NCBI GenBank assembly: GCA_947174505.1
Contig: CAMWJF010000014.1
Coordinates: forward strand, 1 to 64,000
DNA from: an uncultured Lachnospiraceae bacterium
Lineage (GTDB): Bacteria; Bacillota; Clostridia; Lachnospirales; Lachnospiraceae
DNA length: 64,000 nucleotides
Direction of reading: 5' to 3'
Within the stretch, counting starts at the first letter, position 1, and the number at the start of each line of letters is the position of its first letter. The notes beneath the pieces were generated by a model. The model did not search any database and was not told the DNA's origin. It was given only the letters and a program-made list of their open reading frames with translations. Shown one piece after another: positions 1-64,000 of this stretch. The translations under genes were made by a program, and so were the position numbers.

Positions 1-72
1 CTGCCTGCTCAATCCTTATTTTATTTCCGATATTCTTGAAAATTGAATTCCGTGGCCGAAAAAAGAATTACA

Positions 73-101
73 TTGACGCTAAAATAAATTTCCGTTAAAA
101 T
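73..101 (+). promoter_or_regulatory. Sigma-A type promoter of the MNT gene
   Basis: TTGACG at 73-78 and TAAAAT at 96-101 are separated by exactly 17 bp, close to the vegetative consensus. The nucleotidyltransferase gene starts 45 bp downstream with a GGAGA ribosome site. It therefore has its own promoter rather than depending on phage late transcription. Confidence 0.6.
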
Positions 102-145
102 CATATAGCAAAGGAATCCTTTTTTATTATTTATGGAGACTAAAT

Positions 146-433
146 ATGCCTGATATTACTGAAATCCAAAAAGCCCTAATACCCATAGCCCATTCCTACG
201 GCGTTAAAAGGTTATATCTGTTTGGCTCATACGCAAAGGGTACCGCAAATGAAAAAAGTGATATAGACCTGCTGGTGGAAAAGGGAAAACCTATGTCTTT
301 ACTAAAGCTTTCTGCAATGCGCCAGAAGGTTCAGGAGTCATTGAATCTTTCGGTTGACTTAATAACCACGGCAGGAATCGGGGAAGATTTCAGAAAAGAA
401 ATAGCCGGAACGGAAAATATTGAAAAACATTGA
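146..433 (+). CDS. MNT-type nucleotidyltransferase domain protein (MntA-like antitoxin)
   Basis: A 95-residue minimal nucleotidyltransferase. The signature GSYAKG (about residues 27-32) followed by SDIDLLV is the GSx(n)DxD-type active site of the pol-beta superfamily MNT family, with a further acidic residue in the strand SVDLIT. Family members such as MntA act as antitoxins that AMPylate a HEPN RNase toxin encoded next to them. Here no HEPN gene follows: a terminator lies directly downstream, and only 145 bp precede the gene in the window. It has its own promoter and a GGAGA ribosome site at 135-139, which fits a moron-type cargo gene in the prophage. Substrate and partner are unknown, and a partner outside the left edge cannot be excluded. 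Confidence 0.75.
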   Translation: MPDITEIQKALIPIAHSYGVKRLYLFGSYAKGTANEKSDIDLLVEKGKPMSLLKLSAMRQKVQESLNLSVDLITTAGIGEDFRKEIAGTENIEKH

Positions 434-443
434 TTCTTGACAC

Positions 444-480
444 AGGAGTTGCCTAACACCGGCAGACTCCTTTTTTATTT
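444..480 (+). terminator. Rho-independent terminator after the MNT gene
   Basis: GGAGT-T-GCC pairs with GGC-AG-ACTCC around a short loop and is followed by six T residues. It isolates the MNT gene from the tail genes. The stretch between here and 663 (about 180 bp) contains no gene that I can support. Confidence 0.75.
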
Positions 481-678
481 TCTGCGCCCCACCAGAATGC
501 AGGATGGTTTAATACAAATCCCACTTCCTGTACTGTGGCGGTCTGTAGACGGGCCGACTAAGGATTCGCCGGAATCCAAATAGCAGGCAGTGGGCTGTCC
601 TGCGGTCTCTCGCACAGGAATCCCTCTGCCGCCTTATGAAAACAAACCAACTACAAATTGAAAAAGGAGGAACTATCT

Positions 679-3600
679 ATGGATGATTCTTTGATGGAAT
701 CCCAGCGCAATTCTGAAATTCCAACCGTTAAAGCAACAGAATCCGGGAAACAGAAAAAGAGCCTTCCCGACCATCTCTCAGACTATTCCACCATCATCGG
801 CTTTCTGGAATACCTGAAAAAAATCCCGGAAGAGGCAGTAAAGGTCGATGCCGCCATGACGCAGTTACGCCAGTCCAGCGGCGCGTCCGCGTCTGAGCTG
901 CGCGCTTACTTTGAACAGGCGGCAGACAGCGCACAGAAATACGGTATCTCCATCAGTGACCTGATCGGTATTACCGCTGAGTGGAGCCGGATGGGGTACG
1001 GCCTGCCGGACGCCAGGGCACTGGCGGAGGCCGCCACCTTATACAGCCACATCACCGGCATGGATATCAGTGCATCCAATGAAGCACTTGTTTCCACAGT
1101 ACAGGGACTGCGGCTGGAAACTGGGGAAGTAACGCAGCTCCTTGACATGCTCTCCAAAGCCGGGAATGACCTTTCCCTTGATCCCGCCGGGATCGGTAAG
1201 GCATTACAGGAAAGCGCTGCTTCTTTCCGTGCCGCGAATACGGAACTTTCACAGTCAGTTGCCCTCACGGCGGGGGCAGACAGCATCCTGCAGGACCCCT
1301 CTGCCGTGGCGGATTTGTGGAATGCCGTTGAAGCCCATATTTATGGCACAAGGCGGGAACTGGAAGCGGCAGGAACAGAAACCGGCGGGATGTTAAAATC
1401 CACCGCACAGTTACGGGATCTGGTGCAGGAGCTGGCGGGCTTTGATATCACGGCCGGTTCAGACGGCACACAGCTTAAGGATCTCTACAGCATCATTGTG
1501 GGGATCGGGAATGAATGGCAGAACCTGTCCGCCACTGAACAGGGCGGCTTACTGGATGCCCTTGCGGGGACTCAGGGGGAAGCCCTTGGTTCTGTTCTGG
1601 ATAATGTCTCCGCGATCGAGGGTGCCTACCTGTCAGCAGGAAACGCCTCCGGCTCCGCGCTACAGGCACAGGAGGAATACGAGCAGGGGATCCGATATTC
1701 CCTTGACCGGCTGAAAGCATCCTTCCAGCAGTTTGCAGACACGCTTGCGGGCGACGGCCTGTTAAAAGGGATCGTTGATCTCGGTAACGGCACGGTAAAT
1801 GTGCTGGATTTTGTTACAGACAAACTCGGCGCCTTAGGGACGCTTGGTGCCATCGGCGGCGCCGTCGCCGGTGCAAAAAACTTGGGTTAGCATAAAACAG
1901 ATAACGCAGAATGTGCGGGGCCCAATATATACCCCGTGCCGGGGTGGGAATCCCCGGGCAAAACACAAAGAACTGTATGGAAAATACAGGAGGGTATATT
2001 GGTAAAACCAACTGCGGCCGCTATACCGCAGACCTCCGATATGGCTGTGTGTGGACTACGCAGTCTCCGGATTTCGCGAGAACCGGACAAGGACAAGAAC
2101 AGCTCATGTGACTCGTCATGTAGCATGATGACTTAACTTGCAGAGAGGCGTACTGCCCTTTTGGGTAAGTGCCGCTCCCATCGACTACCAGGAGGGCGCA
2201 GGTATCTTTCTGATACCCGCGAAGGCATAGTCAGACCCCTGCCATTGAGCGTGGCAGTGAAAAAGTTCACCGCAGCTATGCGGCGCGTTAAAAATAGCGG
2301 GCACCTGCGCCCTGCCATATGATGACTTCCAAAAACATGTGTGGCTGAAACAGACATTAGAACATACAGACCCTTAAGAATGTGCCGCAAGAAAGCGGAC
2401 AGCACAGGATGTCCCCTCGTGTCGGACTGCGCCATATGGATTTTCTAAGATATTCCGGTGACAACTGCAAAAGCCGGACGAAACCGTCCTCTATTCGCCA
2501 TCCGGGCTCATTTCGGACTTTCCGTGACATCCATGTCACGGAATTTCTGGGTACCGCACGGAATATCAGAAAATCTCATATGCCTCCGTAGGACGACTCC
2601 GGGAACATCCCGCGCCGTCCGCCATATACGAAATCTAAGGCTTCCATTTATGTCCGCAGTTTGCACAGCGGTTGACGGTACTGCCGGAACCCACAAAGCC
2701 TGTCAGGAGGGAATACCCTCTCTGGCCTGCTGTTATGTTGGTGGAACCGCATCTGGGGCAATGCACTGTACTGCCTGACTGTGGTGCGTTACTCTTCTGC
2801 TGTTGTAACTGGGCTTTGAACTGGGACATTTTTAGATTGTACTCGATGATATCCTTTTCTTTTAGGTCAATCATGGCTTCAATAAAGTTTTTATCAGTTG
2901 ATATATCTTCTATTATTGAAAGTTCATCCCATGAAATGTTTAAAGTTTCTAATTCTCCATTACAGTTATTTGCTATATGTACTAAATCCTCTGATTTACA
3001 ACATCCAATTATTTGTTTACACTTTAAACACTGTTTTACTATTCTATCCATTGTAATCCCCCATCACTATAATATATTTATATCTTATCATATTGATTTT
3101 ATAATTGGAAGTTATAAAATCTATTCAGAAATGTCGCTCGCACAAATCTCTGATAACAAACTGCAATTCAACAGATTATTTAGTGGATTAAAACCTGATA
3201 ATATCAAATACGAAAAAGCGATAGACACATTTAAAACGCTTGATTTATCTAAAATGAAATTTACTAACACAGATGGTACAAAAAATTGGACCGCCATCGC
3301 AGAAGCCATCGGCGACTGCGACGACACCGCCCTCTCCTACTTCAAAACCCTTGACGACGGCAACGGCACGATCAACAATCAGGCTGCTTCCCTCGAGGGC
3401 CTGTCCAAACACCTTGAAAAAGCAGGAAACGGTTTCTCCGCCGCCGCCCTCAAAACAACCCTGCTGAACTCGGCCCTCAATGCCGGTATCTTTCTGGCTG
3501 TCTCTCTGTCCATTCAGGCCATTTCCACCGGCATTGATAACTACATCCACAGGGTGGAGAACGCAAGGGAACGCACTGCTGAACTGTTTGATGAATTCCA

Positions 3601-6600
3601 GCAGCGGAATGACACCCTCTCCAGCCACAAAAAGACCGTATCGGAATCTGCCTCCCGTTATGACCAGCTGTCAAAGGGCGTTGACCTGTCAACCAATGAA
3701 AACCGTTCCCTTTCCACACGGGAGTATGAAGAATTTCTTGCCATCAACAGGCAGCTTGCCGACTCCTTCCCCGAACTGGCAAAAGGGATTGACGAAAACG
3801 GAAACGCCATCCTCTCCCTCGGCACCAAGGGCCTGACCGCCAAAGAGCAGTTGGAAGAACTGTTACAGACGGAGGAAGACTTAAACAACTTTAAGACTGC
3901 GCAGGGGCTGGAAGAATCGTTTACAGGCATCTACACTTACATCGAGGAAGCGGCGCAGGCTTCCGCTAAACTGGAGGGTACAGTCGCTGATTCCGGTGAG
4001 GCCCTTGTTCATTTACAGGAGATTGCGGCAGAAGGCATCAGGCTCGGTAACAGTCCTGACCAGCCTCTTTTCAGCGGAAATACAGACAATGGCGCGGAAC
4101 TGGATTACCTGAACGCGCTTACCTCCTCCGCCAGGGAATTCTGGAAATCCTTGGACGGTTCCAGACGGGTAGAGCTTGCGGGAATGGGAATTGACGACGC
4201 CACCCTTTTTACAACATCCTATGCGGATGACGGTGCCTTTGATCTGTATTCACAGGCATACATGCTCACCGGTGATGAGAAGGCTGCACTGGAAACCATC
4301 ATCAGGGACAACATTTCCAGTGCCAGCGGCGCCCTGTTAGACTCTATAGGAACGCAGACACAGGAGCTGCAGGCAAAGGTCCTGCAGGGTGAAAATGCAT
4401 GGCGGGATTTTATACCGTCACTGGTTTCCGGGATGCAGTCCAGACAGACCTTTCAGGATCTGACACCTGATTTACAGGACGTTGCCATACAGATCGTGGA
4501 GGGGCTTGATTACAGCTGCGCCTCCGCCATGAATGAATGGGATCCCGATCCCTATGCCTATATCCGGGATAAAATTATCGTCCCCATGGGTAATCTTAAC
4601 GCCGTTGACCAGCAGCTTGTAAAAGACAGTTTCCAGAACCTCCTTTCCTTGGACACAAACGCACTCAGCATCAACGAGCTGGATGAAAAAATGAACCTTT
4701 ATATCAATTCCATTACAGGAAAGCTGGATATGACTCCTGTCGAGCTGCAGGCGGTGCTCGGGTTTGATCCTGACGATACGAAGGAAAGGCTGGAACAGTC
4801 CATCCGCACAATCGCAGACAGTCACGGTATAACCGACAGGGACCAGTACGCCAGCTTATCGGAGACCGTCGAATCTTTTACCGTAAAAGAGGCAGAGCTC
4901 TGGCTGGAAGCGACCCGCGGTGCAGAAAATGCCGAACAGGCTGCACGGATGTATGGGGATGCCCTGGAAAAAGCTGGCCGGATAGAAATGGAACCGCCGC
5001 TTAAGGCAGATGCCTTCACGGTGATGGAAGATATGGAAACAAAGCTGAAACCGGCACTGCAGTCCTTAAAATCCGCTTATGGGACGATATTTTCAGACGG
5101 TTTTCATGTAGATTCTGCGGATTTTGGAGCGCTGGAAAGCATCCGCTCCTCCATTGATTCCCTCAGTAAGGCGGAAGGACTGGATTTCCGTTTCGACATG
5201 GAATCCTTTAACCGTTTCGCCTCCATAATGACTGACACGGGTACCACACAGGCACAGGCCGAACAGGCTTTCAACGATCTGGCACTCTCCATTTACCAGG
5301 CAGGCGCAGCCACTGACGGGCTGACACAGGAAACAGCCGGACTTTTTTCCGGGCTGCTGGCATCGCTGGGCGTTGTCAACGCGGATGAACTGGCCATGCG
5401 TACTCTTGCCGAATCGGAGGGCGCAGCCGTCCTCGCATCCCACAGCCTTGCGGACGCCACACAGGCAGATATGTTCAATCTGCTGAATGAGGGACAGGCC
5501 GCCGGTGTGACCCGCGAAATGATTTACCAGTTGGCCGCTTCCGAGATCGCCTATAATACCACCGGTCTGAGTGTGGAAGATAAAATTTCCCAGTTAGGAA
5601 AACTGGCTTCCGCCTATGGCGACACAGCCACCTCCGCCATGGCTGCCGCAGCAGCCGACCGGGCCGCCAGCGGACATGGCGATTACGAAACAGTCCTGTC
5701 TGACATGATGGCCGGTCTCAAAAGGCAGGCAGATTCCTTCAAAATAGAGTTTGATCCCATAAAGCCCGGCAAGACCGGTTCTACAGATTCCGCCAAAGCC
5801 GCCAAAACCGAAACCAACGCCCTCTCCAACCTAAACTCCGAGATGGATAAGCTCCAGTCCTCCTACAAATCCTTATGCGACATCCGGGATACCTACAACC
5901 AGAATGGGAAGATTACGGTAGACCAGTATCAGGAACTGACGAACATGGGCTTTACCTTCCTCTCCCAGCTCGTGGATGAGAACGGACAGTTAGGCTTAAA
6001 CGCCAGCGCCTTCGAGCGTCTCTCACAGGCCAAGCTTCAGGAGATGCAGATCCAGATGGCTAGGAATGCCGCCGACACCATAAATGGTCTGAAAACCGAA
6101 GCGGCGGCGGTGGAATATCTCACCTACGCCAACGAACAGCTGCGGGATGCGGCGCTCGGGGCGGCGGAAGCACAGCTTGCGGCCGCCGTAGACAACGCGA
6201 ATGCGCGGGGCGGCAAGCAGGCCGAGGCCGCACAGCAGATTTATCAGGGCTATCAGGCCGCCAAACAGATGGCAGGAAAGGTGGACTTTTCCTTTACGCC
6301 TGCCTCCTCTTCCGCTTCTTCCCCTGCCGCAAAGGCAGAACCCGCGAAGACGGAAACCTCCTCCAGTCCCATGGACGCCTACAACAAAGAGAAATCCCTC
6401 TTGGAGCACATGCTGGCCATGGACCAGATCTCCAAGGCAGAGTACTATGAAAAGCTGCTTGCTCTGGCGAAAAGCTCCTTTGCGGGCGATGAGGAACATC
6501 AGGACCAGATCTGGGACGCGGAGGAATCTTACCACGATTATCTGGAATCCATCAAGGAGACCTATAACTGGATTGAAGTTTTTCTGGAAAATCTCTCCAG

Positions 6601-9600
6601 GAAAGCCTCCGCCCTGATCGACAAGGCCGGGAAGTTCATTTCCTGGTCCAAGAAAAACGCCATGATCAACCGGGCGGTAAAGGCCACGGACAAACAGATT
6701 TCCGGGCAGAACAACGCCTATGTCTACTATGCGGAAAAAGCAAGGCGGGTAGGCTTAAGCAATACTTACATCGACAGAATCCAGAACGGCACGCTGACCA
6801 TGGAGGATATGCAGAACGAGTCGCTGTCGGATAAGATTGAAAAATATCAGGAATGGTATGATAAGATGACCGCATGTCAGGACGCCGTCTCAGAGCTTTA
6901 CGACCAGGAGCGTGACCTCATCAGGCAGAAGCTGGATAACGTGCTGGCTTACTACAACGATCTTGACTCCTACATGTCCTCCATCGTTTCCAAGATGGAC
7001 AGCTTTATCTCCCTGACGGATGACATGGGCAAGCGCAGTTCCCTCTCCGACCTTCTGGAGCAGTTTGCCGCAGTCAATGAACAGGCCGCCCACTTCCAGT
7101 CCCAGACAACCATTACATCCGACGCGTCGGAAAAGAAACGCTTCGAAAGTTCCGAACGGGTAAAGGCTGCGGAGGAAAAAGAAAAGGAGGAACTGCTCTC
7201 CTCCCTCGACGCCCAAAAGTCGCACGCCGAATCAGGGGTGAAAAATACTGGCACCTATAAAAAGATCGAGCTTGAAATCCAAAAAGCGATAGCCGAAGAA
7301 GCAAAACAGAAAGCGAAATTGGACGCTGTCGAAGAAGAAAACCAGATTAACGATAGCGATTCCGACGCAGTCAGAAAACGAAAGGCAAAGAAAATCGCCC
7401 CCAGAAAAACCGCCTACGAAAAGGCAAAGAAAAAGCGGGAAGATCTGGAAAATAAAAGAAATGCCCTGGAAGCAAACGCCTCAGCCAACACCATCGTGGA
7501 ATATGCAAAGCTGTACGATAAGGAGCAGACTCTTTTAGCCAGACAGGAAACAAAAACGGCGCAGGGAAAAACCTTATCCGAATCCGACGCCAAAAAGCTG
7601 GCGGACACACAGGCCAGAATGGCGGAAATCACCGACGGGAGAAAAACCGCCATCAATGAGCTGGCAGACCAGCTTGCCATTGTAAACGGAAGTAAGCCCG
7701 GCGAGACAGAGGCCGAAAAGCTGAAAAAGCAGCTTGAGACCATCACAGGCAAGGAAGAAGACAAAGACAACAGGGTCGGTTCCGATATCAAACAGTCTGC
7801 CATCTACCAGAAACTTTTAAAGGATATCGCTGATAAAAACGCAGCAATTGAGAAAGAAACACACAAATATGACGGCAAAAAAGCGAGTAAAGCACAGTTA
7901 GCCGCCCAGCAGAAAAATCTGGATAAGATGAACGCACAGTTAGCCGCATACAATGCCAAGAAAGCGGAGCTGGAAGCCCACGCCACCGCCGACACCATCG
8001 GGGAGTACAGCAAGGTTTACGATCAATGGCGCAAACTTCAGGATAAGCTGGACAACGGCAAGGCTCTGACCACCGCAGAGTGGAAACAGTACAATTCCTA
8101 CAGCGGCCAGTTAAAGCAGTTTGCCGACGAGAGGGACGCCACCGTCAAATCTTTAAACGAGCAGCTCGAAAAACTCCAGAACCCCGGCGATAAGGCCGCC
8201 AACATCAATCGCGAATACGAGGAAGCCTCCGAAGAAATCCGGGAAAGCTACAAAGACCAGATCGACTCTATCGACTCAGGCATGAAAGCCTCCAGTCAGT
8301 ACAAAAACCTGCTGGCCAAAAAGCAGCGTCTGGAAAACAAGCGGGACAGCGCGAAAGGCCTGACCGCCTCCGAAGAAAATAACCTGAGAAAATTTACGGC
8401 GGAACTGGAGGCTCTGGAAAAGGGTGCCACCGGGAATAACATCGCAGGCTACATGAAAACATGGGAACAGTGGTACGCCCTCCAGCTAAAGATTGACAAA
8501 GGAACTGCCTTAAACGCAAAAGAGGCTTCCAAATATGATGAGCTGAAAGCCCGGCTCGAAAGCTGGAACACAGAAAAGCAGTCCCAGATCAACGACCTGT
8601 TATCCCTGATGGAGGACGATCTGGAGAAGCTGCAAAAAACCAATGATGAAAATCTGGCCGACGCGGAATCCGAGGTCAACAGCTATTACTCCAAGGTGTA
8701 CGGACTGGCAAAGCAGATTGCCGAATACAACTTAAGCGCCCTGAATGAACAGCTTTCCTGCCTGGATGCCTATATCAGCTACTACAGTGATCTGGTTTCC
8801 CTCTTCGACCACTTCTCCGGCGAAAAACTTACCAATCTCCTGACCGATCTTGACGAAGGCGCCTTTTCCGATCAGGTCAGTGTCTATGAGAAGTATCTGG
8901 ACACGCTGACTTCCAAATATGACGCCACGCTCTCCCAGATCAACGAGTATAAACAGCTTCTGGAAGCCATCGACACCAACGATTTCCAATCCTCCATGGC
9001 TCTGTTCCAGAAATCAATGGAAACCTATCAGGCTTCCGGCAATACGGAAATGGCGGACAGGCTGCAGACAGTTCTCGATTTATTAAACGAACGTGCCGCC
9101 GACGCGGACAACTGGGGCGAATATGCGGACCTGTGGGCCAGCGAATGGGAACAGGCGCTTGCGGATGCCAAATCCGGCCTGATCGAAACTGCCGGTTCCA
9201 TACAGGAGATCAACGACGCCTTACGGGAAGTCAGGTTCTCCGGCATCACGGATGCCATCGAAGAATTAAACCGGGCGGACGGCCTTCTCTCCTCCATGTC
9301 CGGGCTGATTCAGGATGCATGGCTCTATGAGAACGACGGGCTTTCCGAGTACGGAAAGGCCAAAGCCGCCCTTCTGGTGTCCCAGCTGGAAAACGCGCAG
9401 AACAGGGCGGAGGAATATCTGGAGCTCACGAAGCGGATCAGGGAAAGCCAGGACACGTATGCCTCGGATACCGCCTGGCAGGAAGCGCTGACAGAGGCTT
9501 CCCAAAATTACTACGACACGCTCTCCGACGCCGCCTCTTTGGAAAACGCCCTTATGGATCTGATGAAGCAGGCGAAGGAGGAGGAAGTGTCCGGCTGGAA

Positions 9601-10297
9601 GGACATCATTTCCGCCAGAAAGGAAGCCTTACAGGCTAAGAAATCCTACTACGACTACGACAGGAGCCTGAAGGAGAAAAACAAAAATATCGACTCCCTG
9701 AAGGCTGAGCTTGCCGCCCTAAACGATATCAGCACCGCGCAGGCGAAGGCCAGAAGGGCTAAGCTGGAAGCACAGCTTGCGCAGGCCGAAGAAGAACTGG
9801 AAACCACCAGAACGGAGCATACATTTTCCATCAGCACGGAGGCTCTGGACGGTTACGCGAAAACGCTGGAGGAGTCCCTGCAGGAATCCACGGAAACCGT
9901 GCAGGAATCCCTCGAGTCCCAAAAGAAGATCATAGAGGAAGCAAAGGAGCTGTACCGCACCTCCACGGACGCGGTGGAGGAGACCATGCAGAAGGTCACG
10001 GACTTTTACCGCCTTGCAGGGGCGCAGATGGATACCTTCCTCGCCGCTCTGCCGGAGCCGGAGGCTGCCCTAAATCTCAATCCTCTCCCCGATCCTGCCG
10101 CAACGCTGGCGGGATTGCCAACGTCTGACCGGGAGTCTGTGGAAATCGTAAACCACTACGATGCGCTTCTGCGCGTAGACGGCAATGTGGACAAAAACAC
10201 ACTCCCCAGACTGCAGGAAATTCTGGAAAAGTCCTATCAGTACACCACACAGAAGCAGTACACCGACCTGAAAAAGATCGGCTATTCCTTACATTGA
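679..10297 (+). CDS. Phage tail tape measure protein, split by a group I intron (exons 679-1887 and 3137-10297)
   Basis: The spliced product is 2,789 residues. Exon 1 (403 codons) carries the conserved N-terminal domain of TP901-type tape measures (repeated Ala-rich helices, then a Gly/Ala-rich segment ending AGAKNLG). Exon 2 (2,386 codons) continues LAQISDNKLQFNRLFSGL, then a hydrophobic segment (NAGIFLAVSLSIQAIS) and very long coiled coils. Start chosen at ATG 679 because AAGGAGG at 664-670 precedes it; the in-frame TTG at 658 lies upstream of that site. Without splicing the frame stops at once at TAG 1888. The long open frame upstream of 3137 (from 2672) is intron sequence read on the wrong strand, not protein. 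The product scaffolds the tail tube and sets its length; at the usual rule of about 0.15 nm per residue this predicts a tail near 0.4 micrometre. Dit and Tal follow directly, the normal siphovirus order. Confidence 0.85.
2434..2582 (+). repeat. Large nested inverted repeat in the 3' half of the intron
   Basis: The outer arms (2434-2458 and 2559-2582) are near-perfect complements of 24-25 nt, starting CATATG and ending CGGAATATC. Inside is a perfect 11-bp hairpin (TTCCGTGACAT / ATGTCACGGAA, about 2518-2541). The structure lies between the intron core and the antisense gene. It may be a peripheral P9-type extension or the remains of an inserted element. Confidence 0.6.
2635..3051 (-). CDS. Zinc-ribbon protein encoded antisense within the intron
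   Basis: A 138-residue protein. The N-terminus has a Cys cluster (QCLKCKQIIGCC). The C-terminus is a typical zinc ribbon, CPRCGS...RCANCGHKWKP, with two CxxC knuckles about 25 residues apart around a Gly-rich loop. The start ATG at 3051 follows GGGGGA, and AT-rich promoter-like sequence (TATAAAT, TATTATA) lies just upstream. Short proteins with this ribbon are frequent in Firmicutes phages, but I know no defined function. It is not a homing endonuclease: there is no LAGLIDADG, GIY-YIG or HNH motif. It lies wholly inside the intron and opposite to its transcription, so it is probably expressed independently, or is a cargo or remnant gene. Confidence 0.7.
   Translation of the reverse strand: MDRIVKQCLKCKQIIGCCKSEDLVHIANNCNGELETLNISWDELSIIEDISTDKNFIEAMIDLKEKDIIEYNLKMSQFKAQLQQQKSNAPQSGSTVHCPRCGSTNITAGQRGYSLLTGFVGSGSTVNRCANCGHKWKP
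7231..8640 (+). repeat. Three diverged tandem repeats within the tape measure coiled coil
   Basis: Three protein-level repeats begin near 7240 (TGTYKKIELEIQ), 7790 (SAIYQKLLKDIA) and 8280 (SSQYKNLLAKKQ). Each continues to an ALEANASANTIVEYAKLYD-type block (variants ELEAHATADTIGEYSKVYD and ALEKGATGNNIAGYMKTWE) and then a G(K/T)xL(S/T/N) turn and another helix. Units are about 130-180 residues. This points to tape measure lengthening by internal duplication. Confidence 0.7.
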
Positions 10298-10367
10298 CAA
10301 AATCAAACGGAGGGCGGCGGCATAGCTTTTACCGCCCCGCCTTCCCCGGAAAGGAGGCAACAAATAC

Positions 10368-11237
10368 ATGTCATTTTTAGATGCAGATTCTTTTACGTTT
10401 GACGGCCAAAACAGCGATTCCTACAACCTGATGATGTGCTGGATCGACGAAACCGCAAACGTTTCCGCAAACGGGCTGCGAAGATCCGTCAACAGCGGCG
10501 AAACAAACCACGTCCGCCTGAAAACCAACAATTACGGCGTGAGCTTTGAGGGAAATATCGAGTTTTCCTTCTATGTCATCAAAAAGGACGAAACGCCCTT
10601 TACCAGACAGGAATCCATGGCTGTCAACCGCTGGCTTACTGGCTCCACTGTGCCGCGGGCGCTATATTTTAACGATAACGCGGTTCCGTCACTCCACTAC
10701 TACGCTGTGTGCACGGAAATTGAGGACAAAGTGATTCTGGAGCATCAGGCCAAGAAGCTGGTTTTCAAAACCAACTCTCCCTTCGGCTTTACCGATCCTG
10801 TCGAAAAAAGATTTCTCGTTGCAGGCGGGGAGGTTTTCTCCATAGACAACCTTGCCGATACGGTAAGCGGCGTCTTTTACCCCCGGATTCTTTTAGCCGC
10901 CCGCGGTACGGATGCCGTTGTCATCGAAAATATGAGCGACCGCAAGTCAGTCACCTTCCGTCTTGGCTTAATCCCGCCGGACACCTCCGGGAACCGAAGT
11001 ATTCTTGTGGACAGCGCACAGATGAAGCTGCTTGACCTAAACGACGGCAGCCGTCTCATACCCTTTCACGAAGTCGGCTGGACGACACAGTATTCCAGCT
11101 ATGTCTCATCCAACGACACGTACATGGAAACCATTTACTGGCTCCGATTAATACGGGGAACAAACACCATCAGGATAACAGGCGACTGCGAAGTTACCTT
11201 TATCTTTGAATTTCCCAGAAAGGCAGGATGCTTATGA
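10368..11237 (+). CDS. Distal tail protein (Dit-like)
   Basis: A 289-residue protein between the tape measure and the Tal-type gene, the invariant position of Dit in siphoviruses. It opens MSFLDADSFTFDGQNSDSYNL, the usual N-terminal beta-strand of the SPP1 gp19.1/TP901 Dit hub domain. A second beta-rich domain from about residue 140 (SPFGFTDPVEKRF...) matches the outer galectin-like part. In the virion, Dit hexamers link the tail tube to the Tal protein and carry peripheral receptor-binding proteins. AAAGGAGG precedes ATG 10368. The stop overlaps the next start as ATGA, so the two are probably translationally coupled. Confidence 0.8.
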   Translation: MSFLDADSFTFDGQNSDSYNLMMCWIDETANVSANGLRRSVNSGETNHVRLKTNNYGVSFEGNIEFSFYVIKKDETPFTRQESMAVNRWLTGSTVPRALYFNDNAVPSLHYYAVCTEIEDKVILEHQAKKLVFKTNSPFGFTDPVEKRFLVAGGEVFSIDNLADTVSGVFYPRILLAARGTDAVVIENMSDRKSVTFRLGLIPPDTSGNRSILVDSAQMKLLDLNDGSRLIPFHEVGWTTQYSSYVSSNDTYMETIYWLRLIRGTNTIRITGDCEVTFIFEFPRKAGCL

Positions 11238-14200
11238 TTTATCTGGCAAAACCGACAGGCGATATCCTCGGCAGACCGGGCGGTCTGAAGGAGGAGACGT
11301 GCAAATTAAAGAAAACTTTGACCGACATGTGGGAGCTGTCCTTTGAGGTCAACAAATATGTGGACGAGAACGATGGTTTTCGTCCCTCAGATTTTTATGA
11401 TTCCCTCTCCGAAAACATGTACCTCCTGCTGGAGAGCGGCGCGGACAGTGTGCTTTTCCTGATCGATGCAAAGCCCGTCGTCACAACCGACGGCACGCAG
11501 GAAACAAAAAGTATTACGGCGCACACCGCGGAATGCGAGCTGCAGCAAAAATTCCTCCGCAGCTTTTATATCAATAACGGCACACCGGAGAGTCAGGAAT
11601 ATCTGGCTGACGACAATCTGGATCCCTATACCCGTCTTCCGAAAGAATATATCAGTCTGGTGAATTTTGACTGTCCCGGCCTGTCCTTACTGCATCTGGC
11701 ATTAGAGGAAACCGGCTGGACGGTTGACGAAAATCTCCGGACCGCCGAGGCCGGAGCCTGCGCCGGAAAATACCAGTTCAGCGTGGACGGGAAGGATATC
11801 TATTCCTTTCTCATGAGCGAGGTTGCGCCCACGGCAAACGTGCTCTTTTTCTTTGACCGCCGGAGGCGCATCATAAGCCTCCGCTCCTATCCCAATATCG
11901 GGAAGGACACCGGGATCTGCATCGGCCTGCGGAATCTGGCAAGCCGGATACAAGTGGAATCCACCACGGACATGGCGCTGATCACCAGATACCGCCCGGC
12001 CTGTGAAGACGGTTTCGGCATCGAATATGTCAATTTCGGCGATCCCTTTCTTTACAGCCTTGACTACTTCGCAGACACCCACAATGAATACGGCGATTAT
12101 AAGTATGTCACCGAAAATTTCCACAACGAATATGCCGACTGGCAAAAGAAACGGGACGCCAACCGGCCGCAGTACATTGCCCTGACAAGGGAATACAACA
12201 AAACCCTGCTGGCTGTCAGCGAGCTACAGAACCGCCTGCCCAACGACGGCTGCAGCATTGATTACAAAACCTACAAGGCGGACGAGCTTGCCCTCTCATT
12301 ACAGGCTTACGAAAATGCACTGGCCGCATTAATCACCCTGTACAAAAACGACTATCCTGATCTCTATTCCAATCCCGGCGCAGAGCTGGACGAGACGCAT
12401 CTACACACCACCATGTACTGGCACGACTACTTTGCCTACAAATACCAGATCATTCCCTCCGTTCTGGAGGCCATGAAAATCTGGTACGAGACAGATACCA
12501 AAGGGAATCTTGTGAGAGACAAAGACGGCCACTATATTCTGTGTGAAAACGGAAACCCGGTGTATGCAGGAAATAACGCCATTGTAAAGCCTGTAAACGC
12601 CTTCCTGTACGAATTTGACCTGTATGGTCTGGAGGAGCTGAAAGCAAAGAAAAAAGCATGGATGGAATGTGTCAGTCTCTTATACCGGGACGGCTTCATT
12701 GCCTCCGGCACGAAGGAGGCTCCGAACGCATACCTGACTCCCGACGAAACCGGGTGGGAAACGCTGACCGACAGCCAGAAAGCGCAGTTTACCACCATGA
12801 CCGCTTTCACGAACACGCTTAACAGCTATCTCGACTACATGTCCTTTGACCCCCGCGACAATGCCATAACGGGCACAGCCTGCAAGGGTATTATACGGCT
12901 GTGCGAAGATGCCATTTCCGAACGGCAGAAAGAGATCGATATGCTGCAGGAACGCCTCGCTTCCATCGGCGCTGAGAGAGACACTCTCTCCTCCTTCGTC
13001 CGCCCGGAAAATCATTTCGGCTCGGAGAACCTGAAAATCTTCCGTCTGCTCACCCACGAGGCGGACTACAGCAACAAAAATATCGTAACCACAAATCTGG
13101 ACGATATCCTGACTGTGATCGACGTGGCCGAAGAACTCTATCAGGACGCAAAAACCCGTCTGGATACCGTATCCCGGCCACAGTACGCATTCCGCACCAC
13201 CATTGACAATCTGTTCGCACTGGAGGAATTTGCACCGATGCGCGAGGACTTTTCCATCGGGAATTTTATCTACCTGATGCCCGACCTGTTCCGTGACGAC
13301 TCTGTGAAACTGCGGCTCATATCCATTGAGTCAAACCCGCTTATCGACACAGGAGATATCTCCGTGGAGTTCTCTACCATGACAAGATCCCTGTCCGGCG
13401 TCAACGATCTGGCGTTTCTCTTCGGGGACGGCGCATCCGTCTCCTCGCACGCTTCCGGGTCAGCTTCCGGCAGCGGTGGCGCCTACGGCAAAAACGATGC
13501 AGAAATCCAGATCGCCAACAATATGTTAAACGCCCTGTTAAAATCTGAAACCTTTGGCACACAGGTGTCCGACGTAATACTGGACAGCATCAAGGGCAAT
13601 AAGGGGAATTTCGGAAAGCTGCTGGCGCACAGCGGGATTTTCGACAGTCTGGAAAGCGGCGGGATCAAGATTAACGGCGACTGCCTTTTTGACAAAATCA
13701 AATCAGTCAACTGGAATGGAACAGAAAGTGACTTATTATGTAATAGTATCGGCAGTATCATTGATTTATCTAACGGTCATTTTAATCTCGGCGGGAAATT
13801 GAAATGGAACGGCAATCAATTAAACGTGGAGGGTAGTGGTAAATTTACTGGTGACATTATAGCAAACTCAATTATATTAAACAAAGACTCTATTGTTGCA
13901 GGTTTAACCGCCAATAAACTGGTTGACGCCTCTGGCTTTGTTATTCAGGATGTCGCAATCGGTGAACAAAATACCATTAGCCACAGCAATAATTATTTCT
14001 GTCTTTCATCTAACGGATTACTGGAAGCAGATAATGCAGTGATATATGGAAAAATATATGCAACAGATGGCCGGTTTACCGGTGATATTACAGCAACCAA
14101 CCTGTCCGCTAATGAATCTGGCTCAATCGGAGGATGGGATTTCAACAAAGAAGCATTCTATAAAGGAAGTAATGTCTTCGAATCACAAAATGGCATCTAT

Positions 14201-14977
14201 CTGGGCAATCATGGATTTTCGATTAAAGATTCGTTTAGTGTAGATAAGATGGGAAACTTAAAATCATCTAATGCTATCATAAGTGGTGGAGAAATCAAAT
14301 TCAAGGGACTCTATGAAGACAATAACAACCACTATAACATGGAAATATCTTTAAGTAAAAACGGTTTCACTATCGTTTCACCCGATAGTAACATTGAATA
14401 TATGAAAGTAGTTCCAAGTTGGCAGGATGGCGGAAAAATGATTTCAGCCAATCCTACCATCGCCTCAAATCCCTGTTGTGAATTTTCCGCAAAAGGTATT
14501 TCTGGCAATTATACATCCGGCTTTGATCAAACAGATTACTTCTTTGACTATGGATATACCTTAAGAAATACTCATGTATATTCCAGTACTACCAGCAGCG
14601 GATCACAGTTACGGATTGATACTGATGGTTACTTTAAGAGCTATGCATCTTCGTCCAAAATATATAAAAAGAATATAAGTACAAATATCTGCGATAGATT
14701 AAACCCGCATAAACTGTACAATTTAGATATCGTGCAATTTCAATACAAAGAAGATTATCTGGATGAAGATGACCAGCGCTACGGCAAAGACATCATCGGC
14801 TTCCTCGCTGAAGATGTATACGAAACCTACCCCATTGCCTGCAACTTAAAGGACGGCAAACCTGAGGTACCAGAGTACAACATGCTGATCGCACCCATGT
14901 TAAAACTGATACAAGAGCAACATGAAGAAATCGAAAATCTGAAACGACGCATTGCTGTTTTAGAGCAGAAAGCATAA
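11234..14977 (+). CDS. Tail-associated (Tal/gp27-like) protein with C-terminal S74-type chaperone domain
   Basis: 1,247 residues. Start placed at ATG 11234, which overlaps the Dit stop (ATGA) and has AGG at a good distance; ATG 11228 sits directly against that site. The first roughly 350 residues resemble the prophage tail endopeptidase/gp27-like hub domain (YLAKPTGDILGRPGGLKEET..., WELSFEVN). A long helical stretch follows. From about residue 810 the DNA becomes AT-rich and the protein becomes repetitive beta structure (TGDIIANSIILN, DGRFTGDITATNL), typical of tail fibres. Residues about 1138-1247 (SSKIYKKNIS, then DIIGFLAEDVYETYP and a final coiled coil) match the peptidase S74 intramolecular chaperone, which trims itself off after trimerisation; the Ser and Lys of the SSKIYKKN motif are candidate catalytic residues. 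The C-terminal half was probably exchanged by recombination. Confidence 0.78.
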   Translation: MIYLAKPTGDILGRPGGLKEETCKLKKTLTDMWELSFEVNKYVDENDGFRPSDFYDSLSENMYLLLESGADSVLFLIDAKPVVTTDGTQETKSITAHTAECELQQKFLRSFYINNGTPESQEYLADDNLDPYTRLPKEYISLVNFDCPGLSLLHLALEETGWTVDENLRTAEAGACAGKYQFSVDGKDIYSFLMSEVAPTANVLFFFDRRRRIISLRSYPNIGKDTGICIGLRNLASRIQVESTTDMALITRYRPACEDGFGIEYVNFGDPFLYSLDYFADTHNEYGDYKYVTENFHNEYADWQKKRDANRPQYIALTREYNKTLLAVSELQNRLPNDGCSIDYKTYKADELALSLQAYENALAALITLYKNDYPDLYSNPGAELDETHLHTTMYWHDYFAYKYQIIPSVLEAMKIWYETDTKGNLVRDKDGHYILCENGNPVYAGNNAIVKPVNAFLYEFDLYGLEELKAKKKAWMECVSLLYRDGFIASGTKEAPNAYLTPDETGWETLTDSQKAQFTTMTAFTNTLNSYLDYMSFDPRDNAITGTACKGIIRLCEDAISERQKEIDMLQERLASIGAERDTLSSFVRPENHFGSENLKIFRLLTHEADYSNKNIVTTNLDDILTVIDVAEELYQDAKTRLDTVSRPQYAFRTTIDNLFALEEFAPMREDFSIGNFIYLMPDLFRDDSVKLRLISIESNPLIDTGDISVEFSTMTRSLSGVNDLAFLFGDGASVSSHASGSASGSGGAYGKNDAEIQIANNMLNALLKSETFGTQVSDVILDSIKGNKGNFGKLLAHSGIFDSLESGGIKINGDCLFDKIKSVNWNGTESDLLCNSIGSIIDLSNGHFNLGGKLKWNGNQLNVEGSGKFTGDIIANSIILNKDSIVAGLTANKLVDASGFVIQDVAIGEQNTISHSNNYFCLSSNGLLEADNAVIYGKIYATDGRFTGDITATNLSANESGSIGGWDFNKEAFYKGSNVFESQNGIYLGNHGFSIKDSFSVDKMGNLKSSNAIISGGEIKFKGLYEDNNNHYNMEISLSKNGFTIVSPDSNIEYMKVVPSWQDGGKMISANPTIASNPCCEFSAKGISGNYTSGFDQTDYFFDYGYTLRNTHVYSSTTSSGSQLRIDTDGYFKSYASSSKIYKKNISTNICDRLNPHKLYNLDIVQFQYKEDYLDEDDQRYGKDIIGFLAEDVYETYPIACNLKDGKPEVPEYNMLIAPMLKLIQEQHEEIENLKRRIAVLEQKA

Positions 14978-14996
14978 CGCTTCTGCTCTCATTTTT
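14963..14996 (+). terminator. Hairpin overlapping the Tal stop codon
   Basis: GAGCAGAA (14963-14970) pairs with TTCTGCTC (14981-14988), followed by TCATTTTT. The structure spans the stop codon and precedes the ribosome site of the next gene. It looks like a partial terminator that would lower expression of the receptor-binding genes relative to the hub genes. Confidence 0.55.
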
Positions 14997-15013
14997 ATGA
15001 AGGAGGAACCCCA

Positions 15014-17536
15014 ATGGAACTATTAAGCAAAGATATCACCCTCGGTTTTTACAATGACACAGGCACCATCAATCTGCCTTTGCCCCAGTATGACGTTGGA
15101 CGGCTCATCTCTGTCGGCTTCACAGATGATGGGAAGAGATTCAAAATACCCGAAAACACTTCCGTCTACTTAAAAGCGCTAAAACCTGACGGAAAACAGA
15201 TCAACACCGACGAATGCTGCCGTATTCAGGATAACAGAGTCATCATTGAAGTGTCCAAGCAACTCTCCGCTGTTGCCGGAACAGTAGAATGTGAGCTGAT
15301 CCTAAGCAACGAGACAGGCAAACAGTATATCTCCAACCGCTTCAACATTGTGGTCGGTAAGTCTGTACACAACGACGAAAATTTAACATCCACTGACACC
15401 TACAAAAATATCCTAGATGTTCTTCTGGAGCTGAATAGCCTAAAAAAGGATCTGGTATTCAAAAAGGAAAAGGATCAACCGGGCGGTGTACCATCCCTAG
15501 ACGATCAGACTAAAATCCCACGGCATGAGCTGTACGACGCAGACTTGAACAGTAAAGGAACCGTAAAGCTCGTTGACTCCACAGAAAGCGATTCCATTGT
15601 GGACGCCGCCACCCCTAATTCGGTTAAAACGGTTAATAAAGCCTTGCAAAACCACGCTACAGATACAGGAAATCCCCACGCCGTCACTAAAAAACAGGTC
15701 GGTTTGGAACATGCTGACAATACCGCCGATACGGACAAACCTGTATCAGCAGCACAGCGAGAAGCAATCAATGAGTCATTTCAAAATGCGAAAACATATA
15801 CCGACACCCATATTGATAATATGGAAATTCACGTATCCGACGACGAGAAAAAACTGTGGAATCAAATCAGTGACATTAGCGAGGTAATCGATTCTCGTTT
15901 AAATGAAGTCATTTTCGCACACGATATACTAAATACGACCGACGACGTAATAAGAAACAATGTAAACGGAAAGCTTGTCGATGCTCTTGTTATAAAAGAG
16001 GTTTTTCAATCTGTCAGTAATGGAAAAAAACTGCTTGCGTCTGCTATTACTGACAAAGGCATAACTACAGATGCAAATGAGACTTTCATCACCATGTCTG
16101 AAAAAATAGGCATGTTAGAGAATCATACCCATCATTATACAGAGTCCATTACCAAAGAACCTACTTATGCAGAAGAGGGAGAAACGACTTACCAATGCAG
16201 CTGCGGAAATAGTTACGTTGAAATGATACCAAAATTAGAGAAATTAGAAGGCGAAATTAAACTTTCTGAAACAAGTGGCACCATAATTGCTCCTAATAGC
16301 CATCAAATTTCTGTAATTACAAATAAAAGTGGTGGTAAATTAAGCGCTATCTCTTCCAATGAAAGCATAGCAACAGTATCTATTGAAGGAACTACAATAA
16401 CAATAACTTCCGGTACTTCTGACGGAACTGCTACTATTATGGTTAGGAGTGCCTCTACAGAAAAATATAAAGAAGCCACTGCCACATATTTAGTAACTAA
16501 TATAGCTGTCGCAACAGCACCCGACGGAGAATTGCAGGAACGTTGGCAGTATGTCCTAGACGGAGATAATGTAATCTTAACAAAATATATAGCTGATATT
16601 ACCAGTCACATAAAATATAAAACTATAGCAGTGTACGCAAAATACCCATTAAATGGAAAAATCTACAATACGAAACTGACATCCAAATCGCATAATTTAT
16701 TTAATAGCATATCGCCGGATAATAACACCTATGTTAGCAAAATAACGTTTAACAACGGGATTGACTATTCAGAAATGAGTAGTACCTCTGGAATGTTCTC
16801 CAACAATAGAATCGATTCCATTATTTTCAATGATTTTGATACTTCAAATGTAACAAACATGACTGGCATGTTTAAGAAATGTATCATTGGTTCTTTAGAT
16901 CTTTCCAGTTTTGATACCAGTAAAGTAACCTCCATGTCTGAAATGTTCTGTGGAGCTCAAAACTTAACTTCACTAAACATGTCTGGTTGGAATACGTCTA
17001 ATGTATTGGATATGTCCTATATGTTCTATAATTTGTTTTTAGCCAGAACTTTAGATCTTTCCAGTTTTGACATGAGTAAAGTAGTTTCCATAGATTCTAT
17101 GTTCGAAGAATGTATTAACCTGTCCACATTAAAAATTTCACTCATTAACCTTAGTAATGTAACTGATACATCCCGAATGTTCTATAGATGTAGAGCAATA
17201 AGATCATTAGACTTTTCAAATGCGGCATCATACAACAATAAATATATGAATGAGATGTTTTATGAATGTGTAAGTTTAACCAGTGTTAATTTATCCGGAT
17301 TTCATACTTCGCATGTAACTAATATGTCCAATATGTTTAACGGTTGTACAGTTTTAACATCACTAGATTTAAAAACATTTGATACCGCAAATGTCACTAA
17401 AATGAATTACATGTTCAATAATTGTAAAAGTCTTTCAACTATTTATGTCTCCAAAAATTTATGGATTATTGGAGACAACTGTTCCGACATCGGCATGTTC
17501 GATGGTTGTCGTACAACGTCTGTTACATATAGATAA
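15014..17536 (+). CDS. BppU-like baseplate/receptor-binding protein with Ig-like and DUF285-type leucine-rich repeats
   Basis: 840 residues, after GAAGGAGGA. Residues 1-130 are a BppU-type N-terminal domain (MELLSKDITLGFYNDTGTI...) that docks on Dit. Then come KDLVFKKEKDQPGGVPSLD, a PRHELYDADLNSKGTVKL segment, and the tail-fibre motif NPHAVTKKQVGLEHADNTAD. The C-terminal half is AT-rich and of a different kind: a Cys-containing module (HTHHYTESITKEPTYAEEG...CSCGNSY), a BIG2-like Ig domain (about residues 415-495), and eight or so repeats of the SFDTSNVTNMSxMFxxC type, the DUF285/BspA-like repeats of bacterial surface proteins. It probably binds the host receptor. The next gene is a paralogue sharing only the first about 240 residues. 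Confidence 0.8.
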   Translation: MELLSKDITLGFYNDTGTINLPLPQYDVGRLISVGFTDDGKRFKIPENTSVYLKALKPDGKQINTDECCRIQDNRVIIEVSKQLSAVAGTVECELILSNETGKQYISNRFNIVVGKSVHNDENLTSTDTYKNILDVLLELNSLKKDLVFKKEKDQPGGVPSLDDQTKIPRHELYDADLNSKGTVKLVDSTESDSIVDAATPNSVKTVNKALQNHATDTGNPHAVTKKQVGLEHADNTADTDKPVSAAQREAINESFQNAKTYTDTHIDNMEIHVSDDEKKLWNQISDISEVIDSRLNEVIFAHDILNTTDDVIRNNVNGKLVDALVIKEVFQSVSNGKKLLASAITDKGITTDANETFITMSEKIGMLENHTHHYTESITKEPTYAEEGETTYQCSCGNSYVEMIPKLEKLEGEIKLSETSGTIIAPNSHQISVITNKSGGKLSAISSNESIATVSIEGTTITITSGTSDGTATIMVRSASTEKYKEATATYLVTNIAVATAPDGELQERWQYVLDGDNVILTKYIADITSHIKYKTIAVYAKYPLNGKIYNTKLTSKSHNLFNSISPDNNTYVSKITFNNGIDYSEMSSTSGMFSNNRIDSIIFNDFDTSNVTNMTGMFKKCIIGSLDLSSFDTSKVTSMSEMFCGAQNLTSLNMSGWNTSNVLDMSYMFYNLFLARTLDLSSFDMSKVVSIDSMFEECINLSTLKISLINLSNVTDTSRMFYRCRAIRSLDFSNAASYNNKYMNEMFYECVSLTSVNLSGFHTSHVTNMSNMFNGCTVLTSLDLKTFDTANVTKMNYMFNNCKSLSTIYVSKNLWIIGDNCSDIGMFDGCRTTSVTYR

Positions 17537-17629
17537 TACGTATTCTATAACATCAAAAATATGTCGTCACACTATCCCAAAAAGCAAAACGCTATTACTC
17601 TAAATATATTTGATCGGGGAGGAAAACCA

Positions 17630-19840
17630 ATGGAATTATTAAGTAAAGATATCACTCTCGGCTTCTACAACGACACAGGCACCATCAGCCTGCCCTTGCC
17701 CCAATATGATGTCGAGCGTCTCATCTCTGTCGGCTTCACAAACAATGGGAAGAGATTTGAGATACCCGAAAATACTTCCGTCTTTTTGAAAGCAGTAAAA
17801 CCCGACGGGAAACAGATCAATACCGACGAATGGTGCAGTATACAGGACAACAAGGCCATCATTGAAGTGTCCAAGCAGCTCACCGCCGTTCCCGGCACCG
17901 TGAAATGTGAGCTCGTCTTAAGTGACGACACAGGAAAACAGTACACTTCCAACCGCTTTAACATCGTGGTCAGCAAGTCCGTCCACAACGATGAAAACCT
18001 ACTGTCTACCGACACCTACAAAAATATCATAGACATCCTTCTGGAGCTGGATGCCCTGAAAAAGGATCTGGTGTTCAAGAAGGAAAAAGATCAGCCGGGC
18101 GGTGTGCCGTCACTGGATGAAAACGTGAAGATTCCGAGGCATGAACTGTACGACGCGGATCTGAACAGCAAAGGCACCGTAAAACTGGTCGATTCTGTAG
18201 AGAGCAGTTCCACTTCGGATGCCGCCACACCTAACTCCGTAAAGACCGTGAATGACACTCTTGCAGAACATATGACTGACACAGAAAACCCGCACCATTT
18301 GACGAAAGAACAGTTGGGGCTCGCATTTGTTGACAACACATCAGATGCCGATAAGCCTGTATCAACCGCCCAAAAGGCTGTAAATGACCTGATCGGAGTA
18401 GGACGCGACAGTGCGACCCAGAGTACCAACATCAGCTACTCGTATCCCGATTTGGAACAGGACAAATGCCTAAACGCCAACGGCATAAGCACACTCGTGC
18501 AGGCAGTCCATGATCTGTCTAAGAGACTCTCGGAAGCCGTCCTAAAAGTAAAACGAAGTATCCCCACAATCAAGAGAAACAATACCGTGCTTATTCCCGA
18601 CGCGACAAACTCTGTGAATATCACAGTCCCTACGAAAGTGAGTGAACTGCAGAACGACTGCAACTTCAAAACAACTGACACCAATACGTGGAAAGCCAAC
18701 ACGAAAGACTCTGAAGGATATATCCCTGCCGGAAAAGGCCACGCAAATCAGGTTTGGAGAACCGACGCGGACGGGAACCCTGGATGGCGGGAAAACAGCG
18801 TTGGAGCCGCTCTCGGCTTCACTCCCGTACAGCAGGGAGGCGGTGTCGGGCAAGGAGCAAACAAAGTAAAAATCGGATGGTCGACAACCGCAACAGGATT
18901 GAAAGCTACCGTTGATTCTACTGACCTTGGAAAAGTTTATACACAGAACAACTGCGATATTGTAATTCCCGTAAACAGAGGCGGCACAGGAGCTACTACT
19001 GCCGCAAATGCCTGTGCTAACATAGGCGCAGTGAAAAAAGCAGGAGATACCATGACAGGCGCATTAAATTTCGCTAATAATAAATGGAATCTTATGGGTG
19101 ACGATGCATTTATAGGAGACGCAAACGTAAGCGGCGCCTTGTGCATAAAGGGAAACAACGGCAACACAAAGCTGGCATTCTTTGAAAAGGGCAGCACTAC
19201 CAAAAAGCGATTTATCGAATATGCCAGTGACGGCTTTAAAACGGATACCGGTATCAAGATCAGTCAACCGGCATCTGGCGCTTATTCCGGAACCTATGCG
19301 GTGATGGAACGGACCGACACCGGAAAGTCAATCTCTGTCGGGATCGGAAGCAGCGGTACAAACAGAGGAATCTTTGACAATCCTTCAAACCAGTGGATGA
19401 TTTATAAGGATGCCGGCAACAAAACGCGTATCCCCGGTTTTGCCTATTCCGATCTAATAAATAAACCGCTCATATCCCATTTTATCTGGCACACTGATGC
19501 AGCCGAAAAGCTGATTGAGATTTTTGATATCGGACGCCCAAATGCAGGATTCGGATATCTTGTCATAGGAGAAGGCGGCCCCGTTTCTTCGGGAAATGCA
19601 GACCATGGAAGCATCCGAATGCTTCTGCCTTGGAAGGGAACCCGCGATGAAGGTTCCGCGTTATCATCTGCTTACAATTTTCAAAGTATCGCTTTAGGGT
19701 CGTCAGGTTCTACTGCCCGATGGTCCGCCGCTTTCGTTAACGACGGTTCTGGGAATATATCGTATAAGGTAACCAAAAACGCGAACTGCTTTATAAGAAT
19801 GACGATATACAGAGTAGCCGTCGGCCAATATTATGTATAA
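17630..19840 (+). CDS. Second BppU-like baseplate/tail-fibre protein (paralogue of the preceding gene)
   Basis: 736 residues, started at ATG 17630 behind GGGGAGGA; in-frame codons upstream to 17561 lack a ribosome site. The first 240 residues are nearly identical to the preceding protein (MELLSKDITLGFYNDTGTI, then the PGGVPSLDE and HELYDADLNSKGTVKLVDS segments and NPHHLTKEQLGLAFVDNTSD). The remainder is unrelated to the neighbour and is a typical tail fibre: SELQNDCNF, an RGGTGATTAANA motif near residue 440, MTGALNFANNKWNLMGD and a C-terminal beta-rich domain. The pair looks like a tandem duplication in which one or both C-termini were replaced. Role inferred: adhesion to the cell surface at the tail tip. 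Confidence 0.78.
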   Translation: MELLSKDITLGFYNDTGTISLPLPQYDVERLISVGFTNNGKRFEIPENTSVFLKAVKPDGKQINTDEWCSIQDNKAIIEVSKQLTAVPGTVKCELVLSDDTGKQYTSNRFNIVVSKSVHNDENLLSTDTYKNIIDILLELDALKKDLVFKKEKDQPGGVPSLDENVKIPRHELYDADLNSKGTVKLVDSVESSSTSDAATPNSVKTVNDTLAEHMTDTENPHHLTKEQLGLAFVDNTSDADKPVSTAQKAVNDLIGVGRDSATQSTNISYSYPDLEQDKCLNANGISTLVQAVHDLSKRLSEAVLKVKRSIPTIKRNNTVLIPDATNSVNITVPTKVSELQNDCNFKTTDTNTWKANTKDSEGYIPAGKGHANQVWRTDADGNPGWRENSVGAALGFTPVQQGGGVGQGANKVKIGWSTTATGLKATVDSTDLGKVYTQNNCDIVIPVNRGGTGATTAANACANIGAVKKAGDTMTGALNFANNKWNLMGDDAFIGDANVSGALCIKGNNGNTKLAFFEKGSTTKKRFIEYASDGFKTDTGIKISQPASGAYSGTYAVMERTDTGKSISVGIGSSGTNRGIFDNPSNQWMIYKDAGNKTRIPGFAYSDLINKPLISHFIWHTDAAEKLIEIFDIGRPNAGFGYLVIGEGGPVSSGNADHGSIRMLLPWKGTRDEGSALSSAYNFQSIALGSSGSTARWSAAFVNDGSGNISYKVTKNANCFIRMTIYRVAVGQYYV

Positions 19841-19856
19841 CAGAGGAGACAGGAAC

Positions 19857-20252
19857 ATGAATAAAATCATTTATAACGATGGAGAGCAGGGGAACATAAA
19901 CGGATATTCTCTGTCGGAAAATATCATCAAAATCACTTATGATACATCGGCATGTAAACCCGTCACAAATAATTCCGGCTTTAAAATATATGATAGGGAA
20001 AACCGGGAAATCATAGACGCTTCGGCATATATTTACCGTTGGGATATTCTGAATGCTGAGAACACAACACAGCCATGGACAGTTGCTTACACAAACTGCC
20101 CGGACTTCAAACAGAAATTTCCATATCCGACACAGGAAGAAATGGATCAGGCATCAGAAACGATACCTGATGATCCCCTGACCAACGAAGAACTGACCGA
20201 AGCCGTAGCCGATCTCATGTGCGAGATCAGCTTGATGCAGCTTAACATATAA
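19857..20252 (+). CDS. Conserved phage tail-end protein of unknown function
   Basis: 131 residues from ATG 19857 (GAGGAGA upstream; the in-frame codon at 19833 overlaps the previous gene and has no ribosome site). The first about 85 residues look beta-rich (NKIIYNDGEQGNINGYSLSENIIKI...). The C-terminus is a predicted helix, LTNEELTEAVADLMCEISLM, seen in many Firmicutes prophage proteins encoded just after tail fibres. I can name no activity; a tail-fibre accessory or chaperone role is a guess from position. Confidence 0.7.
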   Translation: MNKIIYNDGEQGNINGYSLSENIIKITYDTSACKPVTNNSGFKIYDRENREIIDASAYIYRWDILNAENTTQPWTVAYTNCPDFKQKFPYPTQEEMDQASETIPDDPLTNEELTEAVADLMCEISLMQLNI

Positions 20253-20274
20253 ACGACAGAAAGGAGGCACTCAT

Positions 20275-20427
20275 ATGGCATATAGAATTTTGAAAAGCCT
20301 GATCTCAAACAGCGCAAAATCCGGCGCTGAGCTTACCGAGATGGCCGATGTATATTACGGCGCGGGCAGACTAACACCAGAAGAATACTGCGATATCCTT
20401 GAGCGGATCAATACCATGGCAGGCTGA
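20275..20427 (+). CDS. Small XkdX-like phage protein
   Basis: 50 residues (MAYRILKSLISNSAKSGAEL to ERINTMAG) behind AAAGGAGG. The motif YYGAGRLTPEEYCDIL resembles the YxxGxxTxEEY core of the short XkdX family, encoded at the 3' end of tail operons in PBSX-like prophages. Function unknown. It is the last gene of the tail module; no holin or endolysin follows. Confidence 0.65.
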   Translation: MAYRILKSLISNSAKSGAELTEMADVYYGAGRLTPEEYCDILERINTMAG

Positions 20428-20442
20428 TTCTTCTAATCCAAT

Positions 20443-20488
20443 GAGCCGCTGCACGGCGGATGAAATATCATCCGGCTCGCAGCGGCTC
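20443..20488. terminator. Long two-part hairpin ending the tail operon
   Basis: GAGCCGCTGC (20443-20452) pairs perfectly with GCAGCGGCTC (20479-20488). Inside, CGGATGA pairs with TCATCCG around an AATA loop. There is no T-tract, so it may act as an RNA stabiliser or processing stop rather than a simple intrinsic terminator. Confidence 0.55.
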
Positions 20489-20529
20489 CTCCCCTACATT
20501 CTGCACACAAGTCGTAATTAGCACCCTTT

Positions 20530-20817
20530 TTACTGCTTATTTTCAATCGGTGTGATTGAAAGCGTATACCCCAACGGCGCAAGTATTTTTAATAACGTGT
20601 CGATCTGTGGCGTTGACTTCATATTTTCTAATCTTGCAATAGCAGGTTGTTTTACTCCGCTTAATTCTGCAAGTTCGCGCTGCGAAAGCCCTTTCTTTTC
20701 TCTTGCTTCAATCATTTTCCCGATTAAATCCACCTGAAAATTAATTTGATCCCTTTCTTCCGGAGATACCATTTTATCATCATTGAACATTTCATCAAAA
20801 GTTTTATATTTACTCAT
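20530..20817 (-). CDS. higA: XRE-family antitoxin (HigA-like)
   Basis: 95 residues with a helix-turn-helix at about 30-80 (KGLSQRELAELSGVKQPAIARLE). The start is ATG 20817: the toxin stop lies at 20819-20821 and the AAAGGAA ribosome site is inside the toxin gene, so the two are coupled. The family neutralises a RelE/HigB-type RNase and represses its own promoter. Toxin-before-antitoxin order is the hallmark of HigBA systems. Confidence 0.8.
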   Translation of the reverse strand: MSKYKTFDEMFNDDKMVSPEERDQINFQVDLIGKMIEAREKKGLSQRELAELSGVKQPAIARLENMKSTPQIDTLLKILAPLGYTLSITPIENKQ

Positions 20818-20818
20818 A

Positions 20819-21178
20819 TCAACCATTCCTTTCCAGCCAGTCTTTAATATTCTGCATTGCCCTTTTAATTTCTTTCTTCGGTGCTTTCTGAGACTTCTTA
20901 ATATAATAATGCACCAGCACAAATTTGTTATCTTTCCAATAAAAAAAGAATATACGGTTGCTTAATGGTCTTAATTCCCACAAATTACCGTCAATATGTT
21001 TTACTATTGGGTTTCCTATCCTTGTACCATATTCTTCCAATGCTCTAACATAGGAAAATATTTTGTTTTTATTTATTCGGGCATTTTTATCTGTTTCCGC
21101 TTCTTTTGCCAATTTTATAAAATAATCACGTACTTCAGAAACACCATTCTTATCTTCATAAAATTCTACTGTATACAT
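20819..21178 (-). CDS. higB: RelE/HigB-like toxin (phage Gp49-like family)
   Basis: 119 residues: MYTVEFYEDKNGVSEVRDYF, then HIDGNLWELRPLSNRIFFFYW and a basic tail (KKSQKAPKKEIKRAMQNIKDW). The LWELRP...R(I/V)xF core is diagnostic of the Gp49-like HigB family of ribosome-dependent mRNA interferases. The gene is full length with an intact start behind AAAGGGAA. Together with the antitoxin it may stabilise the prophage region. Confidence 0.82.
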   Translation of the reverse strand: MYTVEFYEDKNGVSEVRDYFIKLAKEAETDKNARINKNKIFSYVRALEEYGTRIGNPIVKHIDGNLWELRPLSNRIFFFYWKDNKFVLVHYYIKKSQKAPKKEIKRAMQNIKDWLERNG

Positions 21179-21195
21179 ATTATTTCCCTTTCACG

Positions 21196-21223
21196 ATTAT
21201 ATGATAACACATAAGTTATCAAA
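21196..21223 (-). promoter_or_regulatory. higBA promoter with palindromic operator
   Basis: On the minus strand the -10 is TATAAT (21196-21201) and the -35 is TTTGAT or TTGATA (21217-21223), 15-16 bp apart. The spacer contains a perfect inverted repeat, GATAAC-N6-GTTATC (21203-21220). Its position between -35 and -10 fits autorepression by HigA. Confidence 0.65.
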
Positions 21224-21303
21224 AATCAATCTTTTATTACTTATCCATGTCCACTAACTTTCCTACCATTGCATAGCAGAGAGGTACTGTGACACAAAAA
21301 TAA

Positions 21304-21341
21304 GGGATAGAAAAATGATAAACTTTTCTACCCCCATTTTT
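21304..21341. terminator. Bidirectional terminator between regulator gene and higBA
   Basis: GGGATAGAAAA pairs with TTTTCTACCCC around a short loop. It is followed by ATTTTTT on the plus strand and by TTATTTTT on the minus strand, so it can end transcripts from both sides. Confidence 0.7.
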
Positions 21342-21365
21342 TACTCTCTCCTTACGAACCCTCGA

Positions 21366-23360
21366 TCACCCAAACTTCGCAATATCATAAGTCAGCGTGA
21401 TGTCCTTCTCCCCGTAAAGCTTGAAATAATTCTGCACGATACGGTCTGTCACCACACGCACATTCTCCCGCTCCGTCCCCAAAAGGACTACTAAGAACTG
21501 GGAGCTGCTGTATCTGGCGCCCACGTCCACGCCGCGCAGGGACTTGCAGATCGCCTGCTCCATGCACTGCATGGCGGTTTCCATGCGCTCCAGCTTCACC
21601 TCACTGCCATTTGAAGAAAACAGGGTAAAGAGCAGAAGCTGCGTTTCCTTCTTGCTGCGCGCCGACATATGCTTCACGAAATCGTACACGTGGTTAAACT
21701 CATCGTAATCCACCTGGAACGCGCCCTGATAAGTCTCCCGGTTTTTAATGGCGTCCATAATCTTATCCAGATCGCCCTGAGACTGTTCGGGCGTCCGCAG
21801 AATACCGGATTTCTGGAAGAAGCCATAACGCCTGCCGCTGTTCTGTTTCACCAGATAGAGCGCCTTATCGGCCCTTCTGTAAAGCTCCTCAAACTCTCTT
21901 CCGTCCGTCCCGGAGATACTGATACCCACCGAAAGCTCCGCGTCCTTTAGTACCTCGACCTCCTCCTGCTTCCTGCCAAACGCTTCCAGAAGCTCTTCCA
22001 CCTTCTGCGTAACAATCTCCTCGTCTGTTACGCCCGCCAGGTAATACAGGAACTCATCCCCGCCGGTTCTGCAGACGATCTCGTTTCCGCATACCTCCCG
22101 CAGCACATCGGCAACTGTTTTCAGGGCGTAATCTCCCATCAGATGTCCGTGCACATCGTTGATCTGCCGGAAATGGTCCAGGTCGATCAGCATCAGGCTG
22201 CCGCCCTCCGCACGCAGACTGATAGAGATATCGTGTTCTCCCTTCTGCCTGCTCAAAACTCCTGTCAGATAATCGACAGGTGATTCCAATATATCCTCCT
22301 CGCCCATGGTGATGCCCATGATCTTGCCGCTGTCGAAAATCGGCGTAGCCAGATCCTCTTCCGGCATCCACATCTTTTCCAGGGCGCCCTCTTTAATCAG
22401 TTCAACAAAAATATCTACCAGTTCCGGATCCCACTGGCTTCCTTTTCCCTTCTCAAGCTCCTGCATGACCACATCGTCGTTCAGCCGCCTGCGGTAAACC
22501 CGGTTGCTGGTCATGGCGTCGTAGGAATCCACCAGCCCGATCACGCGGGCCACCAGAGGAATCGACTCTCCCTTTAACCCCTCCGGGTATCCCCTGCCGT
22601 CATAGCGCTCATGGTGATATTTCGCGCCCACATTAACATTGGGAAACATCTTGAAGTCATTTAAAATCTCTGCCCCCACAAGGGTATGCCCCTTTATCAG
22701 GCGAAATTCCACATCAGTCAGCTTAAAGGGCTTGTTGAGTACGGCGTCAGGCACGCCGATCTTTCCCACATCATGCAGCATCGCCACATAATAAATGTTC
22801 TGAATCTCCTCTTCCGGCCAGCCCAGACGCTGCGCTAAGAGCTCGGAGTACGCTGCCACCCGCATGGAGTGCCCTTTGGTATAGTCATCCTTCGCATCCA
22901 CTGTATTGGCGACCGTCATAATCGCCTGAATCGTGATGCGCTCCATCTCCTTCGTCTTTTCGTCCAGCCTGCGCTGTAAATCTTTCCGATAACCATCCAG
23001 CTCAATGGTGCTTCTGATCCGGCTTAACATGATATTCGGCTCAAAGGGCTTGGAAATATAATCGCACGCCCCCACACGGAAACATTCAATCTCCGTCTCC
23101 GCGCTGCGGTCAGCCGTCAGAAAGATAACGGGAATCTTCCTCCACCGCGCATCCTTCTGCAGTGCTGCCATCACCTCAAAGCCGCCGATTTCCGGCATAT
23201 TAATATCCAGAAGGATCAGATCCGGGGTGTGCCGCTCCAGATACTTAAAGGCCTGCTTCCCCGAATTTACGGCTACTGCCTTGTACTCTCCCTCAAGGAG
23301 CTTTTGCGCCGTCGACAGCGTCAGTCTGTCATCATCGACAATCAAGATTATTTTTTTCAT
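21366..23360 (-). CDS. Response regulator with HD-GYP and GGDEF domains (c-di-GMP turnover)
   Basis: 664 residues. REC domain 1-120 with DD at 9-10, phospho-acceptor D52 and K104. HD-GYP phosphodiesterase about 140-330 with HD at 196-197 and GRGYP at 255-259. GGDEF cyclase about 365-520 with an intact GGDEF at 433-437. A C-terminal region about 555-664 resembles a second, degenerate GGDEF fold (YSSSQFLVVLLG where the motif would be). Both making and breaking of c-di-GMP are therefore possible, switched by phosphorylation. No histidine kinase is adjacent. It follows sigE at the position where sigG commonly lies. Start at ATG 23360 with GGGGGA upstream; a possible promoter (TATAAT at 23403-23408, AGCAAA complement of a -35 at 23427-23432, 18-bp spacer) suggests separate transcription. 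Confidence 0.85.
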   Translation of the reverse strand: MKKIILIVDDDRLTLSTAQKLLEGEYKAVAVNSGKQAFKYLERHTPDLILLDINMPEIGGFEVMAALQKDARWRKIPVIFLTADRSAETEIECFRVGACDYISKPFEPNIMLSRIRSTIELDGYRKDLQRRLDEKTKEMERITIQAIMTVANTVDAKDDYTKGHSMRVAAYSELLAQRLGWPEEEIQNIYYVAMLHDVGKIGVPDAVLNKPFKLTDVEFRLIKGHTLVGAEILNDFKMFPNVNVGAKYHHERYDGRGYPEGLKGESIPLVARVIGLVDSYDAMTSNRVYRRRLNDDVVMQELEKGKGSQWDPELVDIFVELIKEGALEKMWMPEEDLATPIFDSGKIMGITMGEEDILESPVDYLTGVLSRQKGEHDISISLRAEGGSLMLIDLDHFRQINDVHGHLMGDYALKTVADVLREVCGNEIVCRTGGDEFLYYLAGVTDEEIVTQKVEELLEAFGRKQEEVEVLKDAELSVGISISGTDGREFEELYRRADKALYLVKQNSGRRYGFFQKSGILRTPEQSQGDLDKIMDAIKNRETYQGAFQVDYDEFNHVYDFVKHMSARSKKETQLLLFTLFSSNGSEVKLERMETAMQCMEQAICKSLRGVDVGARYSSSQFLVVLLGTERENVRVVTDRIVQNYFKLYGEKDITLTYDIAKFG

Positions 23361-23463
23361 TTGTCCCCCAATACTAACTATGTAACATATACTTCCTTTT
23401 TCATTATACGCGCACTAAGGACAAAAAGCAAACAAATCTCCGATCAATTCAGCGCATCACGCA

Positions 23464-24204
23464 TCAATTATCCTTACTCATCTCTTTTTTCAGACGCCGC
23501 ATAATCTTTTTCTCCAGTCTGGAAATATAGGACTGTGAAATTCCGAGAAGCTCCGCCACCTCCTTCTGTGTCAGTTCCTTTCCTTCCGCGTTCCCGATCC
23601 CGAAGCGCAGACGGATAATCGTCTGCTCCCGCTCAGACAATTTGGCGATCGCCCGGATCAGCAGCTTTCTCTCCACCTCATCCTCCAGATTCTTGTAAAT
23701 CACATCCTCATCCGTCCCCAGAATATCCGAAAGAAGAAGCTCGTTGCCATCCCAGTCCACGTTCAGCGGCTCGTCGATGGAAACCTCCATCCGATGCTTG
23801 TTATTTCTTCTCAAGTACATCAGGATCTCATTCTCGATACAGCGTGAAGCATAGGTTGCAAGCTTAATGTTCTTTCCCGGATTAAAGGTATTGATGGACT
23901 TAATCAGTCCGATGGTTCCGATGGAAATCAGATCCTCCACACCCACTCCCGTGTTGTCAAACTTTTTCGCAATGTACACCACCAGTCTTAAGTTATGCTC
24001 TATCAGAATCGATTTGGCCTCGTCCTCATATTCCGTTCCCAGATCGCCGATGATCTCATTCTCCTTTTCGCTCTCAAGAGGCGGCGGAAGCACTTCTGCC
24101 CCTCCTATGTAATGAATGTCTCCCTGTCTGGTCATCAGGAATTTCTGGTCCCTGTGTACCATCTTAAAATGAATCTTGCCGGGAATTGCCACTTTTAAAA
24201 CCAT
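23464..24204 (-). CDS. sigE: RNA polymerase sporulation sigma factor SigE
   Basis: 246 residues. The N-terminal about 25-30 residues ([20 protein letters not shown]) correspond to the pro-sequence removed by SpoIIGA. Regions 2.1-2.4 follow ([55 protein letters not shown]), then region 4 with the HTH ([21 protein letters not shown]). SigE directs early mother-cell transcription. It lies directly after spoIIGA, 11 bp apart, as in all endospore formers, and shows that the host belongs to a sporulating lineage. Confidence 0.95.
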
Positions 24205-24215
24205 CTTTTTTCCTC

Positions 24216-25028
24216 CTAGTTTTCTAATAGCCCGGGGTGTAATATCATCTGGTAATCACTGTCCTCCGATATTCCCGTATCACAAACCGCAACTATGACA
24301 TGTTCTCTTTTGAGCGTCCCGCCCGTCTCCTCTATCAGCATCTCCGGCAGCTCGTAAGCGGAAAGAATCCCACTCTGTTTCCCCACGCTTCTGTACGGAA
24401 CCGCATGAAACTTTTCCTGAGACATACAGGATTCCATACAGCGGGCGATTTTCCTGCTGATCACGCTCACCGGCGCGCCGCTTATGGGATCTGACAGATG
24501 ATTTCCCGTATCCACAAGAGCGCTTATGCGGATTTCCTGTCCCAGGGCCGGCACATAGACGCGCACTGTCCGCAGACTGTCATCCCGCCTTCTCATAAGC
24601 CACTGTAAAACGGCCCTCATCACCAGATAGGACAATGCGCCTGCCGTCAGGGTTAAGAAAAGACCTCCGCTCCCCTTCATAACGGCTCTTAAGCGGTTCA
24701 TAATCCATATCATGCCGCCGCCTAAAAAAAAGCCGGCGGCAGCCATAGCCAGGGACGCCCTGAAAAGGCTGCGTACACCGTGTATCTGATAGGTGAGACA
24801 CATCATAAACATACTGACAGGTACTGAACCAAGTAAAAGTCTGCCTCCTACCGTGAATACCGGCAGCATTAAAATCAGGCAGCTCATCCCGGCTCCCGCT
24901 GCCGCCCCCAGCCAGATCTTCCGGCGCGTGGCAGTACGCCGCATAATTTGTCCGGCCAGGGACAGCAGATACAGATCAGTCGTCATCTGCAGGATGAAAA
25001 CACTGTCAATATATAATTTGTAATACAC
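24216..25028 (-). CDS. spoIIGA: Sporulation pro-SigE processing protease SpoIIGA
   Basis: 270 residues from GTG 25028, which follows GGAGGT at the right distance; further upstream codons lack one. Five or so hydrophobic segments occupy the first 150 residues. The C-terminal domain has the aspartic-protease signature [12 protein letters not shown], in which the D of DTG is catalytic. SpoIIGA is a membrane protease that is activated across the septum by SpoIIR and cleaves pro-SigE. Slightly shorter than the Bacillus protein (about 309). Confidence 0.92.
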
Positions 25029-25052
25029 ATTCCACCTCCGTATTTCCTTTTC

Positions 25053-25085
25053 ATTATAGGAAATGCGGTCTGCATTTTCTGTCAC
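25053..25085 (-). promoter_or_regulatory. Candidate spoIIG promoter with long spacer
   Basis: On the minus strand TATAAT (25053-25058) lies 25 bp upstream of the spoIIGA start. The nearest -35-like hexamer, GTGACA (25080-25085), is 21 bp away. The Bacillus spoIIG promoter has a 22-bp spacer and needs Spo0A-P to compensate. Sequences loosely like 0A boxes (TGACAGAA, TGTCTGGAA) lie at and above the -35. Confidence 0.45.
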
Positions 25086-25137
25086 AATCAGGGAGCATTT
25101 CCCTTATTTTTCCAGACAGATAGTAACAAAGTAAAAC

Positions 25138-25171
25138 AAAATACCACAGGATACTCTCCTGTGGTATTTCA
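25138..25171 (-). terminator. Strong Rho-independent terminator after ftsZ
   Basis: A perfect 13-bp stem, AAATACCACAGGA / TCCTGTGGTATTT, with a 5-nt loop, followed on the minus strand by TGTTTT. It separates the dcw operon from spoIIGA-sigE. Confidence 0.9.
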
Positions 25172-25262
25172 CATCTTTCCATATTATTATAAATTTCTAT
25201 TGTCCCGTATCCTGTTGCTGCGGTTCCGGCCGTAAATGCCCCGGCCTTTACGGAATAAACGA

Positions 25263-26477
25263 CTACTTTCTCAGGAAGCTCGGGATATCCAGTGATTTCT
25301 CCTCCACGGAGCTCTTGATATCATTGGCTTTCTGAATGCCGATCGGCTTAATCCCCGCCTGCGTCTTAGCCTGTCCGCCCTGTGCCGTAACCGGCTGCTT
25401 TAAACCCATATTCGCCGCCGCAAACGCACTGAGACCCGCACCCGCGCCCACCGTGCTCTTTCCCTGCAGGGAGGTGGGGGTTATGTATCCGCTCTTAAAA
25501 CCGAGCCCCGCGCCCTGTCTGGCCGCCTTCTCCTCGATACCCGTAGCGATAATGGTGACATTACAGGTATCTGTCATGCTGGAATCATACATCGCGCCGA
25601 AAATGATATTCACCTCATCGCCTGTGAGCGCCCTCACATAATCGGAAGCGTCGGAAGCGTCCGCAAGGGAAATATCGCCGGATACGTTGATAATCACATG
25701 GGTCGCCCCGGTGATGGTCGTCTCAAGCAGCGGGCTTTCCACCGCCATCTTAGCGGCCTCCGCCGCCTTATCGTCTCCCTTTCCGGTACCGATGCCGATA
25801 TGCGCGATACCCTTGTCTTTCATAACGGTCTGCACATCCGCAAAGTCCAGATTGATGATGGCGGGCATATTGATCAGGTCGGTAATACCCTGCACCGCCT
25901 GCTGTAACACTTCATCCGCCTTCTTAAGCGCCTCCGGCATAGTGGTACGCCTGTCCACAATCTCAAGAAGCTTGTCATTCGGAATCACAATCAGCGTGTC
26001 CACATTATCTTTGATCTTCTCAATCCCGGCCAGCGCATTGGTCATACGTGCCTTCGCCTCAAAGCGGAAGGGCTTCGTCACCACGCCGACGGTCAGAATA
26101 CCCATATCCTTCGCAAGCTTGGCCACCACGGGGGCTGCGCCTGTTCCTGTGCCGCCGCCCATGCCGCAGGTGACAAACACCATGTCCGCCCCCTTTAACG
26201 CCTGGGCAACCTCCTCGGAGCTTTCCTCCGCGGCCTTCTCCCCGATCTCCGGCTTCGCACCCGCGCCAAGTCCCTTGGTAAGTTTTTCACCGATCTGCAG
26301 CAGTCTGGTCGCCCTGCAAAGCTGCAGGGCCTGTTTATCTGTATTAATGCCAATAAACTCTACACCGTCTATCTCTTCATCTATCATTCTATTTACAGCG
26401 TTGTTGCCCGCACCGCCGACACCAACGACGATAATCTTCGCAGCGGACTCCGCTTCATTCGACTTAATCTCAAGCAA
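25263..26477 (-). CDS. ftsZ: Cell division GTPase FtsZ
   Basis: 404 residues from a TTG start at 26477 (protein [19 protein letters not shown]). AGGAGG stands 7 nt upstream and the N-terminus then matches the family; an in-frame TTG at 26516 has no ribosome site. The tubulin signature [10 protein letters not shown] and the T7-loop region (NLDFADV) are intact. The C-terminal peptide DIPSFLRK binds FtsA and SepF. FtsZ polymerises into the Z-ring at the division site. It is the last gene of the dcw operon, followed by a perfect terminator. Confidence 0.95.
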
Positions 26478-26611
26478 GGCGATTCCTCCTTCTACTTCCA
26501 CATGCTCCGTACGCAATCATATACTTTATCATATAATTATTTTCCGAACTTCGCAAGCCATTTTTTTCTTTTTGTCTTATTTTGCACCGATTTTTCCGAA
26601 TCATTTTCCCG

Positions 26612-27475
26612 TCAATCCTGCTCAAAGCTGTACGTTTTCGTGTCTTCACTGTATTCCCTCATATTTAAAGTACCACTTTTTCCCAGCAGATCCGGCAGAA
26701 TATACTGCAGTTTCATAATCTTTTCGTCAATATCCTTGTTTTCCCCCAGAGCGATCCTCGCATCCCCGAAATACAGCGTTACCTCATAGGCGCTGTCGAA
26801 ATAGATCCGGTCTGCCGCGAGGGAATACTTCGCAAGCTGCTGGGTAATATTCAGAATCTCGTCAAACAGCTCCGGCTTGTCCACCGGCAGGGGCTCATGC
26901 AGGATCACGTGATCAAAAGTAAGCCCCGTCACCTGCGGAATCCCGGCGGTCTCCTCCATGGAAGTCTCCACCACGATGCCGTCCTTGTCAAAATAGACAT
27001 AACGTCCCAAATATCTGACATAGCCCGCCAGCGCCTTCTCGTACACCGTAATCCGAATGGTATCTTTCGCCTCAATGTCCACATCCATCGTCTCAATAAA
27101 AGGAACGCCCTCAATTCCCTTATCACGGTATTTCAGGGAGAGGAGCAGGGAATTATCCCCGAATCTTCCCCCCATAACCATCTCCATAATCTCCTCGTTC
27201 GTATAATGAATACTGCCGTCCACATGAACCGTCGTCACCTTATAATTATTGATTATATAGAGAAAACCGCCGGTCAGAAGAAAGAGAAGCGAAAAGAGAA
27301 CCGCAAGCGCAATCCCCACCCGTCTCGTCCTGCCGAAACGGAGTTTCTCCGGCTTCTCCTCACGTCTTTTCCCCCTCCGCTTCTTTTTTTTCGGCTCTTC
27401 CACATCCCCGTTCTTAATCAGCCGCAGATTCGGATTCGTCTTTTTTTTCTTTTTTACGGTTTTCTTATCGCTCAT
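26612..27475 (-). CDS. divIB: Division protein DivIB/FtsQ
   Basis: 287 residues. A very basic cytoplasmic tail (KKTVKKKKKTNPN..., KKKKRRGKRREEK) is followed by one membrane segment (about 55-77) and an extracytoplasmic POTRA domain (YKVTTVHVDGSIHYTNEEIM) and beta domain (LAGYVRYLGRYVYFDKDGIVV). It links FtsL/DivIC and the septal synthases. Start at ATG 27475 (GAGG upstream); the TTG two codons earlier is a poorer choice. It sits between murA and ftsZ as in most Firmicutes. Confidence 0.9.
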   Translation of the reverse strand: MSDKKTVKKKKKTNPNLRLIKNGDVEEPKKKKRRGKRREEKPEKLRFGRTRRVGIALAVLFSLLFLLTGGFLYIINNYKVTTVHVDGSIHYTNEEIMEMVMGGRFGDNSLLLSLKYRDKGIEGVPFIETMDVDIEAKDTIRITVYEKALAGYVRYLGRYVYFDKDGIVVETSMEETAGIPQVTGLTFDHVILHEPLPVDKPELFDEILNITQQLAKYSLAADRIYFDSAYEVTLYFGDARIALGENKDIDEKIMKLQYILPDLLGKSGTLNMREYSEDTKTYSFEQD

Positions 27476-27507
27476 CTGCAAACCTCATTTTCCCGTAGTA
27501 CAAGGAG

Positions 27508-27588
27508 TGCGGAGAATGCCTCTCAGCTTCTCTCACCCCGTGCGGAGAATGCTTATCCCAGCCGCTCTCACCCCATGCGGAGAATGCC
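27508..27588. repeat. Three short direct repeats of TGCGGAGAATGC
   Basis: TGCGGAGAATGC occurs at 27508, 27541 and 27577, spaced 33 and 36 bp, each pair separated by CTCTCACCCC-type sequence. The last copy is the first arm of the intercistronic repeat that follows. This looks like local amplification of a repeat end. Confidence 0.6.
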
Positions 27589-27672
27589 GTATTTCAGGCA
27601 TTCTCCCGAGTGAAACATAGAACTTCTTAGCGAAGCAGCCATTGCTACTGAACTTTAGAAGTTCTTTTCACT
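27579..27672. repeat. Intercistronic stem-loop repeat, copy A (murA-divIB)
   Basis: Two adjacent hairpins directly after the murA stop codon: GAGTGAAA.AGAACTTCT / AGAAGTTCTATGTTTCACTC, and GGAGAATGCC / GGCATTCTCC with loop TGAAATAC (minus-strand reading). Copy B near prkC has the same order, loop and flanks. Shorter copies lie at 31554 and perhaps 56057. Confidence 0.75.
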
Positions 27673-28923
27673 CTATGCCAGTTCTATATCCGCGCCCAGA
27701 TCCCGCAGGCTCCGTGTGATATCCTCATAACCCCGGTCAATATAATGGCGGTTCGTCACGATGCCCGTTCCCTCCGCCGCCAAGGCCGCCACAACCAAAG
27801 CCGCCCCGCCCCGAAGCTCCTTCGCCTCCACAATGGTGTTGTGAAGCTTCCTGTTCCCGCATACAAGGGCGCGGTTTCCCGCCACCCGGATATCTGCCCC
27901 CATTTTCACAAGCTCGGGTACAATCCGAAAGCGATTTTCAAAGACCGTCTCCTCAATCCGGCCGTCCTGTCCCGAGAAGACCATGGCTGCCATGAAAAGG
28001 GACTGTAAATCCGTGGGGAATCCCGGATAAACCGCTGTCGCCAGATCTTCCTTAAGCCCTTTGCAGGCCCGCCCTTCCACAAGCAGTCCCTCCGGTGACG
28101 GCGACAGACGTACGCCCATTTTCTCTGCACAGGCAAGCACACTCTCCATCTGCCCGCAGGGCGCATCCTCCAAAAAGACGCGTCCGCCCGCACACAGACA
28201 GGCTGCCAGCCATGTGCCCGCCACAATGCGGTCCGCCGGCACACAGAAACGCACCGGATAAAGCTTTTTCACACCTTCAATCACCAGCCGGTCCGTCCCT
28301 GCGCCACTTATCTTACCGCCTGCGCTGACCAGAAATTCGCATAGCGCCTGAATCTCCGGCTCCCTGGCAGCCGGGTGGATCACCGTCTCACCCTCCGCCA
28401 GAACCGCCGCCAGGATCAGATTCTCCGTTACGCCCACACTGACGAAAGGCAGCTCATGCACCGCGCCATGAAGCCGTTTTGCCCTGGCGCAGAACTCCTC
28501 CGGCCCCTCCGAAATCTCCACCCCCATGCGCCGCAGCGCCTGTAAATGCAGATCAATAGGCCGTTTCCCGATCACACAGCCTCCCGGATACTCCATGGTA
28601 ACCTCACCCATCCGGGCAAGCAGCGCCCCTAAAAGCATGATTGACGACCGCATGACTCCCACGGAATCGGCCGGCATATCGCACTCGGCCACGCCTTTTG
28701 TATCAATACGGATCACATCCGCCTTTCTGCTTACCAGACAGCCCAGACTTTCCAACAGCCGCAGCATATGGTATACATCCGAAATATCCGGGCAGTTTAC
28801 GATCTCACAGGTACCGTCTGTCAAAAGCGTCGCCGCCAGAATCGGCAGCGAGGCATTTTTCGAGCCTTGTATCTTCGTCTGTCCCGAAAGACAGTTTCCA
28901 CCATAGATACGAACAGCGTCCAT
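27673..28923 (-). CDS. murA: UDP-N-acetylglucosamine 1-carboxyvinyltransferase MurA
   Basis: 416 residues. It transfers enolpyruvate from PEP to UDP-GlcNAc, the first committed step of peptidoglycan precursor synthesis. QGSKNASLPILAA is the N-terminal substrate loop. PGGCVIGKRPIDLH contains the catalytic Cys (C116, the fosfomycin target). The C-terminal NRHYIDRGYEDI is typical. It occupies the slot between ftsW and divIB where murG commonly stands. A 70-bp AT-rich gap precedes it and repeat copy A follows. Confidence 0.93.
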   Translation of the reverse strand: MDAVRIYGGNCLSGQTKIQGSKNASLPILAATLLTDGTCEIVNCPDISDVYHMLRLLESLGCLVSRKADVIRIDTKGVAECDMPADSVGVMRSSIMLLGALLARMGEVTMEYPGGCVIGKRPIDLHLQALRRMGVEISEGPEEFCARAKRLHGAVHELPFVSVGVTENLILAAVLAEGETVIHPAAREPEIQALCEFLVSAGGKISGAGTDRLVIEGVKKLYPVRFCVPADRIVAGTWLAACLCAGGRVFLEDAPCGQMESVLACAEKMGVRLSPSPEGLLVEGRACKGLKEDLATAVYPGFPTDLQSLFMAAMVFSGQDGRIEETVFENRFRIVPELVKMGADIRVAGNRALVCGNRKLHNTIVEAKELRGGAALVVAALAAEGTGIVTNRHYIDRGYEDITRSLRDLGADIELA

Positions 28924-28993
28924 AAATTTACCTCAGCTTCTATTTATGACCTATTCTATCTATATGGATTTCCGATCAAAAATTATCTTGTCC

Positions 28994-30160
28994 TCATAAA
29001 TCTTTTAGCCGTATTCCCTTGGCCACGCTCAGAGTGATCCCAATTTCGATCAGCAAAAACATGACCGAAGAGCCTCCGTAGCTGATGAAAGGCAGGGAAA
29101 TGCCGGTGTTGGGAATCGTATTGGTGACCACGGCAATGTTCAGAATGACCTGAACGGCTATATGCCCCATCACACCCACTACAAGCAGCGCGCCGTAGAG
29201 GTCCGGCGCATTGTTGGCGATAATCATCAGCCGCCAGATCAGCATCAGAAACATGATGATAACGGCGATCCCGCCGAAAAGCCCCAGTTCCTCGCAGATA
29301 ATGGAAAAGATCATGTCATTCTGCGCCTCCGGCAGAAATCCTCTCTTCTGCATACTCTGCCCAAGCCCCTTGCCCAGCACGCCGCCGCTGCCGATGGCAT
29401 AGAGCGCCTGCAGCGTCTGGAAACCGGTATCGCTGGAATAAGCCTCCGGGTCCAGCCATGCCAGCACACGGGCTCCGCGGAAATCCAGATCGTCCACATG
29501 GGCCTGTGCCGTCTGCACTACGTAAAAGACTGCGGCAGCCGCCACCGCCAGCGTCAAAAGCCCTAACAGAAAGAACCTCTTATAATCCGGACAGGACACA
29601 AAAAGCATCAATACCGCAATCGCCATCACGATAATCGCTGAACTCAGGTTATTTGTAATCTGCCAGATCATCAGTGCAATCGGCATCGGTATCCCCAGCA
29701 CGAGCATAAACCCTTTGTTGGTACGGATCTGCTTTCCCATTTTACAGATCAGACTGGACAGAAACAGAATCATGCCCAGCTTCGCCACCTCCGCCACCTG
29801 TAGGGAGATCGGGCCTATGTACAGCCAGCGCGTCGCGCCGCCGGAACTGTAGCCGAAAGGAATGATCAGCAGGATCAGCACAGCGGAACCGATATACGCC
29901 GGCACCGCAAACCGTTCCCAGAAATGATAGGGAATGTTCGACACCACCATCATTGCCACAAGTCCCAGAATGGATGCAAAAAGCTGCTGCCTCAAATATC
30001 TGGTGGAATCCCCCAGCTTTAAGTTCGCCTCATAGGAGCTTGAGGAAAACACCATGACCATACCGAAGCCCACTAGAAAAAGCACGATAAACAGCAGGCT
30101 GTAATCCATAAAGCTCTCGCCCTTTTGTTGCCTTCTACGGGAAGCGTTTCTTTGTGCCAC
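28994..30160 (-). CDS. ftsW: Septal peptidoglycan polymerase FtsW (SEDS family)
   Basis: 388 residues with ten hydrophobic segments. Family motifs: GGATRWLYIGPISLQVAEVAK in the extracellular loop/TM5 region, and the C-terminal NTIPNTGISLPFISYGGSS. The start is GTG 30160, directly abutting the murD stop (TAAGTG) with GGAGAG upstream, so it is coupled to murD. FtsW polymerises septal glycan together with a class B PBP, two of which are encoded upstream in this cluster. SpoVE is the sporulation paralogue in Bacillus and could be an alternative name. Confidence 0.9.
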   Translation of the reverse strand: MAQRNASRRRQQKGESFMDYSLLFIVLFLVGFGMVMVFSSSSYEANLKLGDSTRYLRQQLFASILGLVAMMVVSNIPYHFWERFAVPAYIGSAVLILLIIPFGYSSGGATRWLYIGPISLQVAEVAKLGMILFLSSLICKMGKQIRTNKGFMLVLGIPMPIALMIWQITNNLSSAIIVMAIAVLMLFVSCPDYKRFFLLGLLTLAVAAAAVFYVVQTAQAHVDDLDFRGARVLAWLDPEAYSSDTGFQTLQALYAIGSGGVLGKGLGQSMQKRGFLPEAQNDMIFSIICEELGLFGGIAVIIMFLMLIWRLMIIANNAPDLYGALLVVGVMGHIAVQVILNIAVVTNTIPNTGISLPFISYGGSSVMFLLIEIGITLSVAKGIRLKDL

Positions 30161-31528
30161 TTAACAACTCTCCTCCATCTGATTCACCATTTCCTTAAAC
30201 ATCCGCCCCCTGACCTCATAATTCGGGAACATCCCCCAGCTCGCGCAGGCAGGAGACAGCAAAACCGCATCCCCCGGCTCCGCCCTCTCCACACATACCG
30301 AGAAGGCCTCCGCAAAGGTATCCGCAAGCACAATATTCTGAAGCCCGTGGCTCCTCGCGCACGCCGCAATCTTTTCCCGCGTCTGCCCGATCAGCACCAG
30401 ACACTTCACCTTGCCGTCGAACGCCTCAATCCATTCGTCGTATTCGCTCTGTTTATCATAGCCGCCGCCAAGTAACACCGTAGGCCGGTCCATCGCCCGG
30501 ATACCCTGAATGGCCGCGTCGGGATTGGTTCCCTTGGAATCGTTGTAGTAGTCCACCCCGCGCTTTGTGGCCACAAACTCGATCCTGTGCTCCACCGGCG
30601 CAAACCCTCTGATCACGGACAGAATTTCCTTCATCGGCACGCCGCAGGCCGTCGCAACCGCCATGGCCGCCATCACGTTTTCCACGTTGCAGACGCCGAC
30701 CAGCTTCATATCATGTATGTCCATGAGCCTTTCGCCCACCCCGCCCTTTGCCTGAAAGATTTCCTCTCCTTCCAGATAAAACCCGTCCTCCAGCCTTCTT
30801 ACCGAGGAGAACCATACCACCCGCGCCGGGCACCGTTCCCCGAATGCCCTCGTGTAGCTGTTTTCATAGTTCAGGACACAGATTTCCTCCTTTGTCTGGT
30901 TTTTGCAGACCGCCTCCTTCGCCGCTGCGTAATTCTCCATGGTATGATGGCGGTTCAGATGATCCGGCGTAATGTTCAGGATCGCGGAAACCTTCGGCTT
31001 AAACCGGTCTATCGTCTCCAGCTGGAAGCTGCTGATCTCCGCAACCGTCACGGTCTCCTCCGTGGAATCCAGCGCCGTCAGCGTGTAGGGGTTCCCGATA
31101 TTTCCCACCACATCCACATCCTTACAGTGGGCCGCCATGATCGCCCCCACAAGGGAGGTGGTTGTCGTTTTTCCGTTTGTCCCCGTAATGGCAATGACCG
31201 TTCCCTTCCCCAGTTCATAGGCAAGCTCGATCTCACCCCAGATTTTCACACCCCTTTTTCGGAACCCCTCCACAAAGGCTGTGTCCGTGGGAACGCCGGG
31301 ACTTAAAACCACAAGCTCCACCGAAGCCTTCTGCACCTCCGGCAATGTGCCGATCACGATTTCCGCCTCTGTACCGGGTGCGAATTTTCCCCTCACTTCC
31401 TCTATATCCAGCTTTTCATTCTCGTCAAACAATACGGGCTTCGCCCCCGCATGGTTTAACGCCTCCACAGCCCCGATCCCGCTCAGGCCGGAACCGACCA
31501 CGAGAACCTTTTTCCCCCTTATATCCAT
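30161..31528 (-). CDS. murD: UDP-N-acetylmuramoylalanine-D-glutamate ligase MurD
   Basis: 455 residues from ATG 31528 (GGAGG upstream; the ATG four codons earlier overlaps that site). Domain 1 binds UMA (KKVLVVGSGLSGIGAVEAL). The ATP loop is AITGTNGKTTTT, with conserved NITPDHLNRH and YNDSKGTNPDAA. It adds D-Glu to UDP-MurNAc-Ala in the cytoplasm. It sits between mraY and ftsW as usual. Confidence 0.94.
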   Translation of the reverse strand: MDIRGKKVLVVGSGLSGIGAVEALNHAGAKPVLFDENEKLDIEEVRGKFAPGTEAEIVIGTLPEVQKASVELVVLSPGVPTDTAFVEGFRKRGVKIWGEIELAYELGKGTVIAITGTNGKTTTTSLVGAIMAAHCKDVDVVGNIGNPYTLTALDSTEETVTVAEISSFQLETIDRFKPKVSAILNITPDHLNRHHTMENYAAAKEAVCKNQTKEEICVLNYENSYTRAFGERCPARVVWFSSVRRLEDGFYLEGEEIFQAKGGVGERLMDIHDMKLVGVCNVENVMAAMAVATACGVPMKEILSVIRGFAPVEHRIEFVATKRGVDYYNDSKGTNPDAAIQGIRAMDRPTVLLGGGYDKQSEYDEWIEAFDGKVKCLVLIGQTREKIAACARSHGLQNIVLADTFAEAFSVCVERAEPGDAVLLSPACASWGMFPNYEVRGRMFKEMVNQMEESC

Positions 31529-31553
31529 AACAACCTCCATATCCCTCTATACA

Positions 31554-31579
31554 GAGAATGCCGTTTTTCAGGCACTCTC
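31554..31579. repeat. Intercistronic stem-loop repeat, short copy C (mraY-murD)
   Basis: GAGAATGCC / GGCACTCTC with a GTTTTTCA loop lies directly after the mraY stop codon. It is the first hairpin of the repeat seen at 27579 and 49600; the second hairpin is missing. Confidence 0.6.
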
Positions 31580-32537
31580 ACTTTATCCCAAACAGCGCCA
31601 CAAGGCACAGCAGCGCCGTCACAATCGAAAATACTGCCACCACCCGCGTTTCCGACCAGCCGCACAGCTCGAAGTGGTGATGGATCGGCGCCATCTTAAA
31701 GATCCGTTTGCCGCCTGTCAGTTTAAAATAAGTGACCTGCAGGATGACCGACAATACCTCGATCATATAAATAAAGCCCACAATTACGATAAAGAGAGGC
31801 ATCTGCATCATGTACGCCGCAGCCGCCACGAAGCCGCCGAGCGCAAGCGACCCCGTATCCCCCATAAAGACGCTGGCCGGATGCACATTAAAGAGAAGAA
31901 ATCCCAAAAGCGCGCCCACCACCGCGCAGGTGATCGGCTCAATCCCACTGTCAGTCCCGATCGCCACCACCGTAAAGAAGGTCGCAACCAGCACGGTCAC
32001 AGAGCTTGCCAGACCGTCCAGGCCATCCGTAAAGTTCGTGCCGTTCACCGTCCCGATCACCACAAAAAACAGAATCGGAATGTTCATCCAGCCAAAATCC
32101 AGATAAACCCCGTCAAGAAAGGGCACCTTCATGGCCAGCGATACGTCCGTATACCTTTGCAGATAAAACACGAAAATCCCCGTCACCAGAAACTGCAGGG
32201 CAAACTTCTGCCAGGCCCGGAGGCCCATGGAGCGTTTCAGAACCACCTTAATATAATCGTCCAGAAAACCTACCAGCCCGAAACCAAGCGTGAGAAACAG
32301 CACCGGGATAATGCCCGGGTAATCCTGTACGAAAAGAAGGGATGCAATGACCACACTGACCAGAATCAGGATACCTCCCATAGTCGGCGTTCCGTTTTTC
32401 TTTAAATGGCTCTCCGGCCCTTCCGTCCGCTCCGTCTGTCCCACCTTCAGCCTGCGCAGAAAAGGGATCACCACGGGCCCCAGAAACACGCTGATCGCAA
32501 AGGATACCAAAACCGAAATTAAAATCACACTGTTCAT
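31578..32537 (-). CDS. mraY: Phospho-N-acetylmuramoyl-pentapeptide transferase MraY
   Basis: 319 residues and ten membrane segments. Conserved cytoplasmic motifs: FLDDYIK, GTNFTDGLDGLA, FMGDTGSLALG and APIHHHFE. It attaches phospho-MurNAc-pentapeptide to undecaprenyl phosphate to give lipid I. Lipid II formation would need MurG, which is not in this cluster. Confidence 0.95.
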   Translation of the reverse strand: MNSVILISVLVSFAISVFLGPVVIPFLRRLKVGQTERTEGPESHLKKNGTPTMGGILILVSVVIASLLFVQDYPGIIPVLFLTLGFGLVGFLDDYIKVVLKRSMGLRAWQKFALQFLVTGIFVFYLQRYTDVSLAMKVPFLDGVYLDFGWMNIPILFFVVIGTVNGTNFTDGLDGLASSVTVLVATFFTVVAIGTDSGIEPITCAVVGALLGFLLFNVHPASVFMGDTGSLALGGFVAAAAYMMQMPLFIVIVGFIYMIEVLSVILQVTYFKLTGGKRIFKMAPIHHHFELCGWSETRVVAVFSIVTALLCLVALFGIK

Positions 32538-32567
32538 GCTTATCTCCCGCTCCTTATCACCAGTCCA

Positions 32568-34313
32568 TTACTTACCAGTATATATCTTTTCCTCCAAATA
32601 TGGAAGAATATTCTCAAAAAGCTGCCTCACCACCGGGGCGGCTATCTGTCCGCCATAATAAGTTCCCTGCGGATTATGGATGATCGCCAGGGCAAGGACC
32701 TGCGGGTTATCCGCCGGGGCAAATCCCAGAAAAGAGGCAATATACTTGCCGCTCCCACGGGGCAGAGTCTGGCTGGTAGCAGTCTTTCCTCCCACCCGGT
32801 ACCCCTCCACCGCGCCGTTCTTTCCGCTTCCCTCTGCCACCACCTGTTCCAGAATGTAGCGCATCGTCTCGGACGTCTCACCGGACACCACATCCTCCCT
32901 CACCGGGTAGGTGAAGGACTCGCTGTCGCTCCCGTCAGCCCTCACCGCACGCACCGCAAAATGGGGCGTAATGCGTCTGCCGCCGTTGACGATGGACGAC
33001 GCCGTTGTGGCAAGCTGGATCGGCGTGATCTGAAAGGACTGTCCGAAAGAGATGGTGGCAAGCTCCACCGGCCCGATATTTTCCATCTTGTGCATGATCG
33101 TCCCCGCCTCGCCCGGCAGATCGATTCCCGTCTTATCCAGAAGCCCGAACTGCCGGAAATAGGAATAATACCGCTCCACGCCTATGCGGAGCCCGACTGT
33201 TATGAAGACGGGATTGCAGGAATTCATCGTACCCTGCACGAAATCCTCCGCCCCATGTCCTCCCACCTTGTGACAGCGGATTTTCCGGTCCTCCACCATG
33301 ATAAAACCGGGACAGCTGAAAGTGTCTGAGGGCTTCACCGACCCGGATTCCAGCCCCGCCGCAGCCGTGATGATCTTGAAGGTGGAACCCGGCTCGTAAG
33401 TATCGTTGATGCAGCCGTTTCTCCACATGGCGTTTAAAAGCTCCTGCCGCTTTTTCTCGGAGAACGCCATAGCATCCATGCCGCCCGGCAGCGTGTACGG
33501 ATTATTTAAGTCGAACTCCGGCACATCCACCATGGCCAGAATCTCCCCGTTCTGCGGATTCATCACCAGAATGGAAACGCGGTCCGCCTCCTTGGTCTCC
33601 ATGGTCTGCATGGCAAGCTGGGTGGCATAGCTCTGGATATTGATATCCAGACTGACATAAAGATCACGGCCGCTTACCGGCTCCACCCTCTCCTCGCCCT
33701 CCTCATCCTGCTCTACGCCCTTGGCGTCGGTCACCGTTAAGATCGTTCCCGCTTCGCCTTTCAAATATTCCTCATAAACAACCTCAAGCCCTATGATACC
33801 CTGATTGTCCCCGCCGGTAAACCCCAACGCCTTGGAAGCCAGCGTATCGTAAGGATAATAGCGCTTGTAATCCTCATCCACCTTAACCCCGTCAAGCCCC
33901 CTGGCCCTGATGGAGTCGCCCACCGCCTTATCCACATTGCTCTTTATCTTCTCAATGGAAGAATATTTCTCAACCCGCTTTCTGACATACTCCTCCGATA
34001 ATCCCAGCTCCCTGGAGAGGACGTCGATCACCTCCTCCGCATCCGAAATCTGGCTGTGGATCACGGAAACCGTACAGACCGTCTTATTATCCGCCAGAAT
34101 TTTGCCGTTCGCGTCTATGATACGCCCTCTGGCCGCCTTGATGCTTCTCTCCCGCTCGTGCAGCTCCTTTGCCTTAAGCGTATAATATTCAGACTGGAAC
34201 ACCATCAGATAGACCAGCCTTCCCGCCAGCCCCAAAAGCACCAGCACACACAGGAAAAATACGGTAACCGTCTTACTCCTGTGATAGGTTTTATGGTTCA
34301 TCTTCCCTTCCAT
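32568..34313 (-). CDS. Class B penicillin-binding protein, SpoVD/PBP2B-like
   Basis: About 581 residues: one N-terminal membrane anchor, a dimerisation domain (ERERSIKAARGRIIDANGKILA) and a transpeptidase domain with EPGSTFK (catalytic Ser about 311), SCN (about 366) and KTA at about 511 where KTG is usual. To my knowledge KTA in GGKTATSQ is a recurrent variant in clostridial SpoVD-like proteins, so it is unlikely to be inactivating. There is no C-terminal PASTA domain. Two class B PBPs in tandem before mraY is the normal clostridial arrangement (division PBP plus SpoVD). Start uncertain between ATG 34313 and ATG 34301. Confidence 0.87.
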   Translation of the reverse strand: MEGKMNHKTYHRSKTVTVFFLCVLVLLGLAGRLVYLMVFQSEYYTLKAKELHERERSIKAARGRIIDANGKILADNKTVCTVSVIHSQISDAEEVIDVLSRELGLSEEYVRKRVEKYSSIEKIKSNVDKAVGDSIRARGLDGVKVDEDYKRYYPYDTLASKALGFTGGDNQGIIGLEVVYEEYLKGEAGTILTVTDAKGVEQDEEGEERVEPVSGRDLYVSLDINIQSYATQLAMQTMETKEADRVSILVMNPQNGEILAMVDVPEFDLNNPYTLPGGMDAMAFSEKKRQELLNAMWRNGCINDTYEPGSTFKIITAAAGLESGSVKPSDTFSCPGFIMVEDRKIRCHKVGGHGAEDFVQGTMNSCNPVFITVGLRIGVERYYSYFRQFGLLDKTGIDLPGEAGTIMHKMENIGPVELATISFGQSFQITPIQLATTASSIVNGGRRITPHFAVRAVRADGSDSESFTYPVREDVVSGETSETMRYILEQVVAEGSGKNGAVEGYRVGGKTATSQTLPRGSGKYIASFLGFAPADNPQVLALAIIHNPQGTYYGGQIAAPVVRQLFENILPYLEEKIYTGK

Positions 34314-34384
34314 CAAAGAGAAACCTCACAAAAAGGTATTAATATAATCTATTATCCTTTTTCTGAGGTTATTCTCACTTCCCG

Positions 34385-36679
34385 CTATTCTGTTTCCTCT
34401 CCTGTTCCCGGCGGTGCAGGCAGTGACCACTCGCCGCCGGAACCGTCCCCGGATTCTTCATCCGAAGAATTTCCGATGCCTACCCTGGTACCGATCTGCG
34501 GATCATAAAAATCTCCCGTACTCGGGTCTACCAGATAGCCGGTTTCCGGGTCAAGGGGAAAGTCTTTCCACACTTCGTTCGGTCCCGTCGGTTCTTCCTC
34601 CGACCCTTCCGTGCCGCCCTCTGTGGGTACGTCTCCTTCCCCTCCTTCAGAACCGCCCTCGCCCCCTTCTTTCGGGATCGGATTTCCCTCCTCGTCCAGT
34701 TCCTCCTCCGGCTCCGTGCCCTGCGGCGTCCTGATCTGAATCTGAAGCTGTTCTAATTCCTCCCGCTCCGCATCGCTCAGCTCCTCCGTCATAAAGATAT
34801 TCATGTAAGGAAGCACTTCTGTCAGGATTTTTTTCACGATTCTAGTGGCATATTTCGCGTCGTCCTGGTGCACCACATTGGGCCTGTCCACCACCACATA
34901 AATAACCACCTGCGGGTCGTCAGCGGGCGCATATCCCATAAAAGAAACCACATACTCTCTATTTTTTCTAGGCAGCGTCTCCGCAGTCCCCGTTTTTCCT
35001 CCTATCATATATCCCGCGGGCCTTGCCGTATGTCCGGTGCCGTTTTCCCCGCTCACAACTGTGTTGCAGTATTCGATAATCTTATCGCTGGTAGACCGGG
35101 AAATGGTCTGCTTTAAAAGCCTCGGCTCGATATTCTCTATGGTAGCGCCGTCTGCAGTGGTAATCCGGCTCGCCACATGGGGCGCATAGTAATAACCGCC
35201 GTTAATCAGCGAGCAGAAGCCCGTAATCATCTGAATCATCGTAGCATTAAAGGTCTGCCCGAAGGAGTTGGTGGCAAGATCCGTTATCGCGATGTTATCT
35301 GCATGGTAGATCATACTCGCCGTACGCGCCTCACCCGCCAGATCGATGTTCGTCTTAAGTCCAAAGTTAAAGGCGTGCTGATAATTTACAAATTCCGCCT
35401 TACCAAGCGCAAACGCCACATTCATCAGCACCACGTTGCAGGAGCGCTCCACGCCCTGCTGTACCGTAAGCGGCCCGTCCCCGAAGGTCTGGTGGCATTT
35501 GATGTCATAGTCGCCCACATGAAGCTTTCCCTCGCAGTTATAGGTCTCATTGCCGGTGATGGCGCCGCTCTCCAAAGCCGCCGCCACCGTGAAAGGCTTG
35601 AACACCGATCCCGGTTCGTAGGCGTCCACAATGCAGAAATTCTTCCACAAAGCGTTTAAATGCTGGTACATGACCTCGTCGTTCATGCCTGCAATGGACT
35701 CCTGCGTCACATATTCCGCCACGCCGTCCGTCCTGACCCGCTTCCCGTCTTTGTCAAGAAGAGGCATACCGACCAGATTTTCCGTATTTCTGACGTCATT
35801 TAAGTCAAAAACCGGGTAACTCGCCATAGCCAGCACACTGGCGGTATTCGGATCCATAATGACACAGCCGATATTTTCCGCCCCGTTGCCGGGTCTGGCG
35901 TTGTCCTTGTACTCCTCGTTAAACTCCTTCAGATACTTTTCCACGATGGTCTGGATGTTCGCGTCCAGACTAAGCTGAATATTGTTTCCGTCCCTCGCCG
36001 CGATCGTCGTGCGCTCCAGCGTGGAATCATCGTTAAGATAGCCGTACTCCCTGCCGTTAACGCCGCTCAAAATATCATTATAATACTCCTCCAGCCCGTA
36101 GGTACCTGCATTGTCACCCGTGGTAAAACCGATGAGGTCACAGGCAAGAGAGCCGTTCGGATACTCCCTTTTATACTCGTCCTCGAACCAGACACCCTTG
36201 ATGTTGGCTCCCAGCTCCTCGTCGTCGCAAAATTCCTCAAAGGCTATTTTCTTCTCATATTCCACCCGCTTTGCCATCACATAGTAGGCGGAATTCGGAT
36301 GTCCGGCTATATAGGCCCTGACCGGCTCGGGATCAATATCAAAAAAACGTTTCAGCGCATTTAAGGTAGGCTCCAGATACTCCTCTTTCCGAAGCAGCAG
36401 TCTGGTATCCAGAATGACATTATAAACCTTATTGCTCACCGCCAGCACCGTGCCGTTGGAATCCACGATTTCTCCACGTTTAAAAGGTATTATCGCAGAG
36501 TCGTACTCCTGATGCGACAATACCTGTTTCTTGTACTCTTCCCCGTTATCCCTGTTAATTAGGAACAGCCGGGCGCTGAGTCCCATGAAAGCCACCAGAA
36601 TAAACAAAAACAGCACCAGCAGCTTTTTCTGCATTTTAATTGTAAATTTCAGTACGGAATTTCTTCTCTTATTACCCAA
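34385..36679 (-). CDS. Class B penicillin-binding protein for septation (FtsI/PBP2-like) with acidic C-terminal tail
   Basis: 764 residues. Membrane segment about 18-40, pedestal domain (FKRGEIVDSNGTVLAVS), transpeptidase with EPGSVFK, SCN and GGKTGTAE all intact. From about residue 640 there is a roughly 120-residue tail rich in Glu, Gly, Pro and Ser (EGGEGGSEGGEGD...), a low-complexity extracytoplasmic extension not needed for catalysis. It lies after ftsL and before the SpoVD-like gene, so it is the probable septal transpeptidase partner of FtsW. Confidence 0.88.
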   Translation of the reverse strand: MGNKRRNSVLKFTIKMQKKLLVLFLFILVAFMGLSARLFLINRDNGEEYKKQVLSHQEYDSAIIPFKRGEIVDSNGTVLAVSNKVYNVILDTRLLLRKEEYLEPTLNALKRFFDIDPEPVRAYIAGHPNSAYYVMAKRVEYEKKIAFEEFCDDEELGANIKGVWFEDEYKREYPNGSLACDLIGFTTGDNAGTYGLEEYYNDILSGVNGREYGYLNDDSTLERTTIAARDGNNIQLSLDANIQTIVEKYLKEFNEEYKDNARPGNGAENIGCVIMDPNTASVLAMASYPVFDLNDVRNTENLVGMPLLDKDGKRVRTDGVAEYVTQESIAGMNDEVMYQHLNALWKNFCIVDAYEPGSVFKPFTVAAALESGAITGNETYNCEGKLHVGDYDIKCHQTFGDGPLTVQQGVERSCNVVLMNVAFALGKAEFVNYQHAFNFGLKTNIDLAGEARTASMIYHADNIAITDLATNSFGQTFNATMIQMITGFCSLINGGYYYAPHVASRITTADGATIENIEPRLLKQTISRSTSDKIIEYCNTVVSGENGTGHTARPAGYMIGGKTGTAETLPRKNREYVVSFMGYAPADDPQVVIYVVVDRPNVVHQDDAKYATRIVKKILTEVLPYMNIFMTEELSDAEREELEQLQIQIRTPQGTEPEEELDEEGNPIPKEGGEGGSEGGEGDVPTEGGTEGSEEEPTGPNEVWKDFPLDPETGYLVDPSTGDFYDPQIGTRVGIGNSSDEESGDGSGGEWSLPAPPGTGEETE

Positions 36680-36691
36680 AAAACCACCTGC

Positions 36692-37150
36692 TTAATCGTG
36701 CTGCGGAATCTCCGCCATCTGTTTCACATAGTCGCTGTTTTCACTGGTGAAGGAAATGATCTGCCCTTCCTGCGCATACTGCATGCCCAGCTCCTGAATC
36801 GCGATTCTTCTGATTTCCTCCAGATCCACACTGCTCGTAATTCTGCTGTAATTCTCCTCGTTCGCTACCTTTAAAGCATTAAGCTGTCTCTCCAGTGTAG
36901 AAATATGCTTCACGCTGTTTGTGATATCCGACTGCAGTCCGATATAATACACCAGAATCATGCCAGTGGCAACCAGAGCCGCCCCAAGGAACAAAACATA
37001 GCCGGCGCTCATGTGCTTCGCCCGCTCCCTGTTCCTTCTCACGGTGTTATTTACTTTTTTCTTCGGCCTGTCGTCGCCTCTTCTCTCCGGCTGTATGTTT
37101 CTGACCGTATTACCATAAACATAGTGTGCGTTTCGCCGTACTGCTGCCAT
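36692..37150 (-). CDS. ftsL: Cell division protein FtsL
   Basis: 152 residues: basic N-terminal tail, one membrane segment (about 48-70, YVLFLGAALVATGMILVYYI) and a coiled coil (VKHISTLERQLNALKVANEENY) ending in a short extracytoplasmic part. Position between rsmH and the first PBP identifies it, since FtsL sequences are poorly conserved. It joins DivIB and DivIC in the regulatory complex that activates septal synthesis. Confidence 0.82.
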   Translation of the reverse strand: MAAVRRNAHYVYGNTVRNIQPERRGDDRPKKKVNNTVRRNRERAKHMSAGYVLFLGAALVATGMILVYYIGLQSDITNSVKHISTLERQLNALKVANEENYSRITSSVDLEEIRRIAIQELGMQYAQEGQIISFTSENSDYVKQMAEIPQHD

Positions 37151-37268
37151 AATTCCTGTTTCCCCTCTTTATTTATATCTCTATATTTCAATATTGCTTT
37201 CTTACTGATCGTTTCCCTTTTTCCGCCCGCTCCGGCAGATATGTCTTCTCCGCCGCTGCACGAACCTT

Positions 37269-38204
37269 TTATCTCTTCTCAAACACCCGCAGCTTCGCGC
37301 TTTTTGCCCGGCTGTTTTCCTCCGTTTCCCTTGCAGACGGCAGGATGGGTTTTCTTGTGACCACACACCCTTTTGACACCTGTCCGCACACACAGACCGG
37401 AAAATCCGACGGGCAGGTACATGGGCTTTCGTTTTTCCGGAAGGCGGACTTTACAATCCGGTCTTCCAAAGAATGGAAGGTAATCACGCAGAGTCTCCCG
37501 CCCGGATTCAGGAGAGCAATCAGCCCGTCCAGAGAACCTTTCAGCACTTCCAGTTCTCTGTTACACTCGATCCTGACTGCCTGAAAAGTCCGCTTGGAGG
37601 GATGCCCTCCCGTGGCCCGCATCTTCGCCGGAATCGCCGCCCTGATGATCTCATTCAGCTCTCCCGTAGTTTCCACCGGCTTGTCCTTCCTCGCCGCCAC
37701 GATATGCTTCGCTATATTCTTCGCAAACCTCTCCTCGCCATAATCCCGTAAAATCCGGGTAAGCTCCGCCTCTGCATATTCGTTTATGATCTCTCTCGCG
37801 CTCAAGGTCTGTCTCTGGTCCATCCTCATGTCCAGCGCGGCATCATATCTGTAGGAAAAGCCTCTATCCTCATTGTCGAGCTGATAAGAGGAAACGCCCA
37901 GATCCAGCACAATGCCATCCACGCCATATATGCCGATTCCCGCAAGCGCTGCCGCCGCATTCGCGTAATTGTCGCGGATCAGGGTAACCCGGTCCCTGTA
38001 CGGTTCCAGCCGTTTCCCGGCCGCTGCGATGGCGTCCTCGTCCTGATCAATGCCGACCAGCCTTCCTTCCCCTGTAAGCCTTCCGGCCACCTCATAAGCA
38101 TGTCCGCCGCCGCCAAGCGTCCCGTCCAGATAAATGCCCTGCGGTTTTATGTCCAGATTTTCTATGGTTTCCCCAAGGAGCACTGAGGTGTGCTTAAATT
38201 CCAT
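37269..38204 (-). CDS. rsmH: 16S rRNA (cytosine1402-N4)-methyltransferase RsmH
   Basis: 311 residues. SAM-binding motif [12 protein letters not shown] near the N-terminus, [10 protein letters not shown], and the conserved [15 protein letters not shown] and [12 protein letters not shown]. It methylates C1402 in the ribosomal decoding centre. Second gene of the dcw cluster directly after mraZ. Confidence 0.95.
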
Positions 38205-38274
38205 TCCGTCATTCCTTTATCCTAAATATATCCGAGTTGCCCCATTGCTTCGCAGCCACCCGTTTTTGCAGTCA

Positions 38275-38706
38275 TCAGATTCCAAGTCCAAGCTCCGCCA
38301 TATGCTCCGCAATCTCATCCATGTCCTCAAAGGCCGCTACATCTTCAAAGCGTTCTTTGCCCCAGATCTCTATCCTGCTGCCGACGCCGACTAACACCAC
38401 ATCTTTCGTCAGCGCCGCAAACTCCCGCAGCACATTGGGGATCAGAATTCTCCCCTGTTTATCCACTTCCGCTTCCGTTGCTCCCGCCAGAAAAAAACGA
38501 ACGAACTGTCTGGCCTCTTTATTGGTGATGGGCAGGGATCTGAGTTTTTCTTCAAAGCGTTTCCACTCTTCGTTATCATAAACAAACAGACAGCCGTCCA
38601 GCCCCTTGGTCACCACAAAAACGTCTCCCAGGATCTCCCTGAATTTCGAGGGGACAATCAGCCTGCCCTTTGCATCAATTGTGTGATTGTACTCTCCCAT
38701 GAACAT
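38275..38706 (-). CDS. mraZ: Transcriptional regulator MraZ
   Basis: 143 residues from ATG 38706 (AGGGTG upstream). It has two SpoVT/AbrB-like repeats: [22 protein letters not shown] and [21 protein letters not shown]. MraZ forms ring-shaped oligomers that bind direct repeats in front of its own gene and control the dcw operon. Such a repeat array is present here 70-100 bp upstream. Confidence 0.95.
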
Positions 38707-38771
38707 ATGCAATCACCCTGCCCGCCTGTAACACCGTACCCTATGTGGTCTGCCACGAAAAAGGAATGTTA

Positions 38772-38812
38772 ATGCCACTTTGTACCACTTCACTCCACTT
38801 TTCACCACTTTT
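38772..38812 (-). promoter_or_regulatory. MraZ-box array: four AAGTGG repeats every 10 bp
   Basis: Minus-strand AAGTGG occurs at 38805-38810, 38795-38800, 38785-38790 and 38775-38780, exactly 10 bp apart, so all four face the same side of the helix. The unit matches the published Mollicutes MraZ motif (AAAGTG followed by a short spacer). Expected function: autoregulation of mraZ and the division operon. Confidence 0.85.
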
Positions 38813-38912
38813 AAACCAATTCTATCTTATTTCAGGGGATAATGCAAGGAAAATGTGCTGATCCGGCTGGAAAAAATGACGCGCATTAAGGTTGACACAA
38901 GTTTTCTGCGAA

Positions 38913-38950
38913 ATAAAAGACGGACACAAACGTTTTACTTTGTGTCCGCC
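38913..38950 (-). terminator. Terminator overlapping the end of lgt
   Basis: On the minus strand GGACACAAA pairs with TTTGTGTCC and the stem is followed by GTCTTTTATTT. The first arm is inside the lgt coding region. It ends the ychF-lgt unit before mraZ. Confidence 0.85.
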
Positions 38951-39840
38951 TTTTCCACCGCAATTGTGGGTGTTGTATTCTTCTTTAAATAAAATCGGAT
39001 GAGGATGTCCGCCGCCAGCGCCGCGGCAAAAAGGATAACTGCCAGCACCTGCGATACCGCTATGGCGGTGTGGGGGATGAAGAGGGTGTCGGTACGGATG
39101 CCCTCGATCCAGGCCCTGCCGAGACCGTAGCCACCAAGATATAACAGCCACTGCTCTCCCTCGAATTTCTTATGCTTCCGGTATAACAGCATCACGGTCA
39201 GCAACGCCAGATTCCACAGGCTCTCATACAGGAACGTGGGATGCACCTGAATGTAATTCGTTCCCTCCGCCATATGGGCTGCAATCTTCTCAGAGATATC
39301 TCCCGCCCTGACCATCTGTGTCGGCAGGCGCATGGCAAGCAGGCTTTCCGTATACTCCCCAAAAACTTCCCTGTTCGTAAAGTTCCCCCATCTGCCGATC
39401 ACCTGTCCGAGCACCAGCCCCGGCACGCAGATGTCCGCAAGCTGTAAAAAACTCTGTTTTTTCCTCCGGCAGTATACCCACAGAGTCAGAAACGCGGCAA
39501 TTACCGCACCGTAAATGGCCAGTCCGCCGTTGCGCAGATTAAATATGCCCGGCAGATCATTCCTGTATCTGTCCCACGAAAATATTACATAATAGACCCT
39601 TGCCCCGATGATGGAAAAAATGATCGCATAGATCGCGAAATCCCAGACCAGATCCGGGTCCAGCTTTTCAAGCTTCGCCACCTTCGCCGCAAGAAGCACC
39701 CCCGCCAGCACCCCGGCAGCGATGATCACCCCGTAGAGGGCAATCGGAAAGCCGAAGACCGTAAATGTCTTCGGCACATTCTTAAGGTAAATTCCCAGAT
39801 TGGGGAAGGCTATATCCATGTTTCCCATGATATCCTGCAT
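38935..39840 (-). CDS. lgt: Prolipoprotein diacylglyceryl transferase Lgt
   Basis: 301 residues and seven membrane segments. Signature GQVIGRWGNFTNREVFG plus HPTFLYESLWN. It transfers diacylglycerol from phosphatidylglycerol to the lipobox Cys of prelipoproteins at the outer face of the membrane. Start at ATG 39840 with AGGGAG upstream; internal ATGs at codons 5 and 8 are less well placed. Confidence 0.94.
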   Translation of the reverse strand: MQDIMGNMDIAFPNLGIYLKNVPKTFTVFGFPIALYGVIIAAGVLAGVLLAAKVAKLEKLDPDLVWDFAIYAIIFSIIGARVYYVIFSWDRYRNDLPGIFNLRNGGLAIYGAVIAAFLTLWVYCRRKKQSFLQLADICVPGLVLGQVIGRWGNFTNREVFGEYTESLLAMRLPTQMVRAGDISEKIAAHMAEGTNYIQVHPTFLYESLWNLALLTVMLLYRKHKKFEGEQWLLYLGGYGLGRAWIEGIRTDTLFIPHTAIAVSQVLAVILFAAALAADILIRFYLKKNTTPTIAVEKADTK

Positions 39841-39896
39841 ATAATATCTCCCTATCTATCCTCAGCTGCCATTCATAGAATGCTGACGCATTGCTG

Positions 39897-40994
39897 TCAC
39901 ACATTGAAACGGAACAGAATCACATCCCCGTCCTGCACCACGTAATCCTTTCCTTCCATACCGACAAGCCCTTTTTCTCTGGCCGCCGCAAGAGAACCCT
40001 GCTCTAAGAGATCCTTGTAGTTGACCACTTCGGCCTTGATGAAGCCGCGCTCGAAATCGGTATGTATCTTCCCAGCTGCCTGAGGCGCTTTCGTGCCGAT
40101 CTTAATCGTCCATGCCCTTGTCTCATCCTCTCCCGCTGTCAGGAAACTCATAAGCCCCAACAGACTATAACTTGCGCGGATCAGTTTCTGCAGGCCGGAC
40201 TCCTTCAAACCGAGATCTTCGAGGAACATAGCCGTCTCCTCCTCGTCCAGCTCCGCGATCTCCTGCTCGATCTGGGCGCAGATCACAAACACCTCGCTGC
40301 CATTTTCCGCCGCAAATGCCTGTACCTTCTGTACGCCCGCATTGCCCGCGCCGTCGTCCGAAAGGTCCCCTTCCGCCACATTGGCCGCAAAGATCACAGG
40401 TTTATAAGTAAGAAGATTATAAGAGGTAAGAAGCGCAAGCTCATCCTCGTCCTCCGTCTCAAATACCTTCGCAAGCTTCCCTTCCTCCAGATGCGCCTTG
40501 ATCCGCTCTAAAAGGGCGTACTCCTTCGCCGCCGTCTTATCCATTTTGGCGATCTTTGCCGTCTTGGCAATCCTGCGCTCCAGAATCTCGATATCGGAAA
40601 AGATCAGTTCCAGATTAATTGTCTCAATATCACGGAGCGGATCAATGGAACCGTCCACATGGACGATGTTGGAGTCCTCAAAGCACCGCACCACATGCAC
40701 GATGGCGTCCACCTCACGGATATTGCTGAGGAACTGGTTCCCAAGCCCCTCGCCCTTGGAGGCGCCCTTCACGAGTCCGGCAATATCCACGAACTCGATG
40801 GTGGCGGGCGTCACCTTCTTGGAGTGATACATGTCCCCCAAAAGCTTCAGCCGCTCGTCCGGCACCGTCACGATGCCGATATTCGGGTCGATGGTGCAGA
40901 ATGGGTAATTGGCGGATTCTGCGCCCGCCTTTGTGAGTGAATTAAAAAGGGTGCTCTTGCCCACGTTGGGGAGCCCGACTATGCCTAATTTCAT
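39897..40994 (-). CDS. ychF: Obg-family ATPase YchF
   Basis: 365 residues. P-loop [12 protein letters not shown], switch [22 protein letters not shown], and an NVAE in place of NKxD, which explains its ATP preference. A coiled coil follows, then the C-terminal TGS domain ending DVILFRFNV. It associates with ribosomes and the stress response. The adjacent integrative element ends about 75 bp upstream of its start, so its original promoter region may have been altered. Confidence 0.95.
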
Positions 40995-41055
40995 AATTTA
41001 TCATACCTACTCAGAAAGCCTTTATTTTCAAGGGTTTCTGCCTTTCTCTATATTT

Positions 41056-41079
41056 TTACTACACAATCTACTACACAAT
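41056..41079. repeat. 12-bp tandem repeat at the integrase stop codon
   Basis: Two adjacent copies of (T/C)TACTACACAAT, at 41056-41067 and 41068-41079; the second contains the int stop codon. Short direct repeats at the end of a tyrosine integrase gene can be arm-type binding sites at the element boundary. No second copy of the neighbouring host sequence was found within the window. Confidence 0.4.
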
Positions 41080-42039
41080 TTTTAAGGCACTTTCGATTCT
41101 TTCCACCTCTTTGAACTTCTCGTCCTCTGTCACATGGACATATAAATTCATCGTAATGCCTACATTAGCATGACCTAAGATCACCTGTAAAGTCTTAGGG
41201 CGCATCCCGCCTTCAATACATCTTGTCGCCATCGTGTGCCTTAGTACATGCATTGAGAAACGTCTTATACCGGCTTTGTCACACAGTTTAAACAATGAAG
41301 TGTCATAAGCTGAGTTTTTTGTTGGTTCGCCTTTCCTACAAAGAAATACATGTTCTTTGTGTATGACTCGCTTCTCCCAATCAATATCAGACCATTTCAG
41401 GCCTATTAACTCACCTGTCCGTAATCCTGTCTGCAAAATAAAAGCAAACTGATTATAATTACTGCTCTTCTCTGCAACTTCAAGGAACTTCTTTTGTTCG
41501 TCAATGGTTAATGCTCTGACCTTCTTAGGCTCTTTTCCGATATTATGCTTTATTCCCTTTGTCACTGGATTTTTATAGATCACATCATTTTCAACTGCAT
41601 CAGAGAACATACAATATAAGGTGATCCTTGTCTGATATATAGTAGATGACTTGTAATCATCCTTCATCTGGTTTAGAACATTCTGACAGTGCATTGGTTT
41701 TACCTCTGATAATATCATATTACCGATACACTTCTTTATATTATGTTCAAACCGTTCTTTATAATTTCTTATTGTATTTGGTCTTATGCTGTCACCTTTG
41801 ATATTTTCAATCCAGTAATCAAACCATGCCATTACTGTCATATCCCCAGATGCATTGATACCACCATGTTCATCCTCAAACTTCGCATCCGCATACCACT
41901 TACGGCATTCCTATAGCTTTGGGAAATACTTTTGAACTGATTTACCAGTTCTCTTGCTTACAAATCGTGCTGTGTATAAACCATCCTTTCTTTGACAGAT
42001 ACCGACTCCAAGTTCTATGCCCTTCAAGTCTTTACCCAT
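41071..42039 (-). pseudogene. Tyrosine recombinase (ICE/phage-type integrase), inactivated
   Basis: The reading frame runs from ATG 42039 (AAAGGAG upstream; MGKDLKGIELGVGICQRKDG) to 41071, 322 codons. An amber TAG at 41911-41913 interrupts it where a Gln is expected (KYFPKL*ECRKWYADAKFED). The N-terminal part is the arm-binding domain, the rest a core-binding SAM-like domain and catalytic domain: TGLRTGEL (Arg I), HVLRHTMATR (HxxR), GHANV and MNLYVHV (Tyr). Between the DIDWEKRVIH and HVFLCRKGEPTKNSAYD segments about 55-60 residues are missing compared with the family, including the beta-hairpin with the catalytic Lys. Two independent lesions indicate a dead integrase and an immobilised element. 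Confidence 0.85.
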
Positions 42040-42143
42040 AAAACCAACTCCTTTCTGCTGTAATCCAACAAAAAGAGTTTGATACAATCTGACATTATAG
42101 CATATCATCTATCATTTTGGAATATTCAAATTGATTTTTCAAC

Positions 42144-42350
42144 CTAAATCTCTAAACTTTTCGATATGTACTGCTCAAATTCTTTCCTTTTTACCAACTT
42201 TTTATTACCGACATATAATACAAAATCACACTTTGGTTGCTTCAATAACTCTTCTATTTTGTTGATTCCTATATTTGAATAAGCTGCCGCTTCTTTAATC
42301 GTTAATGTCAATTTAAGCCAAAAGGGTATCTCTAATGCTTTTGTTTCTAT
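42144..42350 (-). pseudogene. Excisionase (Xis-like) that has lost its start codon
   Basis: The minus-strand frame reads IETKALEIPFWLKLTLTIKE, then a segment beginning AAAYSNIGINKIEELLKQ, to SKSLEI and a TAG at 42144-42146, about 68 codons. The IPxWxKxTLTIxEAAAY core is diagnostic of Tn916-type excisionases, and the gene lies just upstream of int as usual. The codon where ATG is expected is ATA (42348-42350), 6-7 nt after AGAGGTG. There is no other good start before TTG 11 codons in. Confidence 0.65.
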
Positions 42351-42383
42351 AACACATCACCTCTGCAAATTTTTTATATCAAA

Positions 42384-42412
42384 AAGGTACTGCCACAACC
42401 ACAACAGTACCT
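42384..42412. terminator. Hairpin upstream of xis
   Basis: AAGGTACTG pairs with CAGTACCTT around a 12-nt loop; AT-rich on both sides. A second hairpin, GAACCTGA / TCAGGTTC, lies at 42460-42492. They mark the boundary between the leftward int-xis genes and the rightward genes. Confidence 0.5.
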
Positions 42413-42505
42413 TAAAATTATATCTATATTTAATTTTCATCCATATAATCTAATATAAGGAACCTGACTCGGCATATCACCTTATCAGGTTCACATCGGC
42501 CTTGT

Positions 42506-42534
42506 TTGACATAAAGCACCTTGATAATTAAATA
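42506..42534 (+). promoter_or_regulatory. Sigma-A promoter for rightward element genes
   Basis: TTGACA (42506-42511), a 17-bp spacer, then TAAATA (42529-42534), followed 75 bp later by the first rightward gene. Confidence 0.6.
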
Positions 42535-42608
42535 GACTTTGCACTTTGGCTGTGATATACTATGTATACAATACTAATACCATTCATCACAATAAAGGCG
42601 GTGATAAT

Positions 42609-42827
42609 ATGACAGACAGTGAAAAACTTGATCTGATTCTTGAAAAAGTAGTAATACTTGACGAAAAAGTAACAGGACTTGAAAAAGATTTAAACACCGT
42701 AAAACGTCAGGTTATGAAATCCACGGCTGAATTAAAGGCTATGGATGAACTGATTCTTGATGAAGTCGAGCGGGTACATAATATCCTAAATAAGCATACA
42801 CAAGATCAAACAGTGCATACAGCATAA
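42609..42827 (+). CDS. Small coiled-coil protein of the integrative element
   Basis: 72 residues from ATG 42609 (AAAGGCGGTG upstream). Almost entirely amphipathic helix (LDLILEKVVILDEKVTGLEK...) with no catalytic motif. Similar small coiled-coil proteins occur in Firmicutes mobile elements; function unknown. Confidence 0.65.
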   Translation: MTDSEKLDLILEKVVILDEKVTGLEKDLNTVKRQVMKSTAELKAMDELILDEVERVHNILNKHTQDQTVHTA

Positions 42828-42920
42828 CCACAACTACATACATTATCACATAATCCAAGGTGTAAAGTCTATTGAATTATCAAGGGCTCTACACTTTTTT
42901 ATTTTAGGAAGTTATACAGT

Positions 42921-43448
42921 ATGGCAAAATACTTTAAAGACATCAACACACTGGAAGAGTTAAGAAGACAGTACAGGGATTTATTAAAGAAATTTCACCC
43001 TAACAATGCAAACGGAAGCACACAAGCAACACAAGAAGTCAATGCAGAATATGACAGGCTTTTCAAAGTATTAAAGGATAGCCACGAAAGCAAAGCAACA
43101 GACAACAACGAGAACAACACAAAGACAGACTTTAATAATATGAAATATGACTTTTCAGAAGATGCAAAGTTAAGGGAAGTATTACAGCAGATCATAACTT
43201 TTGAAGGTATCAATATTGAAATTGTAGGTTGCTGGATATGGGTAGACGGTAACACATACGAATATAAGGACACATTAAAGGGAATCGGCTTTAAATGGGC
43301 TAGAGAAAAGAAAAAGTGGTACTTTCACACGGAAACATTCAAAAAAAGAAGTCATAAAAAATTAAGCACGGAAGACATACGGAACTACTACGGAAGTACA
43401 GAGGTAGCGACAGACGGAACAAAGAGGCTGAAACAAGCATTTGCATAA
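42921..43448 (+). CDS. J-domain-like element protein with C-terminal domain of unknown function
   Basis: 175 residues. The N-terminus (INTLEELRRQYRDLLKKFHP and NAEYDRLFKVLK) has the DnaJ helix II-III layout, but HPN replaces the Hsp70-activating HPD, so cochaperone activity is doubtful. The C-terminal part (FEGINIEIVGCWIWVDGNTY, GFKWAREKKKWYFHTE) is an alpha/beta domain common in proteins of Firmicutes mobile elements. It lies in the rightward operon of the decayed element. Role not known. Confidence 0.7.
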   Translation: MAKYFKDINTLEELRRQYRDLLKKFHPNNANGSTQATQEVNAEYDRLFKVLKDSHESKATDNNENNTKTDFNNMKYDFSEDAKLREVLQQIITFEGINIEIVGCWIWVDGNTYEYKDTLKGIGFKWAREKKKWYFHTETFKKRSHKKLSTEDIRNYYGSTEVATDGTKRLKQAFA

Positions 43449-43531
43449 TCACAAGTAAGAAATAGGGGTGTAACCAATGCAACGGCTACACCCTTACACA
43501 TAAAAATATAAGAAAAGGAAGGCATAAAGAT

Positions 43532-43705
43532 ATGACAAGAGAACAATTTGAAAACAACACAAACTGGAAAATGACTTTTGAAGAATTTCAGAAATACGAT
43601 TGTACACATTGCGACAATAAAGATTGGATACACCGTAACGCTTTTAGGCGTGTGCCTGTTAATGATGGTGGTTTAGGTTTATGCCCTAACTTGAAAGAAT
43701 CATAA
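43532..43705 (+). CDS. Small Cys-containing element protein
   Basis: 57 residues (MTREQFENNTNWKMTFEEFQ to GLCPNLKES) behind AAGGAAGG. A CTHC pair and a later Cys suggest a partial metal site. Followed by a clear terminator, so it is the last gene of the rightward unit. No family recognised. Confidence 0.6.
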   Translation: MTREQFENNTNWKMTFEEFQKYDCTHCDNKDWIHRNAFRRVPVNDGGLGLCPNLKES

Positions 43706-43748
43706 TAAATAGAACGATAAACAGATATTCAATGATATATGGTAAAGG

Positions 43749-43780
43749 CTATGAGCTTTAATGACTCATAGTCTTTTTTG
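43749..43780 (+). terminator. Terminator of the rightward element genes
   Basis: CTATGAG (43749-43755) pairs with CTCATAG (43765-43771), followed by TCTTTTTT. Confidence 0.8.
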
Positions 43781-44205
43781 TGCGGTTTATTTGGTTGTAA
43801 TCGTATGGTTATCATGTGATTTTAGGCTCAAATCGGGCTTGAAATGGCTTTATGGTAGAGTTGTCAGGGTAAGGGTGCAAGGTGGCTTAAATGGGCTTAA
43901 AATCGTGTTGTGTTATAAGGATTGTTGTGGTTTATTGCTGTAGGTGTGCGTGGTGGGCTGGTAGGTGATAAAGGTATACCAGGATGGGTTTACATAATAT
44001 TTTTCTGACTTTAGTGCGGGAAAGCGCCTATCTAATCTATCCATGTGTCAACTTAATTTTTCAACCCTGAACCGAACTGCCCACTAAAATCGCCTTTATT
44101 TTTATTATGATAAGGTATGCTATCTCTATATGCCCATAGGGGGGGGGTAGGTTTCAATCTAAAAATTTTAAGTACCTGCTATATGACTATGCCCTTCTGA
44201 AAAAA
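43781..44205. other. Gene-free AT-rich stretch with a 9-G run
   Basis: No supportable gene on either strand in 425 bp; short frames lack ribosome sites and protein-like composition. A run of nine G residues lies at 44139-44147 in AT-rich sequence. This probably marks decayed element DNA. Confidence 0.5.
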
Positions 44206-44209
44206 CGTA

Positions 44210-44250
44210 AAAAAAAAAGCATACCAGATTCCACATCCGATATGCCTTAC
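44210..44250 (-). terminator. Terminator of the RiPP-like peptide gene
   Basis: On the minus strand GCATATCGGAT pairs with ATCTGGTATGC (with wobble), followed by nine T residues. Confidence 0.8.
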
Positions 44251-44268
44251 AATCAATCGTTCAATAAA

Positions 44269-44355
44269 TTATTCCTTTGTGCAACTGCAGTTTCCACAAG
44301 CATACGCCACAAAAGTACCCTGTTCCATCAGGCTTTTCTTTCCTAATTTCTTCAT
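44269..44355 (-). CDS. Short Cys-containing peptide resembling CLI_3235-type bacteriocin (RiPP) precursors
   Basis: 28 residues, starting MKKLGKKSLMEQGTFVAYAC, with the C-terminus CGNCSCTKE. A perfect AAAGGAGG stands 9-10 nt before the ATG, and a strong terminator follows. The layout, a basic MKKLGKK leader, a T-(V/I)-x-A-(Y/F) hinge and then closely spaced Cys residues, is that of the putative CLI_3235-class bacteriocin precursors of Clostridia. The known maturation genes (radical SAM and associated proteins) are not in the window, so this is an orphan precursor or is matured from elsewhere. The core is short, with three Cys. The class assignment is from memory of the family pattern, not from a search. 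Confidence 0.55.
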   Translation of the reverse strand: MKKLGKKSLMEQGTFVAYACGNCSCTKE

Positions 44356-44415
44356 CCGAGCTTCCTCCTTTCTTACATACTTTAAATATCCTATGTAAAT
44401 GGTATATTTAACAAA

Positions 44416-45050
44416 TTATGATTTCAAAATATTAGCTTCATAGCGTTCAATGAATCTGCTTGCATTTTGTTCTTTTGAAAATACGCTTTTTTTCAGCTCC
44501 TCTTCCTTCATTTCTTCTGCCATCTGATCTTTCAGATATTCTTTTTCTGCCAACCTCTCTTCAAACTGCTCTCTTAGGAGTTTTCTCTTTTCATAGTGTT
44601 CCTGCGCTGAAGAATTTTTTCTCTGACTTCTTTTCTCCACTATTTTACTCTCAACACTATTGCTTGATGATGTATTCTTGGTGACAACGTACATATTAGG
44701 ACTCATCCCAGCAGTACCATCTTCATAAAAAACCCATTCTTCATTTTTTACATCTGCTCCTAAAGCATTCCATGCTGCTATCAAATTTTGATGACAACCA
44801 GGTAAAATATCCAAATTCATTTCCAACAGTTCAGCCTTTTCAGGATCTCTTATACATTTCTCCAAATATGCTGGAGATATCGTTACTTTATAATTAGAAG
44901 CAGTCAAACAAGGGTACTTATCCTTCAAGTAAGCCTCATACGCTGATACGCTGGCGTATTTGTCCTCTGTTTTATTCTCCACTTTTTATTGTCTGCCCTC
45001 TCTGCCACATTGCTGTTCCCGATCTGGTAATTGTTTAATCCCACCTGCAT
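44416..45050 (-). pseudogene. Uncharacterised Lachnospiraceae protein (DUF6033-like), frameshifted near its N-terminus
   Basis: The main frame (44982 down to 44416, 188 codons) reads YKVTISPAYLEKCIRDPEKAELLEMNL, a pattern I associate with DUF6033-type proteins, and ends in a highly charged coiled coil. It begins with a GTG lacking a ribosome site. Upstream, ATG 45050 has a strong GGAGAGGAGA site and encodes MQVGLNNYQIGNSNVAERAD before running out of frame. Adding one A to the five-A run at 44983-44987 would join the two frames. The start MQVGLNNYQ resembles MQISNHYHV of the gene at 47450. Either a decayed gene, a phase-variable A tract, or rare -1 frameshifting. Function unknown. Confidence 0.6.
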
Positions 45051-45092
45051 AATACTTTCTCCTCTCCCAGCTAAAACAATCGTTTAGATTTG

Positions 45093-46043
45093 TTACATGG
45101 TACGCTTTGGATATTTAACCTCAGTTGATGTAAACGTATCATCCACCGAAACATGGATGTGTCCGCTGCTGTCTATTGCATATTCATTGCCATAAATGGA
45201 AAATGTGTCCCCCTCTTTATAACCATGCCCTATCCAATTTATATTATTCCAGTTTTTAATTTCGTTATCCACATTTATCACATCGCCGGATTCCCGCAGG
45301 ATATAGGTGTGCTTTCCGGCGCCTGCATCTATGGAAAAGAAGCCCGGCTTAATTCCGACTTTCTCACAGGTCGCTAAAACTTCCTTCCTGCTGTATAGTT
45401 CTTCCCACGGTTCCCTTCCCTGTGCCAAAGCAGTCAAAATATTGCCTGCTTTTCCCATTTCCCTCATATAGTTGGTGCCCATATTATCTGCTAATAATGA
45501 TTCTGAAAATACATAACCAATTAAGCCGTCGTTAACAGACCATGCGTATCGGCTACCATTTACCCCTGTCCACGCATAATAGCTTTTATTCTTCAGAACC
45601 AGAGAATTGTCTACGGCGTGAATACCTGGCAAGGAGTTCGCGTTGATCTTCGGTACTGCATAAATTGGCACTACCTGTCTAATTCCGTTATAAGTAAAAG
45701 ACAAAGCACCATAATCCTTAAACTCAGGATTATATCCGCACTCCACATTCGTCCCAAAATTGATCGCATCCAGAATAGCGCTTGGATTATTATAGTTTGC
45801 AAAATAATAGGATAATTCACTTTCAGATACATTTGCACTTTTGTCTATCAATGCCGCTATGCGTTCTCTTGAAAACTTCCTCGCTTCACTGGAAATACTT
45901 AGGCTATCCCTTCTTTTGCTGCTGCCTGTTCTCGACAATAGCTGGAGCGCCGCCCGCTGTCTTACCAGTTTGTTTGTTTTTTTCGTATGTAACAATGGCC
46001 GGTGAAGTCCGCCTGCCCCGTATAAGCCTTCTAAATTTGCCAT
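45093..46043 (-). CDS. Uncharacterised protein, same cluster
   Basis: 316 residues starting MANLEGLYGAGGLHRPLLHT, with AAAGGATG some way upstream. A basic N-terminal region with SLSISSEARKFSRERI is followed by a globular part. The C-terminal about 90 residues (CEKVGIKPGFFSIDAGAGKHTY, then YKEGDTFSIYGNEYAID) recall a domain recurrent in Lachnospiraceae hypothetical proteins. No signal peptide, catalytic motif or membrane segment seen. It is transcribed with its uncharacterised neighbours. Confidence 0.65.
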   Translation of the reverse strand: MANLEGLYGAGGLHRPLLHTKKTNKLVRQRAALQLLSRTGSSKRRDSLSISSEARKFSRERIAALIDKSANVSESELSYYFANYNNPSAILDAINFGTNVECGYNPEFKDYGALSFTYNGIRQVVPIYAVPKINANSLPGIHAVDNSLVLKNKSYYAWTGVNGSRYAWSVNDGLIGYVFSESLLADNMGTNYMREMGKAGNILTALAQGREPWEELYSRKEVLATCEKVGIKPGFFSIDAGAGKHTYILRESGDVINVDNEIKNWNNINWIGHGYKEGDTFSIYGNEYAIDSSGHIHVSVDDTFTSTEVKYPKRTM

Positions 46044-46147
46044 TAATATTTCCGCATCCTTTCAAATCCTTTCAAAAATTACCCTTAGTATACCTATGCT
46101 ATAACCCACTTCAGTACACTAAGGATAATTTTACCTATAGATATGGT

Positions 46148-46891
46148 TTATGGTATTATAGGTGCAACATATCTAAGTCTCATAGTTGGTGTAAATGAAT
46201 GACTGGATGTACTTGTGGATATCATTCTTGCTTCCCAACGCTGGTCCAATCTTGATTTATCTGTAACCGCAAGAGTATACGAAAAGGTTGTACCTGTTGC
46301 CGTCCAACCCGTTTCCTGATTTCTAAAATACCTTTTTGAACTTACAGTTGATAAGCATCCTCCAATAGTTATTTCATGCGCGATTGCTCCCTTTGGTATG
46401 TCCGGCTCGGATCTTAAATCTGCGAAATCCTCCCATGTACCCTTACTCGGAAGCGTAGTGGCACGAAATTCATGTACATAAGATCCCAACGTATATTGCG
46501 GGTTCCCAATCGTAAAGAAATATGATGCAGATATACTTGTTACGTCATGGTATACCTTTAAATAGTATGTTCCGTCTGACGTAATGGGAACTTCGTAAAC
46601 CTCTGTACCCCCGTACTTTTGAAACTCATAAGAACCCAAGGGATGCGTTAGATTAGAAGAATCAAACACATCCACCGTGATTGTGCCTGCTCCGGGATTC
46701 AAATCAAGATAAACCGGATCACTTGTATACAAGGCAACCATATACCAATCTTCATCATCTTTTGATAATGTTCCTGTCACATAACGATATACGGATGTCT
46801 GATTGGATACATACTGCGCCGGCGTCTGTGCATTTCTTGAAATAAGTTGTGCATTTTCATAAGAATCATTTGGTTCTTTGTACTCATCTGA
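46148..46891 (-). pseudogene. PPC-domain (pre-peptidase C-terminal) protein fragment lacking its 5' end
   Basis: The frame is open from 46891, directly after a TGA, with no start codon until GTG 46780. Translation from the open end reads DEYKEPNDSYENAQLISR and then GTLSKDDEDWYMVAL and DGTYYLKVYH, the hallmark EPND...GxLxxxDxDWY pattern of PPC beta-sandwich domains of secreted proteins. The signal peptide and any catalytic domain are missing. A competing ATG at 46883 with an AGGGTG site is in another frame and gives no recognisable protein. It probably descends from a secreted protein by 5' truncation or frameshift. Confidence 0.6.
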
Positions 46892-46928
46892 TCACCCTCC
46901 CGTATGTAACCGTCCTCTATCCCTTGTT

Positions 46929-47450
46929 TCAGTCAGAAAGCTGCAGCAATTTATCAAGGAACGCTTGATAAAACTCCCGTTCTTTCATAATCAGCTGACG
47001 CTCTTCCATGCTACTTGCAGGCGATCCGGCAAGAGGATGATCCACATCGTATATCCATTTATTTACGGCTTTGACTGCGCTTTCCACGGAACTTCCCAGA
47101 AGATCATTCTGATTAAATTCACCCCTGTACCATCTGACAAAGCGGTCTATTCCCATTTGGGTCATATGGGCATGCTTGCCGTCTTTGCTTATATAAAGAC
47201 CATACACCGTAAAAAATGCACCTGTTTCTTCCTCTGCCTCCATCCATGCCTGTTTTACCTCATCCGGAGCCTGAGCGCCGATCGAATCCAAAACGGCCGA
47301 GGTCTTATTCTGCACTTCCCTGTTTTCCGCTTCTGATGCTTTTGCAGAAACAGCATCAGCAAAAGCGGAATTTGTATTGCCAGTTTTATCCTGCGTGTTC
47401 TTTTTTACAGCGGCATGATATGGCACATGATAATGATTACTGATCTGCAT
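46929..47450 (-). CDS. Uncharacterised Lachnospiraceae-type protein
   Basis: 173 residues from ATG 47450 behind GGAGGAG: MQISNHYHVPYHAAVKKNTQ, then an Ala/Ser-rich linker and an alpha-helical domain (EVKQAWMEAEEETG, HMTQMGIDRFVRWY, NQNDLLGSSVESAVKAVNKW). I recognise it only as one of a set of conserved hypothetical proteins that co-occur with the DUF6033-like gene nearby. No secretion signal or catalytic motif. First gene of the minus-strand accessory cluster. Confidence 0.65.
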   Translation of the reverse strand: MQISNHYHVPYHAAVKKNTQDKTGNTNSAFADAVSAKASEAENREVQNKTSAVLDSIGAQAPDEVKQAWMEAEEETGAFFTVYGLYISKDGKHAHMTQMGIDRFVRWYRGEFNQNDLLGSSVESAVKAVNKWIYDVDHPLAGSPASSMEERQLIMKEREFYQAFLDKLLQLSD

Positions 47451-47654
47451 AATCTCCTCCCTTACCGGATTCTAAATTACGTTTTCTGTTATCATTTATT
47501 TCGGTAAGATTCGGGATTTCTATAGTCGCTATGATATAAATGGACATTTGGGGGTAATAAAAGGACACGACACACATCCCTGCCTTGCCCTGCAGCCCTT
47601 CTTGGAACAGAAGGGGACGCATCAATATTATACACCCCTGTGCCTAAAAAAGCA

Positions 47655-47683
47655 TTGCTGGTACGCCCCATTCATTGTAAGAT
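47655..47683 (+). promoter_or_regulatory. Candidate promoter of the beta-propeller-like gene
   Basis: TTGCTG (47655-47660), a 17-bp spacer and TAAGAT (47678-47683), 25 bp before ATG 47709. Confidence 0.5.
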
Positions 47684-47708
47684 AGATTTACAGGAGGGCA
47701 CAGAACTT

Positions 47709-48668
47709 ATGAAAACACGAAAGCTAAAAGGCGGATTTACGCCATACATGACAGCGGATGAAAAGCTGCTTGTTACAGTCAGCAAAAATACGGCATATGT
47801 GTACAGTCTGGAGGACGGAAAACTGCATCAGTCCATAAAATCACTCAGCAATCTTTCCGAAACAGCCGTCTCAGGGAACAAAAAACTTCTCGCTGTAAAA
47901 AATACATCCGGAATGATTGCGCTGCTTTCCATGGAGAGCGGCGAGGAGATCGGAAGATGCGCAATGGAACGCAAAGAGGGTGAAAAAATTGTGTTTACAC
48001 AGGATGACTGCGGGGTATTGGATTTTGACTGGGACGGCAGAACCATGCTTTTAGACTGTTCAAGTGTAAAACACCGCATTCTGGACGGGCCGACAAATGT
48101 CGTATTGGGACGGCTGCCACGTACTGTCTTTATGCACTATGACGTTTACAGTGACCGCATTTATAAGATTATGGCTGATCAAATGGCAGGCGGAGACACA
48201 AGAGGCAGAGCGCTTGTATCATCAGCGGCCATAGAAAATATTGCCTATCATACGGTACGTGAATTTGATAACATACCCGACCATTTGCAAGGACTATCGT
48301 TCTGCAAAACTCATAATTATTATGTGGACTGGAAGAAAAACCTACTAATAAAAACCGACAAAAATTTTGCGGAAATCACGAGCACAAAACTGCCGTCTGC
48401 ATGGAAAACCGCAACCGGCAAGCTGTATGACAGAATCTGGATATCAGAAGGAGAAAAATATCTGTTTGCAAATTTCGGTAAGCAGGGCGATCCGCGCGAT
48501 TATAAGACGTATGCGGCGGCGCCATCCCTCTCCAGCCTGTATGCGCTTGATACCATGGAAAAAGTAGCAGATTTCGATTATGAATATGTTTCAGACTTTC
48601 TGATGTTTGACGAGGACAAACAATTTGTGCTGGCAACCTGGAGGGGATCATACTTGGGAACATTATAG
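47709..48668 (+). CDS. Beta-propeller-like protein of unknown function
   Basis: 319 residues from ATG 47709 (GGAGGG upstream). Repeated four-strand pattern of about 40 residues (YMTADEKLLVTVSKNTAYVYSLEDGKL, NKKLLAVKNTSGMIALLSMESGE, GEKYLFANFG, DKQFVLATWRG) suggests a WD40/YVTN-like propeller. No signal peptide or membrane segment, so probably cytoplasmic. It converges on rsgA with only 28 bp between the stop codons, in the place where rpe often follows rsgA. Function unknown. Confidence 0.65.
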   Translation: MKTRKLKGGFTPYMTADEKLLVTVSKNTAYVYSLEDGKLHQSIKSLSNLSETAVSGNKKLLAVKNTSGMIALLSMESGEEIGRCAMERKEGEKIVFTQDDCGVLDFDWDGRTMLLDCSSVKHRILDGPTNVVLGRLPRTVFMHYDVYSDRIYKIMADQMAGGDTRGRALVSSAAIENIAYHTVREFDNIPDHLQGLSFCKTHNYYVDWKKNLLIKTDKNFAEITSTKLPSAWKTATGKLYDRIWISEGEKYLFANFGKQGDPRDYKTYAAAPSLSSLYALDTMEKVADFDYEYVSDFLMFDEDKQFVLATWRGSYLGTL

Positions 48669-48696
48669 GATTTCGACGCAAAGAAAACAGCCATGG

Positions 48697-49560
48697 CTAA
48701 TACCGCTTCGTCTCCTTCAGCTCCCGGTACAAAACCATATAATTCTCATACCGCACCCGGCTGATCTGACCTTTCTCCACAGCCTCCTTGACATTACAGT
48801 CCGGCTCGCTGATATGGGCGCAGCCCCGAAATTTGCAGAACGGCTCGTGCTCCCGGAACTCGGGATAATACCCGCCCAGCTCCTCCTTCGTAATCTCCGG
48901 CATATCCAGAGAGGTAAAGCCTGGCGTATCCATGATATAAGTACCTTCCCCCAGCGCGATGATCTCCGAATGTCTGGTGGTGTGCCTGCCCCGTTTAATC
49001 TTCTCGCTGATCTCCCCCGTCTCCATATGTGTGGCGGGTGAAAGCTGATTAATCAGGGAGGACTTGCCGACGCCGCTGGGGCCAGCCAGCGTAGTGGTTT
49101 TTCCTGCCAGAAGTTCTCTGACCTGATCCAGTCCCCTGTTTTCCAGAACGCTTATAAATAACACCCGATATCCACATGTCTCATAGGCGCTCCGAAGCGC
49201 TGCCTTCTCCTCCGGGGAGGCGATGTCTTCTTTGTTAAAACAGATAATCGTGGGAAGGCTCTGCTGTTCCATACGAATCAGAAAGCGGTCCAGCAGATTA
49301 AAGTTCGGATTCGGTTTCACAATTGCAAAAAGAACCAGCGCCTGATCCACATTGGCCACCGCCGGTCTTACCAGCGCGCTTTTCCGTGGCAGAATTTCCC
49401 GGATATTTCCGTGCATTTCCGTCTCATCCAGCACGTCCATCTCCACGTCGTCCCCTACCAGCGGCTTGATTCCCTCTTTTCTGAATATACCCTTTGCCTT
49501 ACACTCATAGACGCCGCGCCCTTCCACATGCACATAGTAGAAGCCGGCGATGCCTTTCAT
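48697..49560 (-). CDS. rsgA: Ribosome small subunit-dependent GTPase RsgA
   Basis: 287 residues from ATG 49560 (AAGGGA upstream; an ATG five codons earlier is less likely). Order of motifs is circularly permuted as expected: OB fold, NKED (G4), GPSGVGKSS (G1), DTPGF (G3), then the zinc site CKFRGCAHISEPDC. It checks 30S subunit maturation. It follows prkC, as is usual in Firmicutes. Confidence 0.95.
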   Translation of the reverse strand: MKGIAGFYYVHVEGRGVYECKAKGIFRKEGIKPLVGDDVEMDVLDETEMHGNIREILPRKSALVRPAVANVDQALVLFAIVKPNPNFNLLDRFLIRMEQQSLPTIICFNKEDIASPEEKAALRSAYETCGYRVLFISVLENRGLDQVRELLAGKTTTLAGPSGVGKSSLINQLSPATHMETGEISEKIKRGRHTTRHSEIIALGEGTYIMDTPGFTSLDMPEITKEELGGYYPEFREHEPFCKFRGCAHISEPDCNVKEAVEKGQISRVRYENYMVLYRELKETKRY

Positions 49561-49599
49561 GATCTTTCCCTTCATATATACCCATCTTTACTTTGCACA

Positions 49600-49694
49600 G
49601 AGAATGCCCGTATTTCGGGCGTTCTCTTGCGTGAAACTTAGTGCTTCTTGGCGTCCCGTCCAATGGCGGGACGTCTTTAGAAGCACTTTTCACG
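49600..49694. repeat. Intercistronic stem-loop repeat, copy B (prkC-rsgA)
   Basis: Directly after the prkC stop codon (minus strand): GCGTGAAA.AGTGCTTCT / AAGCACTAAGTTTCACGC with an internal GACGTCCCGCC / GGACGGGACG part, then GAGAACGCCC / GGGCATTCTC with loop GAAATAC. Same order and flanks as copy A at 27579; stem bases covary between the copies (for example AACTTCT and TGCTTCT with matching partners), which supports a conserved RNA fold. Confidence 0.75.
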
Positions 49695-51803
49695 CTATTC
49701 TTCCGTGAAGTTAACCTGTCTCTCCACCGTCTTTGTCTCCGTCCCGCCGCCCTCGGTCGTCGTTTCCCCGGTCTCGGGATTGGTGATCGTGGTGGGTTCC
49801 GTCTGCACCGTAAAGGTAAAGCGGATGGTGCCCGTTGCCGACTTGATTCCCGTATAATTAACCCCCACGGGAAATGTGGTCGTCTGTGTATTTAAAAGCT
49901 GCGTACCATCCCCGGCGGTAAGCGTCACATTTACCTGCATACCGTTCTGGTAAGACGGTTCCTCCGTAGGCGCCGTAATTCCTTCCGAATATTTGTACGT
50001 CTTCTGGGAAGCCCCTGTGCTGATCCGCAGATCCACAGGCGTGCCTTTGTCCACATAAGAGCCGACCGAATAGCTCTGATAGCATACCATGCCCGCAAGC
50101 GTCGGATCTTCATGGGTCGTCTCGGTGACATTTCCCACGGGAAGGCCGCTCTCTGTCAGGGTGGCCGTGGCGTCCATCTCCGTCATGCCAACCACGTCAG
50201 GAACCCTGACTTTATTGTCATCCGCGCCCTGACTGACGCGGATCGTGATGCTTGATCCCGCAGAGGCTGTGGTTCCCGCCTCCGGCGACTGGGAAATCAC
50301 AATCCCTTTCTCCACCTGGGGGTCATAGCTCTCAACCACATTTACCACAAAGCCTTCCTTCTCCAGAAGGGACGTCGCCTCCGTCTGGGATTTTCCAGCC
50401 GCATCGGGAACCTGTACGCCCTCCGCCGCCTCCGCCACCGTGAGCACAATCGTCGTTCCCTTATCTATCATCAGTCCGTCCTGCACGCTGGCACGGAGCA
50501 CCGTTCCCGCATCGTACGAACTGCTCTCCTCATATTTGATCTCCGGCGCAAGCCCCAGGTCAAGAAGCATGCGTTTCGCTTCGTCCACATGCATACCGAC
50601 CACACGGATCATTTCCACCTGCTCCGACTCCTGTTCCTGATCCTCAGCCACCTGTTCCCCGCCGAATGTAAAGACGCCCATCGCCCTGCCTACCAGAAAG
50701 ATCAGAATGCAGCCGATCAGCAGGGCCGCCACTACCGCAAGTATGGTAGTGATCTTTTCCATCTTAGGATCGTAGTCCTCATCGTCGTCGTCCCAGTCCT
50801 CGTCCTCATCCTCTTCGTAGGAGCGCGCATGATCTCTGTCCCTGACGTCCTTCTTTAAGCGCATAGCCTCGTCCATGGAATCCCGGTTCTCCGACTGGCG
50901 CTTGATCTGCACCATATCCCTGTCAGTGATCATACGAGTAGAAGCCTCCTCGTCCGGGTCTGCCACCTTGACAAAATCCTCGTCGGGGCTGATCAAAGAC
51001 TGCTTTAAGTCCACAATCAGCTCAGACATGGACTGGTATCTCCTGTCCGGGCTTTTCTGACAGCACTTAAAAACAATCTGCTCCACACAGACCGGTATTT
51101 CCGGCACATATTCCCTTGGCGAGGGAAACTCTTCCTGAATATGTTTGATCGCTATGGCTACCGTAGTCTCCCCGTTAAAAGGCACCCTGCCAGTAAGCAT
51201 CTCGAACATGGTAACACCCAGCGAATAGATATCGCTCTTCTCATCACTGTAGCCGCCTCTGGCCTGCTCCGGCGAGGTATAGTGCACACTTCCCATGACG
51301 TTGGAGGTGATGGTATTACTGGTAGCGGCCTTGGCAATGCCGAAATCCGTCACCTTCACTTTGCCTTCTTTGGATATAATGATATTCTGCGGCTTAATAT
51401 CCCTGTGGATAATGTGGTTGTTGTGCGCCGCCTCTATACCCATGGAAACCTGAATGGCAATGCTCACTGCCTCCTTGACGGAAAGCCTTGCCTTCTTCTC
51501 AATATATTTTTTGAGGGTGATTCCTTCCACCAGCTCCATGACGATATAGTGGTTCTCCCCCTCCTCGCCCACATCGTAAACATTGACGATATTGGGGTGC
51601 ATCAGTCCAGCAGCCGCCTGCGCCTCAATCCGAAACTTGGACACAAAATTGGCGTTTTCACTAAATTCCTGCTTTAAAACCTTCACCGCCACAAAACGGT
51701 TCAGCTTATGGTCTTTTGCTTTATATACATCCGACATACCGCCGGTACCGATCTTCTCCAGGATCTCATACCGGTCAGCGATCATCATTCCAATCTTAAT
51801 CAT
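49695..51803 (-). CDS. prkC: Membrane Ser/Thr protein kinase with PASTA domains (PrkC/Stk1)
   Basis: 702 residues. Hanks-type kinase about 10-270: GTGGMSDVY, VAVKVLK, HRDIKPQNI, DFG and SPEQAR. An acidic juxtamembrane stretch (DEDEDWDDDDEDYD) precedes a membrane helix at about 350-375. Three PASTA repeats follow (about 395-475, 476-540, 541-610), then a beta-rich Thr/Glu-rich C-terminal domain. It senses muropeptides and lipid II and phosphorylates division, wall and translation factors. The start overlaps the prpC stop by 8 nt, with GAGG upstream. Confidence 0.94.
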   Translation of the reverse strand: MIKIGMMIADRYEILEKIGTGGMSDVYKAKDHKLNRFVAVKVLKQEFSENANFVSKFRIEAQAAAGLMHPNIVNVYDVGEEGENHYIVMELVEGITLKKYIEKKARLSVKEAVSIAIQVSMGIEAAHNNHIIHRDIKPQNIIISKEGKVKVTDFGIAKAATSNTITSNVMGSVHYTSPEQARGGYSDEKSDIYSLGVTMFEMLTGRVPFNGETTVAIAIKHIQEEFPSPREYVPEIPVCVEQIVFKCCQKSPDRRYQSMSELIVDLKQSLISPDEDFVKVADPDEEASTRMITDRDMVQIKRQSENRDSMDEAMRLKKDVRDRDHARSYEEDEDEDWDDDDEDYDPKMEKITTILAVVAALLIGCILIFLVGRAMGVFTFGGEQVAEDQEQESEQVEMIRVVGMHVDEAKRMLLDLGLAPEIKYEESSSYDAGTVLRASVQDGLMIDKGTTIVLTVAEAAEGVQVPDAAGKSQTEATSLLEKEGFVVNVVESYDPQVEKGIVISQSPEAGTTASAGSSITIRVSQGADDNKVRVPDVVGMTEMDATATLTESGLPVGNVTETTHEDPTLAGMVCYQSYSVGSYVDKGTPVDLRISTGASQKTYKYSEGITAPTEEPSYQNGMQVNVTLTAGDGTQLLNTQTTTFPVGVNYTGIKSATGTIRFTFTVQTEPTTITNPETGETTTEGGGTETKTVERQVNFTEE

Positions 51804-52542
51804 GTTCTACCTCGTCTGCTAACGGTTCGATAACGATCACCGATATATTGTCTCTGCCGCCGTTTAAGTTGGCCGTCTCTACCAGTTCTTCTACCCTGTC
51901 CCTGAGACTTTTGCCGTTTTTCAGAATCCGGCATATCGTCTCGTCGTCCACCATGTTAGTCAAACCATCCGAACAAAGTAATACGATATCTCCTGTCTGT
52001 AATTCCCGATTGAAAAAATCAACCTCCACATCATCCTTTGCGCCTACCGCGCGGGTAATGATATTTTTATCCGGGTGATTTCTGGCCTCCTCCCGGCCGA
52101 TCCCGCCCATCCGGACCATCTCCTCCACCAGCGAATGATCCTCCGTAACCTGCTCAATCACATCGCTGATCACATAGAGCCTGCTGTCTCCCACATTCGC
52201 CACTTCCAGAAAACGTCCGATACAGGCAGCCGCCACAAACGTCGTTCCCATGCCGCTTAAGGCAAAGTCTTCGCTGGCACGTTTCCGCAGCGCCTCGTTT
52301 GCCTTGGAAATCGCATGATTCAGTATCTTTTGGGGACTCTTCTCAAAGGATGCCTTCACTTCCGCAACCACAGTTCCCACTGCCAGATCGGAAGCGTAGT
52401 CGCCCGCCTTATGGCCGCCCATGCCATCTGCCACAATAAAAAGATTCGGCAGATTCCCGACAGGCGTCTCACTGCAATAAATATAATCCTGATTTAATTG
52501 TCTTCTTCGCCCGATATCTGTCAGCGCATAAGACCTGAGCAC
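51796..52542 (-). CDS. prpC: PP2C-type protein phosphatase PrpC/Stp
   Basis: 248 residues from GTG 52542 behind GGAGGA. Metal-binding motifs ADGMGGHKAGD, GMGTTFVAAAC, NVGDSRLY, CSDGLTNMV and GGRDNISVIV are all intact. It reverses phosphorylation by PrkC, with which it overlaps. Confidence 0.94.
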   Translation of the reverse strand: MLRSYALTDIGRRRQLNQDYIYCSETPVGNLPNLFIVADGMGGHKAGDYASDLAVGTVVAEVKASFEKSPQKILNHAISKANEALRKRASEDFALSGMGTTFVAAACIGRFLEVANVGDSRLYVISDVIEQVTEDHSLVEEMVRMGGIGREEARNHPDKNIITRAVGAKDDVEVDFFNRELQTGDIVLLCSDGLTNMVDDETICRILKNGKSLRDRVEELVETANLNGGRDNISVIVIEPLADEVEHD

Positions 52543-52659
52543 GGCTTATTCCTCCGTTTTGCATATTTTACCAATTACCCATGTTAGCATATTCCCTGTA
52601 AAAGAGCAAGCTATTTCAGCCGCGTTCCCCGCGCTCTGCTCATCCTCTGCAAAATGTAC

Positions 52660-53739
52660 TCATTCATGCAGGCATGATTCGTCCATTTTACAGAGGATGG
52701 CTGAACTGTTATCCAAGAACCGCCGCCTGAGCTGGCCGCAGGCCCCGTCGATATCCCGGCCCATCTCCCTGCGGACAGTCGCGTTAATCCCCTTTTTCGC
52801 AAGAAGCGCGGCAAAAGCCTCCACCGCCTGTCTCCCGGACTGTACATAATCCCTTTCTTTGACGGGATTTACCGGAATCAGATTCACATGACAGTTTAAC
52901 CCCCGGATCAGGGCCGCCAGCGTCTCCGCATCCTTGCGCGTGTCATTGACGTTCCGCACCAGACTGTACTCAAAGGTGATCCGCCGTCCGGTCTGTTCAA
53001 AATAGTACGAGCAGCAGTCCATCAGCTCCTCAAGCGTATACCGATTGGCAATGGGCATCAGCTCTCGCCGCTTTTCATCCGTCGCCGCGTGAAGGGACAA
53101 AGCCAGTGTAATCTGCAGCTTCTCCTGCGCAAGCTCCCGCATCATAGGCACAATCCCACAGGTGGAAACGGTCACATTCCGCTGGCTTACGTGCAGGCCG
53201 TTCTCATCCGTGAGAAGTGTGATAAACCGCAGAAGATTCTCATAATTGTCAAGCGGCTCCCCGCTTCCCATCACCACCACATGGGAAACCCGCTCCCCTG
53301 TCTCCAGTGTGATGGCGTATATCTGGTCAAGCATCTCCGACGCGGTCAGGTTCCGCACCAGTCCGTCCAGCGTGGAGGCACAGAAGCGGCAGCCCATACG
53401 GCAGCCCACCTGGGAGGAAATGCAGACCGAGTTGCCGTGTTTATAGCGCATCCAGACACTCTCTACCATATTGCCGTCAGGGAGCGCAAAAAGATATTTT
53501 TTCGTGCCGTCTATGGACGATTCCTGCACCGTCACAGTGCGCAGCGCCGTATAATGATAGTTTTCCCCACATTTTTCTTTCATAGCCAGCGGAATGTTCG
53601 TCATCTCCGCAAAGCTGCGCGAAAGCTTCCTGTGCATCCACTCGTAAAGCTGTACCGCCCGGAACGGTTTTTCGCCGAGCGACGCCGTCTCCGCCTTTAA
53701 TTCCGCCAGCGTGAGGGACTTGATATCCTTCTTTTCCAT
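52660..53739 (-). CDS. rlmN: 23S rRNA/tRNA A2503/A37 C2-methyltransferase RlmN
   Basis: 359 residues from ATG 53739 (MEKKDIKSLTLAELK). The longer frame upstream overlaps rsmB and has no homologous sequence. Radical SAM cluster motif CRMGCRFC, GSGEPLDNYENLL and the C-terminal methyl-accepting Cys region (TVRREMGRDIDGACGQLRR). It methylates A2503 of 23S rRNA. Between rsmB and prpC, the conserved Firmicutes order. Confidence 0.94.
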   Translation of the reverse strand: MEKKDIKSLTLAELKAETASLGEKPFRAVQLYEWMHRKLSRSFAEMTNIPLAMKEKCGENYHYTALRTVTVQESSIDGTKKYLFALPDGNMVESVWMRYKHGNSVCISSQVGCRMGCRFCASTLDGLVRNLTASEMLDQIYAITLETGERVSHVVVMGSGEPLDNYENLLRFITLLTDENGLHVSQRNVTVSTCGIVPMMRELAQEKLQITLALSLHAATDEKRRELMPIANRYTLEELMDCCSYYFEQTGRRITFEYSLVRNVNDTRKDAETLAALIRGLNCHVNLIPVNPVKERDYVQSGRQAVEAFAALLAKKGINATVRREMGRDIDGACGQLRRRFLDNSSAILCKMDESCLHE

Positions 53740-53767
53740 AAAAGTTCCGCTCTCTCCGTTCCTTCCC

Positions 53768-55132
53768 CTAAGCCGGGTTCCCCTTTTTCCGCAGTTTTGC
53801 CAGAAAAAAGCCGTCCGTCTCGTGAATCCCCGGCAGAAGCTGCAGCATCCCCTGCTTTGCTTCTCCAGCCAATACGGCGGGAAGCCTGTCTTCCATACCC
53901 ACCGTCTCCATTCCGAAGGACTCACAAATCCATGCCGCCATCTCTTCGTTTTCACCGGGATTCATGGTACAGGTGCTGTACATCAGGATGCCTCCCGGCT
54001 TTATATAATCAATAACGTTTGTTATTATTTCTTTTTGCAGTTTTGTGATCTCAGCCAGAGACTCCTTCGTCACCCGATACTTGATATCCTGCTTATGACC
54101 GATCACACCCAGTCCCGAGCAGGGCACGTCCGCCAGCAGAACGTCCGCCTTTCCCACAAGGGAAGCGTCTCTCTCCCGCGCATCCTGCACCCGGACGGAC
54201 ACGTTCTCCGTTCCAAGACGGGCACGATTTTCCTCGATCTTATCCGTCTTATGGCGGCTCACGTCACAGGCAATGACCTGCCCCGTACCGTTCAGCTTCA
54301 CCGCCGCATGAAGCGCCTTGCCGCCGGGAGCCGCGCAGACATCTATCACCGTATCTCCGGGACGGATGCCTGCCGCCTCTACCACCAGCATGGAGCTGAC
54401 ATCCTGTACCGAAAAACGCCCTTCCCGATACCCGGCAAGACCGCGCACGCCGGACACGCCCTCCACGCCGACGGCATAGGGCAGATACGGATGCGCCTGC
54501 ACCCTGACCCCGTCTTTTTCCCACGTGGCAAGCAGGCTTTCCCGCTCCTTTTCCGAAAGCCGTTCATCCAGACGAACGCTCACCGGCCGCCTCTCCAGAC
54601 AGGCCTCCAGAATCTTCCCGCAGGCCTCCCCGCCGTAGTTTTCCGCAAAGTGCGAGACAAGCCAGGGCGGCATGGAATAACAGACGGACAAATAGCCCAG
54701 CGGATCATGCTGTCTGTCCGGCCAGACAATCTTCTCCCGCCCTCTGGCAATATTTCGCAGCACACCGTTCACATATCCCTGCAGGCTCTGGAATCTGCGC
54801 TTCTTCGCAAGCTTCACCGCCTCGTTGCAGACCGCCGATGCCGGAATGTGCTCCATGAACAGAAGCTGGTACACACTCATACGCAAAAGCTCCCTGATCA
54901 GCGGCTTCATTTTAATAACAGGCGTTTTTGAATATTGGTCCAGCACATAGTCAAGCTGAATCCGCCTCTCAATGGTCCCCTCGCTGACCCGCTTGATAAA
55001 GGCCTTTTCCCTGCTGTCCAGATAATCGTATTTATCCAGCGCCGCCCCGATCAGGACATTGCTGTATTCTGTCTGCCCGGACAGTTCCAGCAGGATATCC
55101 AGAACCACCTCTCGTACATTGATCTGTGCCAC
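53768..55132 (-). CDS. rsmB: 16S rRNA (cytosine967-C5)-methyltransferase RsmB
   Basis: 454 residues. N-terminal NusB-like helical domain (INVREVVLDILLEL...). Rossmann domain with DVCAAPGGKALHAA, the DVPCSGLGV catalytic loop and the second Cys in MYSTCTMNPGENE. It methylates C967 in the 30S decoding region. Confidence 0.94.
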   Translation of the reverse strand: MAQINVREVVLDILLELSGQTEYSNVLIGAALDKYDYLDSREKAFIKRVSEGTIERRIQLDYVLDQYSKTPVIKMKPLIRELLRMSVYQLLFMEHIPASAVCNEAVKLAKKRRFQSLQGYVNGVLRNIARGREKIVWPDRQHDPLGYLSVCYSMPPWLVSHFAENYGGEACGKILEACLERRPVSVRLDERLSEKERESLLATWEKDGVRVQAHPYLPYAVGVEGVSGVRGLAGYREGRFSVQDVSSMLVVEAAGIRPGDTVIDVCAAPGGKALHAAVKLNGTGQVIACDVSRHKTDKIEENRARLGTENVSVRVQDARERDASLVGKADVLLADVPCSGLGVIGHKQDIKYRVTKESLAEITKLQKEIITNVIDYIKPGGILMYSTCTMNPGENEEMAAWICESFGMETVGMEDRLPAVLAGEAKQGMLQLLPGIHETDGFFLAKLRKKGNPA

Positions 55133-55169
55133 GTCATGTTCTCCTCACCGCAGTCGCCTCTGCCCCTGC

Positions 55170-55320
55170 CCCTTGTTCCCGCCGCCGTCACATCTGCCCC
55201 GGCCTTCTGTTCCCGCCGCTGTCACATCTGTCCCGGCCTTCTGTTTCCGCCGTTGTCACACCTGTTCCGGCTCTCTGTTCCTGTCTCTTCCACATCTGCC
55301 ACGGCTCTCTGCCACTGTCC
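55170..55320. repeat. 34-bp minisatellite between rsmB and the zinc peptidase gene
   Basis: About four and a half tandem copies of a 34-bp GC-rich unit: CCTTCTGTTCCCGCCGCTGT continuing CACATCTGTCCCGG, at about 55170, 55203, 55237, 55271 and a partial at 55305. Copies diverge progressively toward the peptidase gene. The array fills the whole intercistronic gap and encodes no supported protein. Confidence 0.8.
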
Positions 55321-56037
55321 TCAATCCCGTCTCCGGCTGTTACCAAACAGAAGCACCAGACGAAGAAGCTGTAAGATCGCCGACGCTGCCGCCGCCACAT
55401 AGGTCAGGGCCGCCGCCTTCAGCACCTTCCGGCATCCGGCAGCCTCGTCCCGCTCCAGCATCCCGTAATCTCCCAGCATGGCAAGCGCCCTGCCGGATGC
55501 GTTGAACTCCACGGGCAGGGTAACCACCTGAAAGAGCACCGCCAGTGCAAACACCCAGATCCCGATCTGGATCAGCACCTGGTTCATCCCCAGAATCGCG
55601 CCCAGAATAATAAGCGGAATCCCCGCCTTAGAACCGATATTGGCCACCGGCACCAGCGCCGAACGGATCTGCAGGGGCGCATAACCCTTATCGTGCTGCA
55701 CCGCATGGCCGCACTCATGGGCCGCCACCCCGATGGCCGCCACGGAAGTCGAACCGTACACGGAATCCGAAAGCCGCAGCACCTTGTGCGCCGGGTCATA
55801 ATGGTCTGTCAGGCTCCCTCCCACATGCTCGATGCGCACGTCGTAGATTCCCGACATCTGCAATATCCGCTGCGCTGCCTGCGCGCCCGTCATGCCCGTC
55901 CGGCTCTGCACCCTGGAAAACTTGTTGTAAGTGGAACTGACTCTGGCCTGCGCCCAAAGACAGAGCACCGCCCCGATCAGAACCAGAAAGTAAGTCGGGT
56001 CAAAATAATATCCAAATCCATAACCGTAATATCCCAT
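55321..56037 (-). CDS. Membrane neutral zinc metallopeptidase (YugP family)
   Basis: 238 residues. N-terminal membrane segment, zinc-binding HECGH at about 108-112 (GVAAHECGHAVQHDKGYAPL), a downstream ASGRALAML segment, and two or three C-terminal membrane helices. This is the zinc peptidase 2 family. Substrates unknown; often placed between fmt and rsmB in clostridia. Confidence 0.88.
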   Translation of the reverse strand: MGYYGYGFGYYFDPTYFLVLIGAVLCLWAQARVSSTYNKFSRVQSRTGMTGAQAAQRILQMSGIYDVRIEHVGGSLTDHYDPAHKVLRLSDSVYGSTSVAAIGVAAHECGHAVQHDKGYAPLQIRSALVPVANIGSKAGIPLIILGAILGMNQVLIQIGIWVFALAVLFQVVTLPVEFNASGRALAMLGDYGMLERDEAAGCRKVLKAAALTYVAAAASAILQLLRLVLLFGNSRRRD

Positions 56038-56056
56038 GCTGTTACCTCCATTTTCC

Positions 56057-56080
56057 GAAGAATTCCTTCCGGCATTCTTC
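56057..56080. repeat. Possible degenerate intercistronic hairpin (copy D)
   Basis: GAAGAATTCC / GGCATTCTTC directly downstream of the fmt stop codon. It resembles the GAGAATGCC/GGCATTCTC hairpin of copies A-C in sequence and position, but with mismatches. Confidence 0.35.
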
Positions 56081-56090
56081 TGATTGAGAC

Positions 56091-57116
56091 TTAGAAGCTC
56101 CCAAGTACATCGCCGGGCTTCACCGGATACCCGAGCAGGAAATCCTTCACCGCCATACGCTTTTTGCCTTCCGGCTGCACCGCAAGAATCTTAAGCACAC
56201 CCATCCCGGTCTGCACATAAAATGCCTCTTTGTCCACCCGGACCACCGTGCCCGGCGAGGCGTTCCTGATCAGGCATTCCTTACCCTGCCCCGGCTGCCC
56301 ATTCCCGGCGCAGCCTTCCTCCTTCTGCCCGGGAAGCGTTTCCAGGGCTGCGGACTCCTGCTCCGGCACCACTTCCTCCTGCCAGATCTTCAGAGTTTTC
56401 CCCTGATACACCGTAGAAGCTCCCGGCCAGGAAATCAGCCCCCGGATCAGACAGTCCAGCTTCCCTGCCTCCATCCGCCAGTCAATCTTCCCCATGGACT
56501 TATGCAGCATCTTCGCATAGCAGGAATCCTCGTCGTCCTGCTTCACAGGCGTCACATCCCCCGCCCCGATCTTTTCAAGCGCCTCCACGATCAGCCGCGC
56601 GCCCGCTGCCGCCAGCTTGTCATGAAGGGTGTCCGCCGTCTCGTCGGAGGCGATCTCCACCTCCCTCTTAAACAGCATATCCCCGGTGTCCAGTCCCTTA
56701 TCCATCCGCATAATGGTAACGCCCGTTATTTTTTCTCCGTTGATAATGGCCCACTGGATCGGCCCCGCCCCCCGGTATTTCGGCAAAAGGGACGCATGGA
56801 TATTCACGCAGCCGTACTTTGGCATTTCGAGTATCTCCTCCGAGAGAATCTGCCCGAAGGCCGCTACCACAAAAATATCGGCCTCATAGCCGCGCAGCAT
56901 CTCCACCGCTTCCGGCTCCTTTATTTTTACGGGCTGAAAAACCGGAACACCGTGCTTTAACGCACACATTTTTACGGGCGTCATCTGCACTTCCCTGCCC
57001 CTGCCCTTAGGCTTATCCGGCTGGGTCACCACCGCCGCCACCTGATGTCCTGATTCGATCAATGCCTCCAGCGCGCCCACTGCAAAATCGGGCGTTCCCA
57101 TAAACACCACTTTCAT
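56091..57116 (-). CDS. fmt: Methionyl-tRNA formyltransferase Fmt
   Basis: 341 residues from ATG 57116 (AAAGGAGA upstream; the longer frame has no site). Formyl-donor loop and catalytic region: VVAAFGQILSEEIL, CVNIHASLLPKYRGAGPIQWAI. It formylates initiator Met-tRNA. The C-terminal OB domain carries a roughly 30-residue insertion rich in Gln, Gly and Glu (PEQESAALETLPGQKEEGC...), so it is longer than the usual about 310. Paired with def. Confidence 0.94.
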   Translation of the reverse strand: MKVVFMGTPDFAVGALEALIESGHQVAAVVTQPDKPKGRGREVQMTPVKMCALKHGVPVFQPVKIKEPEAVEMLRGYEADIFVVAAFGQILSEEILEMPKYGCVNIHASLLPKYRGAGPIQWAIINGEKITGVTIMRMDKGLDTGDMLFKREVEIASDETADTLHDKLAAAGARLIVEALEKIGAGDVTPVKQDDEDSCYAKMLHKSMGKIDWRMEAGKLDCLIRGLISWPGASTVYQGKTLKIWQEEVVPEQESAALETLPGQKEEGCAGNGQPGQGKECLIRNASPGTVVRVDKEAFYVQTGMGVLKILAVQPEGKKRMAVKDFLLGYPVKPGDVLGSF

Positions 57117-57184
57117 ATATGCAACGTTCTCCTTTCCGCACATCACGGGATTTCCGTTATCTCCCGTTGTATTCCCTGACGGAA

Positions 57185-57667
57185 TCACTCCTCGTCGTCA
57201 CGCAGATCCTCCGTATTCACAAGCGGCCCGTGCACTTTTTCCACATACAGATGCCCATTCAGATGATCCACCTCATGACAGATCGCCCTGGCGAGAAGCT
57301 CCGTCCCCTCAATCTCAAAAGGCTCCATATTCTCATCATAGGCAAATGCTTTCACATAATTGGGTCTGGTCACTTTACCGCTCTTACCCGGAACGCTTAG
57401 GCAGCCTTCATAACCGTCCTGCTCCCCGCTGGTCTCCAGTATCTTCGGGTTAATCAGCAAAAGGGGATCTTCCCCGGTGGTATCAATCACCACGATACGC
57501 TTTAAAATACCTACCTGGGGCGCTGCCAGCCCCACCCCGTTCTCCTCATACAGCGTCTCAAACATATCGTCGATCAACTCCTGCAGTCTGGGGGTAAGCT
57601 CCGTCACCTCCTTACACTGCTTTGTCAGAACCGGATCTCCCATCTCCCTGATTTTTCTGGTTGCCAT
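57185..57667 (-). CDS. def: Peptide deformylase Def
   Basis: 160 residues. All three motifs are intact: GVGLAAPQVG, EGCLSVPG and HEVDHLNG (Cys and two His bind the metal, Glu is catalytic). It removes the N-formyl group from nascent proteins. Lies between priA and fmt. Confidence 0.95.
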   Translation of the reverse strand: MATRKIREMGDPVLTKQCKEVTELTPRLQELIDDMFETLYEENGVGLAAPQVGILKRIVVIDTTGEDPLLLINPKILETSGEQDGYEGCLSVPGKSGKVTRPNYVKAFAYDENMEPFEIEGTELLARAICHEVDHLNGHLYVEKVHGPLVNTEDLRDDEE

Positions 57668-57705
57668 ACTGCCTCTTCCTCCTGTCTTTCCTGTTTTCCA
57701 TCTCT

Positions 57706-59943
57706 CTAAAATGTATTCATCGGGTCAAAGTCAAACTGCACCGTCTGTCCCTTAAGCTCCCGCTCCCTGCAAAAATTCTCCAGCCTGTCCTTGGCCTCCA
57801 CTAAGATTTTATACGCTCCGTGCCTGATATAAAAGGTATGGCGGTAAAGATCGGATATTTTCCCAATCGCCGCTTCCGCCGGCCCGATCACCCGAAGCCC
57901 GTCTATATCAGCCATCTCTCTCTTGACTAAATCGGTCATTTCTTTTCCCAGCGCTTCTCCCTCCTCCTGTACGCGGGAGACGATGAGAACCGCCAGCATA
58001 TGTTCCACGGGCGGATAACCCACAAGCGCCCTGTAGGCAATCTCCTCCCCGTAAAAGCCCTGATAATCCTGTTTCGCCGCATAGACCACACTGTAATGGT
58101 CTGGCTGGTAAGTCTGGATCACCACTTCTCCCGGCCGCTCCCCACGGCCCGCGCGGCCCGCCGCCTGGGTCAGGAGCTGAAAAGTGCGTTCCCCTGCCCG
58201 GTAATCGTTCCGGTTCAGGGAAAGATCCGCCGCCAGCACCCCCACCAGCGTCACACCGGGAAAGTCATGCCCCTTCACGATCATCTGGGTTCCCACCAGC
58301 ACATCCGCCTCCTCGTCCGCAAATGCGGCAAGAATACGCTCATAGCTGTCCTTCCTGCGGGTGGTATCCGCGTCCATGCGAAGCACCCTGGCCCCCGGAA
58401 ATTCCCTGTGAATGGCCTCCTCCACCTGCTCTGTCCCTGCCTTAAAGCCCATCAGATAGGGGGATCCGCAGGAAGGGCACTTCGCCGGTTTCCGCTCCTG
58501 ATACCCGCAGTAATGACAGATCAGCATCCCGTTTCTGTGCTCCGACAGGGACACGTCACAGTGGGGGCATTTCATCACATGTCCGCAGGAGCGGCAGGAA
58601 ATAAATCCCGCATAGCCTCTCCTGTTTAAGAAAAGAATGGTCTGCTCTCCCTTGGAAAGCCGGTCCTGCATCAGCTCTTTTAGCTTCCTGCTGAACATGG
58701 AACGGTTTCCCTGTTTCAGTTCCTCCCGCAGATCGATCGTATACACCGCCGGAAGCATGCTGCCCCCGGGGCGTTCCTTCATCTCATATAACTTATATTC
58801 TCCCCTGTCCGCCCTGTAATAGGCCTCCATGGACGGCGTTGCTGATCCCAGCACCACGCTGGCGCCGCACAGGGACGCGATCTCCACCGCCGTCTCTCTG
58901 GCATGATACCGGGGTGATGATTCGCTCTTATAGCTGTTCTCATGCTCCTCATCCACCACAATGACCCCCAGATTGGCAAAAGGTGTAAACAGCGCCGAAC
59001 GGGGGCCGATCATCACATCGATCTCCCCTGCCTTCGCCCGCTCGATCTGGTCATACCGCTCTCCCGCGGACAATGTGGAATTGATCACCGATACCCGGTC
59101 CCCGAATCTCTTATAAAACCGCAGCAGCGTCTGGTAAGTCAGCGCAATCTCCGGGATCAGCATAATGGCCTGCTTCCCCATGGCAATCATCTCCTCGATA
59201 ATGCCAAGGTACACCTCCGTCTTGCCGCTGCCTGTAACGCCGTGCACCAGATGCACACCCGGACGCCCCGCCCGGTAATCCGCCAGCACATCCTCAATGA
59301 TATGCCGCTGCGCCTGATTCGGCACAGGACGGGCCTCGCTCCGGTCCGCCGTCCTGACAGGGTTTCGGTAACAGGTCTCCCTCTCTATGCGAAGATACCC
59401 CTGTCTCTCCAGTGCCTGCAGGGTAGAAGCCGTCACATGGAGCTTCTGCCTGATCAGCTCGTAAGGCAGCTCCTCCTCCGTCTGCAGCGCCGCCAGCACT
59501 CTGGCTTTCGCCCGCTGGTGCTTTCTTTCACATTCGTCGGCCGCCTGCGTAGTCTCCTCCGCGGACAGGCAGCGCAGCACCTTCTTTTTCTCCAGCGGTT
59601 TCAGCTTCTGCTTCACGGGAAGCACGGTCTTTAACGCCGCAATGGTGGTGGAGCCGTAATTGCTCTTTAACCAGTAAGCGATCCGAATCTGCCTGCCCTC
59701 CACGGACATGCCCTTCTCATCCACCGCGCTGACTGCCTTGATTTTTTCTGGGGGATAGTCCGCGTCCTCCGAAATATCCACCACATATCCCGTCCTCTCC
59801 CGGTTACCCTTACCAAAAGGCACGCGCACCTGTACGCCCGGACGTACCGCCTCTAAGAGTGCCTCCGGAATCCGGTACTGGAAAACCCGGTCTACCTTCT
59901 CATGGGCGATATCTATGATCACATCCGCATACCGCTCCGTCAT
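57706..59943 (-). CDS. priA: Primosomal protein N' (replication restart helicase PriA)
   Basis: 745 residues. N-terminal 3'-DNA-binding domain, Walker A GVTGSGKTEVYL, DEEH box, and a zinc region with CRSCG, CPHCD, CHYCG and CPSCG in the helicase. It reloads the replisome at stalled forks. Its ATG overlaps the murE stop (ATGA), so translation is coupled. Confidence 0.95.
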   Translation of the reverse strand: MTERYADVIIDIAHEKVDRVFQYRIPEALLEAVRPGVQVRVPFGKGNRERTGYVVDISEDADYPPEKIKAVSAVDEKGMSVEGRQIRIAYWLKSNYGSTTIAALKTVLPVKQKLKPLEKKKVLRCLSAEETTQAADECERKHQRAKARVLAALQTEEELPYELIRQKLHVTASTLQALERQGYLRIERETCYRNPVRTADRSEARPVPNQAQRHIIEDVLADYRAGRPGVHLVHGVTGSGKTEVYLGIIEEMIAMGKQAIMLIPEIALTYQTLLRFYKRFGDRVSVINSTLSAGERYDQIERAKAGEIDVMIGPRSALFTPFANLGVIVVDEEHENSYKSESSPRYHARETAVEIASLCGASVVLGSATPSMEAYYRADRGEYKLYEMKERPGGSMLPAVYTIDLREELKQGNRSMFSRKLKELMQDRLSKGEQTILFLNRRGYAGFISCRSCGHVMKCPHCDVSLSEHRNGMLICHYCGYQERKPAKCPSCGSPYLMGFKAGTEQVEEAIHREFPGARVLRMDADTTRRKDSYERILAAFADEEADVLVGTQMIVKGHDFPGVTLVGVLAADLSLNRNDYRAGERTFQLLTQAAGRAGRGERPGEVVIQTYQPDHYSVVYAAKQDYQGFYGEEIAYRALVGYPPVEHMLAVLIVSRVQEEGEALGKEMTDLVKREMADIDGLRVIGPAEAAIGKISDLYRHTFYIRHGAYKILVEAKDRLENFCRERELKGQTVQFDFDPMNTF

Positions 59944-61409
59944 GCCCGCTCCTCTAATATTTCCTGTATCAGTACTCTCTCGTCCATCGGGTATTTCACA
60001 CCGTTGATCTCCTGATAGTCCTCATGCCCTTTGCCTGCCAGCACAATGATGTCCCCCGGCTCGCCGTGGTCGATGGCGTAGGCAATGGCTTCTTTCCTGT
60101 CGCAGATTTCCACATACTTACCGTCCGTCTTCGCAATCCCTGTCCTGATATCGTCAATGATCGCCTGCGGCTCCTCCGTCCGCGGATTGTCGGAGGTAAT
60201 AATGGTCAGATCCGCCATCTGTCCGCTGACCTCCCCCATCTCGTAGCGTCTGGATTTCGCCCGGTTGCCGCCGCAGCCAAAAAGACAGACCAGCCTGTGC
60301 GGCTCATACGCCCTGAGCGTCTCCAGCAGGCTCTTAAGAGCCATGGCATTGTGGGCATAGTCAATCATCAGCGTAAAGTCGTCGGACACCTTCACCATCT
60401 CCGTCCGGCCCTTCACCTTTGCCGCCCTAAGGGCTTTTTGTACTTTTTCCTCCTGCACGCCGAAATGCCTGCAGATGGCAATGGCCGTCAGGGCGTTGTA
60501 AACATTAAATTTGCCAGGAGAGGAAATTTTCACGGAAAGCTCCGCAAGTCCCTTTGTCTTAAAAGCCATCCCCAGGCTGCCGCCCTCGTTTAAGAAAGCG
60601 ATATCCTCAGCCCGCAGATCCGCCTCTGTATCAATCCCGTAAGTTTCAAGCTGACAGGTGCACCCCTTTGTAACTTCCTTCCAGTGGGCATCGTCAGCGT
60701 TTACAATCCCAACCCTGCACTGCCGAAACAGCAGGCTTTTACAGTGCAGATAATCGTCAAAATCCTTATGCTCGTTTTCCCCGATATGGTCCGGCTCCAG
60801 ATTGGTGAAGATGCCGAAATCGAAGACAAAACCCTGCGTTCTGTGCAGCATCAGTCCCTGGGAGGAAACCTCCATCACCACCGTGTCGCAGCCTGCGTCC
60901 GCCATCATCCGAAAGTATTTCTGTACCAGATAAGACTGGGGCGTGGTATTTTCCGCATGGATATGGGTATCCCCGACAATGATTTCTATGGTGCCGATCA
61001 GCCCCACCTTTCTGCCCGCCTGCTCCAGAATGGACTTTACCAGATAGGTGGTGGTGGTTTTGCCTTTCGTTCCGGTAATGCCTATGACCTTCAACTGTCT
61101 GGCCGGATGCCCGAAATAGGCCGCCGAGACAAAGGCCATGGCGTAGCGGACGTCCGCCACCCGGATCACGGTCACATCCGCCCCTTCCGGCAGCTCCACC
61201 TCATGTTCCGTGAGCAGGGCTTTCGCTCCGGCCCGCACCGCATCCGCCGCAAACTTATGGCCGTCCGCTTTCGCCCCCGGTATGCAGACGAACAGACAGC
61301 CTTCTGTCACCTTTCTGGAATCATATATCACATCTGTTATATCCTGTTCCGTTGTGCCGCTTATGCACTCATAGGACATTTCCTTCAACAATTCGCCCAA
61401 AGCTGCCAT
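59940..61409 (-). CDS. murE: UDP-MurNAc-tripeptide synthetase MurE (meso-DAP type)
   Basis: 489 residues. ATP loop GITGTKGKTTTT, carbamylated Lys region LHCKSLLF, and DNPRTEEP, whose DNPR motif marks meso-diaminopimelate specificity. It adds the third residue of the stem peptide. It lies apart from the dcw cluster, heading the priA-def-fmt operon. Start at ATG 61409 with CGAGGTG upstream. Confidence 0.94.
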   Translation of the reverse strand: MAALGELLKEMSYECISGTTEQDITDVIYDSRKVTEGCLFVCIPGAKADGHKFAADAVRAGAKALLTEHEVELPEGADVTVIRVADVRYAMAFVSAAYFGHPARQLKVIGITGTKGKTTTTYLVKSILEQAGRKVGLIGTIEIIVGDTHIHAENTTPQSYLVQKYFRMMADAGCDTVVMEVSSQGLMLHRTQGFVFDFGIFTNLEPDHIGENEHKDFDDYLHCKSLLFRQCRVGIVNADDAHWKEVTKGCTCQLETYGIDTEADLRAEDIAFLNEGGSLGMAFKTKGLAELSVKISSPGKFNVYNALTAIAICRHFGVQEEKVQKALRAAKVKGRTEMVKVSDDFTLMIDYAHNAMALKSLLETLRAYEPHRLVCLFGCGGNRAKSRRYEMGEVSGQMADLTIITSDNPRTEEPQAIIDDIRTGIAKTDGKYVEICDRKEAIAYAIDHGEPGDIIVLAGKGHEDYQEINGVKYPMDERVLIQEILEERA

Positions 61410-61458
61410 AATTCACCTCGTTTAATTTTCCTTCATTTCTTATATATATTTATATAGT

Positions 61459-61487
61459 ACGATAGCACGAAATAAGCGTTTTTGCAA
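61459..61487 (-). promoter_or_regulatory. Promoter of the murE operon
   Basis: Minus strand: TTGCAA (61482-61487), 17-bp spacer, TATCGT (61459-61464), about 50 bp before the murE ATG. Confidence 0.5.
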
Positions 61488-61550
61488 TTTTTGTCTGTCT
61501 TTAAGATTTCTTAATGTTTTTTTATTTTTCCTTCATACTCTAAACACATT

Positions 61551-61579
61551 TTGGACACAATTACCCTTTATGATAAGTA
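61551..61579 (+). promoter_or_regulatory. Promoter of the candidate small RNA
   Basis: Plus strand: TTGGAC (61551-61556), 17-bp spacer, TAAGTA (61574-61579). It diverges from the murE promoter. Confidence 0.5.
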
Positions 61580-61583
61580 TCAA

Positions 61584-61655
61584 GATAGTTGATGAATTCA
61601 CTATCTCCCCCTCATAAGAAAACTGCGAGAGAGCCCGGAATGTCCGGGCTTTTTC
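61584..61655 (+). ncRNA. Candidate regulatory small RNA (5' hairpin, C-rich loop, terminator)
   Basis: About 70 nt. GATAGT (61584-61589) pairs with ACTATC (61600-61605). A single-stranded TCTCCCCCTC (61604-61613) follows, complementary to strong Shine-Dalgarno sequences, then an A-rich linker. A perfect 8-bp terminator, AGCCCGGA / TCCGGGCT (61632-61650), has a T-run. There is no open frame. A promoter is correctly spaced upstream, and no plus-strand gene is nearby to need this terminator. The layout matches Firmicutes sRNAs that block translation through C-rich loops. Confidence 0.55.
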
Positions 61656-61666
61656 GTATCTCGCGG

Positions 61667-61806
61667 CTTGTTTTTCTTTTGCTCAGGTATAAAACTCGCA
61701 AATCCGCGCTTTCAGCGCTCCACGTCCGATTTCATCGGACATTTGCTCGTTAGTGCCGCAAGAAAAACAAATGCCGGCTTCGCCGTCGCTTGTTTTTCTT
61801 TTGCTT
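61667..61806. repeat. Direct repeat and recJ terminator hairpin
   Basis: GCTTGTTTTTCTTTTGCT occurs at about 61667-61684 and again at 61789-61806. The second copy forms, with AAGAAAAACAA near 61764, an 11-bp stem around a GCCGGC-type inner hairpin directly after the recJ stop (minus strand); its T-rich 3' arm suits a terminator. Smaller perfect hairpins (GCGCTTTCAGCGC, GTCCGATTTCATCGGAC) lie between. No gene in this interval. Confidence 0.55.
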
Positions 61807-63631
61807 ACGCACTATAATCCTGCATCACCATCTGCAGGGACTCGACTCCCTTGTACACATTGATATCGGGATAATAAATCACACTGATCACAATGGCGCT
61901 GCTGCCGCCGCTGTAGAGCCTGTCGGTCTCCTCCTGTCCGAAATGCGCCGCCAGAAAGGCATGCCACCGCGCCAGATCACCGAAATACATCATATCATAT
62001 TCCCGCCCAGCCTCATCGGCCACCCGGTATTTCCCTACGTTTCTATTCTTTCCCAGAATCCGTCCCCGGCATACCCGCACATTCTTCTGGGCAAAAACAG
62101 GCTTGGGATTGCCATTGCCGAAGGGTTCCAGAAGGGAAAGCTGCCTGACAAGCTCTGTCGTCACATAGGACATGGGCATGGGCACATCGATATGTATGAC
62201 CTCCACCAGATCCTCCTCTGTCAATCCGCAGTGGGCATTCAGAAAGGCCCGGAACCCTTCCACGTTCTCCTCGGGCATGGACACACCCGCCGCCATCTTA
62301 TGCCCGCCGTACTTCGTGTACAGCTCCTTACACTCACTCATCTTATCGTACATGTGATAGGCCTCTATGGAACGTCCCGAGCCCTTCACGCCCTCCTCGC
62401 CGCGGGTCAGCACAAAGACCGGCTTGTGGTACCGCTCCCTGATCCGCCCGGCGATGATCCCTGCCAGACTCTCGTGGCAGTCCGGCAGGAAGACCACCAG
62501 TACTTTATCCTCCTTCAGCGTGGTGTTCTCAATCTGCTCTATCGCCTGTTTTGTCCCGAGCAGGGTCATTTCCTTCCGGCTGTCATTTAATGCCTTCAGC
62601 TCCCCGGCTATGGTAACAGCCTCTGCCTGCTCCTTCGTCCGAAACATGGCGAGCGCGCGTTTGGCCGTGTCAAGCCGCCCCGTGGCGTTCAGGCAGGGCC
62701 CCAGAATAAAACCGATATGATACCCCGTCAGCCGCTTCTGTGTCAGCTCATTCACCGTAAGCAACGCGCGCAGCCCGGGATTCGCAGACTGCTCGATCTG
62801 CTGCAGCCCGTACCTAACCAGAATGCGGTTTTCATCGGTCAGTTCCATCACATCCCCCACTGTGGCAAAACCCGCGAAAGCCAAAAGCTCCCGCAGGAGG
62901 GTCTCCTTCTCTCCCGCTGACAGAACACCCTCCCCCTCCATTTTCCCGAGATAAATCTCCATCAGCTTATACGCCGTCACCGCGCCGCAGATGCCCTTAT
63001 AAGGATAGGAACAGCCACTCTGCTTCGGGTCTACCACCGCATCCGCCAGGGGCAGCGTTTCCACCCTGCTGCCGTCCTCCTGCACCTCGTAAGGTACCTC
63101 ATGGTGATCCGTCACAATCACCGTCATGCCAAGCTCCTTCGCAAAGGCAATCTGAGGCAGCGCCGCAATACCGTTGTCGCAGGTAAGTATCGTATCCACA
63201 CCGTCGCCGGCAGCCTCCTCTATCAGTCGGTCATTCAGCCCGTAGCCGTCCTGAATCCTGTGGGGAATCACCACATCCACCGCCGCACCACACTGTTCCA
63301 GACAGGCAATTAAAATATAGGAAGCACAGACACCGTCGATATCATAATCGCCGATCACCCGGATCTTTTTCTTCTCTCTCGTTTTATCACAAAGAATCGC
63401 CGCCGCCTTCCCGGCATCCTTTAAAAGGTTCGGATCATACAGATCCGCCGTGGTGCCGTGAAGAAACTTCTCAATGGCTTCCTCCCCCTCCACGTCCCGG
63501 TTTCGTATGATTCTGGCAATCACCGGGTCAATCTGGAATTTTGCCGCTATCCCGTTAAAATCCGCCTTCTTGGCGGACACCATCCATTTCGCCATAAACA
63601 ATTCATCGCCGGACAGCGATGATCCAGTCAT
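61805..63631 (-). CDS. recJ: Single-stranded-DNA exonuclease RecJ
   Basis: 608 residues. DHH phosphoesterase motifs VIGDYDIDGVCAS, VTDHHEVP and DPKQSGCSYPYKGICGA; DHHA1 domain with KYGGHKMAAGVSM; OB domain with LEPFGNGNPKPVF. It degrades 5' single strands in recombination and repair. Start uncertain: ATG 63631 has AAAGG at long distance, while ATG 63598 (MAKWMVSAKKADFNG) begins at the conserved N-terminus but has no ribosome site. Confidence 0.93.
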   Translation of the reverse strand: MTGSSLSGDELFMAKWMVSAKKADFNGIAAKFQIDPVIARIIRNRDVEGEEAIEKFLHGTTADLYDPNLLKDAGKAAAILCDKTREKKKIRVIGDYDIDGVCASYILIACLEQCGAAVDVVIPHRIQDGYGLNDRLIEEAAGDGVDTILTCDNGIAALPQIAFAKELGMTVIVTDHHEVPYEVQEDGSRVETLPLADAVVDPKQSGCSYPYKGICGAVTAYKLMEIYLGKMEGEGVLSAGEKETLLRELLAFAGFATVGDVMELTDENRILVRYGLQQIEQSANPGLRALLTVNELTQKRLTGYHIGFILGPCLNATGRLDTAKRALAMFRTKEQAEAVTIAGELKALNDSRKEMTLLGTKQAIEQIENTTLKEDKVLVVFLPDCHESLAGIIAGRIRERYHKPVFVLTRGEEGVKGSGRSIEAYHMYDKMSECKELYTKYGGHKMAAGVSMPEENVEGFRAFLNAHCGLTEEDLVEVIHIDVPMPMSYVTTELVRQLSLLEPFGNGNPKPVFAQKNVRVCRGRILGKNRNVGKYRVADEAGREYDMMYFGDLARWHAFLAAHFGQEETDRLYSGGSSAIVISVIYYPDINVYKGVESLQMVMQDYSA

Positions 63632-63671
63632 GTACGCTGCCGCGCCTTTCTATTTGATTTAATAAACAAAC

Positions 63672-63714
63672 ACCCTCCGAAAAGTCACAATCTATTGTAA
63701 CATTTTCAGAGGGT
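63672..63714 (-). terminator. Terminator after secF
   Basis: Minus strand: ACCCTCTGAAAA pairs with TTTTCGGAGGGT, followed by GTTTGTTTATT. Confidence 0.7.
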
Positions 63715-63783
63715 AATTTATAGTACTTTGTTTCCCAGTTCAGCAAGCACGTTTTGCGAATGGGCACGTGCTGAACCGCACTC

Positions 63784-64000
63784 TTACTTTGTCGCTTTCT
63801 TCACCAGCTTCGTGCGGAACACATACCAGAGCGCGCCTGTCAGGCAGATGGATGAATACGTACCGCAGACAATACCCGCCATCAAAGGCAGCGCAAATTC
63901 CCGGATAGAGGAAACGCCGAACACTTCCAGCGACGCCACCATAAAGAACGTGGTCAGGGAAGTAAAAATACTTCTCGTAAGCGTCTGGGTGATACTCCTG
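63784..64000 (-). CDS. secF: Protein translocase subunit SecF (C-terminal part; continues beyond the window)
   Basis: The last 71 codons are present: RSITQTLTRSIFTSLTTFFM, then a Gly/Ala-rich membrane segment (ALPLMAGIVCGTYSSICLTG) and the basic tail FRTKLVKKATK. This matches the C-terminal membrane helices of SecF or of a fused SecDF, which uses the proton motive force to complete protein export. The 5' end is outside the window, so fusion with SecD cannot be judged. Confidence 0.82.
   Translation of the reverse strand, partial: RSITQTLTRSIFTSLTTFFMVASLEVFGVSSIREFALPLMAGIVCGTYSSICLTGALWYVFRTKLVKKATK

Follow-up and report, generated by a model that had tools for sequence, protein, structure and literature searches.

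Organization of the Interrupted Tape Measure Gene

The window analysed here comprises the first 64 kb of contig 14 (CAMWJF010000014.1) of an uncultured Lachnospiraceae bacterium whose assembly has 151 contigs. On its forward strand, a gene for a phage tape measure protein (TMP) starts at ATG 679 behind its own Shine-Dalgarno sequence (AAAGGAGGAACTATCT), and its frame runs to a TAG stop at 1888-1890. The 403 codons thus delimited (679..1887, + strand) encode the N-terminal part of a TMP, as judged from matches in Pfam (PF10145, E 1.6e-12), NCBIfam (TIGR01760, E 9.8e-15) and PHROGs (PHROG 4211, tail length tape measure, E 2.2e-39). Positions 2672 to 10297 make up a second long open frame. Between the two parts lies a predicted group I intron of 1249 nt (1888..3136, + strand), assigned from its splice geometry, helix pairing and a core covariance model, whose first bases are TAG and whose last base, at 3136, is G. 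When 1888-3136 is removed, the 403 upstream codons join in frame to the remaining 2386 TMP codons and stop of the 3′ exon (3137..10297, + strand; placed from its open frame and from relatives) to give 2789 codons free of stops, the length proposed in an earlier sequence-only reading of this DNA. That reading also gave the false N-terminal stretch of the second frame as 465 residues, a figure that we correct here: 2672-3136 is 465 bases, or 155 residues.

The exon sequence TTGGGT (1882..1887, + strand) forms the 5′ strand of helix P1 with GCCCAA (1920..1925, + strand), an assignment that rests on splice geometry and on pairing in an alignment of related introns, in which P1 is 100% paired, with changes on both sides in two of six pairs. 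The helix closes with a U.G wobble at the 5′ splice site, present in all seven aligned sequences that have letters there. Directly 5′ of the P1 3′ strand lies the P10 guide TGTGCGGG (1912..1919, + strand), whose partner is the first eight bases of the 3′ exon, CTCGCACA (3137..3144, + strand); the two form 8 bp with one G-U. A terminal guanosine and a P10 pairing with the 3′ exon, as in group I introns, are thus both present, and the P1 pairing, the abutting guide, the last G and the TAG at the first intron codon are all as the sequence-only reading had described them.

We scored this arrangement under a fixed geometry, in which the 5′ site has a U.G pair, P10 lies directly against P1, a G precedes the 3′ exon and the frame is maintained, and the window reached 34 against a median of 21 and a maximum of 28 in 15 shuffles. 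The score of P10 alone, 19.5, equals the 95% point of 200 shuffles and is unremarkable, and we therefore rejected the 8-bp helix by itself as evidence for the window; the claim is carried by the whole geometry together with the relatives and the core. As the search script demanded the terminal G, the independent evidence is the in-frame P10 pairing that follows it.

A Conserved Group I Core

Eight introns were aligned (those of the window, L021, L022, L023, L103, L113 and L105, and part of that of L025), and the structure counted was the one drawn by the analyst on the window's row. All its helices lie on the + strand. P3 (CCTCC, 2033..2037, with GGAGG, 2191..2195) and P7 (GACTA, 2183..2187, with TAGTC, 2228..2232) are both 100% paired, with both-side changes in four of five and two of five pairs, respectively, each carried by one sequence. 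P6 with P6a (2143..2177) is likewise 100% paired, with both-side changes in four of 13 pairs, while the P8 hairpin (2201..2217) is 93.2% paired (four of six pairs) and the P9 hairpin (2239..2257) 93.3% paired (two of six). The core motif GAAGGCATAGTC singled out in the sequence-only reading is found at 2221-2232, and its end is the 3′ strand of P7. A P3/P7 pseudoknot defines group I introns, and here both helices are fully paired in every sequence with letters (seven for P3, eight for P7). Within the P4-P6 domain, P6 is backed by pairing; P4 and P5 are without confident assignment.

Overall, standard pairs occupy 95.9% of the 588 cells of the core alignment. Pairing falls to 33.9-45.5% when the 3′ strands are slid by one to three columns, and averages 90.2% when the 3′ letters are shuffled among sequences, with none of 500 shuffles reaching the observed value. 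Both-side changes occur in 30 of 81 core pairs against a shuffled mean of 7.5 (0 of 500 as high), whereas further pair types number 43 against 39.4, a count that 16 of the 500 shuffles reach. Because four of the eight sequences are mutually close, the changes in the core rest mainly on L103, L113 and L105.

No Rfam group I match was found in the window, in L021 4690-5400 or in four relatives of similar layout, and the Rfam check proposed in the sequence-only reading gave nothing on 1800-3250 even at E ≤ 10; the model, RF00028 (Intron_gpI), passed its cut-off in two of 14 control genomes. The intron is therefore not filed under that Rfam family, and its class rests on structure and comparison; since these two agree, we read the Rfam result as insensitivity of one model. 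Neither a GUGYG start nor a domain V, the marks of a group II intron, was seen by eye.

A covariance model (R1) built from the P6-P9 stretch found seven places in five of 397 family genomes. Five of these had already been identified here as TMP introns (that of the window, one each in G424 and G384, and two in G455). A further match, G424:C93:284, lies where a contig begins and is a remnant joined to coding sequence of TMP type, and the match in G446 is weak, at 24 bits.

The Antisense Zinc-Ribbon Gene

Within the intron, on the opposite strand, lies a gene for a protein of 138 aa with cysteine pairs at both ends (2635..3051, − strand), preceded by an SD-like GGGGGATTAC before its ATG. The sequence-only reading overlooked this gene, the RNA encoded next to it within the intron, and the repetition of the layout in other phages. 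In four pairs of relatives the zinc-ribbon gene has dN/dS ratios of 0.33, 0.09, 0.09 and 0.09, with two further pairs too saturated at silent sites for a ratio; by these estimates, the gene is under purifying selection.

Protein searches with the zinc family alone returned 18 genome loci, 14 of them with titles naming Lachnospiraceae or one of its genera, and eight viral loci. An open frame on the opposite strand adjoins the start of the zinc gene in 21 of these 26 loci (several of which are the same place, fetched before or twice), and the adjoining frames start with LAQ-, VAQ-, FAQ-, LAH- or VVNY-type sequences; both observations were made by eye. Among annotated phages, nothing matched the window protein at E ≤ 1e-3, and the zinc protein of L045 matched four records, in its C-terminal half or less only. 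An AlphaFold model of the window protein (mean pLDDT 74.8) has short strands and three helices, with low confidence before and within the last ribbon. A PDB fold search with this model gave no match at E ≤ 0.001, and a viral-library search gave one, an ‘RNA polymerase I-like protein’ with 14% identity.

Downstream of the zinc gene and on the same strand is a TwoAYGGAY RNA (RF01731; 2424..2591, − strand), which scores 97.3 bits against a gathering score of 43. Four terminator-like sites also lie downstream on the minus strand, where they overlap intron helices. Dispersed copies of this RNA make up a repeat family in the host genus (window 2402-2608, L012-L019): the whole query matched 38 of 77 genomes, with about five candidates scored per genome, most matching rows cover the TwoAYGGAY stretch alone at about 70-86% identity, and seven of the copies examined adjoin unrelated genes.

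Interruption at a Recurrent Site

To survey the family we used a profile of the end of the TMP N part (A2), which at E ≤ 1e-5 matched 57 places in 40 of the 397 family genomes; 45 of the 57 places were fetched. With earlier loci and three phage records added, 52 matches reach far enough into A2; of these, 39 stop within 100 codons and 13 continue, a share that is not a rate because the 12 omitted places are mostly weak and have long open frames. As at least one of the 39 (L088) stops at a contig end, we restricted the set to genes with at least 2.5 kb downstream, leaving 30 interrupted and 12 uninterrupted. The uninterrupted homologues that the sequence-only reading had proposed for comparison are thus 12 of these 42 TMPs, an example being the 2,968-residue ORF of L044.

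Of the 30 interrupted genes, which include close relatives and are not independent, 22 have an antisense ORF with a zinc ribbon at its C terminus no more than 5 kb away, as opposed to one of the 12 uninterrupted genes; by its coordinates, this sole exception belongs to the next cassette in L103. On the sense strand the same pattern occurs in one of 30 and none of 12, and elsewhere in the window it occurs on none of 18 strands. The eight interrupted genes without an antisense zinc ORF by pattern are L029, L047, L091, L095, L099, L102, L108 and L110, and in L047 a degenerate copy was seen by eye. The break follows KNx and then G, A or D in 23 of the 39 interrupted genes, and KNVG also occurs in one of the 13 uninterrupted genes (L111; both by eye).

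Two or three antisense zinc-ribbon ORFs follow one another in a single intron in L050, L084, L092, L105 and L048, and in L050 the tandem ORFs have identical protein sequence. In L045 (G206:C13), the same TMP is interrupted a second time (9388-12268), once some 160 residues of the N part have been encoded; a 397-aa ORF there (10356-11549) by eye resembles an HNH-type endonuclease.

Splice Geometry in Related Loci

Splice models could be fitted to 21 of the 39 interrupted loci, 17 of the others having no zinc ORF by pattern and one no downstream frame. Fifteen of the 21 score above all of 15 shuffles, with L022, L048 and L050 doing so by a single point, and six have no convincing model (L023, L051, L084, L085, L098 and L113 at 2535). 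In L023 the downstream exon is misplaced, and a transposase-like ORF was seen there by eye. Among the passing loci, the models of L092 and of L103 at 3150 look wrong beside L049, the script's junction in L021 at 8424 is one base off that of the window, and L104 is a near copy of L103 at 12871. At loci fetched by the zinc protein alone, which where passing are mostly of the window's intron family and so not fully independent, six of ten models exceed all 40 shuffles and seven have the same geometry; the seventh, L118, lies between the 95% point and the maximum of its shuffles, and L127, L131 and L138 failed. The recurrence of the P1/P10/G geometry in relatives, together with the compensatory changes in P3 and P7 and the uninterrupted homologues, bears out the central claim of the sequence-only reading, a group I intron at 1888-3136 in the TMP gene.

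Across 20 introns, pairing between a guide and its own 3′ exon averages 9.9 bases (from only 4, in L048 and L050, up to 21), compared to 3.5 with the exons of other introns, which include same-class exons that cross-match, as in the window family. The pairing falls into exon-specific classes. For example, the guides of L049 and L047 pair with their own exons over 21 and 18 bases (the latter with one mismatch) and with each other's over 9 and 8 (again one mismatch in the latter). The guide and exon positions came from the models or were set by hand, and the pairing matrix is evidence of specificity and not a means of discovery. A G|CAACTG-type junction marks another intron class, to which L049, L047 and, by eye, L103 at 3150 belong; the group I core assigned here is that of the introns aligned with the window's.

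Cassettes and Co-variation

Intron, zinc gene and exon recur together as sets. Locus L021 has two N parts, and the intron, zinc gene and TMP exon that come after them form two sets with distinct introns and distinct exons. Within 35 kb of the one-contig genome G455 lie two closely similar sets, of which one has its zinc ORF shortened, along with a third set belonging to a different class and an N part without interruption. Since the layout is present in a one-contig genome, it is not an assembly fault. In L025 and in L113 (1-420), TMP exon remnants are joined directly to the inner intron core, as if recombination had deleted cassettes.

The similarity of the zinc N-terminal part follows that of the first part of the adjacent TMP exon (Mantel r 0.535, p 0.0002, n = 18). 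Over the same 18 loci, the C-terminal zinc ribbon has no clear relation to the exon (r 0.124, p 0.08), and the upstream TMP N part gives 0.127 with the downstream exon (p 0.09), 0.159 with exon residues 15-75 (p 0.03) and 0.233 with the zinc N-terminal part (p 0.02). Omitted from these tests were L104 as a near copy, L023 without a usable exon, L027 with a zinc ORF under the length limit, and L113 at 2535, which had been given its neighbour's pair. The co-variation fits a putative unit of exchange made up of the intron, the zinc N-terminal part and the exon; as the zinc gene and exon are adjacent, linkage alone could yield part of it.

Proposed Mechanism and Function

The best explanation of the locus, in which we have considerable confidence, is a predicted self-splicing group I intron inserted after TMP codon 403, with an antisense zinc-ribbon gene inside it. 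After late transcription, the intron would fold around the P1-P10 guide and the P3/P7 core; the RNA would be cut after TTGGGT and joined to CTCGCACA to encode the 2789-residue TMP. Unspliced RNA would yield a 403-residue fragment, and splicing would gate tail assembly, as follows from the TAG at the first intron codon. The other strand carries the zinc-ribbon gene with its own ribosome-binding site and then the structured RNA, and this gene is probably read at another time. Intron, zinc gene and downstream exon may move as one exchangeable unit, and the zinc protein may act on, or protect against, the adjacent TMP variant. We infer that the zinc gene may be cognate to that variant, perhaps as an immunity gene.

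The function that we prefer, tentatively, extends the intron explanation and is not an alternative to it. The zinc protein could be a TMP-specific superinfection-exclusion factor, made in the lysogen, that keeps phages with the same TMP variant from injecting their DNA. The zinc N-terminal part co-varies more strongly with the adjacent exon than with the upstream exon or the ribbon, and two or three zinc copies beside one exon, as in the five introns with tandem ORFs, recall immunity arrays. Furthermore, Streptococcus phage O1205 encodes a distant relative of the L045 zinc protein between its integrase and repressor genes, although that relative spans the C-terminal half only, at 36.5% identity. 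TMPs are known targets of defence, as the account of the SNIPE system indicates (PMC13190303). On the other hand, the window zinc protein has no PADLOC match and its relative in L133 has only weak ones (15 and 11.6 bits), the promoter scan found no sigma-70-like promoter on the minus strand, and linkage could explain the co-variation.

Phage group I introns usually carry genes for homing endonucleases or other mobility functions. The main rival to an immunity function is that the zinc protein is such an endonuclease or mobility factor and co-varies with the exon through the target DNA that it recognises there, which we consider rather unlikely. A zinc ribbon could bind DNA, and weak partial matches to transposase zinc domains point the same way (Zn_ribbon_InsA at 14.6 bits, under the cut-off of 26.1, and, from the viral fold search, an entry of 36 aa for a zinc-ribbon transposase), as does the antisense LAGLIDADG-like frame described in the capsid intron of mycobacteriophage LittleE (PMC3706429). 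However, the zinc ORF matches no nuclease family in Pfam, NCBIfam or PHROGs, and no named nuclease appears among the 50 matches listed for either fold search, in which the model was weak and many rows unnamed. Nine other short ORFs of the intron encode no endonuclease or transposase by Pfam, and we rejected a homing-endonuclease intron on these grounds, no endonuclease ORF having been found among the zinc ORF (Pfam, NCBIfam, PHROGs and fold searches) and the nine others (Pfam). Moreover, the zinc N-terminal part co-varies more strongly with exon residues 75-150 (r 0.483) than with residues 15-75 (r 0.254), and tandem copies would not be expected of an endonuclease.

Two further readings deny the locus a present function or an intron. 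Recombination-duplicated TMP cassettes without present function, the graveyard of a decaying prophage, would account for the tandem N and middle cassettes of L021, the L023 copy with a transposase-like ORF behind it (by eye), the remnants fused into the intron cores of L025 and L113, and the start of the window at a contig end. This is improbable, as the window exons have no stop in 2789 codons, purifying selection acts on the zinc gene and the core retains compensatory changes. Least probable is that two separate proteins flank an ordinary intergenic cassette, the second starting from an ATG (3131) two codons before the predicted 3′ exon, given that we looked for a Shine-Dalgarno sequence before this ATG and saw none, that the P3/P7 pseudoknot and the guide pairing are conserved, and that uninterrupted TMP homologues exist.

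Returning to the intron with a cognate zinc gene, a broader and more speculative form of the idea, somewhat less likely than the immunity function taken by itself, is that Lachnospiraceae phage TMPs carry cassettes of intron, antisense zinc gene and exon in which the intron houses a TMP-specific immunity gene that is spliced away for virions, and the long guide (up to 21 bp) serves as a barcode tying each intron to its own exon in arrays.

Comparison with Known Systems

An IStron combines a group I intron with an IS605 element. The window intron is similar in being a group I intron with cargo and differs in that no transposase gene was found in it; the IStron was rejected as a class, with no IS605-type transposase in the zinc ORF or the nine other short ORFs (Pfam). 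Ltp acts on the TMP, and HK97 gp15 provides TMP-directed exclusion. SNIPE is described as acting through the TMP of the incoming phage, and this mode of action is the one that we propose for the zinc-ribbon protein (PMC13190303). Unlike the zinc gene, neither SNIPE nor Ltp is presented, in the accounts drawn on here, as an antisense gene within a TMP intron (PMC13190303; PMC3952083).

A spliced intron in a TMP gene is already in print for Vibrio phage ICP1, in a report that calls the TMP a frequently interrupted gene; the ICP1 intron carries HNH homing endonucleases (PMC10448857), whereas the cargo of the window intron is the antisense zinc-ribbon gene, which co-varies with the exon downstream. 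The capsid intron of LittleE and the minor tail intron of mycobacteriophage BAKA also interrupt virion genes and are most likely group I introns. As in the window, the exon ends in U and the intron in G, and the LittleE intron likewise has an ORF on the bottom strand; that ORF is endonuclease-like (LAGLIDADG), and the description cited mentions neither an exon-linked passenger nor a recurrent site (PMC3706429). Among the open-access literature matches listed, no title or abstract describes an antisense zinc-ribbon gene within a TMP intron. Searches gave no DNA match among phages and no confirmed viral-contig match for the TMP N part. What is new is thus the antisense zinc-ribbon gene tied to the exon that it precedes.

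A TMP gene of this kind is reported as two separate genes by simple ORF calling, and neither the intron nor its antisense gene comes into view. Should the zinc gene prove cognate to the adjacent exon, introns would host genes that need to be silenced or removed when the host gene is used, a role not usually given to them. The zinc family would then also offer a varied set of candidate exclusion proteins that could be tested directly against TMP variants.

Other Features near the Tape Measure Gene

A small ORF that by eye resembles a nucleotidyltransferase of the MNT type precedes the TMP gene (window 146-433, + strand). L024 has a relative, and a HEPN-like ORF occupies a comparable position in L022; toxin-antitoxin-like genes may thus lie between cassettes. 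At the contig start (window 1-60), about 55 bases recur at seven other places in the assembly with 88-100% identity, and two of those seven copies are at the first base of a contig. This recurrence looks like a repeat or the end of an insertion sequence at which contigs broke.
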